NCBI GenBank assembly: GCA_017853385.1
Contig: JAFMJR010000007.1
Coordinates: 1-47,965, forward strand
Source: Ilumatobacteraceae bacterium
GTDB lineage: Bacteria > Actinomycetota > Acidimicrobiia > Acidimicrobiales > Ilumatobacteraceae
DNA length: 47,965 bases
Direction of reading: 5' to 3'
Positions 1-47,965 of the stretch are shown here, one piece after another. Made by a program: the position numbers and the translations under genes. Below the pieces are notes generated by a model. It searched no databases. It worked only from the letters and a program-made list of their open reading frames with translations, and was not told the DNA's origin. Numbering within the stretch: the stretch's first letter is position 1; each line of letters begins with the position of its first letter.

Positions 1-54
1 TAGCGCGCTTGTCTGGGGGACAAGAGGTCGTGGGTTCAAATCCCGCCAGCCCGA
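1..54 (+). tRNA. tRNA-Pro(GGG), 5' end missing
   Basis: This is the 3' part of a tRNA gene cut by the window start. The anticodon arm is a 5-bp stem (8-12 with 20-24) closing a seven-base loop CTGGGGG, which puts anticodon GGG at 15-17 and reads the proline codon CCC. The T arm pairs 30-34 with 42-46 around TTCAAAT. The 3' acceptor strand is 47-53, and the discriminator base is A54, as usual for tRNA-Pro. CCA is not fully encoded. The D arm and the 5' acceptor strand lie mostly outside the window. Confidence 0.93.
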
Positions 55-69
55 CAAATACCCAGACGT

Positions 70-903
70 CTACATGCTGACGAGAACAAGCGAAGTTGCT
101 GCAAGCGCCATTCCGACTGCCTGAGATCGATGCAAACGCTCGTGATCAAATTTCATGGCGAGCACAACAGTGGACACCGGATACAACGCTGTAATCACCG
201 AAACTAACGACATCATTCCCGTATGAGTTGCGAGAAGATACAGACCATTGGCTGATGTATCCAGGATTCCTGCAGCAAGAGCAAAGCCAATAGCATTTCG
301 TGGAACACCAACTTTACGGGATTGAGCAAAAGCCAATACGGCAACTGTGGGAACGCTCACTAGGCGCTGGCAAAAAAGTGGCCACACTCCGTGGTCATGA
401 CTTGCCTGAGCCATACACACGAAAATCATTCCGAATCCAAAACCTGCAGCTATCGCCATCCAAATCGCATTCATTGATGTCGGCAAGTCATGTTTGTCGA
501 GAACATCGCCAACAAGTGCAACGGCTACGACTGCGATTGCAATGCCGACCCAAGCAACAGTTTTAGGTCGCTCACCTTGCAGGAAACCAGCAATGACCGG
601 AACCGATAAACCAATCACTGCTGCGATGGGTGCAATTACGGTCATTGAGCCCTTCGACATGGCTTGATAAAAAGACACGAGAGCGATGGCGCCGCCGAAT
701 CCTGCTCCGGTGGTCCATAGCCAACTTTCCAATGGTGGTGGTGTTGACCATGTGATGAGTAAATAGACAGAAAGCAAGCAAAGTGCAGCTGCTTGACCTA
801 CGAACGTTATGGAGGCCGAATTTGCAACGCGTGCCCCACGGCTTCCGCTGTAGTCGGCGACCCCATAGAACAAGGCAGCGCAGAGAGAAATGATCAGTGT
901 CAT
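70..903 (-). CDS. EamA/DMT-family permease
   Basis: A 277-residue inner-membrane protein made of about ten short hydrophobic helices in two homologous halves, as in the drug/metabolite transporter (EamA) superfamily. Each half ends with the typical acidic turn before its last helix: GERPKT near the middle and HERLHR near the C-terminus. The substrate cannot be read from sequence; family members export amino acids, metabolites or drugs. The ATG at 903 is chosen because the first transmembrane helix starts directly after it. A longer frame up to 996 adds a hydrophilic stretch that is only the shadow of the divergent gene. The start lies 13 bases from the start of the DUF554 gene. Confidence 0.85.
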   Translation of the reverse strand: MTLIISLCAALFYGVADYSGSRGARVANSASITFVGQAAALCLLSVYLLITWSTPPPLESWLWTTGAGFGGAIALVSFYQAMSKGSMTVIAPIAAVIGLSVPVIAGFLQGERPKTVAWVGIAIAVVAVALVGDVLDKHDLPTSMNAIWMAIAAGFGFGMIFVCMAQASHDHGVWPLFCQRLVSVPTVAVLAFAQSRKVGVPRNAIGFALAAGILDTSANGLYLLATHTGMMSLVSVITALYPVSTVVLAMKFDHERLHRSQAVGMALAATSLVLVSM

Positions 904-916
904 ATAGCGTGTTGTT

Positions 917-1627
917 GTGATCGGCCTAGGAACATTGATCAATACTGCCACAGTGCTTGTTGGTGGAACGGTAGGTCTTGCAGTGGGTGATCGCATTCCC
1001 GAACGTGTTCGCGTGATCGTTGTTCAGGTAATTGGGCTTGTCACAATTGGACTAGGACTTAGTGATGTGCTGAAGACGCACAACATGGTGTTTCCACTAC
1101 TTGGCATGGTTGTTGGTGCAGTGATTGGTGAGTTATTGCGTATTGAAGACCGACTCGAACAAATTGGTGAGGTAATTCGTAAACGGTTTGCACGTCGGCA
1201 AGACCCAGGGAGGTTTGTTACAGGATTCGTCACGGCAACTTTGTTGTTTTGCATCGGGCCTCTCACAATTCTTGGAGCAATTCAAGATGCTTCTGGTGCA
1301 ACGCCTCAGCTGTACATCATTAAAGGGACACTTGATGGTTTCATGAATGTGATTTTTGGTGCCGTTCATGGGTTGGGTGCAGTGTTTAGTGCATGCAGTG
1401 TTTTCGTGGTGCAGGGTGTTCTTACGCTGTTTGGCACACGACTAGATGCACTGCTGAATGACCGAATGCGTATTGAGTTGTTTGCTGCTGGTGGTTTTGC
1501 GGTACTTGCTATCGGAATCAACCTGTTAGACATTAAAAAGATTCGACTCGGTTCGCTTTTGCCTGGACTTATCGTTACACCACTTTTGGTGTATTTGTTT
1601 GCTGATCAAACAGGATTACTGCGCTAG
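917..1627 (+). CDS. DUF554 integral membrane protein (YdfK-like)
   Basis: A 236-residue polytopic membrane protein with roughly seven hydrophobic segments. It begins with GTG, and the opening MIGLGTLIN followed by a glycine-rich helix is the usual N-terminus of DUF554 proteins such as B. subtilis YdfK. Transport or sensing has been suggested for the family, but no firm function is known to me. The length matches the family. Its start is separated from the divergent EamA gene by only 13 bases, so its promoter must lie inside that gene or the transcript is leaderless. The SRAP gene follows after 6 bases, probably in the same transcript. Confidence 0.85.
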   Translation: MIGLGTLINTATVLVGGTVGLAVGDRIPERVRVIVVQVIGLVTIGLGLSDVLKTHNMVFPLLGMVVGAVIGELLRIEDRLEQIGEVIRKRFARRQDPGRFVTGFVTATLLFCIGPLTILGAIQDASGATPQLYIIKGTLDGFMNVIFGAVHGLGAVFSACSVFVVQGVLTLFGTRLDALLNDRMRIELFAAGGFAVLAIGINLLDIKKIRLGSLLPGLIVTPLLVYLFADQTGLLR

Positions 1628-1633
1628 TCAAGT

Positions 1634-2353
1634 ATGTGTGGTCGATATGTTCGAAAAACTGGAGCTCGTGAAATTGCTTCGGCTTTTGATGCGGTGTTAG
1701 AAGCGAATGAGTTGTCGCAAAACTTCAATATTTCTCCTACCAGCGACGTTTATGTAATAAGGAATGACTCCGATCGACGTTCTCTCACTGCAATGTCGTG
1801 GGGATTAGTGCCTGTGTGGGCAAAAGATATTTCCCGCGCCGCGAGTTTGATCAATGCTCGCTCAGAATCTGTTGCCGAAAAACCATCATTTCGTAATTTG
1901 TTGTCTAGACACCGAGCCGTAATGCCTATGGATGCCTATTACGAGTGGAAACCTATGAAGAGGTCGGGCAAGGAAATCAAACAACCTTTTGTGTTCAAAA
2001 CTCAAAGCGGTTCTGCCTATTGCCACAACGGAATGTTCGCAGTTGCGTCGCTGTGGTCAACTTGGCGAAGTGACGATGGAGGCGAGCTGACTACGTGCGT
2101 CGCACTTACTACCGAAGCAAATGAGCGAGTATCAGAAGTTCACAATCGCATGCCGGTGTTATTGACTGTTGACGGAATTCGTGAATGGCTCGATGTATCG
2201 CTACCAGCACCCTTGCACCTTGCGCAGGGGATACCAAGTGAAGCTGTCGTGTATCACCCAGTTTCCACCGATGTGAACAATGCTCGAAACCATGGAGAGC
2301 ATCTAATGGATGCAATCTCTCTAGGCGGCGAGATATCCGAAACGCTGTTTTAG
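1634..2353 (+). CDS. SRAP-family abasic-site crosslinking protein (YedK/HMCES)
   Basis: A 239-residue SOS-response-associated protein. The family shields abasic sites in single-stranded DNA by forming a thiazolidine crosslink through the N-terminal cysteine once Met1 is removed. All hallmarks are present: Met-Cys-Gly-Arg-Tyr at the start (Cys2), WGLVP at 56-60, Asn-Ala-Arg at 74-76, the YYEW segment with Glu104, and His170 in HNRMP. The length is typical. It starts 6 bases after the DUF554 gene. Its stop codon overlaps that of the convergent HIT gene by 4 bases (TTAG). No LexA box was identified upstream. Confidence 0.92.
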   Translation: MCGRYVRKTGAREIASAFDAVLEANELSQNFNISPTSDVYVIRNDSDRRSLTAMSWGLVPVWAKDISRAASLINARSESVAEKPSFRNLLSRHRAVMPMDAYYEWKPMKRSGKEIKQPFVFKTQSGSAYCHNGMFAVASLWSTWRSDDGGELTTCVALTTEANERVSEVHNRMPVLLTVDGIREWLDVSLPAPLHLAQGIPSEAVVYHPVSTDVNNARNHGEHLMDAISLGGEISETLF

Positions 2354-2745
2354 TTGAAATTGTCCGCAATTAGTTGGGCAACGATTGCTAAATCAGTGAA
2401 ATCAACATGCTGTGCAGCATTTGCAAACGATACATCGTCAATTGAATTCGCCGGAATGACATGGAGGTGACAATGCGGCACTTCGAATCCAGCAATGATG
2501 AGTGCTGATCGTGTGCAATGGAGAGCTTGCTTTTGGGCTTGACCAATTTTTTTTGCAACTGCGAAACAGTGTTGCGAAACTTCGTCGTGCAGGTCGGTCC
2601 ATTGATCAACTTCGGCGCGAGGTACAACGAGTGCGTGACCGCGGGCGATTGGGTTTATGCTCATGAACGAAACGCATAATTCGTCTTTGTAGATAAATGT
2701 TCCAGGCAGATCACCGGAAATTATGCGCGAAAAAATTGTTGCCAT
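2350..2745 (-). CDS. HIT-family nucleotide hydrolase
   Basis: A 131-residue histidine-triad protein. The signature HCHLHVI carries His91, His93 and His95; the last is the nucleophile in characterised HIT enzymes, which hydrolyse or transfer nucleoside monophosphates from substrates such as AMP-lysine or dinucleoside polyphosphates. The N-terminal half has the usual beta-strand pattern (ending FMSINPIARGH). The exact substrate is unknown. It is convergent with the SRAP gene (4-base overlap) and divergent from the pgsA-like gene, with 37 bases between the starts. Confidence 0.9.
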   Translation of the reverse strand: MATIFSRIISGDLPGTFIYKDELCVSFMSINPIARGHALVVPRAEVDQWTDLHDEVSQHCFAVAKKIGQAQKQALHCTRSALIIAGFEVPHCHLHVIPANSIDDVSFANAAQHVDFTDLAIVAQLIADNFN

Positions 2746-2782
2746 TGCCTAAAGAATACTGGTTGGCAAGTAATCTCACGGT

Positions 2783-3385
2783 GTGGAATCCAACGAATCA
2801 TCGTCTATGTGGTCCGGAGTTTTATCCATTCCCAATTTGATTACGTTGGCACGCTTGTGTGTAATTCCGCTGTTCGTTCATTTGCTGTTCGTTCAAGACG
2901 AGCGTGCGCAGGCTGCCTTGCTTCTTGGATTCCTAGGTATGACCGACTGGGTTGATGGCTGGTTTGCTCGCAGATTTAATCAAGTTTCAAATTTTGGTTC
3001 TGTATTTGACCCCGCGGTCGATCGATTGCTCTTTGTCGTTGGCGCAATAAGCGTGTTGATCGATGGATCTGTGCCTCGTTGGTTTTGCATTGCCATTTTG
3101 ATTCGAGAAGTGTTAGTTGGTGTGATGATGGTCGTCGCTGCCAGCTTTGGAATGAAGCGTTTTGCGGTTACAACGAACGGAAAAAGGTACACGTTCCTGC
3201 TCATGATGGCTGTTCCGTTCCTATTGCTGGCGGGAAGCGACCATGTAACGGCAGATCTAGGACGAGTCATCGGATGGGTATGCGGAATTCCTGGCTTGGT
3301 GCTTTCGTATTACACCGCTATTGCATATGTTCCGTTAGTGAGGGCAAATCTTCGGGAGGGGAGAGCCGCTAAAAGGCTACGGTAG
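2783..3385 (+). CDS. pgsA: CDP-alcohol phosphatidyltransferase (PgsA-like)
   Basis: A 200-residue membrane enzyme that joins a CDP-diacylglycerol phosphatidyl group to an alcohol. The full CDP-OH-P signature is present with exact spacing: Asp55, Asp58-Gly59, Ala62-Arg63, Gly72, Asp76 and Asp80, preceded by the common PNLITLAR segment. Four to five more hydrophobic segments follow. Phosphatidylglycerophosphate synthase is the most likely activity, but the signature does not exclude cardiolipin or inositol-phosphate synthases. The start is uncertain: GTG at 2783 or ATG at 2807. The FHA gene follows after 4 bases. Mycobacterium also has a pgsA paralogue (pgsA2) near garA, which supports cluster orthology. 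Confidence 0.82.
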   Translation: MESNESSSMWSGVLSIPNLITLARLCVIPLFVHLLFVQDERAQAALLLGFLGMTDWVDGWFARRFNQVSNFGSVFDPAVDRLLFVVGAISVLIDGSVPRWFCIAILIREVLVGVMMVVAASFGMKRFAVTTNGKRYTFLLMMAVPFLLLAGSDHVTADLGRVIGWVCGIPGLVLSYYTAIAYVPLVRANLREGRAAKRLR

Positions 3386-3389
3386 GGGT

Positions 3390-3863
3390 ATGTCGTACGT
3401 GTTTTGCAACGGATGTGGTCATCGCAACCCTCCACAATCTGGATTCTGTTCGGCGTGCGGCTCGGTCCTTGATGTGCCAGAAGAGCGCACAATCGTGCTG
3501 TCAAAAGTGGATCCGTTGCAAGATGCGCCGGGAGATTTCGACAATGTTGCTGTGTCGTCGGCAGATTTGCATTCTGGAAGAGGCCTGCTTGTGGTCAGAT
3601 CGGGTGCGCAAAGTGGTAGCCGCTACTCACTGGACGGTGTAACCACCATCGGTCGCCATCCTGATAGCGCAATTTGTCTGGACGATGTCACCGTGTCACG
3701 ACGTCATGCGGAGATCGTTTTAACGAATGGTAAGTATGTGGTTCGTGACTTGGGTTCGCTAAACGGAACGTATGTGAATCAAATGAGAATTGACGACTTT
3801 GCGCTCGAACAAGGCGATGAATTGCAGGTCGGAAAGTATCGAATGGTGTTCTTCAATGGATGA
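3390..3863 (+). CDS. Zinc-ribbon + FHA domain protein (GarA-like)
   Basis: A 157-residue regulator. Residues 6-23 form a zinc ribbon (Cys6-x2-Cys9 and Cys20-x2-Cys23). Residues about 65-155 form a forkhead-associated domain with Gly88-Arg89-His90, Ser103-Arg-Arg-His106 and Asn125-Gly-Thr127, the phosphothreonine-binding residues. In mycobacteria and corynebacteria the GarA/OdhI protein at this position binds and inhibits 2-oxoglutarate dehydrogenase until a Ser/Thr kinase phosphorylates its N-terminal threonine. Here Thr34 after Glu-Glu-Arg may be the equivalent; that is inference. The gene overlaps the following merR by 8 bases and is probably co-transcribed with pgsA, merR and bfn. Confidence 0.88.
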   Translation: MSYVFCNGCGHRNPPQSGFCSACGSVLDVPEERTIVLSKVDPLQDAPGDFDNVAVSSADLHSGRGLLVVRSGAQSGSRYSLDGVTTIGRHPDSAICLDDVTVSRRHAEIVLTNGKYVVRDLGSLNGTYVNQMRIDDFALEQGDELQVGKYRMVFFNG

Positions 3864-4635
3864 AAAGAACTACAAGTCCATTGGTGAAGTACTAGGTCTT
3901 TTGTTGGACGAATTTCCTGACGTCACTATTTCAAAAATTCGTTTTCTCGAAAGTCAAGGTTTGATCGAGCCAGAGCGAACTCCTTCGGGTTATCGAAAAT
4001 TCAGCGACTCAGAGGTTGACCGCTTGCGATTCATTTTGCGCGAACAACGCGAGAATTATCTTCCGTTGAAAGTAATTCGCACACGGCTTGACAGCGACAC
4101 AAGCGATGGCATGGTGCGGCCATACGACGACACTGATCCAACTGGTGTTCGAGGTGTAGCAGTCCAGGGTTCGCACCCAGCTGCAGCAAAGAAGCTTTCG
4201 TCAGCTCCAATGGCGCCGCACAAAGTTCGCGCACAGCGCGATGACACGCTGTCGGTTGATCGAGGTGAGTTGTTGCTCGCAATCGACATGGATGAAAAAT
4301 TGCTGAAGGAAATTATTGGCGCAGGTTTAGTATCGCCTCGAAAAGTTGGTGACTTAGAAATGTTTTCACCTCTTGATCGCGAAATTCTGCAAATCATCAG
4401 AAAGTTTTCGGATCTCGGAATCGATGTTCGCAATTTAAAACGATGGAAGCAATCTGCTGAAGCTGAAGTCACACTCTATGAAGGTCGAATCAAGCCGTAC
4501 TTCATGCAAAAAAATCCAACTTCAAAGGCACAAGCTGAAGACATGCTTGACGATCTCATCGAGTTGGGTGAACAATTGCGTGCAACTCTTGTCGAAGTTG
4601 CAGCGCGTTCATTCAGAGGAAATCGCGCTCAATAG
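3856..4635 (+). CDS. MerR-family transcriptional regulator (Rv1828-like)
   Basis: A 259-residue protein with an N-terminal MerR winged helix-turn-helix at about 5-75, including the conserved ISKIRFLESQGLI and SGYRKFSD segments. The C-terminal half (about 135-250) looks like a second helical winged-helix-type domain rather than a metal-binding tail; no Cys metal site is visible. This long MerR type lies between garA and the bifunctional-nuclease gene in many actinobacteria (Rv1828 in M. tuberculosis). The ATG at 3856 is chosen because it begins just before the HTH and overlaps the garA-like stop by 8 bases; a longer frame from 3790 runs inside the FHA gene. The target genes are unknown. Confidence 0.88.
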   Translation: MDEKNYKSIGEVLGLLLDEFPDVTISKIRFLESQGLIEPERTPSGYRKFSDSEVDRLRFILREQRENYLPLKVIRTRLDSDTSDGMVRPYDDTDPTGVRGVAVQGSHPAAAKKLSSAPMAPHKVRAQRDDTLSVDRGELLLAIDMDEKLLKEIIGAGLVSPRKVGDLEMFSPLDREILQIIRKFSDLGIDVRNLKRWKQSAEAEVTLYEGRIKPYFMQKNPTSKAQAEDMLDDLIELGEQLRATLVEVAARSFRGNRAQ

Positions 4636-4654
4636 CGCCTAAGGTAATTACGTC

Positions 4655-5152
4655 ATGACGAAACGACTTGCAGTCGAACTTGAAGGAATCCGGGTCGAGG
4701 TTCCTTCAAATATCCCTGTCATGTTGATTCGCGAGATTGATGATGATCGCCGCATGCTTCCGATTTACATCGGTGAGGCAGAGGCATCATCGATCTCGTT
4801 GGCGCTGAGTGGTGTTACGCCAGATCGACCTTTGACGCATGATCTTTTGCTTAATGTCATAGGCGACCTTGGCGGGGAAGTGGTGATGGTTGTCGTCACC
4901 AGGGTTGAAGAACATACCTATTTTGCCGAAATCCATATTGAGGTTGATGGGAAAGAACAGGTTGTTTCAGCGCGACCATCTGACGCAGTAGCTCTAGCCG
5001 TTCGGGCTGAAGTTCCAATCTTTGTTGAGTCTGATCTCATGGATAAGGCAGGGAAGTCAACTGTTGGTGTTGAAGAAACTGACGAAGAAGAGATTCTGGA
5101 CGACTTCCGGGAGTTCATTAACTCAATAAATCCAGAGGATTTTCAGGGTTAG
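4655..5152 (+). CDS. Bifunctional nuclease family protein (DUF151)
   Basis: A 165-residue protein matching the BFN/DUF151 family over its whole length: an opening beta-rich segment, the LPIYIGEAEA block (about 35-45), RPLTHDLL (about 60-67) and the SARPSDAVALA block (about 105-116). A highly acidic tail (EETDEEE) is typical. Plant and thermophile relatives degrade RNA and DNA in vitro, and the mycobacterial homologue is Rv1829; the physiological substrate is unsettled. It sits between two MerR regulators in the conserved actinobacterial order, 19 bases after the first and 32 before the second. Confidence 0.9.
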   Translation: MTKRLAVELEGIRVEVPSNIPVMLIREIDDDRRMLPIYIGEAEASSISLALSGVTPDRPLTHDLLLNVIGDLGGEVVMVVVTRVEEHTYFAEIHIEVDGKEQVVSARPSDAVALAVRAEVPIFVESDLMDKAGKSTVGVEETDEEEILDDFREFINSINPEDFQG

Positions 5153-5184
5153 TTAAACCCGAATTACCCCCGTATCCTGACCTG

Positions 5185-5646
5185 ATGCATCAGGGTTTCA
5201 GTGGCACTCAAGCAGCAGATGTAGTCGGAATTTCTTATCGTCAATTGGACTATTGGGCACGCACCAATCTGGTTCGTCCATCTGGTTGTGATGCAGCAGG
5301 CAGTGGATCTCGTCGTGTGTACAGCTACAGAGACTTGCTCGAACTTCGCGTTATCAAAAATTTGCTCGACGCAGGCATCAAGTTGGAATCAGTTCGTGAA
5401 GTGTTCAACTATTTGCGCAGTCACGTAGACACCGAAATTGCCGCAGCACATATCGTTATTAGCGGTCAGTCAGTGGTGCTGTGTCAAGGCGATCAACTTG
5501 TTGACGTGCTACGAAATGGTCAAGGTGTGTTAAATGTGCTGCCGTTATCGGGCGTAAAAGATCAAGTTGATACACAGATTGTGCGACTTGAAAAGGCGAG
5601 TGCACCTGCAATTGCGCCAGCAAAATCGCTCGATATTGCGCTGTAA
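5185..5646 (+). CDS. MerR-family transcriptional regulator (Rv1830-like)
   Basis: A 153-residue MerR-type regulator. Residues about 5-75 form the winged HTH (segments ADVVGISYRQLDYWART and SRRVYSYRDLLELRVIK). The remainder contains a small beta-rich region (about 90-125) and a flexible tail. The same gene follows the bifunctional-nuclease gene in mycobacteria, where Rv1830 has been linked to growth or cell-division control; transferring that role here is inference. It ends 7 bases before the convergent unknown gene, so there is no room for an intrinsic terminator. Confidence 0.88.
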   Translation: MHQGFSGTQAADVVGISYRQLDYWARTNLVRPSGCDAAGSGSRRVYSYRDLLELRVIKNLLDAGIKLESVREVFNYLRSHVDTEIAAAHIVISGQSVVLCQGDQLVDVLRNGQGVLNVLPLSGVKDQVDTQIVRLEKASAPAIAPAKSLDIAL

Positions 5647-5653
5647 ATAGCTT

Positions 5654-6064
5654 TTAGACGCCGTCCTGAGCGGGTGGTGTTGGGTCCTTCGGTTTGGATT
5701 GCTGTGGCATAAAGGCCATCAGTGGACCAAGACGCTTACTGAGGTCGTTTAGCGACCCTGACAAATCGGCGAGTTTATTTACTGCACCAAGGGCTCCGTT
5801 GACGTGTGGCATCATTTGGCGCATTGGACCCTCAATGTCATCGAGAAGACGATTGACGCGCGAAGCAACCTGGTTCATGTTGTCCATTGATTGCACAAAC
5901 AGTTCCATTGCCGAAATGAGCGACTCAACAGTCCGACGAGCTTGGTCAACAGCTTTGGCACCCGTGGTGACTGGATTGAAATCTGCGAGCAATGCAAACA
6001 GATCGTTTACTTGCTGCTGACCAAAAGCAGTGGAGTTGTGAGTACCGGAATCCGTTTCGCTCAT
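5654..6064 (-). CDS. Unknown helical protein (136 aa)
   Basis: I do not recognise this protein. It is 136 residues, mostly alpha-helical, with heptad-like hydrophobic spacing from about 20 to 115 (segments such as VNRLLDDIEGPM and LNDLSKRLGPLMAFM) and a disordered Pro/Lys-rich tail. It has no signal peptide, membrane helix or cysteines. The pattern resembles small phasin-like or coiled-coil proteins, but no assignment is justified. It starts with ATG at 6064, 56 bases downstream of the zinc-finger gene on the same strand, so the two may share a transcript. Confidence 0.65.
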   Translation of the reverse strand: MSETDSGTHNSTAFGQQQVNDLFALLADFNPVTTGAKAVDQARRTVESLISAMELFVQSMDNMNQVASRVNRLLDDIEGPMRQMMPHVNGALGAVNKLADLSGSLNDLSKRLGPLMAFMPQQSKPKDPTPPAQDGV

Positions 6065-6120
6065 GGGTTCAATCTAGGTGAAGGATATCTAGGTTAACTT
6101 TACATAACTATCATTATGGG

Positions 6121-6555
6121 CTAAACCCCAGATACGGGAGCCGGGCCAACGGCGGTAATTGACTCATCTACCAAGGGTTTTGCTGCATCGAGAAGCCACG
6201 TCAATGCAGCCTTGAAGTCCCGTGTAGTTGGATCAATCGATGGGTCTAGATCTTGCTCAACGTCGTCTATGGCGCATTTGAGGATGAATATCTGGTCACG
6301 AAGCGCATCAAGCTCGCTACGTGCAATGACCAGTTCATCTTCGCTGAGCGCAAGCTCTGAAGCCCTCTGACGCGCCACCCAGTCCCATTGCTTGCATGCT
6401 TGAGCGCAGAATCTACGTGGCCTGCCAGCACCTGTTTGAGCCGGTAACGGCGACCTGCACCAGGCGCATTTAGCAATATTGGACTCTGGTCGCTGTGTGC
6501 GGGTGCTACCCAATGATCCTGGCCGAGGCATCTCTGCATCGTTCAATTTCGTCAT
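6121..6555 (-). CDS. Zinc-finger/coiled-coil protein of unknown function (144 aa)
   Basis: The protein has a basic N-terminal region with a four-cysteine knuckle (CAWC, then a CAQAC pair after a Gly-Arg-Pro-Arg-Arg turn; about residues 30-55), a long helix (about 65-105) with coiled-coil character and the block EDELVIARSELDALRD, and a short helical C-terminus. I recall similar proteins in other actinobacteria, without a known role. The Cys arrangement and Arg-rich flank suggest nucleic-acid or protein binding; this is inference. ATG at 6555 is preferred over an upstream in-frame start at 6660, which would run through the divergent gene. The start codon lies in a 10-base palindrome at 6550-6559. 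Confidence 0.72.
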   Translation of the reverse strand: MTKLNDAEMPRPGSLGSTRTQRPESNIAKCAWCRSPLPAQTGAGRPRRFCAQACKQWDWVARQRASELALSEDELVIARSELDALRDQIFILKCAIDDVEQDLDPSIDPTTRDFKAALTWLLDAAKPLVDESITAVGPAPVSGV

Positions 6556-6586
6556 GACGAAAACATATTGCACAACAGAAAGCAAT

Positions 6587-7669
6587 ATGTGGATATCGCC
6601 CCATACTGGATTGGTGACATCACTTCCGCCAGCGCCTCGATCTTCTTTTGCAAGTGACAATGTTGCAGGTGCTCACCCACTGGTGTTTGAAGCGATGCTT
6701 GCTGCAAACGCTGGACACTTCCCTGCCTATGGCGCAGATCCGATAACTCAACGAACTGAGACATCATTTCGAGAATTGTTTGACGAAGACGTGGTCACTC
6801 AGTTTGCCTATGGCGGCACTGGCGCAAATGTTTTCGCACTTGCCAGCATGTTGCGACCTGCAGATGCAATCGTGTGCACATCGCACTCACATATCAATGT
6901 TGATGAGACTGGAGCTCCTGAGCGCGTTCTTGGCACCAAACTCATTACGGTTCCAACTCGTGATGCGAAATTGCGTCCAAGCGATATTGAACAGGTCTCG
7001 TCAATGTTTGGAAATCAACACGCGCCACAACCTGGAATTGTTGCAATTACTCAAGTAACTGAACTTGGCACGGTGTATTCACCCGATGAGATTCGCGCCA
7101 TCTGTGAGGCTGCACATGCAGTCGGCATGTTTGTTTACCTTGACGGTGCACGGATTGCCAATGCAACTGCATCATTGGGTGGTACGCGCGCAGCACTTCG
7201 TTCCTTTACTCGCGATGCTGGCGTTGATGTGATGACTTTTGGCTGCACAAAGGCTGGAGGTGTATTTGGTGAAGCTGTCGTGTTCTTCAACAAGTCATTC
7301 ACGAATCGCTCTATCTATGTTCGTAAGCAAACTACTCAGTTGCATTCGAAGATGCGATTTATTGCAGCCCAGTATGAAGCCATGTTGAAAGATGATCTCT
7401 TCATCACGCTTGGAGGCCGAGCCAATGCTGCAGCGATGAAGTTGTTTAATTCATTGCACGATATTGAATCCCTGAAACTTGCTACTGCTCCGGACGCAAA
7501 CAGCATGTTCCCCATCATCAGCAAGCCTGAGCGAGAAATTCTTCAAAGCTGGGCGCATTTCTATGACTGGGATACCTCAATCAATCAAGTCCGTTGGATG
7601 ACGGCGTGGGACGTAGAAACCGCAGAAATTGAGGCTTTTGCGGCTGGTGTGCGCGAGGTGCTCGATTAA
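6587..7669 (+). CDS. ltaE: Low-specificity L-threonine aldolase
   Basis: A 360-residue fold-type I PLP enzyme (beta-eliminating lyase/aromatic amino acid-type family) that cleaves L-threonine or L-allo-threonine to glycine and acetaldehyde. Visible features are the opening SSFASDNVAGAHP with the next helix, a glycine-rich cofactor segment (AYGGTGANVF), the YLDGARIAN strand carrying the PLP-binding Asp, and the Schiff-base lysine region GCTKAGG. The ATG at 6587 is chosen since homology begins soon after; an ATG at 6554 in the same frame would add 11 residues and overlap the divergent gene. Specificity among threonine and beta-hydroxy amino acids is not determined by the sequence alone. Confidence 0.86.
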   Translation: MWISPHTGLVTSLPPAPRSSFASDNVAGAHPLVFEAMLAANAGHFPAYGADPITQRTETSFRELFDEDVVTQFAYGGTGANVFALASMLRPADAIVCTSHSHINVDETGAPERVLGTKLITVPTRDAKLRPSDIEQVSSMFGNQHAPQPGIVAITQVTELGTVYSPDEIRAICEAAHAVGMFVYLDGARIANATASLGGTRAALRSFTRDAGVDVMTFGCTKAGGVFGEAVVFFNKSFTNRSIYVRKQTTQLHSKMRFIAAQYEAMLKDDLFITLGGRANAAAMKLFNSLHDIESLKLATAPDANSMFPIISKPEREILQSWAHFYDWDTSINQVRWMTAWDVETAEIEAFAAGVREVLD

Positions 7670-7734
7670 TTGACTGATTGGTTAGTTTTCCCCTAATCTC
7701 CACGCTGGGGCAAGTTCACATTCGCGGGGGCGTT

Positions 7735-8040
7735 ATGGCATCACTTGAATTCACCACTCGGAGAGTGCAAACCGATGACGAGTGGATGGACGTTGCGGAA
7801 TGTCGTGGACTCACTGAAGTGTTCTTCCCTCCTATTGCAGAACGGCCACAGGCCCGTGAGCGCCGTGAAGCAATGGCGCGAACCGTGTGCATGCAATGTG
7901 CAGTTCTTGATACCTGTCGAACCTTTGCTCGCGAAAATCATGAGTATGGTTTTTGGGGTGGAGAATCTGAGGAAGAACGGCATGCAGCCGGATATCGCCT
8001 CATTGCGCCAATTGGCGTGCGCACAGTTTCACGTATGTGA
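7735..8040 (+). CDS. WhiB-family iron-sulfur transcription factor
   Basis: A 101-residue actinobacteria-specific regulator. WhiB proteins bind a [4Fe-4S] cluster and act with the primary sigma factor. The four cluster cysteines are visible (one in AECRG near 24, then CMQC and a fifth-spaced Cys in the block about 55-65), followed by the conserved turn GFWGGESEEER and a basic C-terminal segment. The ATG at 7735 is preceded by a G-rich ribosome-binding site and gives a normal WhiB length. The subtype (WhiB1-7) cannot be assigned with confidence. An APH-like kinase gene begins 36 bases downstream. Confidence 0.95.
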   Translation: MASLEFTTRRVQTDDEWMDVAECRGLTEVFFPPIAERPQARERREAMARTVCMQCAVLDTCRTFARENHEYGFWGGESEEERHAAGYRLIAPIGVRTVSRM

Positions 8041-8076
8041 TCAATCCACTGTCACAACCCTCGTGGAGAGGTTGAA

Positions 8077-9135
8077 ATGACTCCATTTCCCTCGCGCGAA
8101 CTAGCAGAACAACTCGTTCGCAAAGCGTGGACTGAATATGGCGCAGATGGAGCGATAGTTGATCTCGTTGAAGTCAGTGCCCACGTTTCTACCAATCGAG
8201 TCTTTCGAGTGGTATTTGACAATGCTTCACACATCGTCGCGAAGATCTCGTCATATGGTTCGTATTTCTTATTTGCAGAAGATCACGATCGTCTGTTTAC
8301 GAGCACCAAACTGCTGAAAGGAACTAGGTGGGAGAACTTTCTTGCCGAGGTACTTCCCAGTGACGGCCATGCCTATACCTGGTACGACGGACAATATTGG
8401 GTTGCGTTTTATACCGATGTTGAGCGAGCTTCTCAGTTGCCGCCAATTTTGAATTCTGAACAGATTAAGAATTTGGCTCGCGAAGTTGCAGATTTTCATC
8501 GGCACTGCTCTCGGATCTCTCGTCAGTTACCAGCAACATCAAATTCGGTCAAGGGCGATGCAATTCATTTGCTTGATCAACTTTCGCACGAGTTTGCAGC
8601 AGAGCACTTTGGATTAAGTCATGACGAAATAGAAATTGCAAAGCGATCAACGCACGAATTTCTATTGCACCTTGAAAAGATTCGTTTTGACGAATGGGAA
8701 AAAATTCCAATTCTTGTTGATTGGAATCTCGGAAATTTCTCGATTCAACGAAACGATGCTGGCTTTACGTTGTTCAGTCGCTGGGACTACGACTGGTTCC
8801 GTATTGATACGCGGATGCTTGATTTCTATTTCCTGTCGCGTGTGTCGTCGGAGACCGGAGATCGAACATCATTTACATATTCGCCACATACTCTTGTGGA
8901 GCCACGATTTCTTGAATTTTTGAAGGAGTACAACTCAGTCTTTGCCCTTTCAAAACGTGAACTGATGTTTTTGCCGTGGGCGTACCGATTTTTTATTTTG
9001 AATTATGTGATTCGCGAAGGATCCAAATTCTTTAGAGAAGAAATCAGCACGAAATTCAGGAAAGATGCTGCACGGTTGTATTTGCCGATGCTCGATCAAT
9101 TTGATGCATCAGCGTTGCTGACTGCCATTGACTGA
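8077..9135 (+). CDS. Aminoglycoside phosphotransferase-like kinase
   Basis: A 352-residue protein of the APH/choline-kinase fold. The N-lobe has an IVAKISS strand carrying the ATP-contact lysine (about residue 55). The catalytic loop is ILVDWNLGN with Asp and Asn (about 212-220), and the metal-binding Asp follows in the WDYDWFRID segment (about 236-245). Substrates of this superfamily range from small alcohols and sugars to antibiotics, and nothing here shows an antibiotic-resistance role. It follows the whiB gene by 36 bases and may be co-transcribed. It is convergent with the carbonic-anhydrase gene (5-base gap). Confidence 0.78.
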   Translation: MTPFPSRELAEQLVRKAWTEYGADGAIVDLVEVSAHVSTNRVFRVVFDNASHIVAKISSYGSYFLFAEDHDRLFTSTKLLKGTRWENFLAEVLPSDGHAYTWYDGQYWVAFYTDVERASQLPPILNSEQIKNLAREVADFHRHCSRISRQLPATSNSVKGDAIHLLDQLSHEFAAEHFGLSHDEIEIAKRSTHEFLLHLEKIRFDEWEKIPILVDWNLGNFSIQRNDAGFTLFSRWDYDWFRIDTRMLDFYFLSRVSSETGDRTSFTYSPHTLVEPRFLEFLKEYNSVFALSKRELMFLPWAYRFFILNYVIREGSKFFREEISTKFRKDAARLYLPMLDQFDASALLTAID

Positions 9136-9140
9136 ATGCG

Positions 9141-9662
9141 TCAGTCGGATATTTTGCGAAGTGATTTGCTGAACCACTTCCCCTTCTCTACGTACACTGC
9201 AGCGCCGAATTCAATGTCTGATTTTCTAGCCCGCCCCTCTTTGATCTGAGCTGGCGCTCCAACTGCTAATGCTCCCGGTGGGACAATTTGGTCATTTAGA
9301 ACCACGGCATTAGCCGCAACAATTGCACCAGTGCCCACACGCACGCGATGAAGAACAACAGCACCTGACGACACCTGTGCGCCGTCTTCAATGGTGCAGC
9401 ACTCGAGGTGCACGATATGTCCAATCACGCAGTCGTCTCCAACAATGGTCGGATCATTCGGTGTTGTGTGAATAACTGTGTTGTCCTGAATGCTCGTACG
9501 AGCGCCGATCTTGATGTATCCGTCGTCTCCACGGAGCACCGCACCAGGCCAAATCGTTGATTCTGGGCCAATTTCTACGGATCCAATAATCACCGCTTCG
9601 GGATGAACATAAGCCGTCTCATGAATTTTTGGTACTTGATCACCAAGTGCATAAATCGCCAT
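9141..9662 (-). CDS. Gamma-class carbonic anhydrase family protein
   Basis: A 173-residue left-handed beta-helix protein built of hexapeptide repeats, such as VIIGSVEIG and ALAVGAPAQ. The three zinc-ligand histidines of gamma carbonic anhydrases are present: one in VIHTTP and two in GHIVHLE. The family includes true carbonic anhydrases and YrdA/PaaY-type proteins whose activity is less certain. ATG at 9662 is preferred to an in-frame GTG at 9668. The upstream region of about 74 bases is shared with the divergent basic-protein gene. Confidence 0.9.
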   Translation of the reverse strand: MAIYALGDQVPKIHETAYVHPEAVIIGSVEIGPESTIWPGAVLRGDDGYIKIGARTSIQDNTVIHTTPNDPTIVGDDCVIGHIVHLECCTIEDGAQVSSGAVVLHRVRVGTGAIVAANAVVLNDQIVPPGALAVGAPAQIKEGRARKSDIEFGAAVYVEKGKWFSKSLRKISD

Positions 9663-9736
9663 GAACACACCGTAGTTCGCGTGGGAATGCCTCTGGTATT
9701 AGTGAAATCGAGATTTCGCGGATACCGTAGAGACCC

Positions 9737-11020
9737 ATGTCTAAGCGCATTGATATTGAATTGACCAGTAATCGTGGAGATGGAACGTGGACTTGGCGTG
9801 CAGCCGGTGCCAAGACTCCAAAAGGCACACTGAATGGATCAATTCTTGATGCAAATGCGAAGACTGGTGACACCATCAAGGTGGAAGCTGAGTTTGATCT
9901 TGACGGAGTAGAAATTTTGTCTGTTGTAAAGACAAAAGAGAAATCAGTTCGTGGAAACCTGTTGCAGATCATCGGATCTGAAAAAGAGTTTCAACCTGTA
10001 ACTCAAAAACTCGCGGACAAAAGCAAAGATCGCAAGCCACGCAAAGACGGAGATCGCAAACCACGTCGCGATGGCGATAAGCGTCCAGGGCGAGATGGAG
10101 CAGATGGCGAGAAGACTGGTGATCGTCGTCCACGCCGACAATCGTTTACTGCCCCACCAGAACTTCCGAAGCGTCCAACTGCAAAGCGTTTGAAGCCGAA
10201 GCGAGTTCATCGAGCAGCTGTGCTTGACGCATTACCGGTTGAACAACGTGCAGTCGCCGAGCGCGCACTAACTGGAGGCATCAAGGCTGTTCGTGATGCC
10301 GTTAAAGAGCAGAACGATCAGTTGAAAAAAGAAGGCAAGCCATTGGTTCCCGCGGATGGTCTCATTTCAATGGCGCAAGAGTTGCTACCAAAACTTCGTG
10401 TGGCTGAATGGCTCGACAAGGCTGAAGCTGCAAAAGCAGAAATTGAATTGCTTGACTTGCGTGATTTGCGCCAGGTTGTTGTCGGTGCCGATGATCCGAT
10501 GGTCGTTCGTGACGAGACAACCCGCACGCTTGCCGCAGAATTGAAAGCAGCTTTGAAAACCCGTCAAGAATCTGAACAGGCTCAATGGCTTGAGGACATC
10601 AAGTCTGCAATCGCAGCGCCACGTGTTATTCGTGCGTTGAAGATTTCGAGTGAACCACCAAAAGCTGGCCAACCATTCCCAGCCGATCTCGGTGCTCAAC
10701 TTGCCGCAGTCGCGTCAACTTCATTGGCGTCCGAGACATCGCCAGATCGTTTCTGTGCGGTGCTTGAAGCCATTGCATTCTCACCAGTTCGTGGTCAAGT
10801 GAAACTTGCTGTAGTTCCGCCAAATCCAAGTGAAGCTGTGCTTGCAACGGTAAAGCGGGTTGCACCTTTGGTGCCACAGATTGCTGCTGTGTTCGGTGTG
10901 ACAGTTGCTCCGGGAGCACCAACGCCTCGTCCGCTACGCCCTACGCGTCCAGTTCGCCCGAAGGCAAAGCCTGCAACGGCAACAACACCCGCAGCAACAA
11001 CGCCCTCAACTTCTGCTTAG
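9737..11020 (+). CDS. Large basic protein of unknown function (427 aa)
   Basis: I do not recognise an established family. Residues 1-75 are beta-rich, possibly OB-like (segment GDTIKVEAEFDLDGVEI). Residues about 95-160 form a low-complexity Lys/Arg/Asp/Gly linker with repeated units such as RKPRRDGDKR. Residues about 160-390 form an alpha-helical domain with LRDLRQVVVGAD and VIRALKISSEPPK blocks. The tail is Pro/Ala/Thr-rich. The basic disordered linker resembles those of RNA-binding proteins, so nucleic-acid association is plausible but only inferred. No signal peptide or membrane segment is seen. The crotonase gene follows after 26 bases. Confidence 0.7.
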   Translation: MSKRIDIELTSNRGDGTWTWRAAGAKTPKGTLNGSILDANAKTGDTIKVEAEFDLDGVEILSVVKTKEKSVRGNLLQIIGSEKEFQPVTQKLADKSKDRKPRKDGDRKPRRDGDKRPGRDGADGEKTGDRRPRRQSFTAPPELPKRPTAKRLKPKRVHRAAVLDALPVEQRAVAERALTGGIKAVRDAVKEQNDQLKKEGKPLVPADGLISMAQELLPKLRVAEWLDKAEAAKAEIELLDLRDLRQVVVGADDPMVVRDETTRTLAAELKAALKTRQESEQAQWLEDIKSAIAAPRVIRALKISSEPPKAGQPFPADLGAQLAAVASTSLASETSPDRFCAVLEAIAFSPVRGQVKLAVVPPNPSEAVLATVKRVAPLVPQIAAVFGVTVAPGAPTPRPLRPTRPVRPKAKPATATTPAATTPSTSA

Positions 11021-11046
11021 GGTCGCTTGCGACATAGTCTTGCACT

Positions 11047-11829
11047 ATGTCTGAAGTCGTCACTTTTGAAAAGCAAGGTCAAATCGGTTTCATCACCCTG
11101 AACCGTCCAGAAGCTCGCAACGCCGTAAACGGTGCAGTTGCTCAAGCATTCGAGTCCGCTCTCGATCAATTGGAAAACGATCCAGAGGTGTGGGTTGGCA
11201 TTCTTCGCGCCAACACTGAGGGTCAAGAAAAGCCGGTGTTCTGCGCAGGTGCAGACTTAAAAGCGCTCAACTCGGGTGAAAATAACTTGTTTACGGAACG
11301 TGGTGGTTTTGCTGGATTCGTATATCGCGATCGAAAGAAGCCAATCATTGTTGCAGTTGATGGACTTGCAACGGCAGGCGGATGCGAAATCGTGCTTGCA
11401 GCAGACATGGTGATTGCGACTACCCGATCAGCGTTCGGACTTGCAGAAGTGAAGCGAAACCTAATCGCAGGTGCAGGCGGTCTATTCCGCCTGCCTCGAG
11501 CAATTGGTCAAAATGTTGCAATGGAAGTGATTCTCACCGGCGATCCTCTATCGGCTCAGCGTGCGTACGAGCTTGGATTGGTAAATCGTCTGGTTGAACC
11601 AGGCAAAGCTGTCGAAGCTGCGATTGAGCTTGCAAACAAGATCGCGCTTTCCGCTCCACTTGCTGTATGGGCTTCGCGAAAGATAGTTCTTGCCTCTGCT
11701 TATGAGTCGGACGAAAAACTGATCAGCATGACGAATCAAGAGTTCGGTGCGGTTCTGAAATCTGAAGACACCAAAGAAGGACTTACCGCATTTATTGAAA
11801 AGCGTCCACCACAGTGGAAGGGTCGCTAA
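11047..11829 (+). CDS. Enoyl-CoA hydratase/isomerase family (crotonase)
   Basis: A 260-residue crotonase-fold enzyme acting on acyl-CoA thioesters. The CoA/oxyanion-hole segment FCAGADL (about 65-71) and the second oxyanion glycine in AGGC (110-113) are present. Both residues matching the catalytic glutamates of classical enoyl-CoA hydratase are retained: Glu114 in GGCEIVL and Glu134 in LAEVK. Hydration of trans-2-enoyl-CoA in fatty-acid oxidation is therefore the leading call, though the exact substrate is unknown. The gene's stop overlaps that of the convergent GNAT by 4 bases (CTAA). Confidence 0.9.
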   Translation: MSEVVTFEKQGQIGFITLNRPEARNAVNGAVAQAFESALDQLENDPEVWVGILRANTEGQEKPVFCAGADLKALNSGENNLFTERGGFAGFVYRDRKKPIIVAVDGLATAGGCEIVLAADMVIATTRSAFGLAEVKRNLIAGAGGLFRLPRAIGQNVAMEVILTGDPLSAQRAYELGLVNRLVEPGKAVEAAIELANKIALSAPLAVWASRKIVLASAYESDEKLISMTNQEFGAVLKSEDTKEGLTAFIEKRPPQWKGR

Positions 11830-12278
11830 AGATCGCTTGAAGCAATCAATAATCGAGCCTTCATATTGGCTCGTTCAAACAAATTCTTAGTAAGTCGATC
11901 TCCTGGTAACGCAATCGCATCTATTTGCTTGCAACCTCGCCGCTTGGCCTCCGTACGCACGGCAGTCAGCAACTTTGCGCCGGCACCCAAATTTCGTGCC
12001 TGAGTTGCAATAAAAATGCGACGAACAGTTGCGACTTCTCCGTCAATTACTACATGGGCGAAGCCCTGTGTTTGGGATTGATGATCAACGATCAAGACAA
12101 ATTGATTACCTGAAGAAAGTACGTTCGAAAGGTCTGCTCCAATGAGCGGTGCTTCACCAAGTATTTGCTGAACTCCACGGTACTGCTGCCCCTCGTCAAC
12201 AGCTTGACGTTCCAGCAATTCAATTGACTGAGCATCTCCTATGTCGCAGGCGCGAACAGAAAAGAGTTCATCATTCAC
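11826..12278 (-). CDS. GNAT-family N-acetyltransferase
   Basis: A 150-residue GCN5-related acetyltransferase. The acetyl-CoA pyrophosphate-binding motif lies in the block VRRIFIATQARNLGAGAKLL (about 88-107), preceded by a beta strand with AHVVIDGEVATV and followed by an alpha helix with TEAKRRGCKQI. The substrate is unknown; no toxin-antitoxin partner is adjacent. The start ATG overlaps the stop of the upstream gene by 4 bases (ATGA), which suggests translational coupling with the 126-residue helical protein. Confidence 0.85.
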   Translation of the reverse strand: MNDELFSVRACDIGDAQSIELLERQAVDEGQQYRGVQQILGEAPLIGADLSNVLSSGNQFVLIVDHQSQTQGFAHVVIDGEVATVRRIFIATQARNLGAGAKLLTAVRTEAKRRGCKQIDAIALPGDRLTKNLFERANMKARLLIASSDL

Positions 12279-12655
12279 GACTGTGTCAACAACGATTGTG
12301 CTTCGGAGATAATTGACTGGCGTTTGCGAGTTTGCGATTCGTAGTGAATGATGTTTTCAATGCTCGTGCGATCAAGGGTTGCAAGCAACTCCGAAATTTG
12401 TGAACTGGCAAGTAGGTCGTAACCAACGATTGGTTCAGAAAGCACAGATACAGCTTCAGATTCAATGGGTGCCGTTGCAACAGGAGGTCTCACTCGTGAT
12501 TGCTCTTGCGGGTATGCCGCAGACCTGAGACGACTAAACGCTTGCCAAACAAGGCCTGGAAGCTTTTGAACACCTATTTTTACGGTGAACTCACCGATGA
12601 CGCGCGCGTTGCGAACGTCTTGTTTAAAGCGCTCTCCTATTTGAAAAGCGGACAT
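12275..12655 (-). CDS. Unknown helical protein with a C-terminal YD...YE hairpin (126 aa)
   Basis: A 126-residue protein without a recognised catalytic motif. The C-terminal 55 residues form a helical pair starting at the GYDLLASS segment, then ISELLATLD, HYESQTRKR and AQSLL. I recall a similar YD-LL-YE-R helical hairpin at the C-termini of various actinobacterial proteins; its function is unknown to me. The middle is Pro/Ala-rich and probably disordered. The ATG at 12655 has a GAGGA ribosome-binding site six bases upstream. It overlaps the upstream acidic-protein gene by 19 bases and the downstream GNAT gene by 4, so the three form one compact unit. Confidence 0.7.
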   Translation of the reverse strand: MSAFQIGERFKQDVRNARVIGEFTVKIGVQKLPGLVWQAFSRLRSAAYPQEQSRVRPPVATAPIESEAVSVLSEPIVGYDLLASSQISELLATLDRTSIENIIHYESQTRKRQSIISEAQSLLTQS

Positions 12656-13107
12656 GCATCGTCCTCAACAGGACAGCCTGGTGCGCTGTTGCGTACAAGC
12701 AAGAAGCACTGAGTGCATTGTGTCTCGTCAGGACGTCGAGGCTGCAAACGTTCCATGCCGTCTGTCTTGTCGTCAACAACTACGTCTTCATCATCTTCGT
12801 CTGGAGGCAGATCGTCGGCTGCAGTGAGTTTTTCGCGCAGAATTGCGTCAAGGTCGGCTTCTACGTCATCTTCAGTGCGCAAATCGTCATCATCGTCGTC
12901 ATCATCAGAGGACTTTTTGCTGACAGCTTCGACTGGGATCTCATCTGGATCGTCCGCAATTTCGACGCCTTCATCAACCGCGAATCCATCGTCTTCCAAC
13001 TCGTCAATATCGAGTGCATCTACGTCAAGTTCGTCGCCGTCTAACTCGGGTGCAGAAAGAATCTCGCTATCTAGATCATCTGGGCCGATGACATCATCGT
13101 CTGACAT
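12637..13107 (-). CDS. Highly acidic protein with C-terminal four-Cys knuckle (DUF4193-like)
   Basis: A 156-residue protein dominated by Asp and Glu, including a run of eight Asp at about 70-77. Near its C-terminus it has CTQC followed by two more cysteines in GCPVEDDACP, a likely zinc knuckle. The layout (acidic body, then a TCxxCFL-like motif close to the end) is similar to the actinobacterial DUF4193 family, whose function is unknown. The ATG at 13107 is chosen over that at 13113 because the AAGGA site lies 7 bases before it and only 1 base before the other. The calculated charge would be extremely negative, as in nucleic-acid mimics, but that is speculation. Confidence 0.78.
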   Translation of the reverse strand: MSDDDVIGPDDLDSEILSAPELDGDELDVDALDIDELEDDGFAVDEGVEIADDPDEIPVEAVSKKSSDDDDDDDDLRTEDDVEADLDAILREKLTAADDLPPDEDDEDVVVDDKTDGMERLQPRRPDETQCTQCFLLVRNSAPGCPVEDDACPLFK

Positions 13108-13114
13108 ATACATT

Positions 13115-13119
13115 TCCTT
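13115..13119 (-). promoter_or_regulatory. Ribosome-binding site deciding the acidic-protein start
   Basis: AAGGA on the minus strand. It is 7 bases from the ATG at 13107 but only 1 base from the in-frame ATG at 13113, so it supports initiation at 13107. Confidence 0.6.
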
Positions 13120-13167
13120 TCAACTGCGAACGGCGAGAGAGTACTCCATAACGGGGTCAATTAGGTG

Positions 13168-13192
13168 AATTTCGCTGAAATAAGCAGAAATT
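13168..13192 (-). repeat. AT-rich inverted repeat overlapping the thyX stop
   Basis: AATTTC-GCT (13168-13176) pairs with AGC (13183-13185) and GAAATT (13187-13192) with one bulged A. The hairpin spans the end of the ThyX-like gene. It is weak, and no T-run follows on either strand, so it is not a convincing intrinsic terminator; it might stabilise the transcript end. Confidence 0.3.
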
Positions 13193-14798
13193 ACGAATTA
13201 CGGCGATTCTCTGCTTTGCGCTCTGAATCCAGCCGCTCTAGCGCTGGCGCTTCAAATGTCATATGGGTCATGGCATCGGCAACCGCGGTATGACCGGCCT
13301 TTTGGGCGATCAGGCGATGCATCTCAAGAACCACTCGACGATATGCGGGATGACCCTGAGGGGCAGAACGAAGCTCTAACAGGTGAATTGCTTCCCGGGC
13401 ATTGAATTGCATGCTGTAGCGCAGGCGGTACGCCATGGATATCGCATATGCAGCCTGTTCTGGGTAATCAGGTCGTAAAGCCTCGTACAACGTTGCTGAA
13501 CGCGTCATGGACTCTTCAAACTCGGAGGCGACACCAGCTTCTGCAACTAATTCAGGCATGACATATCCATGGTCTGGCGACAGCCGTTGCCACTCAATAG
13601 TAAGTAGACGATGGCGCTGTAGATCGCGGAATGCGCCGTAATCACCAAGTACATCAAATCGGTAATCAATCCGCTCAAAAGCACGACCCGGCTTATGTCG
13701 ACGATTTTCTCTATTGCCCACATAGGCAGAAATCAAGCGGACCTTTTCCTCATGACTCAACTGTGCAACCCGACTAAGAAGTTGAGACTCAGGGAGGTGA
13801 GAATGTGCATAGCAAATCGCAGCGAGCAACTTATTTTCACCATCTGGATCAAAATCAATTAGTTCCACTTCATTGACATGTTCTGGTTCAAGAGCACCAA
13901 ACATGTCGTCAACAAGAAACGCGGTTTGCTCGGCATTTGTTGCAAGATAACTGCTCCATTTACCGCCACGCTCTGGCAGATCAACCCTGCGTAGGAAACT
14001 AGGTATCACTTTGCGAAGTTCTGCAAGCATCATGTCTGCATATTGGCGAGATTCCGGCAGCGGATGAGCTCGCATTCGCAACAACATTGCTTCATAGGCC
14101 TGTCCGGTTCCATAGATGCCTACGTTTGAAAGAGCACTCGCGGGCAAGATTCCGCGAACGGAGTCCAATCCTTTAGCACGTGTTGCTTGTCGATAGACAA
14201 AATCCGAATCATTGATTCCTCTCGGAATCGTCTTGCGTACGTGATCTGTGACCGACTGAACGAGTGAACTGTAACTATCAAACATGCGATCCATGTCGCC
14301 CACGTAACGGGTTCCATACGGACCATTAAGAATTTCTGGATCACGGAAGTATCGATAACGACCTCCAAGTCGAGCGTCGTAATTGATGTATCGCGTGCTT
14401 TGCTCGAGATAACTCATCAATCTTCCCCACTCCAAAATCTTGGTGAGTAGGTTGGAGGCTTGTTCACACGCAAGATGAACCCCACCTAATTGGGCTACAG
14501 AGTCATCGCCGTATTCAACGAAAACTTTTTCGTAAAGAGCTTCTGCCTTGTCGATGCCGATAGTGGCATCAATTCCTATGTCGCCAGTTAAATCAAGATC
14601 ATTGACAAACTCATCTAGGAACAAACGACGCAAACTCTTTGGGCTTCGGCTATACCGGGCAAACAATGCCCCCTTCACCACTTCTGGCAGGTTTACCAAA
14701 GCAAAAACTGGTAGGTCTAAGTTGGTGAAGTATCGCTTGAGAATCTCCGATTCATCAGGTGAAAACGCCTCTGGGATATAGACCGTCACAAGGGGCAA
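13191..14798 (-). CDS. thyX: Double-length ThyX-like flavin-dependent thymidylate synthase homologue
   Basis: A 535-residue protein about twice the usual ThyX length (200-260), with two ThyX-type repeats. The first (about 30-265) contains MSYLEQSTRY (128-137), matching the Ser/Glu/Ser-x-Arg-Tyr part of the ThyX signature, but the RHR triplet is replaced by Trp-Gly-Arg (124-126). The second (about 330-510) keeps Arg-His-Arg (405-407) and the downstream Asn-Ala-Arg (466-468), but lacks the Ser seven residues after RHR. ThyX makes dTMP from dUMP using FAD, NADPH and methylene-tetrahydrofolate. Whether this fused form is active is unknown. No thyA is in the window. The frame is intact, so it is not a pseudogene. 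Confidence 0.8.
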   Translation of the reverse strand: MPLVTVYIPEAFSPDESEILKRYFTNLDLPVFALVNLPEVVKGALFARYSRSPKSLRRLFLDEFVNDLDLTGDIGIDATIGIDKAEALYEKVFVEYGDDSVAQLGGVHLACEQASNLLTKILEWGRLMSYLEQSTRYINYDARLGGRYRYFRDPEILNGPYGTRYVGDMDRMFDSYSSLVQSVTDHVRKTIPRGINDSDFVYRQATRAKGLDSVRGILPASALSNVGIYGTGQAYEAMLLRMRAHPLPESRQYADMMLAELRKVIPSFLRRVDLPERGGKWSSYLATNAEQTAFLVDDMFGALEPEHVNEVELIDFDPDGENKLLAAICYAHSHLPESQLLSRVAQLSHEEKVRLISAYVGNRENRRHKPGRAFERIDYRFDVLGDYGAFRDLQRHRLLTIEWQRLSPDHGYVMPELVAEAGVASEFEESMTRSATLYEALRPDYPEQAAYAISMAYRLRYSMQFNAREAIHLLELRSAPQGHPAYRRVVLEMHRLIAQKAGHTAVADAMTHMTFEAPALERLDSERKAENRRNS

Positions 14799-14832
14799 TC
14801 TTAGAAGTTGAGGGCGGTCGCTTTGGGTATGC

Positions 14833-15456
14833 CTAAGAGACGAATAGGGCTAAGCAATCGCTCTGGACACGGCAAGAAACCTTCTGAACATGAGCTACAA
14901 ACTCGCCATCAATCACGAGACGTTTTGATGCGCCTTTCCACTGAAAAAAGTCGCCTTGGCTGTACTGGATCAAAGGGTGAGGTAAGTGGGCACCAGCAAC
15001 AGTTTTCTTCCAGGCCAAACGGCGTTGAGACCACCGCATAGCGGCTGATATCTCAACTATGTCAAGCTTTCCGTCATTTGGATGAGCTCGTGGTGCTACT
15101 TCTCTGCCACGCCAACAACCACTGTTGCTTACGATTGACAAAGCGCCTTGCAGGTAACGCTTTCCAATATGAAGCGAACCGAAGCAGACGTCGTGATGCT
15201 TTTTCCCATGGGTATCTTCGTACTCAACTGCAATTGCGTCAACAATGACCTTCAAACATTGTTGCCCTCTGTGAGCACTGTCAAGACCGAGAACTTTGAT
15301 GAGATCGCCACTTTCATACGAAATCGGTTGAGATTGGATTTCCTTGGCGTTGTGATCTCTGAGAAAGACGCCTACTTCACGGTCGGTGCGAAGTAGCAAC
15401 GAATCTGTGGGAGCATCACATCGCACCCCCCAAGCAGAGCCAGGTGTAATTGGCAT
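14833..15456 (-). CDS. Orphan lipid-kinase C-terminal-domain protein (DAGK/YegS-like, kinase half absent)
   Basis: A 207-residue protein whose C-terminal 100 residues resemble the beta-sandwich domain of diacylglycerol/sphingosine kinases (segments GREVAPRAHPNDGKLD and LVIDGEF). The catalytic N-terminal domain with its GGDGT nucleotide-binding motif is absent, and the frame shows no trace of it. The first 60 residues are a different segment starting MPITPGSAWG. I recall comparable stand-alone proteins in other actinobacteria, so it may be a real family rather than a fragment. ATG at 15456 begins one base after the helY stop, indicating tight coupling. Lipid binding is a possibility; no activity is claimed. 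Confidence 0.68.
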   Translation of the reverse strand: MPITPGSAWGVRCDAPTDSLLLRTDREVGVFLRDHNAKEIQSQPISYESGDLIKVLGLDSAHRGQQCLKVIVDAIAVEYEDTHGKKHHDVCFGSLHIGKRYLQGALSIVSNSGCWRGREVAPRAHPNDGKLDIVEISAAMRWSQRRLAWKKTVAGAHLPHPLIQYSQGDFFQWKGASKRLVIDGEFVAHVQKVSCRVQSDCLALFVS

Positions 15457-15457
15457 A

Positions 15458-18073
15458 TTACATTTTGCCGATCTGGCTAGATGCTGCAACTACGCCTGTG
15501 AATAATGATTTGGCAGCTAGAGAACTTGTCTGTTCGTCAACCTCTGCACTATTGATCGTCGAAAACTGCCTGAGTAGATCAATGAGTTGTTTCATAGTGC
15601 GAACAAAATCTCCTGCTGTCACATCGTCCTCATCCAGAATCTCAAACAGTGTCACACCATGTGACCAATCGAATACTGTTGCCATGAAACCGGCGTCAGG
15701 AACTCGGTGCGACTGCAGTCCTGCTTGATGCTCACTGATTGAAAGTCGTCTACTGATTTGATCAATCTTTTCAAATCGCTTCTTTAACTCGTTAGACGGG
15801 AAATGCGGCTTTGCGGTTTCATCCCTTCTTCGTTCTTCATATACGAACACCGAGGCAAGACTTGCCATTTCATGATGATTCAAGTCTTTGAAGAGTCCTT
15901 GCGCAATGCATTCGGCTATTAATAAATCGGACTCGTGGAAGATGCGTCCTAGTGATATTCCTTTTTCTGTGAGTGTCCAATTATCAACGTACCCCCATTC
16001 CTCGAGTAGACGAGTCAGGTCTTCAAACTTCTTACCCACTGAATGGGCAGACTGCGATACACGTTTTTCGAGTTGGTCGAGTTCCTTGGAAATCCGATCG
16101 GCGGATTCAGCTGCATTCAGTTTGAATTTTGCATTTGGATCTTTAAGGAAGGGATGATCTAAATGCAATCGACGAGGCTTGCGACCACTTCTTGTCAGCA
16201 TCCGATCATTAATTTTGAACTTGGCAAGTTTTCCTGCTGACTCCTTCAGAAAGCGAGAATTGGTTGGTTGAAATGGCATCGGCAAATCAATATGGCCAAG
16301 TGTGTAGATGGCATCACTGATATCTCTCGAGGAGACAGACCGAACACCCTTGTTCATTGAAAGCAAGGACAGTTTTCCTCCTGATCCGCGACTGGCAGTA
16401 GAAATCACGAGTAGCCGTTCATTTGGCAAAGCATCTCCAATCAGGACTACATCACCAGGACGAAGGCGAGAGAACTGATCTTCAGCATCAATATTTGGTC
16501 TTTGCGAAGATTGCCCTTTTCGGTAATCGTCAATATCGCCAAACTCGCTAACAGATTGATCCCTCAGGCGCTGCACCTCTTTGCTTCGCCGTGAAATTCG
16601 CGCTTGCACTTCAACAATTTCTCTACCAGATTGGAATTGGGCGAATGAAAGATTCAGAAGGTGTCTGGCCTGAACCTGACTTGTCGTGCGGATCAGATTT
16701 GCTGCCATGTTGTAGGTAGGACGAAATGCAGAATTGAGCACGAAAGAACGGCTTGTTGCTAGTGCCGCAACTTGATCAAAGGTCACAAACGGATTCCACA
16801 ATGTAAGGGCGTGCCCTACAGTGTCCAATCCTCTGCGACCAGCCCTGCCCGTTAGCTGAGAAAAGTCAGAAGGCTTAAGAGTCTGGTGTGTCTCGCCGTT
16901 GTATTTGGTGATCTTGTCCAGCACCACTGCTCGAGCAGGCATGTTGATACCTACCGCGAGCGTCTCAGTTGCGAACACCACTTTCACAAGCCCGCGCGCG
17001 AAACACTCCTCTACGGCTTCCTTGAAGCTTGGAACAAGACCAGCATGGTGGACGCCTATTCCTGCTTCTAACTGTTGGAGAAACCTGGTGTAGTTGAGTG
17101 CTGCCAAGTCGTCATCGGAGAATGCTTCAACATGACTTTCAAGAATTTCGGCAATTAATTCGCGGTCCTGGCGTGAAGTAAACGAAATACCCATCTTTAA
17201 GCACGCATGAGCGGCTTCGTCGCATTGATTGCGACTGAAAATGAAATAGATAGCTGGAAGTAAATCTTCGTCTCGCAATTGAAGAACGACGTCGGGCCGA
17301 TTGGGAGTGAAAAATCGACTCGGCGCAGAACCAAATCTCGCTCTAGAACCGTACGGATGCTGCTTTTTAGAACGCGGTGCAGTCATTGATTCGATCTTTG
17401 CAACCTGTTCGTTTGGCTTGCCGCCCACAATGGTGTCGAACATGCGAATTTGATTTGTCGTTTTGTCGCCAACTAAATAGTGGTTGATCAGTTCGACTGG
17501 ACGCTTTGATTCAACGATTGGACGAGTCGGTCCTCTGACCGTCGTAAGCCACTCACACAGTTCATCTGCATTGCTGACTGTTGCTGAAAGGCATACAAGC
17601 TGAACGGTGGGTTCGAGGTGAATGATTACTTCTTCCCAGACAGGTCCGCGATACGCGTCTTGCAAGAAGTGAACTTCATCAAGTACAACAACTGCAAGAT
17701 TGTCAATATTGGATGATCGCGCGTAAATCATGTTGCGCAACACCTCGGTAGTCATCACCACAATTGGGGCTTGCGGATTTACGCTGTTGTCGCCGGTGAG
17801 CAAACCAACTTCGTTCGGACCGTAAAGCTTGACTAGTTCATGGTATTTCTGGTTTGAAAGTGCCTTGATTGGCGCTGTATAAAAAGCTCGCTTACCACTT
17901 TTGCGTGCCAGGCCAATCGCATATTCAGCAACCACTGTTTTTCCTGAACCCGTCGGAGCTGCCACGAGCACACTTTCGCCTGCATCAAGACAATCAAATG
18001 CCTGAATTTGAAAATCATCAAGTTCAAAGGCATACCCACTCGTAAGCGAATTGCGGTAGGGGGAAGCCACCAT
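15458..18073 (-). CDS. helY: Ski2/Mtr4-type DEAD/DEAH-box RNA helicase HelY
   Basis: An 871-residue superfamily 2 helicase. Motif I is APTGSGKT (39-46), motif II DEVH in VVLDEVHFLQD (about 135), motif III SAT, motif V ATETLAVGINMPAR and motif VI QLTGRAGRRG. A long C-terminal region (about 480-870) carries the DSHCT-type helical end of the Ski2-like family. HelY orthologues occupy the same place next to tatC in mycobacteria; an RNA-processing or decay role is inferred from the family. It begins 3 bases after tatC and is followed by the orphan lipid-kinase domain gene, all on the same strand. Confidence 0.93.
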   Translation of the reverse strand: MVASPYRNSLTSGYAFELDDFQIQAFDCLDAGESVLVAAPTGSGKTVVAEYAIGLARKSGKRAFYTAPIKALSNQKYHELVKLYGPNEVGLLTGDNSVNPQAPIVVMTTEVLRNMIYARSSNIDNLAVVVLDEVHFLQDAYRGPVWEEVIIHLEPTVQLVCLSATVSNADELCEWLTTVRGPTRPIVESKRPVELINHYLVGDKTTNQIRMFDTIVGGKPNEQVAKIESMTAPRSKKQHPYGSRARFGSAPSRFFTPNRPDVVLQLRDEDLLPAIYFIFSRNQCDEAAHACLKMGISFTSRQDRELIAEILESHVEAFSDDDLAALNYTRFLQQLEAGIGVHHAGLVPSFKEAVEECFARGLVKVVFATETLAVGINMPARAVVLDKITKYNGETHQTLKPSDFSQLTGRAGRRGLDTVGHALTLWNPFVTFDQVAALATSRSFVLNSAFRPTYNMAANLIRTTSQVQARHLLNLSFAQFQSGREIVEVQARISRRSKEVQRLRDQSVSEFGDIDDYRKGQSSQRPNIDAEDQFSRLRPGDVVLIGDALPNERLLVISTASRGSGGKLSLLSMNKGVRSVSSRDISDAIYTLGHIDLPMPFQPTNSRFLKESAGKLAKFKINDRMLTRSGRKPRRLHLDHPFLKDPNAKFKLNAAESADRISKELDQLEKRVSQSAHSVGKKFEDLTRLLEEWGYVDNWTLTEKGISLGRIFHESDLLIAECIAQGLFKDLNHHEMASLASVFVYEERRRDETAKPHFPSNELKKRFEKIDQISRRLSISEHQAGLQSHRVPDAGFMATVFDWSHGVTLFEILDEDDVTAGDFVRTMKQLIDLLRQFSTINSAEVDEQTSSLAAKSLFTGVVAASSQIGKM

Positions 18074-18076
18074 TAA

Positions 18077-18868
18077 TTACTCACCTATTGGTGAGCGCTT
18101 TTTCCTTCGCCACTGAGCGATGAAACCAATGAGAATGGCAATCACAAATAGCATCGTCATCGGGACTGCAAGTGCGAGCATCGATACTGGGTCACCGCTA
18201 GGCGTAATTACCGCAGCTATCAAAAAGGTTCCCATAATTGAGTAGCGCCATTGCTTGATGAGCGTCTGTGGCGTAACGACTCCTACAAGCTGCAAGAAAA
18301 CAATCAATACAGGAACGAGGAAACCAGCACCAAAAGCCAACACCATCATGGCTACAAGACTGATGTATTTAGATATTTGATATGTCTGTTCGACTCCCTC
18401 GCCAGACCACGCAATCAAAAATTCAAGAGCCTTATCAAGGGTCCAGTAAGCAAGCGCTGACCCGGCAAGAAATAAGACTATTGAGGTGACAATAAAAGGT
18501 ATTGAGTATTTTTTTTCTTGCTTGTTGAGCGCAGGAACAATAAATTTCCAGAGCTGCCACATGATGATTGGCAAAGCAATGATGAGCCCGCCGTACCCTG
18601 CGATACGCATTCGTGATGCCAGACCTTCAATAGGACCTAATGCATAAAGTCCTCCATTGCAATTGAAGTCAGGGCGTGCCGAGCAAATGTTTCTATACGG
18701 CTGGGTTAGGAAATGAAGAAACGAGTCATAAAAAATAAGAATGACTGCTGAGCCTGCTGCCACTGCCAACAATGATCTAACCAAACGCATTCGCAATTCG
18801 GCTAGATGCTGGAAAATTGTCATACCCCCATCTGCTGATGATGCTTGGCCTCTACGCAAACTCACCAT
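18077..18868 (-). CDS. tatC: Sec-independent protein translocase TatC
   Basis: A 263-residue polytopic membrane protein, the signal-peptide receptor of the twin-arginine translocase. It has six hydrophobic segments and the cytoplasmic N-terminal block FQHLAELRMRLVRS (about 19-32), which is the most conserved part of TatC. A periplasmic loop after the first helix and the YISLVAMM segment near the fourth helix fit the family. The start overlaps the tatA stop by one base (TAATG). The C-terminus is short and basic. No unusual residue was seen. Confidence 0.96.
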   Translation of the reverse strand: MVSLRRGQASSADGGMTIFQHLAELRMRLVRSLLAVAAGSAVILIFYDSFLHFLTQPYRNICSARPDFNCNGGLYALGPIEGLASRMRIAGYGGLIIALPIIMWQLWKFIVPALNKQEKKYSIPFIVTSIVLFLAGSALAYWTLDKALEFLIAWSGEGVEQTYQISKYISLVAMMVLAFGAGFLVPVLIVFLQLVGVVTPQTLIKQWRYSIMGTFLIAAVITPSGDPVSMLALAVPMTMLFVIAILIGFIAQWRRKKRSPIGE

Positions 18869-19239
18869 TATTGCTTCTCTTGCGATTCAGTATCGGGAAG
18901 ACCTATGTCAAAAGGTATGAACTTGGGTTCTGTTTCAATCGGTTCATCAGGAATATTCGGTGCACCGTGATCAAATTGTGCAGCTTCTCGGAGCGTGTTG
19001 TTGGCTTCAAAGCTTGCAGCATCAAACATCGATTTATAACCCTGAGCTGTTTCTTTTAATTCTCCCAAGGTGTCTCCAAACGCACCTTTGAACTCAGATT
19101 GAGCGTCTGTTGTGATGCGCTTGAACTCGCCATACAAGCGGCCTGCTTTTCTGATAACACCGGGCAACTTCTCAGGACCCAGAATCACAAGACCCAGGAC
19201 AAGCAGGAAGAACACTTCGCTACCGGAGAAGTTAAACAC
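18868..19239 (-). CDS. tatA: Sec-independent translocase TatA/TatB subunit
   Basis: A 123-residue protein with one short N-terminal membrane helix (about 6-24), the LGPEKLP hinge, an amphipathic helix (about 26-55) and an acidic flexible tail. The Glu in SGSEVFF is TatB-like (TatA of E. coli carries Gln there), whereas the overall layout resembles actinobacterial TatA. Only one Tat A/B-type gene is in the window, so it may serve either role. The start is GTG at 19239. It is translationally linked to tatC through TAATG. The divergent gene at 19288 leaves 48 bases for a promoter. Confidence 0.9.
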   Translation of the reverse strand: MFNFSGSEVFFLLVLGLVILGPEKLPGVIRKAGRLYGEFKRITTDAQSEFKGAFGDTLGELKETAQGYKSMFDAASFEANNTLREAAQFDHGAPNIPDEPIETEPKFIPFDIGLPDTESQEKQ

Positions 19240-19287
19240 GTCTACAGTCTAAACGTTTAAGGCTGTGCGATTGCATAGCATGGCGGT

Positions 19288-20001
19288 GTGCAAGAGCTAA
19301 TTCCCCCGTTAATTGAGCAGCAAATTTGCTTTGCCCATCGCGGAGCACGAGCCCATGTTCGCGAAAACACCATCGATGCATTTGAATTGGCCATTCGACT
19401 TGGAGCAACAGGAATTGAGTCAGATACCTGGATTACGCGGGACGGATCGGTGGTTCTCGATCACGATGGGGTTGTCAAAGGCCGATTGAGAAGCAAGGCG
19501 ATTCGCCAATGTGATTATTCAGAATTACCAAAATGGATTCCGACATTGAATGAAATGTACGAGCGTGTCGGTAATAGTCAGCACATCAGCCTTGACATAA
19601 AAGATTTAGGCAGTATGGAATCAGTTGTGAAAATTGTCGAATCTAAAGGTGATCCAGAAAAAACCTGGCTGTGTCATCCAGATCTAGATTTTCTGGAAAT
19701 CTGGAGGAAACGTCAACTCAGCGTCAATCTTGTGCATTCAACGCGTTTGAAATCGTTGCAAAAGGGGCCCGAACGCCACGCCGCACGCCTTAGGGAACTT
19801 GGAATCTCTACGATCAATATGCCATTTACCGATTGGAATGGTGGTCTAGTCGCATTATTTCATCGTTTCAACATTTACTGTTTCGGATGGAATCTGCAAT
19901 TCCCTGAAGTGATTTACACCGGCCTGCGAATGGGCTTAGATGGCATTTTCACCGATTGGCCCGACCGCGCATCAGACGCAGTAAAAAAACTGCACGGATA
20001 A
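19288..20001 (+). CDS. Cytoplasmic glycerophosphodiester phosphodiesterase
   Basis: A 237-residue GDPD-family TIM-barrel enzyme. It keeps the catalytic His-Arg-Gly (17-19), the Glu-Asn-Thr segment, the Glu-x-Asp metal ligands in GIESDTW and the His-Asp pair in LDHDG. No signal peptide is present, so it should act in the cytoplasm, on glycerophosphodiesters such as glycerophosphoglycerol. GTG at 19288 is the proposed start. It is the only plus-strand gene between tatA and arc and interrupts the minus-strand block; its end lies one base from the convergent lepB stop. Confidence 0.88.
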   Translation: MQELIPPLIEQQICFAHRGARAHVRENTIDAFELAIRLGATGIESDTWITRDGSVVLDHDGVVKGRLRSKAIRQCDYSELPKWIPTLNEMYERVGNSQHISLDIKDLGSMESVVKIVESKGDPEKTWLCHPDLDFLEIWRKRQLSVNLVHSTRLKSLQKGPERHAARLRELGISTINMPFTDWNGGLVALFHRFNIYCFGWNLQFPEVIYTGLRMGLDGIFTDWPDRASDAVKKLHG

Positions 20002-20002
20002 A

Positions 20003-20587
20003 TCAGAGCCAGCGAAGAGAATTCAGTGGCCAAATAATGACGAATGCTCTTCCGATCACGAGTTTCTCGTCAATAGTTCCAAACATTCTGCTGTCGAAAG
20101 ATTGAGGCCGGTTATCACCCATCACGAATAGGTGATGTGGCTCAACTGTGATTGCTGGCATTTCAGGCACTCGACACCGATCGTCCAAATTTGACTGATT
20201 GAGGTCATAAGAATTGAGATACGGCTCAGCAATCGCTTTTCCATTTACTGATACAACGCATTGGGCGATGGAGACGGTGTCACCAGGTAGTCCAATGACG
20301 CGCTTGATCAGGTCGTCGTGCTGTACTTCCATACCGTCGGTAGTAACGCGGTCAAAGACGACAACATCCCCGTAGCCAATGTCATGCAAGCGATAAGAAA
20401 GCTTGTTAACAAGGACTCGATTGTTCTGGAACATGGTCGATTCCATGCTCGGTCCGCTGATGTAGAACTGTTGCAACACGAATCCACGTACAACGAAGGC
20501 AATTAAAAGCGCAACGGCAATCACTGTCAACCACTCACGCAACACTCGCAATCCCTCGCGATTAGGGGATTTCAAAGCGTCAGACAT
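20003..20587 (-). CDS. lepB: Signal peptidase I
   Basis: A 194-residue type I signal peptidase with one N-terminal membrane anchor (about 20-38). The catalytic serine is Ser47 in GPSM, and the general-base lysine is Lys95 in LIKRVIG. The conserved GDNRPQSFDSR block (about 155-165) is also intact. The enzyme cleaves Sec and Tat signal peptides on the outer face of the membrane. It is 31 bases downstream of pafA on the same strand and three genes from tatA and tatC, which may indicate shared expression of export and proteolysis genes. Confidence 0.94.
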   Translation of the reverse strand: MSDALKSPNREGLRVLREWLTVIAVALLIAFVVRGFVLQQFYISGPSMESTMFQNNRVLVNKLSYRLHDIGYGDVVVFDRVTTDGMEVQHDDLIKRVIGLPGDTVSIAQCVVSVNGKAIAEPYLNSYDLNQSNLDDRCRVPEMPAITVEPHHLFVMGDNRPQSFDSRMFGTIDEKLVIGRAFVIIWPLNSLRWL

Positions 20588-20618
20588 GAATGTCTAAGTT
20601 AGCAACATTGCTCGCGGG

Positions 20619-21977
20619 TTACAGCGAGTCAATCAACTTCTGAACACGTGAATCAACAGATTTAAGTGGGTCTTTGCAGATAACGGTCCGTGGCGGTTCC
20701 TCATTTATCTTCAGATGGACCCAATCAACCGTAAAATCTCTTTGCTTCGCCTTTGCCTGTCGAATGAAATCACCTCGTAATTTCGCTCTTGTTGCCTGTG
20801 GCGGCTTGGTTTTAGCTTCCTCGATTTCCAGATCGGTACACATGCGTTTTACTAAATCTGATGACTGCAGTTTGTAAAATATCCCTCGATCCCTTCTGAT
20901 GTCATGATATTGAAGGTCAATCATCTGAGACCGGGAATCGTCCAACGCAATTCCATGACGATTCCGGTAATTTTCAATCAACTTGTACTTGATCACCCAG
21001 TCAACTTCTCGATCTAGGAGCAATGGGTCCTTTTCAATTGTTTCGACGCAGTGTCGCCACATCTCTAGTGCGAGCAACTCTTCGTTTGCGAAGCCTCGTT
21101 GCTCTGAAAACTTAATTGCACGTTCGACCAGTTCATGTTGAATTTCAACGGCTGACAGTTCCCTGCCGTTAGCTAATTTGATTTTCTTTCTGCAAGAGAT
21201 GTCATGGCTGATGTCACGAATCGCTCGAGCAGGATTTTCCAATGTGAAATCGCGAAGCGAGAAATGCTCGGCCTCCATCATTCGCAGCATGCAGGCAGCC
21301 GATCCGATCTTCACGTACGAGGCATATTCGCTCATATTTGAATCGCCAACAATTACATGGAGACGTCTATGAACGTCAGCATCTGCATGAGGTTCATCAC
21401 GAGTATTGATAATTGGTCTACTTCGAGTCGTAGCACTACTTACGCCGTCCCATATATGCTCAGCACGTTGAGACATTGCATAAATTGGTCCTCGTGATGT
21501 CTGCAGAATATTTCCGGCACCACAGAAGATCTGTCTAGTGATCAGGTATGGAATGAAAGTTGTTTCGTAATCTATAAAGTCGCTCGCGCGAGAAGTCAGA
21601 TAATTTTCGTGGCACCCATAACTGTTTCCGGCAAAGTCAAGATTGTTCTTAAAAAGGTATACGTTTCCACGTATGCCTTCTTCCTGCAATTTTTGTTCGG
21701 CGCCAAATTGCAAATCTTGCATAATTAACTCGCCAGCTTTATCGTGCTTCACTACATCATGAATTGAGTCGCATTCTGCAGTTGCGTATTCAGGATGGCT
21801 TCCCACATCTAGATACAACCGTGAGCCATTTTCCATGAAAACATTTGAACTTCGTCCCCAGGCAACAACATTCTTAAACAAGTATCGGGATATCTCGTCG
21901 GGGCTAAGTCGACGTTGCCCTCGCAAAGTGCAGGTGGCCCCATATTCGGTTTCTATCCCGAATATTCTGCGCTTCAT
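20619..21977 (-). CDS. pafA: Pup--protein ligase PafA
   Basis: A 452-residue ligase that joins the C-terminal glutamate of Pup to substrate lysines using ATP. The N-terminal FGIETEYG block carries Glu9, equivalent to the metal-binding Glu of the M. tuberculosis enzyme, and further conserved motifs are [20 protein letters not shown] and [12 protein letters not shown]. It lacks the active-site insertion that Dop has, as expected. It lies 4 bases after prcA and precedes lepB. Unlike in Mycobacterium, no pafB or pafC is downstream. Confidence 0.96.
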
Positions 21978-21981
21978 TTGG

Positions 21982-22659
21982 TTATTTCAGTAAATCTTCT
22001 AGAGACTGATCAGAAATTCTCTTGAAACATCTGCGCGCACCATTTCGCTGCAGAACTGCTACTTCTAAATCGTGTGCGGTGAGTTTGCGGTCGTCGCTTG
22101 ACAATGCGGTTATGGCTAACTGAGCCGACTCTTTCAATGAAAGATTTGGTGTAAATCCGGTTTCGATTTTGGTTCGAATGGAGTCGGCATCACCGCCAAT
22201 GACAATAAATCGTTGCTCGTCTAAGACCGTTCCGTCATACATAATGTGAAAAAGTTGGTCTTTGTCAGAAGTTGCACCCAGTTCAGCAATGAGAATTTCA
22301 ACTTCTAATGGCTTGACTTCGTGGGTGAAAGTTTGGCCAATCATTTGTGCATACTGGTTTGCGAGACTTCGGGCATCGACGTCTTGTCGTGAAAATTGGT
22401 ACCCCTTTAGGTCAGCAGATCGCACGCCAAGCACGCGCAGTTGATCAAACTCGTTATATTTTCCAACTCCAGCGAAAGCTATGCGATCGTAAATTTCGCT
22501 TATCTTGCGCAGAGTATGTGAAGGATTCTCGGCAACAATGGCGATTCCGTCAGCAAATTGCATTGCCACTAGTGAGCGACCGCGTGCGATTCCTTTTCGT
22601 GCAAAGTCTGCACGATCCTTCATCATCTGTTCCGGGGCAACGTAATACGGCATGCTCAT
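21982..22659 (-). CDS. prcA: 20S proteasome alpha subunit
   Basis: A 225-residue alpha-type proteasome subunit. It opens with [20 protein letters not shown], an actinobacterial PrcA N-terminus that gates the chamber, followed by [10 protein letters not shown] and the [12 protein letters not shown] segment. It has no catalytic threonine, as expected of an alpha subunit. Its start overlaps the prcB stop by 4 bases (ATGA), so the two subunits are translationally coupled, fitting their equal stoichiometry in the 28-subunit barrel. The C-terminus ends soon after [11 protein letters not shown], shorter than in M. tuberculosis. Confidence 0.96.
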
Positions 22660-23441
22660 CGCTGTTTTACTCCCGCTGTGATTTGATCAAACACAACTTC
22701 AAGGTCGTTATCACTTACCCGTTGAAACCCATCTTTAGTAATGGTTGCAACTACTGGGTAAATGCCCCGAAGAATATCTGGACCACCTGTAGCCGAATCG
22801 GCATCAGAGGCCTCCCATAACGACTGGGAAACTAAGTGAACTGCCTCAGCCGTTGTCAGGTTTTTTCGCCAGCCAACTCGCAAAACGGTTGCTGCATGCA
22901 ATTGGCCCGAGCCGGTAGCAACGAAATCCAACTCTTCATAACGACCACCAGTTGCGTCGTAGTCCCAGAGTCTTCCGCCCTGAGAAACTTCGTCGAAGCC
23001 GGCAAAAATGGGAACAACCATGAGACCCTGCATCGCGGCTGGGAGATTATTGCGAACAAACATCGAAAGCTGGTTTGCTTTGCCCTCAAGCGAGAGAGGC
23101 TGCCCTTCCACCTTTTCGTAATGCTCTATTTGCAATTGAAATAGTTTCACCATTTCCATTGCAGGGCCTGCGGCTCCGGCAATTGCAACACCACTGAATT
23201 CGTCAGCCTGAACCACTTTTTCCATACTGCGATGACTGATCAGGTTTCCTGAGGTTGCACGGCGATCGCCAGCCATCACCACCCCGTCTGAACACTTAAC
23301 TGCTACACAAGTTGTCGCATGAGGAATTTCAAGTTTTGAGACATCGGCAAACTGCTCAAAGGGCGAAAGCCCAACTCGCTTGAGTAACTCCCCAAAATTC
23401 GAACCTGGATCTTGATCGGAAGGAAAAACAGGAAGAATCAT
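22656..23441 (-). CDS. prcB: 20S proteasome beta subunit
   Basis: A 261-residue beta-type subunit. A 42-residue propeptide is followed by the catalytic Thr43 (sequence PHA, then TTC), which becomes the N-terminus after self-cleavage. Asp in AGDRR and Lys in SMEKVV match the Thr/Asp/Lys catalytic set. Later blocks (SDADSATGGPDILRGIYP) are typical. The ribosome-binding site GAGG lies five bases before the ATG at 23441, and pup ends 18 bases upstream. The residue before the cleavage point is Ala, where M. tuberculosis has Gly. Confidence 0.96.
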   Translation of the reverse strand: MILPVFPSDQDPGSNFGELLKRVGLSPFEQFADVSKLEIPHATTCVAVKCSDGVVMAGDRRATSGNLISHRSMEKVVQADEFSGVAIAGAAGPAMEMVKLFQLQIEHYEKVEGQPLSLEGKANQLSMFVRNNLPAAMQGLMVVPIFAGFDEVSQGGRLWDYDATGGRYEELDFVATGSGQLHAATVLRVGWRKNLTTAEAVHLVSQSLWEASDADSATGGPDILRGIYPVVATITKDGFQRVSDNDLEVVFDQITAGVKQR

Positions 23442-23459
23442 GATTACCTCAGGCTAAGG

Positions 23460-23654
23460 CTATTGCCCACCCTTTTGCACGTAGCTCTTTACAAACTCAT
23501 CTGCATTGGTTTCAAGAACTTCGTCAATTTGATCAAGAATCGAATCGATGTCATCCACGATTTCCTGATTCGGTGAAGTCTGCACCTCTTCGGGTACCTC
23601 AGATACTTCTTGTTTCTGTTTCTTAGCAACTGGCTTGAACACTCGCTCAGACAT
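23460..23654 (-). CDS. pup: Prokaryotic ubiquitin-like protein Pup
   Basis: A 64-residue disordered protein ending Gly-Gly-Gln, the hallmark of Pup forms that Dop must deamidate to Gly-Gly-Glu before PafA can attach them to lysines. The C-terminal half (about 29-60) has the acidic coiled-coil segment IDDILD-like pattern and LETNADEFVKSYVQKG, which docks on the coiled coil of Arc. The start lies 2 bases from the dop stop, and prcB follows 18 bases downstream. Lysines are concentrated in the first 15 residues. Confidence 0.97.
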   Translation of the reverse strand: MSERVFKPVAKKQKQEVSEVPEEVQTSPNQEIVDDIDSILDQIDEVLETNADEFVKSYVQKGGQ

Positions 23655-23656
23655 AG

Positions 23657-25165
23657 TTACACAGTACCTGTCGAGTCTGAGTTGCTGCCAAGCCGTGCAA
23701 GTAGTTCGCTAACCGAAGCGCACTGCTCAATTATTGGACCAACCAATTCCTGAGTGCCACGCAAAGGCTCATTCATTTCAACTTTTCGCAGTGGACCATT
23801 GTCGGCATCGAAAACGATGCTGTCCCAATTGGCATTAACAATGTGATCGGGCCATTTCTCCACGACTAACCCACGAAAATATGCCCGAGTGTCTTTTGGA
23901 GGTATGTGTGTTGCAGCGTGACTGTCTTCTAATGACACCAATTTAAGTAACGACATTTTGTTAGCCAAACACTTGTGCTCATCAATGGCGTGATACATCA
24001 AATCAATTGCCTTTAGTTTTGGATCTCCGGAATCTAAGTTGTGTCGTGATTGGAAACCATTAACGAGTCTCCTTTTGGCGATCCAATCTATTTTCGTTTG
24101 CAATAAATCCGGATTCCTTTGAAGAGCACCCAAGGTAGACGACCATTCGTCGATAATTGATTGTGCTTCATGATGGGTCAAACCGATGCTCTCATGTGAG
24201 GAGATGTACTCCGAAGCCTTTTCACAGAGCATCTGCTGTATACCTAAAGCGTTGATTCGGCGACCGTCGGCAAGTAGCACGGTTGTGCTTAATGATGGAT
24301 CCAAACTGATTTGTTTAATCGCATGTACAGGATGAGCAATAAACAAATTTTCAGGAAAACAACCGTCTTCGATCATTGACAGAATCAAAGCTGTTGTTCC
24401 CAACTTGAGGAATGTTGCGTATTGACTCATATTTGCATCACCAGCGATCACGTGAAGCCTTCGATACTTCAGCGCGTCACAATGAGGTTCGTCTCTGGTG
24501 TTCACGATCGGCCGTTTCATAGTCGTTTCAAGACCTATGACCTCTTCAAAGAAGTCTGACCTCTGACTAATTTGATATCCACGGGGGTCGGTTGAACCAG
24601 TGGGCGACTCTCTGCCAACTTTCCCTGCGCCACAGAAAATCTGCCGTGATACAAAATGGGACGTAATCATTGCGGCAAGTTGAGAAAAAGGAATTTCACG
24701 ACTCACCAAATAGTTTTCGTGACATCCATAACTGTTGCATTTGCCATCTGAGTTGTTTTTAAATAATGAAATATCAACTCCATCTGGAAGTCGCCCATTG
24801 GCCTTATTCATGCTCTCTCGAACAATGTGTTCTCCAGCGACGTCATATAGAACTGCATCTCTGATGGTTCTGCACTCAGGAGATGAGTACTCGGGGTGGG
24901 CGTGATCAACGTAATATCGAGCACCGTTTCCAAGGACGGTATTCAACATTTTTGAATCAATCGTCGGATCGAGATAATCATCGAGATTGACTCCCCGAGC
25001 ATCCGATGAAGGATTTTCGCTACTCAGGTCAAAATTTGTGGTTCCCCAGTTGGAATCCTTATACGCACTTACGATTAATGAGGAAGCCGTTACCGGGTCG
25101 AGATCTAGTCCAGTGACATGAATTCCATATTCAGTCTCAATTCCACATACTTTTGCAATCGCCAC
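23657..25165 (-). CDS. dop: Deamidase/depupylase Dop
   Basis: A 502-residue paralogue of PafA that converts the C-terminal glutamine of Pup to glutamate and removes Pup from substrates. CGIETEYG (Glu10) starts the metal/ATP site. An insertion of about 40 residues after it (about 35-75; block SSENPSSDARGVN) corresponds to the Dop loop absent from PafA. Other matching blocks are GCHENYLVSREI, HVIAGDANMSQYA and WIAKRRLVNGF. It starts with GTG at 25165, immediately after the arc stop, and pup follows 2 bases after its own stop. Confidence 0.95.
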   Translation of the reverse strand: MAIAKVCGIETEYGIHVTGLDLDPVTASSLIVSAYKDSNWGTTNFDLSSENPSSDARGVNLDDYLDPTIDSKMLNTVLGNGARYYVDHAHPEYSSPECRTIRDAVLYDVAGEHIVRESMNKANGRLPDGVDISLFKNNSDGKCNSYGCHENYLVSREIPFSQLAAMITSHFVSRQIFCGAGKVGRESPTGSTDPRGYQISQRSDFFEEVIGLETTMKRPIVNTRDEPHCDALKYRRLHVIAGDANMSQYATFLKLGTTALILSMIEDGCFPENLFIAHPVHAIKQISLDPSLSTTVLLADGRRINALGIQQMLCEKASEYISSHESIGLTHHEAQSIIDEWSSTLGALQRNPDLLQTKIDWIAKRRLVNGFQSRHNLDSGDPKLKAIDLMYHAIDEHKCLANKMSLLKLVSLEDSHAATHIPPKDTRAYFRGLVVEKWPDHIVNANWDSIVFDADNGPLRKVEMNEPLRGTQELVGPIIEQCASVSELLARLGSNSDSTGTV

Positions 25166-26788
25166 TTATAGGTACTGCCCTGTGGCTGCGCGTTCTATTT
25201 CCTTGCCACCAATCAATTCACCACTTTCACCTTCGCGTCGTGCGATGGTCCTGATGTATACGATTCGCTCGCCTTTGCGTCCCGAAATTTTTGCCCAATC
25301 ATCTGGATTGGTGGTATTCGGCAGATCTTCATGTTCAGCAAATTCTTGTCTGACCGCAGACAGCAGATCCGAATTTGTGATCCCACCTGATAGGCCGTCA
25401 ATTTTTCTCTTTAGAGCCAATTTCTTTGCTCTGCGCACAATGTTTTCGAGCATTGCTCCAGACAGGAAATCTTTGTAGTACAACTCTTCCTTTTCACCAT
25501 TTTGATATGTAATTTCCAGAAATTTATTTGAATCTGATTGGTCAAAGATGCACTCAAGGGCTGAGTCAGCAAGAGATTCAACGCTGGTTTCAATACCAAT
25601 TGGAAGATCGCCAGATAGATAGCGCATAATAATTTCACGCGCAGCAGCACGATCTGGCCGATCAATTTTGATTTTTATATCAAGTCGGCCTGGTCGCAAT
25701 ATTGCTGGATCAATGAGATCTTCGCGATTAGTTGCTCCGATGATGATGACATTTTGCAAATTATCTGCACCATCAATTTCGGCTAAAAGCTGAGGAACAA
25801 TCGTCGATTCCATATCTGAGGAAACCCCTGTGCCTCGAGTACGAAACATTGAATCCATTTCGTCGAAAAAAATGATGACTGGCCAGCCCTCTTCACTCTT
25901 TTCACGTGCGCGTTGGAAAACAAGGCGTATTTGTCGTTCAGTTTCTCCCACAAACTTGTTGAGGAGTTCCGGGCCTTTGATGTTGATGAAGTAGGAACGA
26001 CCTTTGTCGCTCCCTGATTTCGTTGCAACACGCTTCGCCAGACTGTTAGCAACTGCTTTAGCAATGAGCGTTTTGCCGCAACCGGGTGGCCCGTAAAGAA
26101 GGATGCCCTTTGGTGCGGGCAGTTGATATTCAGCAAATAGATCAGCGTGGAGAAAAGGAAGTTCTACGGCATCGCGGATACGTTCAATTTGGCTATCTAA
26201 CCCACCGATGTCTTGAAATGTCACATCAGGGACATGTTCAAGCAAGAGATGCTCGATTTCGGGTTGGGCGATACGTTCTAAAAGTAAATTCGAACGTAAA
26301 TCAAGACGCAAGCGGTCACCTGTTCGCAGGTTTGCTGCCCGCAACGAGTCGGATAGCTCGCATACCCGCTCTTCTTCTCCCCTGTAAGTGATTATTGCTC
26401 GCAGACCATCATCAAGCACTTTGGTCAGAACAACTACGTCCCCTGCTGATTCTGGTTTTCTCGCCTCAACGATGCTCATTTGATCATTGAGAATGACCTC
26501 TGCGCCAAGTTCGATGGCATCAACGTCGACTGCGCCACCAACAGTGACCCGCAGTTTTCTTCCGTTGACGAGAACGTCAAATTGGCCATCTGGATTTCGT
26601 CCAACAACTACTCCGTACGGATTAGGGGGCTGGGTCAACTTCTGAACCCGTTCTCCGAGGTGCACTACTTCTTCACGGAGTTCTCGGAGGGCGTACTCAA
26701 GGCGATGGTTTTTTTCTATTTCTCGCGCGAGTTTCAATTCAGCCGAAACTTCGCCATCGATGCCATCAGGGTGACGATTCTCAGCCAT
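25166..26788 (-). CDS. arc: Proteasome-activating AAA+ ATPase Arc/Mpa
   Basis: A 540-residue ring-forming ATPase. It has an N-terminal coiled coil (about 12-52) that binds Pup, two OB-fold segments (about 55-170), and an AAA+ module with Walker A GPPGCGKT (233-240), Walker B FFDEMDS and the NREDLIDPAILRPGR sensor/arginine-finger region. The last four residues, GQYL, contain the penultimate tyrosine with which Mpa docks on the 20S core. It unfolds pupylated substrates and feeds them to PrcAB. It heads the operon arc-dop-pup-prcB-prcA-pafA-lepB. A GGAGGG ribosome-binding site lies 6 bases upstream of the ATG. Confidence 0.97.
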   Translation of the reverse strand: MAENRHPDGIDGEVSAELKLAREIEKNHRLEYALRELREEVVHLGERVQKLTQPPNPYGVVVGRNPDGQFDVLVNGRKLRVTVGGAVDVDAIELGAEVILNDQMSIVEARKPESAGDVVVLTKVLDDGLRAIITYRGEEERVCELSDSLRAANLRTGDRLRLDLRSNLLLERIAQPEIEHLLLEHVPDVTFQDIGGLDSQIERIRDAVELPFLHADLFAEYQLPAPKGILLYGPPGCGKTLIAKAVANSLAKRVATKSGSDKGRSYFINIKGPELLNKFVGETERQIRLVFQRAREKSEEGWPVIIFFDEMDSMFRTRGTGVSSDMESTIVPQLLAEIDGADNLQNVIIIGATNREDLIDPAILRPGRLDIKIKIDRPDRAAAREIIMRYLSGDLPIGIETSVESLADSALECIFDQSDSNKFLEITYQNGEKEELYYKDFLSGAMLENIVRRAKKLALKRKIDGLSGGITNSDLLSAVRQEFAEHEDLPNTTNPDDWAKISGRKGERIVYIRTIARREGESGELIGGKEIERAATGQYL

Positions 26789-26794
26789 GGGGTT

Positions 26795-26846
26795 CCCTCC
26801 GACTCAACAGTAAACCCAACCCGCCGTTATCGTCTAACCCAACCTC
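26795..26846 (-). promoter_or_regulatory. Candidate promoter and Shine-Dalgarno of the proteasome operon
   Basis: On the minus strand, GGAGGG (26795-26800) is a strong ribosome-binding site for arc. Upstream, GATAAC (26826-26831) resembles a -10 box (4 of 6). A TTG-starting hexamer (TTGTAC) 16 bases before it could act as a weak -35 near 26848-26853. Start of transcription would then be near 26819. This is a pattern match only. Confidence 0.35.
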
Positions 26847-26923
26847 AGTACAATTTCACAAGGTTGAATACTGTCTGGCGCACCTACTGATGTAGTGTCT
26901 AGATGTCGTTTAAAGCATCAAAT

Positions 26924-26929
26924 AAGGAG
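26924..26929 (+). promoter_or_regulatory. Strong ribosome-binding site of the ferredoxin gene
   Basis: AAGGAG, 8 bases before the ATG at 26938. An out-of-frame ATG at 26933 lies closer and is not used for the ferredoxin reading frame. The spacing decides the start at 26938. Confidence 0.7.
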
Positions 26930-26937
26930 TACATGAC

Positions 26938-27183
26938 ATGAAGGTCTGGATTGATCAAGATCTCTGCACCGGAGACGGACTTTGTGAAGAAATCGCACCA
27001 GATGTGTTCACGTTGCTAGACGATGGTCTTGCTTATGTACGCGAAAAAGACAAGATTTTTGCAACAGCTAAAGGCAACCCTCAGGGTGCTGAAGGAATGG
27101 CTAATTTTGCAGACAACTTGATGGACGCAGTGATCGAATCAGCCGAGGAATGCCCCGGCGAATGCATCTTCATCGAACCTTAA
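26938..27183 (+). CDS. Small monocluster ferredoxin (3Fe-4S/4Fe-4S)
   Basis: An 81-residue acidic electron carrier. The cluster cysteines are in the N-terminal block LCTGDGLCEEIAP (Cys10 and Cys16, five apart) and in ECPGEC near residues 70-76, the pattern of actinobacterial 3Fe-4S or single 4Fe-4S ferredoxins that often serve cytochrome P450s or similar enzymes. No P450 is in the window, so the partner is unknown. It is divergent from the proteasome operon, and its stop overlaps that of trmI by 4 bases (TTAA). Confidence 0.9.
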   Translation: MKVWIDQDLCTGDGLCEEIAPDVFTLLDDGLAYVREKDKIFATAKGNPQGAEGMANFADNLMDAVIESAEECPGECIFIEP

Positions 27184-27983
27184 TCAGTATCTGTATCCAT
27201 TAGTTCTGCGTTGGCGCCAATAAATCTGGCGACGGTGAGAAACGCCGTGTGCGCAACCATGCGGTGATCAGGTCGCACTGCCATTCCCTCAATGTGCCAT
27301 GTTCTGTGGAGCACTTCTAAGGTTCGTGCTTCGATCCAGTATTTGCCAAAGCATTGTCTCACTTGAACGGCTTGGGTGATACTCGGTGTATAGGCAACGA
27401 GAAGGCCACCTTTACGTAGAGCTTTTTCTGCGTGCGGCACAACATTCCATGGTTCAGGTAGATCGAGCACGACCCGGTCGTATTGATCACCTTCTATTCC
27501 CTCGTAGGAGTCTCTGATGTGAATGTCGTAGCGATCTAGAGCATCTTCACCAAGGAAGGACCGCACATTGATTTTGGCGCGATTAGCAAAATCTTCTCGA
27601 ATCTCATATCCAGTGATGTGGGCGCCATACCGAAGCATGGTCATGGAAAGTGCCCCACTACCAATTCCAGTTTCAAATACTTTCATGCCAGGGCCAATGT
27701 CGGCAATCATGCAAATTGGGGCAAGGTCCTTCGGATAAATCACTTGAGCGCCACGAGGCATCTCGATGACAAAATCTTCGAGAGTTGGACGCAAGATCGA
27801 ATAGGCAGAGCCTTTCGAATTTACGATGAGCGCACCTTCTTCTAAACCAACAATTTTGGAGTGTGCAATAACGCCAGAGTGGCTATGAAATTCGCCCTTC
27901 TCGGCCAAAGTTGCGAGATAACGTCGCTTTTTGCTGTCGATGATCAGAACCCGTTCACCGAATTGGAAGGTGCGAACGCTCAT
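27180..27983 (-). CDS. trmI: tRNA (adenine-58-N1) methyltransferase TrmI
   Basis: A 267-residue SAM-dependent enzyme that methylates A58 in the T loop of tRNA. The N-terminal beta domain (1-75) precedes a Rossmann domain with the SAM motif VFETGIGSGALSM (about 103-115), an acidic residue after the next strand (GYEIRED) and the catalytic-loop DLPEPW block (about 175). The length and domain order match Rv2118c. Its start overlaps the stop of the small upstream gene by 4 bases. The M. tuberculosis gene also lies near the proteasome locus. Confidence 0.94.
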   Translation of the reverse strand: MSVRTFQFGERVLIIDSKKRRYLATLAEKGEFHSHSGVIAHSKIVGLEEGALIVNSKGSAYSILRPTLEDFVIEMPRGAQVIYPKDLAPICMIADIGPGMKVFETGIGSGALSMTMLRYGAHITGYEIREDFANRAKINVRSFLGEDALDRYDIHIRDSYEGIEGDQYDRVVLDLPEPWNVVPHAEKALRKGGLLVAYTPSITQAVQVRQCFGKYWIEARTLEVLHRTWHIEGMAVRPDHRMVAHTAFLTVARFIGANAELMDTDTD

Positions 27984-28213
27984 ATTGTGGAATCCTTCTT
28001 TTTGATGATGACTTCCTCGTCACGTCGAATGCGAATGCGCGTAATTGACTTGCGCTTACTGCGTTTGCGCAACCATTTCGCAAAACGCCACATAACAGGA
28101 ATCCACCAAAAGGTTTCGCGAAGCGGTCGTGGACGTTGTTGCGTCAATGCTTCTTTATCGTCTGATTTCAAGGACGCTACGTCGCTTTCTACCTGATCGA
28201 CGTCCGAGTGCAA
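27980..28213 (-). CDS. Small basic protein of unknown function (up to 77 aa)
   Basis: A short frame encoding an acidic N-terminus, an aromatic-rich helix (FWWIPVMWRFAKWLRKR) and a very basic tail ending in a Lys/Arg and acidic alternation. It lacks an ATG or GTG upstream: available starts are TTG at 28213, 28171 or 28147, none with a clear ribosome-binding site. It overlaps the preceding gene by up to 59 bases in another frame, and its stop overlaps the trmI start by 4 bases (ATGA), which argues for coupling. The amphipathic helix could attach to the membrane. Existence as a gene is likely but not certain. Confidence 0.5.
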   Translation of the reverse strand: MHSDVDQVESDVASLKSDDKEALTQQRPRPLRETFWWIPVMWRFAKWLRKRSKRKSITRIRIRRDEEVIIKKKDSTI

Positions 28214-28361
28214 AAGCGAGAATCACAACGACAGCTCCTCCTACCGTGGCGATAGTTGCTAATGAAGTCTTGTTTCGGTCAGCTGATCCTTGAACTTCAT
28301 CTTGAAGCTGCTTGAATTTGTTTTCTAAGTCAGAACGCGTGACCCTTTGATTTTCTTGCAT
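28155..28361 (-). CDS. Small single-pass membrane protein (68 aa)
   Basis: A 68-residue protein with an N-terminal coiled-coil-like half (LENKFKQLQDEV), one transmembrane helix (about 33-52, TIATVGGAVVVILAFALG) and a basic tail ending VLEIRR. I recall similar small actinobacterial proteins with a GRR/VxEIRR ending, of unknown role. Topology would be cytoplasmic N-terminus or the reverse; the positive-inside rule puts the C-terminal tail in the cytoplasm. It starts 3 bases after the Holin-X-like gene and overlaps the next small gene. Confidence 0.75.
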   Translation of the reverse strand: MQENQRVTRSDLENKFKQLQDEVQGSADRNKTSLATIATVGGAVVVILAFALGRRSGRKRRSVLEIRR

Positions 28362-28364
28362 CGG

Positions 28365-28694
28365 TCAGATTTCCTTACGGTACAGAAAAGGCTTGCGAAT
28401 GCGAGATTGAGAAAATAAAACAAGTGCAATGGTCGTTGCAAGGACGATGAAATATGGCAACCAACTCAATGATGTTGAGTTCTCGAAAACAGTTGACTGA
28501 AGCAGACGAAGCACACCAATGAGGACGAATAGGCATCCAAGCAAAATCGAAATTCCACCAACGGCGCCCCAACCTAACCAACGCCAAGTTCCTCGAAGCT
28601 CACCAACAGTCTCTTGCTTGATATATGCACGCAGCATGTCGACCAGTTCGGTAAACGATGAGCCAGCTTGGAACGGAGTCACCCTTTCATTCAA
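28365..28694 (-). CDS. Two-helix membrane protein (Holin-X-like)
   Basis: A 109-residue protein with an amphipathic N-terminal segment (ELVDMLRAYIKQET) and two hydrophobic helices (about 45-66 and 80-98). This layout matches the actinobacterial Holin-X/phage-holin-like superfamily, which in chromosomal contexts is not evidence of a prophage. The start is uncertain: TTG at 28694 or GTG at 28682; neither has a clear ribosome-binding site. It begins 12 bases after the dacB stop and is followed after 3 bases by the small single-pass membrane gene. Confidence 0.68.
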   Translation of the reverse strand: MNERVTPFQAGSSFTELVDMLRAYIKQETVGELRGTWRWLGWGAVGGISILLGCLFVLIGVLRLLQSTVFENSTSLSWLPYFIVLATTIALVLFSQSRIRKPFLYRKEI

Positions 28695-28706
28695 CCAGCG
28701 ACACGA

Positions 28707-30161
28707 CTATTTCGGAACTAGGTCCTCTGCGGTAGGACTTGACGAAAACCCTCCTAAGACGTTGGAAAGCTCATTCCACAGCGGTCGGTATGTGGTTTGG
28801 TTAGAAGCATTAGGGCTATTCAAAATTAGGGTGAAAGTAGACGCTTGATCTTGCGAATACGGAACGAAGCCAGATAACGCCTTTGCTCCCGTCAATGTGC
28901 CGGTTTTACCGCGTAGTTTCCCCGCCCCAAGTGTGTCCACAAGAACATCTCGAAGAGTTCCAGTCTGTCCAGCAATTGCAAGACCAAGACCGATAGGCCC
29001 AAACCCTGCGTCCCTGTTAAGAAGTGCGCTCAATGCATTGCATGTCAATCGATTATCTCGATCCAAGCCTGACCCGTCAACGAAATTCAATGCATCGAGA
29101 GGAATACCCCATTCCACGAGTTGAGCCTTTATTGCCTCAAGACCAGCATTTCGAGTTCCCTCACCCGTCGATGCGTAACCAATTTCTTTCACTAATAAAT
29201 CTGCGGTGTTGTTGTCACTATTCGTCAACATTTCTGCGAGCACTTCTGGTAGCGGAAGCGAATCAATCTGGGCAATGACCGCCATATCTTTAGGGGCTGT
29301 TCCCAACTTTGGAGTGCCTGATACACGAATTCCATTATTCATAAAAATATTTGTCAATTCAGTGGACGCACCAAGCGCTGGATTGTCAGGCTTTATCGGA
29401 TTTCCTGTGATGGTTCCATCGTTCACCATGAGCGCACCGAGAGGTCCAACCTCAGTTCCTTTAATGCCGAGACCAAGACTTGGCGTATACCGCTCAGCGT
29501 CATATCGAGTTTCATCTCCGATTATTGATCCGTTAATCGAGGAAATACCTTTTTCTGCAAGAGCGTTAATGAGCCCGTCTAAGCGTGTGAAATTAAATGT
29601 TGGATAAGGCTCGGTAGATGGATAATCGCCGGAAATCAATACTGGGTCTCCACCGCCAACTAGGTAGGCATCACCGACGATTGCATTTCCTTCTACTCTG
29701 CCCAGCAATTTGGTCGTAAATACATGATCCGGAGAAAGAATTTCAAGAGCGACTGCTGCGACAACAATCTTCATGTTGCTTGCCGGCATCAGTGAGTTAT
29801 CTCCATTAACACTGATAATTCGAGATCCTTCAATATCAACTGTGAAGCACGAGTTCGTGGGCAATCTATTGCTCAAGGTTTGAAGTTTTGCGCTGAGAGG
29901 TCGAAACCTCACGTCATGTGACAAGGTCAAAGGATTGCGTCGAGCATTTAGTATCGGAGCAGATAACGGTGCGATTTCACGCTCATTAGGAATTGGTGTC
30001 ACAGACGTGGCAACTTGATTTACGAAACGCCAGGATATTCCTAAAAGCGCTGCACCAACGAGAGTGACTGTTGTGAGCAATGATGCAACAACTCGCGCCG
30101 AGCCCATGCGAACTTTTTTGCGAGCTCGCTGAATGCCAGTTGAGTCATCAAATTCACTCAT
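28707..30161 (-). CDS. dacB: D-alanyl-D-alanine carboxypeptidase/endopeptidase (PBP4, S13)
   Basis: A 484-residue penicillin-binding protein of peptidase family S13, acting on peptidoglycan outside the membrane. An N-terminal anchor helix (about 24-46) follows a basic cytoplasmic tail. The three active-site motifs are present: Ser128-x-x-Lys131 in PASNMK, SDNN (about 325) and KTG (about 430, in RGKTGTLTG). The domain insertion expected between the first two motifs is also there (GDETRYDAERY block). Its start overlaps the stop of the upstream acyl-CoA synthetase by 4 bases. Confidence 0.93.
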   Translation of the reverse strand: MSEFDDSTGIQRARKKVRMGSARVVASLLTTVTLVGAALLGISWRFVNQVATSVTPIPNEREIAPLSAPILNARRNPLTLSHDVRFRPLSAKLQTLSNRLPTNSCFTVDIEGSRIISVNGDNSLMPASNMKIVVAAVALEILSPDHVFTTKLLGRVEGNAIVGDAYLVGGGDPVLISGDYPSTEPYPTFNFTRLDGLINALAEKGISSINGSIIGDETRYDAERYTPSLGLGIKGTEVGPLGALMVNDGTITGNPIKPDNPALGASTELTNIFMNNGIRVSGTPKLGTAPKDMAVIAQIDSLPLPEVLAEMLTNSDNNTADLLVKEIGYASTGEGTRNAGLEAIKAQLVEWGIPLDALNFVDGSGLDRDNRLTCNALSALLNRDAGFGPIGLGLAIAGQTGTLRDVLVDTLGAGKLRGKTGTLTGAKALSGFVPYSQDQASTFTLILNSPNASNQTTYRPLWNELSNVLGGFSSSPTAEDLVPK

Positions 30162-32329
30162 TTGGCGATACCTCTAAACCGTGAGTACTGATATAGATGG
30201 CCAAGACTCTTTGCCGCCCGCGCGCCAGTCGGATAACAATATGCACCGGAATTTCTCACGGCTAGTGGTCCCGAATTATTCGGATCTGCAACTGCAAGTT
30301 CGGTTGCGATCAGAATTGGTTTGCTGTATTTCGTAGATAGCTCTTTAGCGCGCAGTGCATATCGCTCGTCTTGCTTTTCGTGGTAAGCAACAATTCGCTC
30401 TAATCCATGATCCGGAAAGAATCTCCCTTCTCGCATCATTCGGGCTTGATTGCTTTGAATGCCAATACCTAAAAAAATTAATGAATCAATGCTGCTGTGC
30501 TGAGCAACGATTTCCATGATGTCGGAAACGGTGTCTCGGGTTTCGCCGCCTGCGCAATCGATCGGGTTATTGCGACTCCAACGAGCAGGAAGATGCTGAG
30601 AGAGCTGCGACATCAGATCATCAGGGAGTTCTACGAGATCAAGAACGCCATCCCTTGCTATGGCATCAGCAGTCACCACACCCCACCCTCCAACAGTTGT
30701 CAGTATCGCTACACGGTTACCTTTTGGAAGGGGTTGCGTAGAAAATGTTGCAGCTGTATCAAATGCTTCTTCAACCGATTCAACTTTGACTGCACCAGCC
30801 GCTCGAGTTGCGCCGAGGAAAACCTTGTCATTGCTCGCCATGGCACCAGTATGACTTTGGGCTGCACGTGAACCAGCGGCAGTAGCCCCGCCCTTGAGGA
30901 CTACGAGAGGTTTGGTTCGAGAGATCTTTTTCATTGATTGAAGCAACGATGTGCCGTCACTTACATTTTCAATGTATGTGAGAGCTACGCGTGTCTCGTC
31001 ATCAGTAGCAAAAAAATCTAGGAAATCCTCAACCTTGATTTGAGTTGCGTTGCCTGCAGAAATTGCTCGTGCAATTCCTACACCAGACTGCCGAGAGTAA
31101 TTGAGAAAGCTTGAAACAAAATTTCCACTTTGCGAAGCAACTGAGATTGATCCCTGCGGTGGATAAGGAGCAACGATCTGTAGGCAAAGTGAGGCCGGTG
31201 TGCTCACTATGCCCTGACCATTTGGGCCAGCGATCAATATGTTCAGCGAATTTGCTAGATGCAGCAGTGACTGTTCGGCAATTTCGCCAGAATCACCTGA
31301 CTCGCGATATCCAGCACTTGCGATAAATGCGCTCGCAATTCCGAGATCTGCACATTGTTTCAACAAACCTTCATTGACAGATGAAGGCGTGCAAAAAAAT
31401 GCCAGATCAATTTGTCCAACCGGCAACTCAGCTAAATCCGCAACGGTCTGAACGCCGAGTACATTTTCTCGTTGCAGATTTGTTGCAAAGATCCCGCCGC
31501 CATAATTGTTCACGATTGCGTTGTGTAGCGAAACGAATCCAAATTTTCCTGGATGACTTGAAGCGCCAATAACAACGATTGCCCGTGGATTGAATAGTGC
31601 CTCGAAGTGCCGCCGCTGTGGCACAAAACTTTGAGCGACTTCATTGTTTTTCGTGATCGACCGATCTTGTTGCACAACGAGTGCATCGACGGCAACTAAT
31701 GATCCGTCAGAACGAACAATTAATGGATTGATGTCAAGCGACTCAATTTCCGGATGCGCAGCACAGATATCGCCTAACTGAGTCAAAATTTTTGCGAGTG
31801 AATTTCGGTCAACTGCAGACGAGCCACGAAAATCATTCAAGATCGTTTGATGATGCACATCGCGAATCATTGATAGAGCATCCGTGTGGGAAAGCGGCAA
31901 GGGGCGCAGCACCACGTCATCAATGGCTTCGGCAAAAATTCCACCGATGCCAAGAGCGACCATATGACCAAATTGAGGATCGCTCACTACCCCAACTATG
32001 AGTTCGCGGTCACCCTTCACCATTTCTGCAACAAGGAATTTGACTTCACCGTCGTCTTCAGAAATAAGAGTGAGAAGATTTGCGCACGCCTGCTTCACTT
32101 GTTCTGAATTGGCCAAATTGAGTTTGACAAGCCCACGCTCAGTTTTGTGGGCTATGTGATCTCCCGAAACCTTCACCACCACGGGATAGCCGATTTCATT
32201 AGCGGCACCTACGGCTTCATCGCTGTTTACGCAGATGCGCTCTTGCGCAAACGGAATTCCGAACGGTGAAATAAGTAGTTTCGAATCGGCTTCCGAGAGC
32301 GTGTTTTGACTAGCCACGACAAACGACAT
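30158..32329 (-). CDS. ADP-forming acyl-CoA synthetase, ATP-grasp domain first
   Basis: A 723-residue acetate/acyl-CoA ligase (ADP-forming) family protein. Residues 1-225 form the ATP-grasp (beta) part (segment GYPVVVKVSGDHIAHKTE). From about 245 comes the CoA-binding and ligase (alpha) part: VVIGASSHPGKFGF, AGPNGQG, VASQSGNF, the phospho-histidine region SHTGAMAS (near 490) and the PIDCAG block. The more familiar arrangement places the alpha part first. The enzyme interconverts an acyl-CoA, ADP and phosphate with the acid, CoA and ATP; the acyl group is unknown. It heads the operon with dacB, three small genes and trmI. Confidence 0.88.
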   Translation of the reverse strand: MSFVVASQNTLSEADSKLLISPFGIPFAQERICVNSDEAVGAANEIGYPVVVKVSGDHIAHKTERGLVKLNLANSEQVKQACANLLTLISEDDGEVKFLVAEMVKGDRELIVGVVSDPQFGHMVALGIGGIFAEAIDDVVLRPLPLSHTDALSMIRDVHHQTILNDFRGSSAVDRNSLAKILTQLGDICAAHPEIESLDINPLIVRSDGSLVAVDALVVQQDRSITKNNEVAQSFVPQRRHFEALFNPRAIVVIGASSHPGKFGFVSLHNAIVNNYGGGIFATNLQRENVLGVQTVADLAELPVGQIDLAFFCTPSSVNEGLLKQCADLGIASAFIASAGYRESGDSGEIAEQSLLHLANSLNILIAGPNGQGIVSTPASLCLQIVAPYPPQGSISVASQSGNFVSSFLNYSRQSGVGIARAISAGNATQIKVEDFLDFFATDDETRVALTYIENVSDGTSLLQSMKKISRTKPLVVLKGGATAAGSRAAQSHTGAMASNDKVFLGATRAAGAVKVESVEEAFDTAATFSTQPLPKGNRVAILTTVGGWGVVTADAIARDGVLDLVELPDDLMSQLSQHLPARWSRNNPIDCAGGETRDTVSDIMEIVAQHSSIDSLIFLGIGIQSNQARMMREGRFFPDHGLERIVAYHEKQDERYALRAKELSTKYSKPILIATELAVADPNNSGPLAVRNSGAYCYPTGARAAKSLGHLYQYSRFRGIAK

Positions 32330-32341
32330 TAGTTCACTGGG

Positions 32342-32347
32342 TATAAA
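32342..32347 (+). promoter_or_regulatory. Possible -10 box (TATAAA)
   Basis: TATAAA lies 16 bases before the GTG of the DUF6941-like gene, within only 34 bases between divergent starts. No good -35 was found at 16-18 bases. If used, the 5' leader would be about 10 bases. Confidence 0.3.
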
Positions 32348-32363
32348 CCACTACTCTTGCCAT

Positions 32364-32762
32364 GTGAATATTGTTTCAACTGTCTTTATTGAATCTTTCG
32401 CCATGCGGCAAGCCCCAGGTCCTGCTACTCGTATCGATATCACTGGCGTATATTTTTCAATGGCAGCACCGAGCCTCCCACCAGTATCTATTGATCCCCA
32501 TCTCATGGCATTGATCTACTGTCCAGCCGATGAGCAAGGCTCTGGCAATTTTGAAGTGATTTTTCGCAAGGGTCCAACTGAGGAATCCGAGCAGTTGGCC
32601 CGAAACGTCAGCCCATTCACTGTTGAACCAGGAAAATTCACCTATCGGCTTGTTCGCGGAGAAATTGAACTTCACGAATTAGGACAGATTTTTGCCCATT
32701 GCCGCATCAATCAGGGGCCGTGGACGCTTGTTCCATTGACATTGCTCCCTCCTGTTGCATAA
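32364..32762 (+). CDS. DUF6941-like protein
   Basis: A 132-residue beta-rich protein with no membrane segment or catalytic motif that I can name. Its opening VSTVFIESFAM, then ITGVYFSMAAPSLPP and the strand EVIFRKGP, resembles the DUF6941 family, in which a short gene product of unknown role starts in this way; the match is by memory. Start: GTG at 32364; ATG at 32403 is an alternative but would remove the first conserved strand. The transketolase begins 19 bases downstream, and the two probably share a transcript. Confidence 0.66.
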   Translation: MNIVSTVFIESFAMRQAPGPATRIDITGVYFSMAAPSLPPVSIDPHLMALIYCPADEQGSGNFEVIFRKGPTEESEQLARNVSPFTVEPGKFTYRLVRGEIELHELGQIFAHCRINQGPWTLVPLTLLPPVA

Positions 32763-32781
32763 ACGGAACTACAGTCTCGCC

Positions 32782-34752
32782 GTGACTTCTTCTGCCCGTT
32801 TTTCGCCCGAATTTGACGCCCAAGCCGTTTCCTTAATTCGAGGGTTGGCAATGGATGCGCCGTTATATGCCAAGAGCGGACACCAAGGAACGGCCATGGC
32901 TCTCGCGCCTCTTGCTCATGTTTTGTACAGCAGAATTCTTCGACACGCTCCTTCGCAACCGTTGTGGAGAAATCGTGATCGTTTCATCTTGTCCAATGGA
33001 CATGCATCCATTCTTCAGTACGCCTTGTTGTTTCTCAACGGTTACGGATTGGAAATTGAGGACATCAAAGCGTTTCGCCAATGGGATTCACAGACACCTG
33101 GTCATCCAGAAGTTGGCCATACATCTGGAGTTGAAGTAACCACAGGTCCACTCGGTCAAGGATTCGCTAATGCGGTCGGCATGGCAATTGCAGAGCGAAA
33201 TCTACGTGAGCGTTTCGGAAAAGAAGTGATGGACCATCACACCTATGTGCTTGCAGGTGATGGTTGCTTCATGGAAGGTGTCAGCCATGAGGCAGCATCG
33301 CTAGCCGGTCACCTTGGTCTTGATCGTCTGGTCTGCGTGTTTGATGACAACGGAATCACCATTGATGGCAGTACTTCATTGACTTGCTCAGATGATGTTG
33401 CTCAGCGTTTTAGCAGCTATGGATGGAACGTAATTCAAGGCGGGGAAATTGGTGAAGATCTCGACGCGCTTGAGTCCATGTTGCTGAAGGCTCGTTCGCA
33501 TCAGGGGCAGCCAACCCTTTGCATCATCAAAACACATATCGGTTACCCATCCCCAGATTTCACCGATGCTCATGAAGCACATGGAAACCCATTTACTGCA
33601 GAGCACGTTTCGCGCACCAAAGCATTGATGGGTATTCCCGATGAGCCATTTTGGGCACCAGATTCTGTGGTTGACGAATATCGAACAAGTATGAGATCTC
33701 ATGGAACATCTTTGGTTGATGAGTATGAAGCCAATGTGCGCCACGCTGACCATCGTGAGATTTTTGATCGTTGTTGGCAAAAACCGGAAGCATCTTCTAT
33801 TGAAAGTTTGTTGCCCGATTTTGCCCCAGATTCAAATCTTGCAACTCGACAAGCAATTCAACAATGTATTGAATCAACAGTCAGTGAGTTACCAGGTTTG
33901 CTCATTGGCTCAGCCGACCTCACAGGCAACACAGGCGTAAAAGTTAAAACAGTTGGCGCTCAATCAAAACAGTTGCCTACTGGGCAGCAGGTGTATTTCG
34001 GTATTCGCGAACATGCAATGGGAGCCGCCATGGTCGGTATGGCGCTACACGGTGGAGTCATACCTGTCGGTGGAACATTTTTCGTTTTTGCTGACTACAT
34101 GCGACCTGCAATCCGACTTGCAGCACTCTCTCGAGCTCGAGTGGTGTTCGTATTCACACATGATTCGGTTGGAGTTGGAGAAGATGGTCCAACTCACCAA
34201 CCCGTAGAACATCTCGCAAGTTTGCGCGTGATACCAGGTTTGCAAGTAATTCGCCCCGCAGATTCAAACGAAACCAAGGTTGCTTGGGAGTGTGCACTTG
34301 CCTATGACGGTCCAACTGCGTTGGTGCTCAGTAGACAATCTCTGCCCATCTCAACAAATGGAGATGCAGTTCGCTTTGGTGCAGAGACAATTATTGATGT
34401 CGACAGCCCTGAAGTGATTCTTGTCGGTACTGGAAGCGAAGTTTCCGTATGCGTAAGAGCGGCCGAACTGTTGAAAACTCAAGGCGTAAGGGCAAATGTT
34501 GTATCAATGCCTTCCATTGATCGTTTTGAAGCCCAACAGCAGCAGTACAAGGAAACGGTTTTTGTCCAAAATGTTCCAGTTGTTTCAGTTGAGGCCGGAG
34601 TGACATTTGGATGGTCGGCGTACGCCGATGATGCCATTGGTATTGACCGATTCGGGGCAAGTGCACCTGGTTCCATTGTGATGTCAAAATTAGGAATAGA
34701 CGCCGAGCATGTAGCACGCCGTGCCGCTGCACTACTTCAAAAAAAGAAATAG
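32782..34752 (+). CDS. tkt: Transketolase
   Basis: A 656-residue thiamine-diphosphate enzyme of the non-oxidative pentose phosphate pathway. It has the N-terminal His/Gly segment KSGHQGTAMALA, the ThDP motif GDGCFMEG (residues about 155-162) with the downstream Asn in DDNGITIDG, the catalytic Glu in FGIREHAM, and the THDSVGVGEDGPTHQPVEHLA block. GTG at 32782 is preferred; an upstream TTG at 32755 would overlap the previous gene and adds only unlikely residues. Transaldolase follows after 6 bases. Confidence 0.94.
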   Translation: MTSSARFSPEFDAQAVSLIRGLAMDAPLYAKSGHQGTAMALAPLAHVLYSRILRHAPSQPLWRNRDRFILSNGHASILQYALLFLNGYGLEIEDIKAFRQWDSQTPGHPEVGHTSGVEVTTGPLGQGFANAVGMAIAERNLRERFGKEVMDHHTYVLAGDGCFMEGVSHEAASLAGHLGLDRLVCVFDDNGITIDGSTSLTCSDDVAQRFSSYGWNVIQGGEIGEDLDALESMLLKARSHQGQPTLCIIKTHIGYPSPDFTDAHEAHGNPFTAEHVSRTKALMGIPDEPFWAPDSVVDEYRTSMRSHGTSLVDEYEANVRHADHREIFDRCWQKPEASSIESLLPDFAPDSNLATRQAIQQCIESTVSELPGLLIGSADLTGNTGVKVKTVGAQSKQLPTGQQVYFGIREHAMGAAMVGMALHGGVIPVGGTFFVFADYMRPAIRLAALSRARVVFVFTHDSVGVGEDGPTHQPVEHLASLRVIPGLQVIRPADSNETKVAWECALAYDGPTALVLSRQSLPISTNGDAVRFGAETIIDVDSPEVILVGTGSEVSVCVRAAELLKTQGVRANVVSMPSIDRFEAQQQQYKETVFVQNVPVVSVEAGVTFGWSAYADDAIGIDRFGASAPGSIVMSKLGIDAEHVARRAAALLQKKK

Positions 34753-34758
34753 CCGACA

Positions 34759-35862
34759 ATGACATCATCACGTTTACGGGAATTATTTGACCAAACCGGT
34801 CAGAGTCCATGGCTCGACAACTTGAAGCGCGAGTATCTCCTCAATGGAGAGTTTGAGCGTGTTATTTCAAACGGAATTCGTGGACTCACGTCAAATCCAA
34901 CGATTTTTCAAAAAGCCATTCAAGGCTCAGCTTTGTATGACCATCAATTTTCAGAGGTTGCGGAAAAGGGTGCAACTACTGAAGAGATTTTTTGGGAACT
35001 GGTAATTTCTGATATCACCGACGCCGCAGACATTTTCCATCCTCTATACACCTCATCATCCGGCTTAGACGGGTTTGTGAGTGTTGAGGTATCTCCAGAA
35101 CTTGCCCATGACTGTGATGGCACTATTGCTGCAGCTCAAAATTTGCACGATCGAATTGGCCGACGCAATGTAATGATCAAGATTCCTGCCACAAAGGCTT
35201 GCATTCCTGCGATTGAGGAAGTGATTAGCCGAGGAATCAATGTAAATGTCACCTTGATCTTTGGGCTTGAGCGATATCAACAGGTGATGGATGCGTACAT
35301 CAGGGGCATCACACGTTTGAAATCATCAAATCCAACTCTTGTACAAGAGGTTTCATCGGTGGCGAGTTTCTTTATCTCGCGTGTTGACTCCGAAATTGAT
35401 CGCCAGTTGGATGCGCTTTCTTCCGAAGAAGCATTGAGTCTCCGAGGGAAAGCAGCCATTGCTCAAGCCAAAGTCGCCTATGCCATGTTTGAAAAGACAT
35501 TTGGAAGCAGTCAGTGGCAAACACTCGCTCAAATGGGTGCTCAAGTTCAACGACCATTGTGGGCATCAACCAGCACGAAGAACCCTGAATACCCAGACAC
35601 TATTTATGTAGACCAATTGATTGGTCCGCACTCTGTGAATACTCTGCCCGATTCAACAATGGAAGCTTTCAGTGATCATGGATCTATTGAAGAGACCATC
35701 ACCAAAAATGTTGATGAGGCTCATCGGACACTCAGCGCACTTCAATCAATTGGAATCAACATGTCGGAAGTTGCGGACAAGCTTGAACGTGAGGGTGTCG
35801 CGTCGTTCGCTCAAAGTTTTGTAGATGTGTTGCAGGTGCTAGAAGATAAACGAAGTCGGTAA
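34759..35862 (+). CDS. tal: Transaldolase
   Basis: A 367-residue TIM-barrel aldolase that moves a three-carbon unit between sugar phosphates. The Schiff-base lysine is Lys141 in NVMIKIPAT. The family blocks TSNPTIFQKAI (44-54), NVNVTLIF and SRVDSEID are also present. The length fits the long (actinobacterial/cyanobacterial) transaldolase class. It begins 6 bases after transketolase and is followed 4 bases later by the LOG-family gene, so the three are very likely an operon. zwf, opcA and pgi, often nearby in actinobacteria, are absent here. Confidence 0.95.
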   Translation: MTSSRLRELFDQTGQSPWLDNLKREYLLNGEFERVISNGIRGLTSNPTIFQKAIQGSALYDHQFSEVAEKGATTEEIFWELVISDITDAADIFHPLYTSSSGLDGFVSVEVSPELAHDCDGTIAAAQNLHDRIGRRNVMIKIPATKACIPAIEEVISRGINVNVTLIFGLERYQQVMDAYIRGITRLKSSNPTLVQEVSSVASFFISRVDSEIDRQLDALSSEEALSLRGKAAIAQAKVAYAMFEKTFGSSQWQTLAQMGAQVQRPLWASTSTKNPEYPDTIYVDQLIGPHSVNTLPDSTMEAFSDHGSIEETITKNVDEAHRTLSALQSIGINMSEVADKLEREGVASFAQSFVDVLQVLEDKRSR

Positions 35863-35866
35863 ATCA

Positions 35867-36880
35867 ATGCCTGAAAAGACAGTTGAGCAGGCAGTCGCTG
35901 AACTTGTAAGCGAATTCGGCGGTAAACATGACTCTGATTATGTGTCGCATATGGTGCACACGGCCCTCGGTCTTGGTGCAGACAAAACGTCCACGCTTGA
36001 TTTGAAGATTGCTTCTTCGGCGTTAAAGGAAATGCGTGAGGCATTTGCCATGTTTGACCCTTACGCCGACAAAAAGAAGGTCACCATTTTCGGTTCGGCT
36101 AGAACGAAAAAGGATGATCCTTTGTATTTGCATACACAGCATGTGGCTGCAGAATTAGCTGCTAAGGGCTGGATGGTGGTGACTGGTGCTGGACCAGGAA
36201 TTATGGAAGCCGGCATGGCTGGTGCTGGCCGAGAAAATTCAATTGGAGTGTCCATTCGCTTGCCTTTTGAGGCATCAGCCAATCCAATTATTGCTGGCGA
36301 CGGAAAATTCGTTGAAATGCGTTACTTCTTCACTCGAAAACTGATGCTGATGAAGGACAGTCAAGCATTTATCTGTATGCCTGGCGGGTTTGGCACGTTA
36401 GACGAGACGTTTGAATTACTCACTCTCATGCAAACTGGCAGAGGTGCTATTGCGCCAACGGTCTTGCTTGATCTTCCAGGAGATCATTTTTGGCAGCGAA
36501 TGAATGAGTTCATCAATTTGCAGTTGCTTCCTCGCGGTTTGATATCTCAGTCCGACCTGTCTCTGTACCGAGTATGCGAAAGCACATCAGAAGCAGTGGC
36601 CGAAATTGAGCAGTTTTACCGAGTGTTTCATTCGGTCCGATATGTCGGAAAGAACCTCATCGTGAGACTTAATCAGCAGATTTCACCCGAATATTTAGTG
36701 AGAATAAACGCTGATTTTGGTTTCCTATGCAAGCAGGGCTTTTTTGAAACGTGCGATGCGACACCTCAAGAGATTCAAGGCAACGACAATCTGGACAAAT
36801 ACCGCATCAAATTTGAATTCGTACGACATGATTTGGGTGGTCTTAGAGACCTCATCGATTGCATCAATCGAGCCGACTAA
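35867..36880 (+). CDS. LOG-family (TIGR00730) Rossmann-fold protein
   Basis: A 337-residue protein whose centre (about 65-245) is the LOG/TIGR00730 Rossmann domain, with VTIFGSAR, VTGAGPGIMEAGM and the signature PGGFGTLDE. Characterised members are nucleoside 5'-monophosphate phosphoribohydrolases that release cytokinins; others hydrolyse nucleotides. The family is usually 180-250 residues, so this one has an N-terminal extension of about 60 residues and a C-terminal extension of about 90. It is probably co-transcribed with tkt and tal. Its 3' end overlaps a small convergent gene by 17 bases. Confidence 0.86.
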   Translation: MPEKTVEQAVAELVSEFGGKHDSDYVSHMVHTALGLGADKTSTLDLKIASSALKEMREAFAMFDPYADKKKVTIFGSARTKKDDPLYLHTQHVAAELAAKGWMVVTGAGPGIMEAGMAGAGRENSIGVSIRLPFEASANPIIAGDGKFVEMRYFFTRKLMLMKDSQAFICMPGGFGTLDETFELLTLMQTGRGAIAPTVLLDLPGDHFWQRMNEFINLQLLPRGLISQSDLSLYRVCESTSEAVAEIEQFYRVFHSVRYVGKNLIVRLNQQISPEYLVRINADFGFLCKQGFFETCDATPQEIQGNDNLDKYRIKFEFVRHDLGGLRDLIDCINRAD

Positions 36881-37052
36881 GGACCCCGATCGCCTTTTCA
36901 ATCGCACGGCGCGCTTGTGTGATTTGACGTTCTAACTCTGGTCTCTTTGCTTGTCCTTCGCGGTGCGCTTCTTTCAGCGCATCTAGGGCTTTGTCGGCCA
37001 AGTCTTCAGAGACACTCTGTAGGTTGCTGACGATTTCTTCCAAGGATGCCAC
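36864..37052 (-). CDS. Small helical protein of unknown function (62 aa)
   Basis: I do not recognise it. It is 62 residues, all alpha-helical and coiled-coil-like, with alternating charged residues (segments DLADKALDALKEAHREG and TQARRAIEKAIG). The GTG at 37052 is chosen because AAGG (37060-37063) sits 7 bases upstream; TTG codons at 37058 and 37043 fit less well. It overlaps the end of the convergent LOG gene by 17 bases. It is divergent from the Cys-rich protein gene with 33 bases between the starts. Base use is like the neighbours. Confidence 0.6.
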   Translation of the reverse strand: MASLEEIVSNLQSVSEDLADKALDALKEAHREGQAKRPELERQITQARRAIEKAIGVLSRLD

Positions 37053-37085
37053 AATCAAACCTTACTTCGTCTATCGTTATCGCTC

Positions 37086-37817
37086 GTGCCAAAGCCAAAA
37101 GACCTTCACGAATACATCAGCTTCTCTGACCCTAACTCTGATCAGACCTGGATGATTGATGCCACCTATCTCAAATCAAACTGGACATGCATTTATGGAT
37201 CCGGTTGTAAAGGTGTGTTGGATGACGACGCAACAAAACTTCAGCATGGTTGCTGTAGTTACGGTGCACACTTCATTGATAAGAAAGACCTCGCATCAGT
37301 GAAGCGTTCGGTCGCTCGCTTAAAGCCTGAGCACTGGCAAAACATGGAACGCGGCAAGAATGGAAAATGGCTGGGCAAAGAACGTGACGGCGCGGACGTA
37401 ACGCGCAAAGTCAACGGTGTTTGTATTTTTCACAATGATGCATCGTTCGAAGGTGGCTTAGGTTGCGCCTTTCACATTGCAGCTCTTGAAGCTGGTGAGC
37501 GCCCTATGGACTGGAAGCCAGACGTGTGTTGGCAAGTTCCTTTGCGACTTGAAGAATTTACGGAAGACGACGGTCATGTTGTGTCATTCGTGCGTGAATG
37601 GAAACGCCGAGACTGGGGCGAGGGTGGTCATGATTTCCATTGGTGGTGCACCGACGACTCCAAGGCATTTGTTGGCAAAAACCCCGTGTATCAATATTTG
37701 AAAGACGAGCTCACAGAATTAGTAGGTCCAACGATTTATAAAATGATCGTTGAAACTCTTGAGCGTGATACTGCAGTGGCTGTAGCGCATCCGAAGATGA
37801 AGACAAAGAAGAGTTAG
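37086..37817 (+). CDS. Cysteine-rich conserved protein (YkgJ/DUF3109-like metal binder)
   Basis: A 243-residue soluble protein with many conserved-looking cysteines: CIYGSGC, GCCSYG, VCIFHND, LGCAFHIAA, DVCWQVPL and WWCTDD, with several His and aromatic residues. The order of GCCS, CIFHN, GCAFH and CWQ blocks is similar to zinc/iron-chelating YkgJ and DUF3109-type proteins. No function is established to me; metal binding is inferred from the Cys/His blocks. The C-terminal 40 residues are basic. GTG start at 37086. The stop overlaps the typA stop by 4 bases (TTAG). Confidence 0.68.
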   Translation: MPKPKDLHEYISFSDPNSDQTWMIDATYLKSNWTCIYGSGCKGVLDDDATKLQHGCCSYGAHFIDKKDLASVKRSVARLKPEHWQNMERGKNGKWLGKERDGADVTRKVNGVCIFHNDASFEGGLGCAFHIAALEAGERPMDWKPDVCWQVPLRLEEFTEDDGHVVSFVREWKRRDWGEGGHDFHWWCTDDSKAFVGKNPVYQYLKDELTELVGPTIYKMIVETLERDTAVAVAHPKMKTKKS

Positions 37818-39661
37818 TTTCCCGACTTCTTTGCATAACGGCGGCGGTCCTCAAGGGTGAGGTAACGCTTGCGAATTCGAATGAAGTTTGGAGTTACTTC
37901 AACCAATTCGTCATCGCCAATCCACTCAATGGCAGTTTCAAGCGTGTGAGTAACTGGCGTTGCAAGTTTTGGACCATCATCATGGCTGTGTGTGCGGATG
38001 TTCGTCTTTTCTTTCGCACGAACTGCGTTCACCACCATCTCGTCTTCGCGTGCATTTTCTCCAATGACCATGCCTTCATAAGTGTCGTCACCAGGAGACA
38101 CAAACAGGGTTCCGCGAAGCTGCAAGTTGTCTAATGCATATGCAGTTGTTGTTCCCATACGGTCAGCAACCATTGCTCCACCTAAACGATGCGGCAGTTC
38201 GCCGCACCACGGCATCCAACCAGCAAGGCTTTGATGCAACAGTGCGGTGCCGCGGGTAACCGTAAGCAGCAACGAACGGAATCCGATAAGACCACGTGAA
38301 GGCGCTTCGAAGCTCACGATGGTTCTACCCGGGTCTCCAGGGCGCAGGTCGGTGATTCGACCTTTTCTTGGAGCAAGCGCCTGAGTAATTGCACCCACGT
38401 ATTCATCTGGAACGTCGCAGGTGCCTGTTTCTAGAGGCTCCTGACGCTTTCCATCAACTTCCTTCGTAATTACTTCTGGGCGGCTTACTTGCAACTCAAA
38501 GCCTTCCCGGCGCATGTTCTCGATAAGCACAGCAAGTTGCAATTCTCCACGACCAGCAACTTCCATCACTTCTGCAACTTCGGTATTGGAAACTTTGATA
38601 CTTACGTTTCCAAGAATCTCTTTATTCAATCGATCACGCAAGTGACGACTTGTGAGGTATTTGCCGTCGCGACCCGCGTATGGAGAAGTATTTACTCCAA
38701 AACTCATTCGCAAAACTGGTTCGTCAACCTCAAGACGTGGAAGTGCAACCGGATTGTCAACTGATGCAATGGTGTCACCCACCTCCACCTCTTCAATTCC
38801 CGAAAGAATGAACAAGTCACCTGCAACTATCTCAGTTGCGTCTGAACGCTCAATTCCAGAAAACTGGAAAAGGCTGCTGAGCTTGCGTTTCAAGACTGGA
38901 TTGGCATTGGTTTCAGTTGGCTTTTGACAAACCGCAACGTTGTCGCCTTTGCGTAAAACTCCTGAAATCACTCGACCAATTGCGAGACGACCCAAATAAT
39001 CAGAAGCATCGAGGTTTGTCACCATTGCTTGCAAAGGAGCATTTGCATCATTTTTAGGGGCAGGAATATGTTCAACAATTGCATCAAGGAGCGGGCTGAG
39101 ATCTGCATCAGCGGCTGGCATTCCAAGACCCTTCATTGCCCTACTTTCACGAGCAACGGCTGAGTACACAGGAAATGACAGGTGATGGTCAGCGTGCGCG
39201 AGATCAAGGAAAAGCTGTTCAACCTCTTGAAGAACTTCTTCTTTTCGTTCATCTTGTCGATCAACTTTGTTGATCACCAAAATCACGGGAAGGTCAAGCG
39301 TTAGAGCCTTTGACAACACATAACGCGTTTGCGGTAATGGGCCTTCAGCTGCGTCTACAAGTAACAAAATTCCGTCAACCAGAGCCAATGCACGCTCTAC
39401 TTCACCACCGAAGTCAGCGTGACCAGGTGTGTCTACAAGATTGATCTTGGTGCCCTTCCACTCAATCTGAGCAGCCTTGGCCAAGATGGTGATTCCTCGT
39501 TCGCGCTCTTGGTCGTCATTGTCCATGACACGCTCAACTACAGCGGCATGAGCTGCAAAGGTTCCTGTACTACGCAACAGCGCATCTACGAGGGTGGTTT
39601 TTCCATGGTCTACGTGCGCCACTAAGGCGATGTTTCGTAACTTCTCAGATTGTTGTGTCAT
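37814..39661 (-). CDS. typA: Ribosome-associated GTPase TypA/BipA
   Basis: A 615-residue translational GTPase related to EF-G. The G1 motif AHVDHGKTT (about 14-22), the RGITI switch, DTPGHADF and NKVD motifs, and the C-terminal TypA-specific domain are all present; family length is about 600-615. The protein binds ribosomes and helps growth under stress and in the cold. Start ATG at 39661. The small DUF3073-like gene is 38 bases upstream on the same strand and could share a transcript. Confidence 0.95.
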   Translation of the reverse strand: MTQQSEKLRNIALVAHVDHGKTTLVDALLRSTGTFAAHAAVVERVMDNDDQERERGITILAKAAQIEWKGTKINLVDTPGHADFGGEVERALALVDGILLLVDAAEGPLPQTRYVLSKALTLDLPVILVINKVDRQDERKEEVLQEVEQLFLDLAHADHHLSFPVYSAVARESRAMKGLGMPAADADLSPLLDAIVEHIPAPKNDANAPLQAMVTNLDASDYLGRLAIGRVISGVLRKGDNVAVCQKPTETNANPVLKRKLSSLFQFSGIERSDATEIVAGDLFILSGIEEVEVGDTIASVDNPVALPRLEVDEPVLRMSFGVNTSPYAGRDGKYLTSRHLRDRLNKEILGNVSIKVSNTEVAEVMEVAGRGELQLAVLIENMRREGFELQVSRPEVITKEVDGKRQEPLETGTCDVPDEYVGAITQALAPRKGRITDLRPGDPGRTIVSFEAPSRGLIGFRSLLLTVTRGTALLHQSLAGWMPWCGELPHRLGGAMVADRMGTTTAYALDNLQLRGTLFVSPGDDTYEGMVIGENAREDEMVVNAVRAKEKTNIRTHSHDDGPKLATPVTHTLETAIEWIGDDELVEVTPNFIRIRKRYLTLEDRRRYAKKSGN

Positions 39662-39699
39662 TTGTTGGGGGTGATGTGAAAAAGTCGATTACGACTTGA

Positions 39700-39894
39700 T
39701 TAGATCTCTTCCTCTTCGCTTTCTTCGTCGTCTTCATCGAATCTCACGCCATAGCGTTCTGCAATGGCTGCGTATTCGTCCTCTTCGGTCTGCGGCGAAC
39801 GCGAACGACCACCAAAACCTAAATCTTCGGCCGTTGGCCCTGATTGCTTCAATCTGCGCGCTTCTTCAAAGCGACGATGACGACCCTTCTTCAC
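39700..39894 (-). CDS. Small acidic-tailed protein (DUF3073-like)
   Basis: A 64-residue protein with a basic N-terminus (KKGRHRRFEEARRLKQ) and an acidic tail (DEDDEESEEEE), including a middle DEYAAIAERYG segment. This layout, with GRxxxxxxxAR-LK then DxYAxxA-Y and an acidic end, resembles DUF3073 of actinobacteria, whose function is unknown. The only start is GTG at 39894, with GGAG 8 bases upstream. The site is embedded in a possible RNA structure described separately. Distance from typA is 38 bases. Confidence 0.7.
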   Translation of the reverse strand: MKKGRHRRFEEARRLKQSGPTAEDLGFGGRSRSPQTEEDEYAAIAERYGVRFDEDDEESEEEEI

Positions 39895-39938
39895 GGTAGG
39901 GGCTCCGAACTGTGCTCGGACGACTACCGCCTCGGTAG
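39894..39938 (-). promoter_or_regulatory. Candidate structured leader covering the RBS and start codon
   Basis: In the minus-strand transcript order: CTACCG (39938-39933), AGG, CGGTAG (39929-39924), TCG, a hairpin TCCGA-GCACAGT-TCGGA (39920-39904), then CTACCG (39899-39894), whose last base is the first base of the GTG. The single CGGTAG can pair with the upstream CTACCG or with the downstream one that overlaps the start. The ribosome-binding site GGAG (39906-39903) lies in the inner hairpin. Sequence pattern only; no folding energy was computed. Confidence 0.4.
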
Positions 39939-39997
39939 CCGCCTATTGAATAAACATCGGCATGTACTCTAGCCGTTGAGCTGCCCAGAAAATGGCT

Positions 39998-41140
39998 TTA
40001 TTGCAAGGTTGTAGGCAAAAGTCGCAGGCGACCCCGCCCATCGAAACTAAGTCCGGCTTCACCAGAAAGTATCCGCTCTATGTCCTTGCCCACGATCTCG
40101 GCTCTCCACCCTGTGGATAAACGGGAAGTCTTTGACTTACGCAACAAATCCATGATGTCTTGCCTTGTACCCAGGAGTGTTGCATCTACCTGGTGCTCAC
40201 GTGCAAGTTCACCAATCCATGCCGCAATGAGACTCATGGCTGGTCTGAACTCTTTATCAACATCGTCATGGTCAGATTGAGGAATGCGGGCTTCTTTGTT
40301 GCGACCCTCAGCAACGGCATTAATGATTTCTTGACCGACCTGTCCACCTATTTGACGAGATTCAAGTCCACGAATTGACTCAAGATCACTGATTGAGTGC
40401 GGCATCGCATGTGCGATGCCAAGCAACGCAATATCTGAAAGAACTCTTCGCGGCGGCATGTCGTGATGCATCGCCTTACGCTCACGCCATTCTGCAACGG
40501 ATTGAGCAACTCCTCGTGAATGTGGTTTCAGTGTTCGTACTTCCTTGATACGCAGCCACGCATCAGCAGGATCTTGAGGGCCCGATGGCCGTGTACGAAG
40601 TTCTTCGCATGCTTGCTCGGCCCAAGTTGCACGACCAAGCTCCGCCAAGCGCTTCATCAGACTGTCATGCAGAACGAACAGATAATCAACATCGCTTGCT
40701 GCGTATTTCTGTTGATCTTGGCTGAGTGGTCGTCGCAACCAATCAGTAAGACGATCTCCCTTAGGTAGTGAGATTTTAAGCTCATTTTGCACAAGAGACG
40801 CTAACGATGGTGTTGACATGCCAATGAACCCTGCAGATAGTTGAGTGTCAAAAATGCGACGCGGAATAGATCCCGATGCGTGCTGTAAAACTTCTAAATC
40901 TTGCTGTGCGGCGTGCACGATACAAAGAACATCTGCTTCAAATAATCGCGTCAGCAGCGATGGATCTATTGCTAACGGATCGACAAGAGCCGTCGACTCA
41001 CCCACCCGAATCTGCAGTAATGCAAGCTTTGGGTAATAAGTCTTCTCACGATGAAACTCAGTGTCAAGTGCGTAGCGGTCAGACGCAATTGCTTGATCAA
41101 TGAAATCATTTAATGATGAATCGTCATCTATCCAAATCAT
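39998..41140 (-). CDS. rnd: Ribonuclease D
   Basis: A 380-residue 3'-5' exoribonuclease of the DEDD superfamily. The DEDDy residues are visible: DTEFHREKTYYP (Asp/Glu, about 26-37), HAAQQDLEVL (Asp, about 76-85) and YAASDVDYL (Tyr and Asp, about 145-153). Residues about 205-280 form an HRDC domain. The enzyme trims tRNA and other small RNAs. ATG start at 41140; the rhodanese gene is 12 bases upstream. Length is typical. Confidence 0.94.
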   Translation of the reverse strand: MIWIDDDSSLNDFIDQAIASDRYALDTEFHREKTYYPKLALLQIRVGESTALVDPLAIDPSLLTRLFEADVLCIVHAAQQDLEVLQHASGSIPRRIFDTQLSAGFIGMSTPSLASLVQNELKISLPKGDRLTDWLRRPLSQDQQKYAASDVDYLFVLHDSLMKRLAELGRATWAEQACEELRTRPSGPQDPADAWLRIKEVRTLKPHSRGVAQSVAEWRERKAMHHDMPPRRVLSDIALLGIAHAMPHSISDLESIRGLESRQIGGQVGQEIINAVAEGRNKEARIPQSDHDDVDKEFRPAMSLIAAWIGELAREHQVDATLLGTRQDIMDLLRKSKTSRLSTGWRAEIVGKDIERILSGEAGLSFDGRGRLRLLPTTLQ

Positions 41141-41152
41141 GAAAAAATCTGA

Positions 41153-41467
41153 CTAAGCACCAACAGACAAATCATTACCGCTGGCGGCCCAACCTGCTGT
41201 ACCACCTGCAACATTGATCAAATTATTTATGTCGAAGTCAGCTAGGTATTGACATGCACGCATGCTTCGTGAGCCTGCTTGGCAAATGACATACACATCA
41301 CCTTCAAATCTGAACTCATCTACGCGTTCTGGAACAGTTGAAAGAGGAATGGAAATAGCACCTGGCACATGGCCGGCGATGTATTCATCAGTTTCGCGAA
41401 CGTCGATAACGCGTGCGCCAGCAGGTACAAGTGGAACAAGTTCAGATACATGAATTTCAGAGATCAT
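41153..41467 (-). CDS. Single-domain rhodanese-like protein
   Basis: A 104-residue rhodanese fold with the persulfide-carrying cysteine in ICQAGSRS (about 66-73), the VIDVRETDEYIAGHVPGAISIP block and the NVAGGTAGW end. It probably moves sulfur in cofactor or tRNA modification; its position next to a mobA-like gene makes a molybdenum-cofactor link possible but unproved. ATG at 41467 is preferred, leaving a 10-base gap; ATG at 41491 in the same frame would overlap the mobA-like gene. Confidence 0.88.
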   Translation of the reverse strand: MISEIHVSELVPLVPAGARVIDVRETDEYIAGHVPGAISIPLSTVPERVDEFRFEGDVYVICQAGSRSMRACQYLADFDINNLINVAGGTAGWAASGNDLSVGA

Positions 41468-41477
41468 CAAAACCACT

Positions 41478-42032
41478 CTATTGCAAGTCATGCGGTGAAT
41501 TGATATTGCGAACTTGCGATAGTGGATATTTAACCTCAGCTATTTGTAAATTCGATATGGATCGATGAATAGCACGCTCGCCCGAAAGATACGAATTGAG
41601 GAGCTGATCCTTCACGGATTTAACATTCCAGCAGCTGAGCAACCAATGTCGCATATGGGGTCCGGATTCATCGGCTGCGACAACAACATCAGCACTACGA
41701 CGAAACTTTGCTAATTCAATAAATGAATCTGATGAAAAGTATGGGGTGTCGCACGGCGCGAATATGACATATTCAGTAGTTGCATGTTCTAGAGCATCGC
41801 AGATCGCCCCGAGCGGTCCCTGTCCTTCACGGCTGCCTGACACAAACGTGTGATTTGCAAACTCATTGTGAGAAACCTGTGGACCTAAGAACGACGGAGG
41901 AAACGTCAATGCCTGACGAAGATTGTTGTAGACACAAATTCCCATGGGAACCGAATCAATCTCATGGAGCAACTTATTGGAACCAAATCTTGAACTCAAT
42001 CCACCCGAAAAGATGAAGCCTGAAATCGACAT
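41478..42032 (-). CDS. mobA: Molybdenum cofactor guanylyltransferase (MobA-like)
   Basis: A 184-residue nucleotidyltransferase with the signature GGLSSRFGSNK (about 10-20), the GPLGAI segment and the metal-binding APCDTPY block. MobA attaches GMP to molybdopterin, but related enzymes such as MocA or IspD-like proteins share this signature. No other moa/moe gene is in the window, so the role is not confirmed. It is followed by the rhodanese gene and preceded 9 bases upstream by DUF3151, all on the same strand. Confidence 0.8.
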   Translation of the reverse strand: MSISGFIFSGGLSSRFGSNKLLHEIDSVPMGICVYNNLRQALTFPPSFLGPQVSHNEFANHTFVSGSREGQGPLGAICDALEHATTEYVIFAPCDTPYFSSDSFIELAKFRRSADVVVAADESGPHMRHWLLSCWNVKSVKDQLLNSYLSGERAIHRSISNLQIAEVKYPLSQVRNINSPHDLQ

Positions 42033-42041
42033 TCGAAATCT

Positions 42042-42470
42042 TTACAACTTGGTGGAGGGGTCGCACTGCAAAAGGAATTGCTCGCAGCGAGTTGCCTCAT
42101 CAATTTCACCGATCGCCCCTGCTGCTCGAGAAAGTCCCTTTAAGCAATTAAGAAAACCGTGATTACTTGGCGAAGACCAACGCACATACCCACTGCCCTT
42201 CCAGCCATTTGCTCGCAAAGCATCAAGACCGCGGTGGTAGCCAACTCGATACGCCATGTAACTCTCTACTGTGTCCCGCGCTACATCTCCCAGTGCTGCC
42301 CACGCAGCCAGATACCTCGGATGATTGGCAACAACCCGAGCGACTGCATCGCGTCGATCTCGCTCTGGCACAGCCAAAGCCGAATCTAAGGCCGCTTGCA
42401 TTGCAGGTTCAACGTGCGGAAGGACTACGTCTTGTGGTCCAGTACCTGAAATATTTACTGGTGAGCTCAT
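42042..42470 (-). CDS. DUF3151 protein
   Basis: A 142-residue helical protein of the actinobacterial DUF3151 family, recognised from the long block AYRVGYHRGLDALRANGWKG followed by SGYVRW and a C-terminal RCEQFLLQCDP. The function is unknown. No cysteine cluster, signal peptide or membrane segment is visible. The start at 42470 is 57 bases from the divergent small membrane protein. It is the first gene of the DUF3151-mobA-rhodanese-rnd block. Confidence 0.85.
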   Translation of the reverse strand: MSSPVNISGTGPQDVVLPHVEPAMQAALDSALAVPERDRRDAVARVVANHPRYLAAWAALGDVARDTVESYMAYRVGYHRGLDALRANGWKGSGYVRWSSPSNHGFLNCLKGLSRAAGAIGEIDEATRCEQFLLQCDPSTKL

Positions 42471-42527
42471 GTTGCAACCGTATCCGAATGCGGTCGATGC
42501 GAAGTGTTTTACTGGCAGAATAGAGCG

Positions 42528-42821
42528 ATGATTTCCTTTTCATTGGATGCTGAGAGTGTCAAGAACTACTCGCTCATGGCTATGGGTGGATCGTTTATCG
42601 GACTATTGCTTGTCCTCAAGTTTGCAAAGTCGATTGTTTCCAAGTTGCTTCTATTGATCATCTGTGTAGGAGTTGGAGTTCTTGCATTCACTCAACGTGA
42701 TGCGGTTAATGCATGCATTGCTGCAGCAAATGAACAAGCTCAGGCGGGAACTCCGTTTGAAACTACATGTAACTTTTTTGGTCAACAGGTTTCTCTATCA
42801 GGAATCACCAGCCAACCATGA
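42528..42821 (+). CDS. Small membrane protein of unknown function (97 aa)
   Basis: A 97-residue protein with two closely spaced hydrophobic helices (about 17-36 and 38-57) and a hydrophilic tail containing two cysteines. No family was recognised. ATG at 42528 is chosen over an upstream ATG at 42504, which would add eight residues without a better ribosome-binding site. Its stop overlaps the start of the aminopeptidase by 4 bases (ATGA), implying translational coupling. Confidence 0.68.
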   Translation: MISFSLDAESVKNYSLMAMGGSFIGLLLVLKFAKSIVSKLLLLIICVGVGVLAFTQRDAVNACIAAANEQAQAGTPFETTCNFFGQQVSLSGITSQP

Positions 42822-44068
42822 TCGAGTCGTTTCTCACCAGTATTGACGCATCACCTACCGCGCAACACGTGGTTGATCTTGCCTCGTCAAAACTAAGCGC
42901 AAGCGGTTTTGTTGCACTTGATAAAAATTCATCGCTCACAGTTGATCATCTAGACAAGGGCTATGTGATTAACAATGGCTCAATCATTGCTTGGAAGAAC
43001 GCGAAGACTATTGGAGAACATGGCCTGCGAATTGTGGGTGCCCATACCGATTCACCTGGACTTCACCTCAAACCAAAACCTGATTCATTGAGCGCACGCA
43101 TGAGTCAACTCCAAGTAGAGGTGTACGGAGGGCCATTGCTGAATTCATGGCTTGATCGAGATTTGGCAATAGCCGGTCATGTTGTGCTCCTCGACGGATC
43201 TCAACGCTTGTTCCACTCACAGAATGCAGTAGCACGAATTCCGCAATTGGCAATTCACTTAGATCGCGACGTAAACGATAAAGGACTAATTCTCAATCGT
43301 CATCAGCATCTTTCACCCATCTGGGCCACTGAATCAAACGCAGATTCATTTGAAAATTGGCTTGCTCAATTTATTTCGGTTTCAACTTCGCAAATTGCCG
43401 CTTGGTCGGCTCAGTTGGTTGACACACAGCGGGCACAAATTTGGGGACGTAACAGTGAGTTCATCGCATCTTCTCGCATAGATAATCAAATCTCATGTTG
43501 GGCAGCATTGGAAGCGCTGCTCTCAGATTGCGGAGATTACCCAATGATGGTGGCTTTGTTTGATCACGAAGAAGTCGGTTCGCAAAGCGCTCAGGGTGCC
43601 GGTGGCCCAATGTTGGAGCACTTGATTGAACGACTTGTTTCTGCCTCCAATATTTCAAGAGCACAATTACTTGAGGCGCTTCAAAAAAGCCATTGCGTTT
43701 CCGTTGATAATGCCCACGCAGTTCATCCGAATTACACAGATCGCCATGAACTCAACAATGCACCGTATATAAATTCAGGAATTGTGATAAAAAGCAATGT
43801 GAATCAGCGTTATGCAACTACTGCTGTTTCACAATTGCCTATCGTTCATGCAGCATCAACATCCGGTGTTCAGTTACAGGCGTTCTCATCACGCAACAAT
43901 ATTGCTTGTGGATCAACCATTGGACCGATTACTGCAACACGATTAGGTATCGACACTGTCGACATAGGTGTTCCTCAATTGGCAATGCATTCAATTCGCG
44001 AAATGTGTGGAACTCAAGATCCGGTTGATTTAGTTGCCTTATTAAGTGCGTATTTCTCACGCAATTAA
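42818..44068 (+). CDS. apeB: M18-family aspartyl aminopeptidase
   Basis: A 416-residue zinc aminopeptidase that removes N-terminal acidic residues. The metal/active-site blocks are AHTDSPGLHLK (His and Asp, about 73-83), SRIDNQ, FDHEEVGSQSAQGAGGPM (Glu-Glu) and VDNAHAVHPNY. It is shorter than many M18 enzymes (about 425-460 residues) but complete, ending after a conserved IREMCGTQDP block. It is coupled to the membrane protein gene upstream and ends 6 bases from the convergent plsC-type gene. Confidence 0.92.
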   Translation: MIESFLTSIDASPTAQHVVDLASSKLSASGFVALDKNSSLTVDHLDKGYVINNGSIIAWKNAKTIGEHGLRIVGAHTDSPGLHLKPKPDSLSARMSQLQVEVYGGPLLNSWLDRDLAIAGHVVLLDGSQRLFHSQNAVARIPQLAIHLDRDVNDKGLILNRHQHLSPIWATESNADSFENWLAQFISVSTSQIAAWSAQLVDTQRAQIWGRNSEFIASSRIDNQISCWAALEALLSDCGDYPMMVALFDHEEVGSQSAQGAGGPMLEHLIERLVSASNISRAQLLEALQKSHCVSVDNAHAVHPNYTDRHELNNAPYINSGIVIKSNVNQRYATTAVSQLPIVHAASTSGVQLQAFSSRNNIACGSTIGPITATRLGIDTVDIGVPQLAMHSIREMCGTQDPVDLVALLSAYFSRN

Positions 44069-44074
44069 TTGCTA

Positions 44075-44752
44075 CTAATTTGCAATCAGTCGGTTCGCTT
44101 CATCAAGAAGTGTTTGCAGCTCGCGTTGAAGTTGTTCTGTCAAGTTTGAAATTTGTTCTCGAGAAGCCCTGCCACCATCTGGGACAGCAATGGCAATTGG
44201 TTTGCCAATAACCATTCGACACTTCTTAAAACGGATCGCCTTTGATCCAGATCGCATGACATCTTCAGTTCCAGCGATTCCTGCCGGAATAATAGGCACT
44301 CCTGTTTTGAGAGCGACATAAGCAGCGCCATCAAAAAGAGTTTGTACTTCGGGCCCATAGTGGCGCGTTCCCTCAGGAAACATCACTAAGGGTTCGCCAC
44401 TTTGCAGTACCGCGATACATCGTTTGAGGGCTTCAAGATCAGCAGAACCTCGTGTGACCGGAAATGCGCCAAGTGCCGTCATCACTTTTCCTATTGGCTT
44501 GATCTTCCAAATTGAATCTTTACCCATGAATCGAAGCCTTCGTCGGGTGGCCGCAGAAGCGACAGGAATATCAATAGTTGATCTATGGGTTGGAGCGAAA
44601 ACGAAAGCACCAGATTTAGGAACGTTTTCTAAACCAACGACTCGGAGACGCAAATAAGACCGACAAATGCCCACTACTAAAGCGCGTACACAAAAATAGA
44701 AGATCTTCGTCGATTTGGACTGTCCAACAATTCGCGAATCGACAACTGCCAC
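44075..44752 (-). CDS. plsC: PlsC-type acylglycerol-3-phosphate acyltransferase
   Basis: A 225-residue acyltransferase with the HX4D motif HRSTID (about 56-61), the second block MFPEGTRHYG and the hydrophobic N-terminal part that holds it to the membrane. It most likely makes phosphatidic acid from lysophosphatidic acid. It follows cmk by 2 bases, an arrangement often found in bacteria. The N-terminal start at 44752 is ATG. Its C-terminus is not extended. Confidence 0.87.
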   Translation of the reverse strand: MAVVDSRIVGQSKSTKIFYFCVRALVVGICRSYLRLRVVGLENVPKSGAFVFAPTHRSTIDIPVASAATRRRLRFMGKDSIWKIKPIGKVMTALGAFPVTRGSADLEALKRCIAVLQSGEPLVMFPEGTRHYGPEVQTLFDGAAYVALKTGVPIIPAGIAGTEDVMRSGSKAIRFKKCRMVIGKPIAIAVPDGGRASREQISNLTEQLQRELQTLLDEANRLIAN

Positions 44753-44754
44753 GC

Positions 44755-46930
<2,176 letters not shown>

Positions 46931-47851
46931 ATGACGAACACGATTCATAGTTCAGCAGACGGCGCAATTGATCAAGCGTCAGAAGTGCTTAACCAGGGTG
47001 GGCTTGTCGCCGTGCCAACTGAAACTGTGTATGGGCTTGCCGCGCGATCAGATATCGACAATGCGGTTGAACGGATTTTCACGGTCAAGGGTCGACCATC
47101 GGGACACCCTTTAATTCTCCATGTAGCCCATGCCGATGATGTAGCTCGCTATGTGGACTCAATTCCCCATCCCGCAAAAATATTGGCCGATCATTGTTGG
47201 CCTGGCCCTCTCACATTGCTTCTCAAAAAAAGCAACAACGTTTCTCATATTGTTACTGGAGGCAGAGAAACGGTGGCAATTCGAGTACCGGCAAACGCCT
47301 CCACCAGGCTGATCATCGAAAAATGTGGGCACGCAATTGCTGCTCCATCGGCAAATAAGTTTGGAAGAGTAAGTCCGACTACTGCTCAACATGTAGAAGC
47401 TGATCTGGGTAGCGAAATTGAACTCATAATTGATGACGGAGATTGCTCAATTGGGGTTGAATCAACCATCATCGATCTCTCTAGTGATAGACCCCAATTG
47501 CTCCGCCCTGGTGGTTTCCCGCTTGAAGACCTGGAAGCGATTTTGGGTTCGTCAATCGATCCACCTGCAGGAGAGTCGCGAGCATCAGGCATGCTCGCCT
47601 CTCACTACGCTCCTCGTGGGTCGGTTGTTTTGGCTGAATCCATAGACCAGGCCAATGATTTGTTGCAGCAAACACCCCGTTCCCGAATTCTGGATCATTA
47701 CGCCAATTTGCCAATGTACGCGGCATCGCTGTACAGCCAAATGAGACAAGCAGATAACGACGGAATAGCCGTAATCATTGCTGTTTTGCCCCCACAAACG
47801 GGTCTTGGTCGAGCGATAGGTGACCGTTTAAACAAGGCATCCTTGGCCTAG
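46931..47851 (+). CDS. L-threonylcarbamoyladenylate synthase (Sua5/YrdC-type)
   Basis: A 306-residue enzyme making the threonylcarbamoyl-AMP needed for t6A37 in tRNAs that read ANN codons. The N-terminal YrdC domain (about 10-200) has the PTETVYGLA and KGRPSGHPL motifs and the GGRETVAIRVP strand. A C-terminal Sua5 domain (about 215-306) with SGMLASHYAPR at its start identifies the longer Sua5 form. The two forms catalyse the same step. It is the only plus-strand gene in this end of the window apart from the partial gene that follows. Confidence 0.92.
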   Translation: MTNTIHSSADGAIDQASEVLNQGGLVAVPTETVYGLAARSDIDNAVERIFTVKGRPSGHPLILHVAHADDVARYVDSIPHPAKILADHCWPGPLTLLLKKSNNVSHIVTGGRETVAIRVPANASTRLIIEKCGHAIAAPSANKFGRVSPTTAQHVEADLGSEIELIIDDGDCSIGVESTIIDLSSDRPQLLRPGGFPLEDLEAILGSSIDPPAGESRASGMLASHYAPRGSVVLAESIDQANDLLQQTPRSRILDHYANLPMYAASLYSQMRQADNDGIAVIIAVLPPQTGLGRAIGDRLNKASLA

Positions 47852-47912
47852 GCTTAGTAGTCCAAACCCAGGGTGGCACCCGTCACCCGACTCCTAGGGG
47901 GAGAAAATAAAC
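47852..47912 (+). promoter_or_regulatory. Intergenic region with Shine-Dalgarno for the partial exported-protein gene
   Basis: AGGGGGAG (47896-47903) lies 9 bases before the ATG at 47913. A small hairpin, GGGT-GGC-ACCC (47871-47881), follows the Sua5 gene without a T-run, so it is not a convincing terminator. Confidence 0.45.
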
Positions 47913-47965
47913 ATGAAGAAAACAACAAAGCGCCGTTTCGGTGCTCTCGTTGTCGGTCTCAGCCT
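47913..47965 (+). CDS. Exported protein, start only (cut by window end)
   Basis: The first 17 codons read MKKTTKRRFGALVVGLS, a positively charged N-terminus followed by the start of a hydrophobic core. It looks like a Sec-type signal peptide. The cleavage site, and therefore lipoprotein or soluble status, is beyond the window. A strong ribosome-binding site precedes the ATG. Confidence 0.65.
   Translation, partial: MKKTTKRRFGALVVGLS

What the first reader, a model, noticed from the sequence alone, without database searches (positions are those of the whole stretch)
13191..14798. Fused double ThyX whose two halves have lost complementary motif residues
ThyX proteins are normally 200-260 residues; this intact frame is 535. 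The N-terminal half keeps the Ser/Glu/Ser-x-Arg-Tyr part (MSYLEQSTRY, 128-137) but has Trp-Gly-Arg where RHR is expected. The C-terminal half keeps RHR (405-407) and Asn-Ala-Arg (466-468) but lost the Ser that follows RHR by seven residues. ThyX active sites are built from several subunits of a homotetramer, so a fused pair could form hybrid sites in which each half supplies what the other lacks. It may be the cell's thymidylate synthase, or a related non-catalytic or differently specific enzyme. The alignment to motifs was done by eye.
Basis: partly seen in the sequence, partly recalled or inferred. Interest (0 to 1): 0.62.

Follow-up and report, generated by a model that had tools for sequence, protein, structure and literature searches.

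The report
Fused twin thymidylate synthase, shared sites
This bacterium appears to make the DNA letter T with one protein that is two ThyX enzymes joined end to end, each half having kept the active-site parts the other lost; many related bacteria have only this version, and some large phages carry it too.

Summary
Confirmed and extended. On the minus strand (window 13191-14798) an intact frame of 535 codons (probable GTG start at 14789, 532 aa) encodes two ThyX domains. Both match ThyX by profile-profile comparison and predicted fold. The residue trade-off is real and far from local. In 107 homologues (67 cellular, 40 from viral contigs, down to 20% identity) the N half keeps Glu86, Ser88, Arg90, Tyr91 and Arg147 (T. 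maritima numbering) and the C half has lost them; the C half keeps Arg78-His79-Arg80 and Arg174, and the N half has lost the RHR motif. Published ThyX structures assign these two groups to two different subunits of one active site. So each fused chain should build one complete hybrid site, and two of a tetramer's four sites should be dead. The double protein is the only thymidylate synthase found in 59 of the 60 sampled genomes of the order that carry it; those 59 lack both ThyA and DHFR. Phage versions sit beside dUTPase or dCMP deaminase genes. The domain duplication was noted in passing in 2009 (Chloroflexi) as uncharacterised; I found no description of the role split. Activity is inferred, not shown.

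The parts
13191..14798 (-). double-ThyX gene, intact frame; 535 codons from TTG at 14798, probable GTG start at 14789 (532 aa)
13902..14708 (-). N-terminal ThyX domain (residues 31-299)
   Evidence: hhalign E 3e-17; N-half model pLDDT 90.7, best ThyX match Z 14.7 over 201 residues
13251..13877 (-). C-terminal ThyX domain (residues 308-516)
   Evidence: hhalign E 8e-16; Z 16.7, rmsd 2.2, 190 residues to 1o26_A
13878..13901 (-). junction between the two domains (residues 300-307)
   Evidence: model secondary structure and domain limits
14646..14660 (-). N half ARYSR (47-51); Ser50 = T. maritima Ser30 (folate/flavin loop)
   Evidence: Ser in 67/67 cellular and 37/40 viral homologues
14421..14429 (-). 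N half degenerate RHR position, Trp124-Gly125-Arg126
   Evidence: His79 present in only 1 of 107 N halves, no RHR in any
14388..14417 (-). N half MSYLEQSTRY (128-137): Glu132=E86, Ser134=S88, Arg136=R90, Tyr137=Y91 (dUMP-side residues)
   Evidence: E, S, R invariant in 107/107, Tyr in 103/107
14154..14156 (-). N half Arg215 = R147 (dUMP phosphate)
   Evidence: invariant 107/107
13608..13616 (-). C half Arg395-His396-Arg397 = RHR (flavin phosphate and isoalloxazine; dUMP)
   Evidence: invariant 107/107
13575..13592 (-). C half degenerate stretch (403-408) where E86..Y91 should be
   Evidence: at most 1 of the 5 role C residues left in any C half
13395..13403 (-). C half Asn466-Ala-Arg468 = N163/R165
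   Evidence: Asn 63/67 and Arg 67/67 in cellular homologues, mostly lost in viral ones
13350..13376 (-). C half ELR (475-477; Arg477 = R174, polarises dUMP) and QGH (481-483)
   Evidence: Arg477 106/107, His483 106/107

Best explanation
It is a flavin-dependent thymidylate synthase made by duplication and fusion of an ancestral ThyX, followed by reciprocal loss. The C-terminal domain plays 'subunit A' (Arg78-His79-Arg80 hold the flavin, Arg174 activates dUMP). The N-terminal domain plays 'subunit C' (Glu86, Ser88, Arg90, Tyr91 and Arg147 hold dUMP and carry the active-site loop). Two chains should assemble into a ThyX-like pseudo-tetramer with two complete hybrid sites instead of four identical ones, converting dUMP to dTMP with methylene-tetrahydrofolate, FAD and NADPH. 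Shown here: two ThyX domains, the strict complementary retention, one common origin of the halves, and the absence of any other thymidylate synthase. Inferred: assembly, number of sites, chemistry.
For: Two PF02511 matches. Both halves align to T. maritima ThyX in register (sequence checked against 1kq4). Models: whole chain pLDDT 94.7, pTM 0.92; C half Z 16.7 and N half Z 14.7 to ThyX, with unrelated folds falling to Z 4-4.5. Role residues: the C half keeps all four of R78/H79/R80/R174 in 106 of 107; the N half keeps all five of E86/S88/R90/Y91/R147 in 103 of 107; the C half keeps at most one of those five. PMC6514825 gives Mtb subunit roles A (RHR 95-97, R199) and C (Q103, S105, R107, Y108); PMC3498832 independently puts Ser88 and Arg182 (= R174) on different monomers. 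N halves and C halves each form one clade across cells and phages (support 0.998 and 1.0). Genome content: no ThyA in 60/61 order relatives and no DHFR in the same 60, as expected of ThyX users; in the phylum sample 1 of 95 double carriers has a full ThyA match against 44 of 201 others (Fisher p 1.6e-7), with no extra canonical ThyX seen. Phage copies adjoin dUTPase (L148, L153) or dCMP deaminase with dUTPase near by (L190).
Against: It scores below the NCBIfam thyX equivalog cut-off (36.7 against 87.9 bits). His53, which stacks on folate in T. maritima ThyX, is missing from both halves of all 67 cellular homologues (Asp98 and Pro370), though most phage N halves keep it. The third-subunit residues do not sort cleanly: in cells the Thr55 equivalent is in the N half but Glu58/Asn163/Arg165 are in the C half. 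The genome has a thymidine kinase, so salvage could in principle supply dTMP, and it is only 90% complete.
Confidence: 0.83

Rival explanations
1. A ThyX-like protein that is not the thymidylate synthase: it methylates another nucleotide or is dispensable, and dTMP comes from thymidine salvage.
For: Precedents in the fold family exist: PolB (UMP methylase, PMC5003785; 4p5a/4p5b) and an atypical Corynebacterium glutamicum ThyX that is not required for thymidylate (3ge9/3fnn titles). The genome has thymidine kinase. His53 is lost.
Against: Near-universal retention across an order that lacks ThyA and DHFR, strong avoidance of ThyA across the phylum, complete dUMP-site residues, and phage linkage to dUTPase and dCMP deaminase.
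Confidence: 0.08
2. The N half is only a structural or regulatory partner, and the C half forms all working sites using replacement residues.
For: The C half keeps RHR, NAR and ELR and is the closer match to ThyX structures. Wholly degenerate partner domains are common after fusion.
Against: The strictest invariants in the N half are exactly the dUMP and catalytic-loop residues (E132, S134, R136, R215 at 107/107), which a scaffold would not need, and the C half keeps none of them consistently.
Confidence: 0.07
3. Assembly or annotation artefact: two neighbouring genes read as one, or a decayed copy.
For: None beyond draft-genome status.
Against: The same single frame occurs in nearly all sampled relatives, in genomes assembled into one contig (for example G033, G038) and in isolates such as Conexibacter arvalis and Patulibacter minatonensis. 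No internal stops.
Confidence: 0.01

Closest known systems
ThyX / FDTS homotetramer (Pfam PF02511; T. maritima TM0449, M. tuberculosis and PBCV-1 ThyX)
   Same: Same fold in each half; same dUMP- and flavin-contact residues in total
   Different: Normally one domain of about 220 residues carrying the full RHR-x7-S-x-R-Y signature, four identical sites; here two domains per chain with the signature split between them
'Duplicated ThyX' of Chloroflexi (Valas & Bourne 2009, PMC3224940)
   Same: [quoted passage not shown] very probably the same protein
   Different: No motif, role or structural analysis was given; no Chloroflexi copy was retrieved here to compare
phrog_36506 and Microcystis phage LMM01 thymidylate synthase (491 aa)
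   Same: Phage double ThyX of the same architecture
   Different: Phage copies keep His53/Glu58/Asn163/Arg165 in the N half; cellular copies keep the last three in the C half
Atypical ThyX of Corynebacterium glutamicum and PolB UMP methylase
   Same: Divergent ThyX-fold proteins, structural matches to both halves
   Different: Single-domain; not the organism's thymidylate synthase, or not specific for dUMP

Membership tests
ThyX (PF02511) | Pfam Thy1 profile above curated cut-off | tested here: met
   120 bits vs 24.8, two matches
ThyX (PF02511) | ThyX fold | tested here: met
   C half Z 16.7, 190 residues, rmsd 2.2; N half Z 14.7, 201 residues, rmsd 3.8
ThyX (PF02511) | dUMP and flavin contact residues of subunit roles A and C present | tested here: met
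   Complete sets, role A in the C half and role C in the N half
ThyX (PF02511) | Third-subunit (role B) residues and neighbours: His53, Thr55, Glu58, Asn163, Arg165 | tested here: inconclusive
   Thr55 as Ser in the N half; Glu58, Asn163, Arg165 in the C half; His53 absent from both halves of cellular copies
canonical single-domain thyX (NCBIfam TIGR02170 equivalog) | score above the equivalog cut-off | tested here: not met
   36.7 vs 87.9 bits; so filed as a double-ThyX variant, not as this equivalog
canonical single-domain thyX (NCBIfam TIGR02170 equivalog) | complete RHR-x7-S-x-R-Y signature within one domain | tested here: not met
   No RHR in any of 107 N halves; S-x-R-Y in 1 of 107 C halves
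ThyX (PF02511) | found where ThyA (and often DHFR) is missing | tested here: met
ThyX (PF02511) | D2 tetramer with FAD; dUMP to dTMP activity | not testable with these tools
   single-chain predictions only; no assay
ThyA (PF00303) | Thymidylat_synt profile | tested here: not met
   no match in the genome; this protein matches only Thy1 in Pfam

The most novel reading that the evidence does not exclude
The fused enzyme is a natural pseudo-heterotetramer with two live and two dead sites. After the fusion the third role (flavin adenine/phosphate and folate-side residues) was placed in different halves by cells and by phages, so the two lineages pair their halves differently. The emptied sites may have become regulatory, and the cellular form works without the folate-stacking histidine.
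Probability: 0.25. Interest if true: 0.65.

Novelty: new variant of a known kind. Interest (0 to 1): 0.56.

Why it matters
ThyX is an essential enzyme and a drug target whose sites are shared among three subunits. This is a natural experiment in which evolution has labelled which subunit does what. Because the roles are separated onto two domains of one chain, each can be mutated alone, which a homotetramer does not allow. It is also the apparent sole route to new thymidylate in a large part of the Actinomycetota (Acidimicrobiia and Solirubrobacterales/Thermoleophilia among them), and a gene of large phages, yet it is labelled simply 'FAD-dependent thymidylate synthase'.

Tried and rejected
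A plain sequence search of the PDB found no ThyX for the full chain and only marginal hits with the profile; profile-profile and fold comparison were needed. A survey of Bacteroidota or Chloroflexota was not possible: 'of' takes only genome handles, and the one genome-contig scan returned essentially actinobacterial records. The independent-origin idea for cell and phage forms was rejected because N halves and C halves each form one clade (deep, short alignment, so moderate weight). Promoter and terminator scans around the gene gave nothing above chance. Thymidine salvage as the sole dTMP source was considered and kept as a weak rival. Literature: ten searches; one passing mention of the duplication (PMC3224940) and none of the split roles; the library holds open-licence papers only.

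Full report
What is there. The finding lies on the minus strand of the window: an intact frame at 13191-14798. The TTG-started reading has 535 residues. Homologues and the profile match begin at the GTG at 14789, so 532 residues is the likelier product. The protein carries two PF02511 (Thy1) matches, 120 bits in all against a cut-off of 24.8; in the genome search they appear as two separate matches in one open frame.

Where it comes from. The window is a contig of a 1.5 Mb, 90% complete draft genome. I therefore place the window in the Ilumatobacteraceae, order Acidimicrobiales; this is an inference.

Both halves are ThyX. Profile-profile alignment of each half (about 105 homologues) to T. maritima ThyX plus single-domain actinobacterial ThyX proteins gives E 3e-17 for the N half and 8e-16 for the C half, both in register over the active-site segments (the T. 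maritima sequence was checked against PDB 1kq4). AlphaFold2 gives the whole chain at mean pLDDT 94.7, pTM 0.92. The C half matches ThyX structures at Z 16.7 (190 residues, 2.2 A). The N half, predicted alone at pLDDT 90.7, matches ThyX at Z 14.7 (201 residues, 3.8 A). All 47 leading entries are ThyX-fold proteins and the next unrelated one falls to Z 4.5.

The trade-off is strict and old. In 107 homologues (67 cellular including this one, 40 from viral contigs; 20-75% identical to this protein) the N half keeps Glu86, Ser88, Arg90 and Arg147 (T. maritima numbers) in 107/107 and Tyr91 in 103/107. It has His79 in one of 107 and the RHR triplet in none. Arg78 remains in 35 of 107, so the loss of Arg78 itself is partial. 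The C half keeps Arg78, His79 and Arg80 in 107/107 and Arg174 in 106/107, and keeps at most one of the other five. A separately computed alignment of the halves with single ThyX proteins gives the same table, with single-domain proteins having both sets (Gln in place of Glu86 in 6 of 10). In that tree all N halves form one clade (0.998), all C halves another (1.0), and single ThyX proteins a third (0.78). So one duplication and fusion preceded the split of cellular and phage forms. The tree rests on 185 columns of a deep alignment and deserves moderate weight.

Why complementary loss makes sense. ThyX sites are shared by three subunits of a tetramer (PMC3498832, PMC4913046, PMC6514825). PMC6514825 describes one M. 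tuberculosis site: RHR 95-97 and Arg199 (= Arg174) from subunit A; Ser71 and Arg190 (= Thr55, Arg165) from subunit B; Gln103, Ser105, Arg107 and Tyr108 (= Glu86, Ser88, Arg90, Tyr91) from subunit C. PMC3498832 independently places Ser88 and Arg182 (= Arg174) of a viral ThyX on different monomers. The fused protein has sorted role A into the C half and role C into the N half. A site using a C half as A and an N half as C is complete for these two roles; the converse cannot be, because no C half has the role C residues. In a dimer of fused chains two of four sites should therefore work. Assembly is inferred; I could not obtain coordinates or a two-chain model.

An unexplained point. Role B does not sort the same way in all lineages. 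Phage N halves mostly keep His53 (35/40), Glu/Asp58 (38/40), Asn163 (28/40) and Arg165 (35/40), and their C halves have mostly lost them. Cellular C halves keep Glu58 (67/67), Asn163 (63/67) and Arg165 (67/67), while the Thr55 equivalent (Ser100) is in the N half. His53 is missing from both cellular halves (Asp98, Pro370). Crystal entries of the T. maritima His53Asp variant with FAD and dUMP exist (4kas), so Asp there does not prevent ligand binding. Cells and phages may pair the halves about different axes, or folate stacking may differ; this is open.

Function. In the order, 60 of 61 genomes have PF02511, as the double frame in nearly all; 60 of 61 lack ThyA and the same 60 lack DHFR. The one exception, G028, has thyA and DHFR side by side as well as the double ThyX. 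Absence of DHFR is what is expected when ThyX, which leaves tetrahydrofolate rather than dihydrofolate, is the enzyme in use (established knowledge). In a phylum sample of 296 genomes, 95 carry the double protein. Only one of these has a full-size ThyA match, against 44 of the other 201 (Fisher p 1.6e-7; shared ancestry inflates this), and no double carrier showed an added canonical ThyX in the listed matches. The own genome has thymidine kinase, so salvage is possible.

Spread. Named records include Conexibacter, Solirubrobacter, Patulibacter and many Acidimicrobiia, Euzebya and Miltoncostaea, a Parabacteroides distasonis record with DHFR four genes downstream, and 200-kb Bacillus and Paenibacillus plasmids. 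Tunturiibacter phage Tunturi_5 has it next to dCMP deaminase with dUTPase near by, Vibrio phages carry it, and 44 viral contigs hold relatives. In L148 and L153 the upstream neighbour is a dUTPase, which makes dUMP. All five named phage and plasmid copies examined show the same role A/role C split.

Novelty. The domain duplication was mentioned in 2009 for Chloroflexi as uncharacterised (PMC3224940). In the open literature searched I found nothing on the split of catalytic roles, on its spread through Actinomycetota and large phages, or on its status as sole thymidylate synthase there. I rate it a new variant of a known kind.

Noticed in passing
L146-L189 versus L066-L145 (alignment A3): The third-subunit residues (His53, Glu58, Asn163, Arg165) sit in the N half in phage copies, while cellular copies keep the last three in the C half, with His53 lost from both cellular halves.
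   Followed up: partly
window 14833-15489, minus strand: The gene just upstream of the double ThyX matches only the C-terminal part of the YegS/lipid-kinase beta-sandwich domain (PF19279, positions 52-156) and has no catalytic kinase domain match; a short or broken lipid-kinase-like gene.
   Followed up: no
window 9737-11020, plus strand: A 427-residue frame with no Pfam or NCBIfam match.
   Followed up: no
window 20619-26788, minus strand: Pup-proteasome cluster (two Pup-ligase family genes, one proteasome-subunit match, proteasomal ATPase), ordinary for actinobacteria.
   Followed up: no
G028:C9:92265-93478: The only order relative with ThyA and DHFR has the two genes adjacent, as a cassette, alongside the double ThyX.
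   Followed up: partly
G069, G099, G110, G131, G210: Lone weak PF02511 matches (E 1e-9 to 1e-11) in genomes without a double-ThyX match; possibly a further divergent ThyX.
   Followed up: no
about 45 actinobacterial genomes, mostly families f38, f49, f51, f55: Weak, partial PF00303 matches (E about 1e-8 to 1e-15), many in genomes without a ThyX match; a divergent ThyA-like family may supply dTMP there.
   Followed up: no
L149:3556-4566 (+): A viral contig has an IMP dehydrogenase/GMP reductase gene directly after its double ThyX.
   Followed up: no
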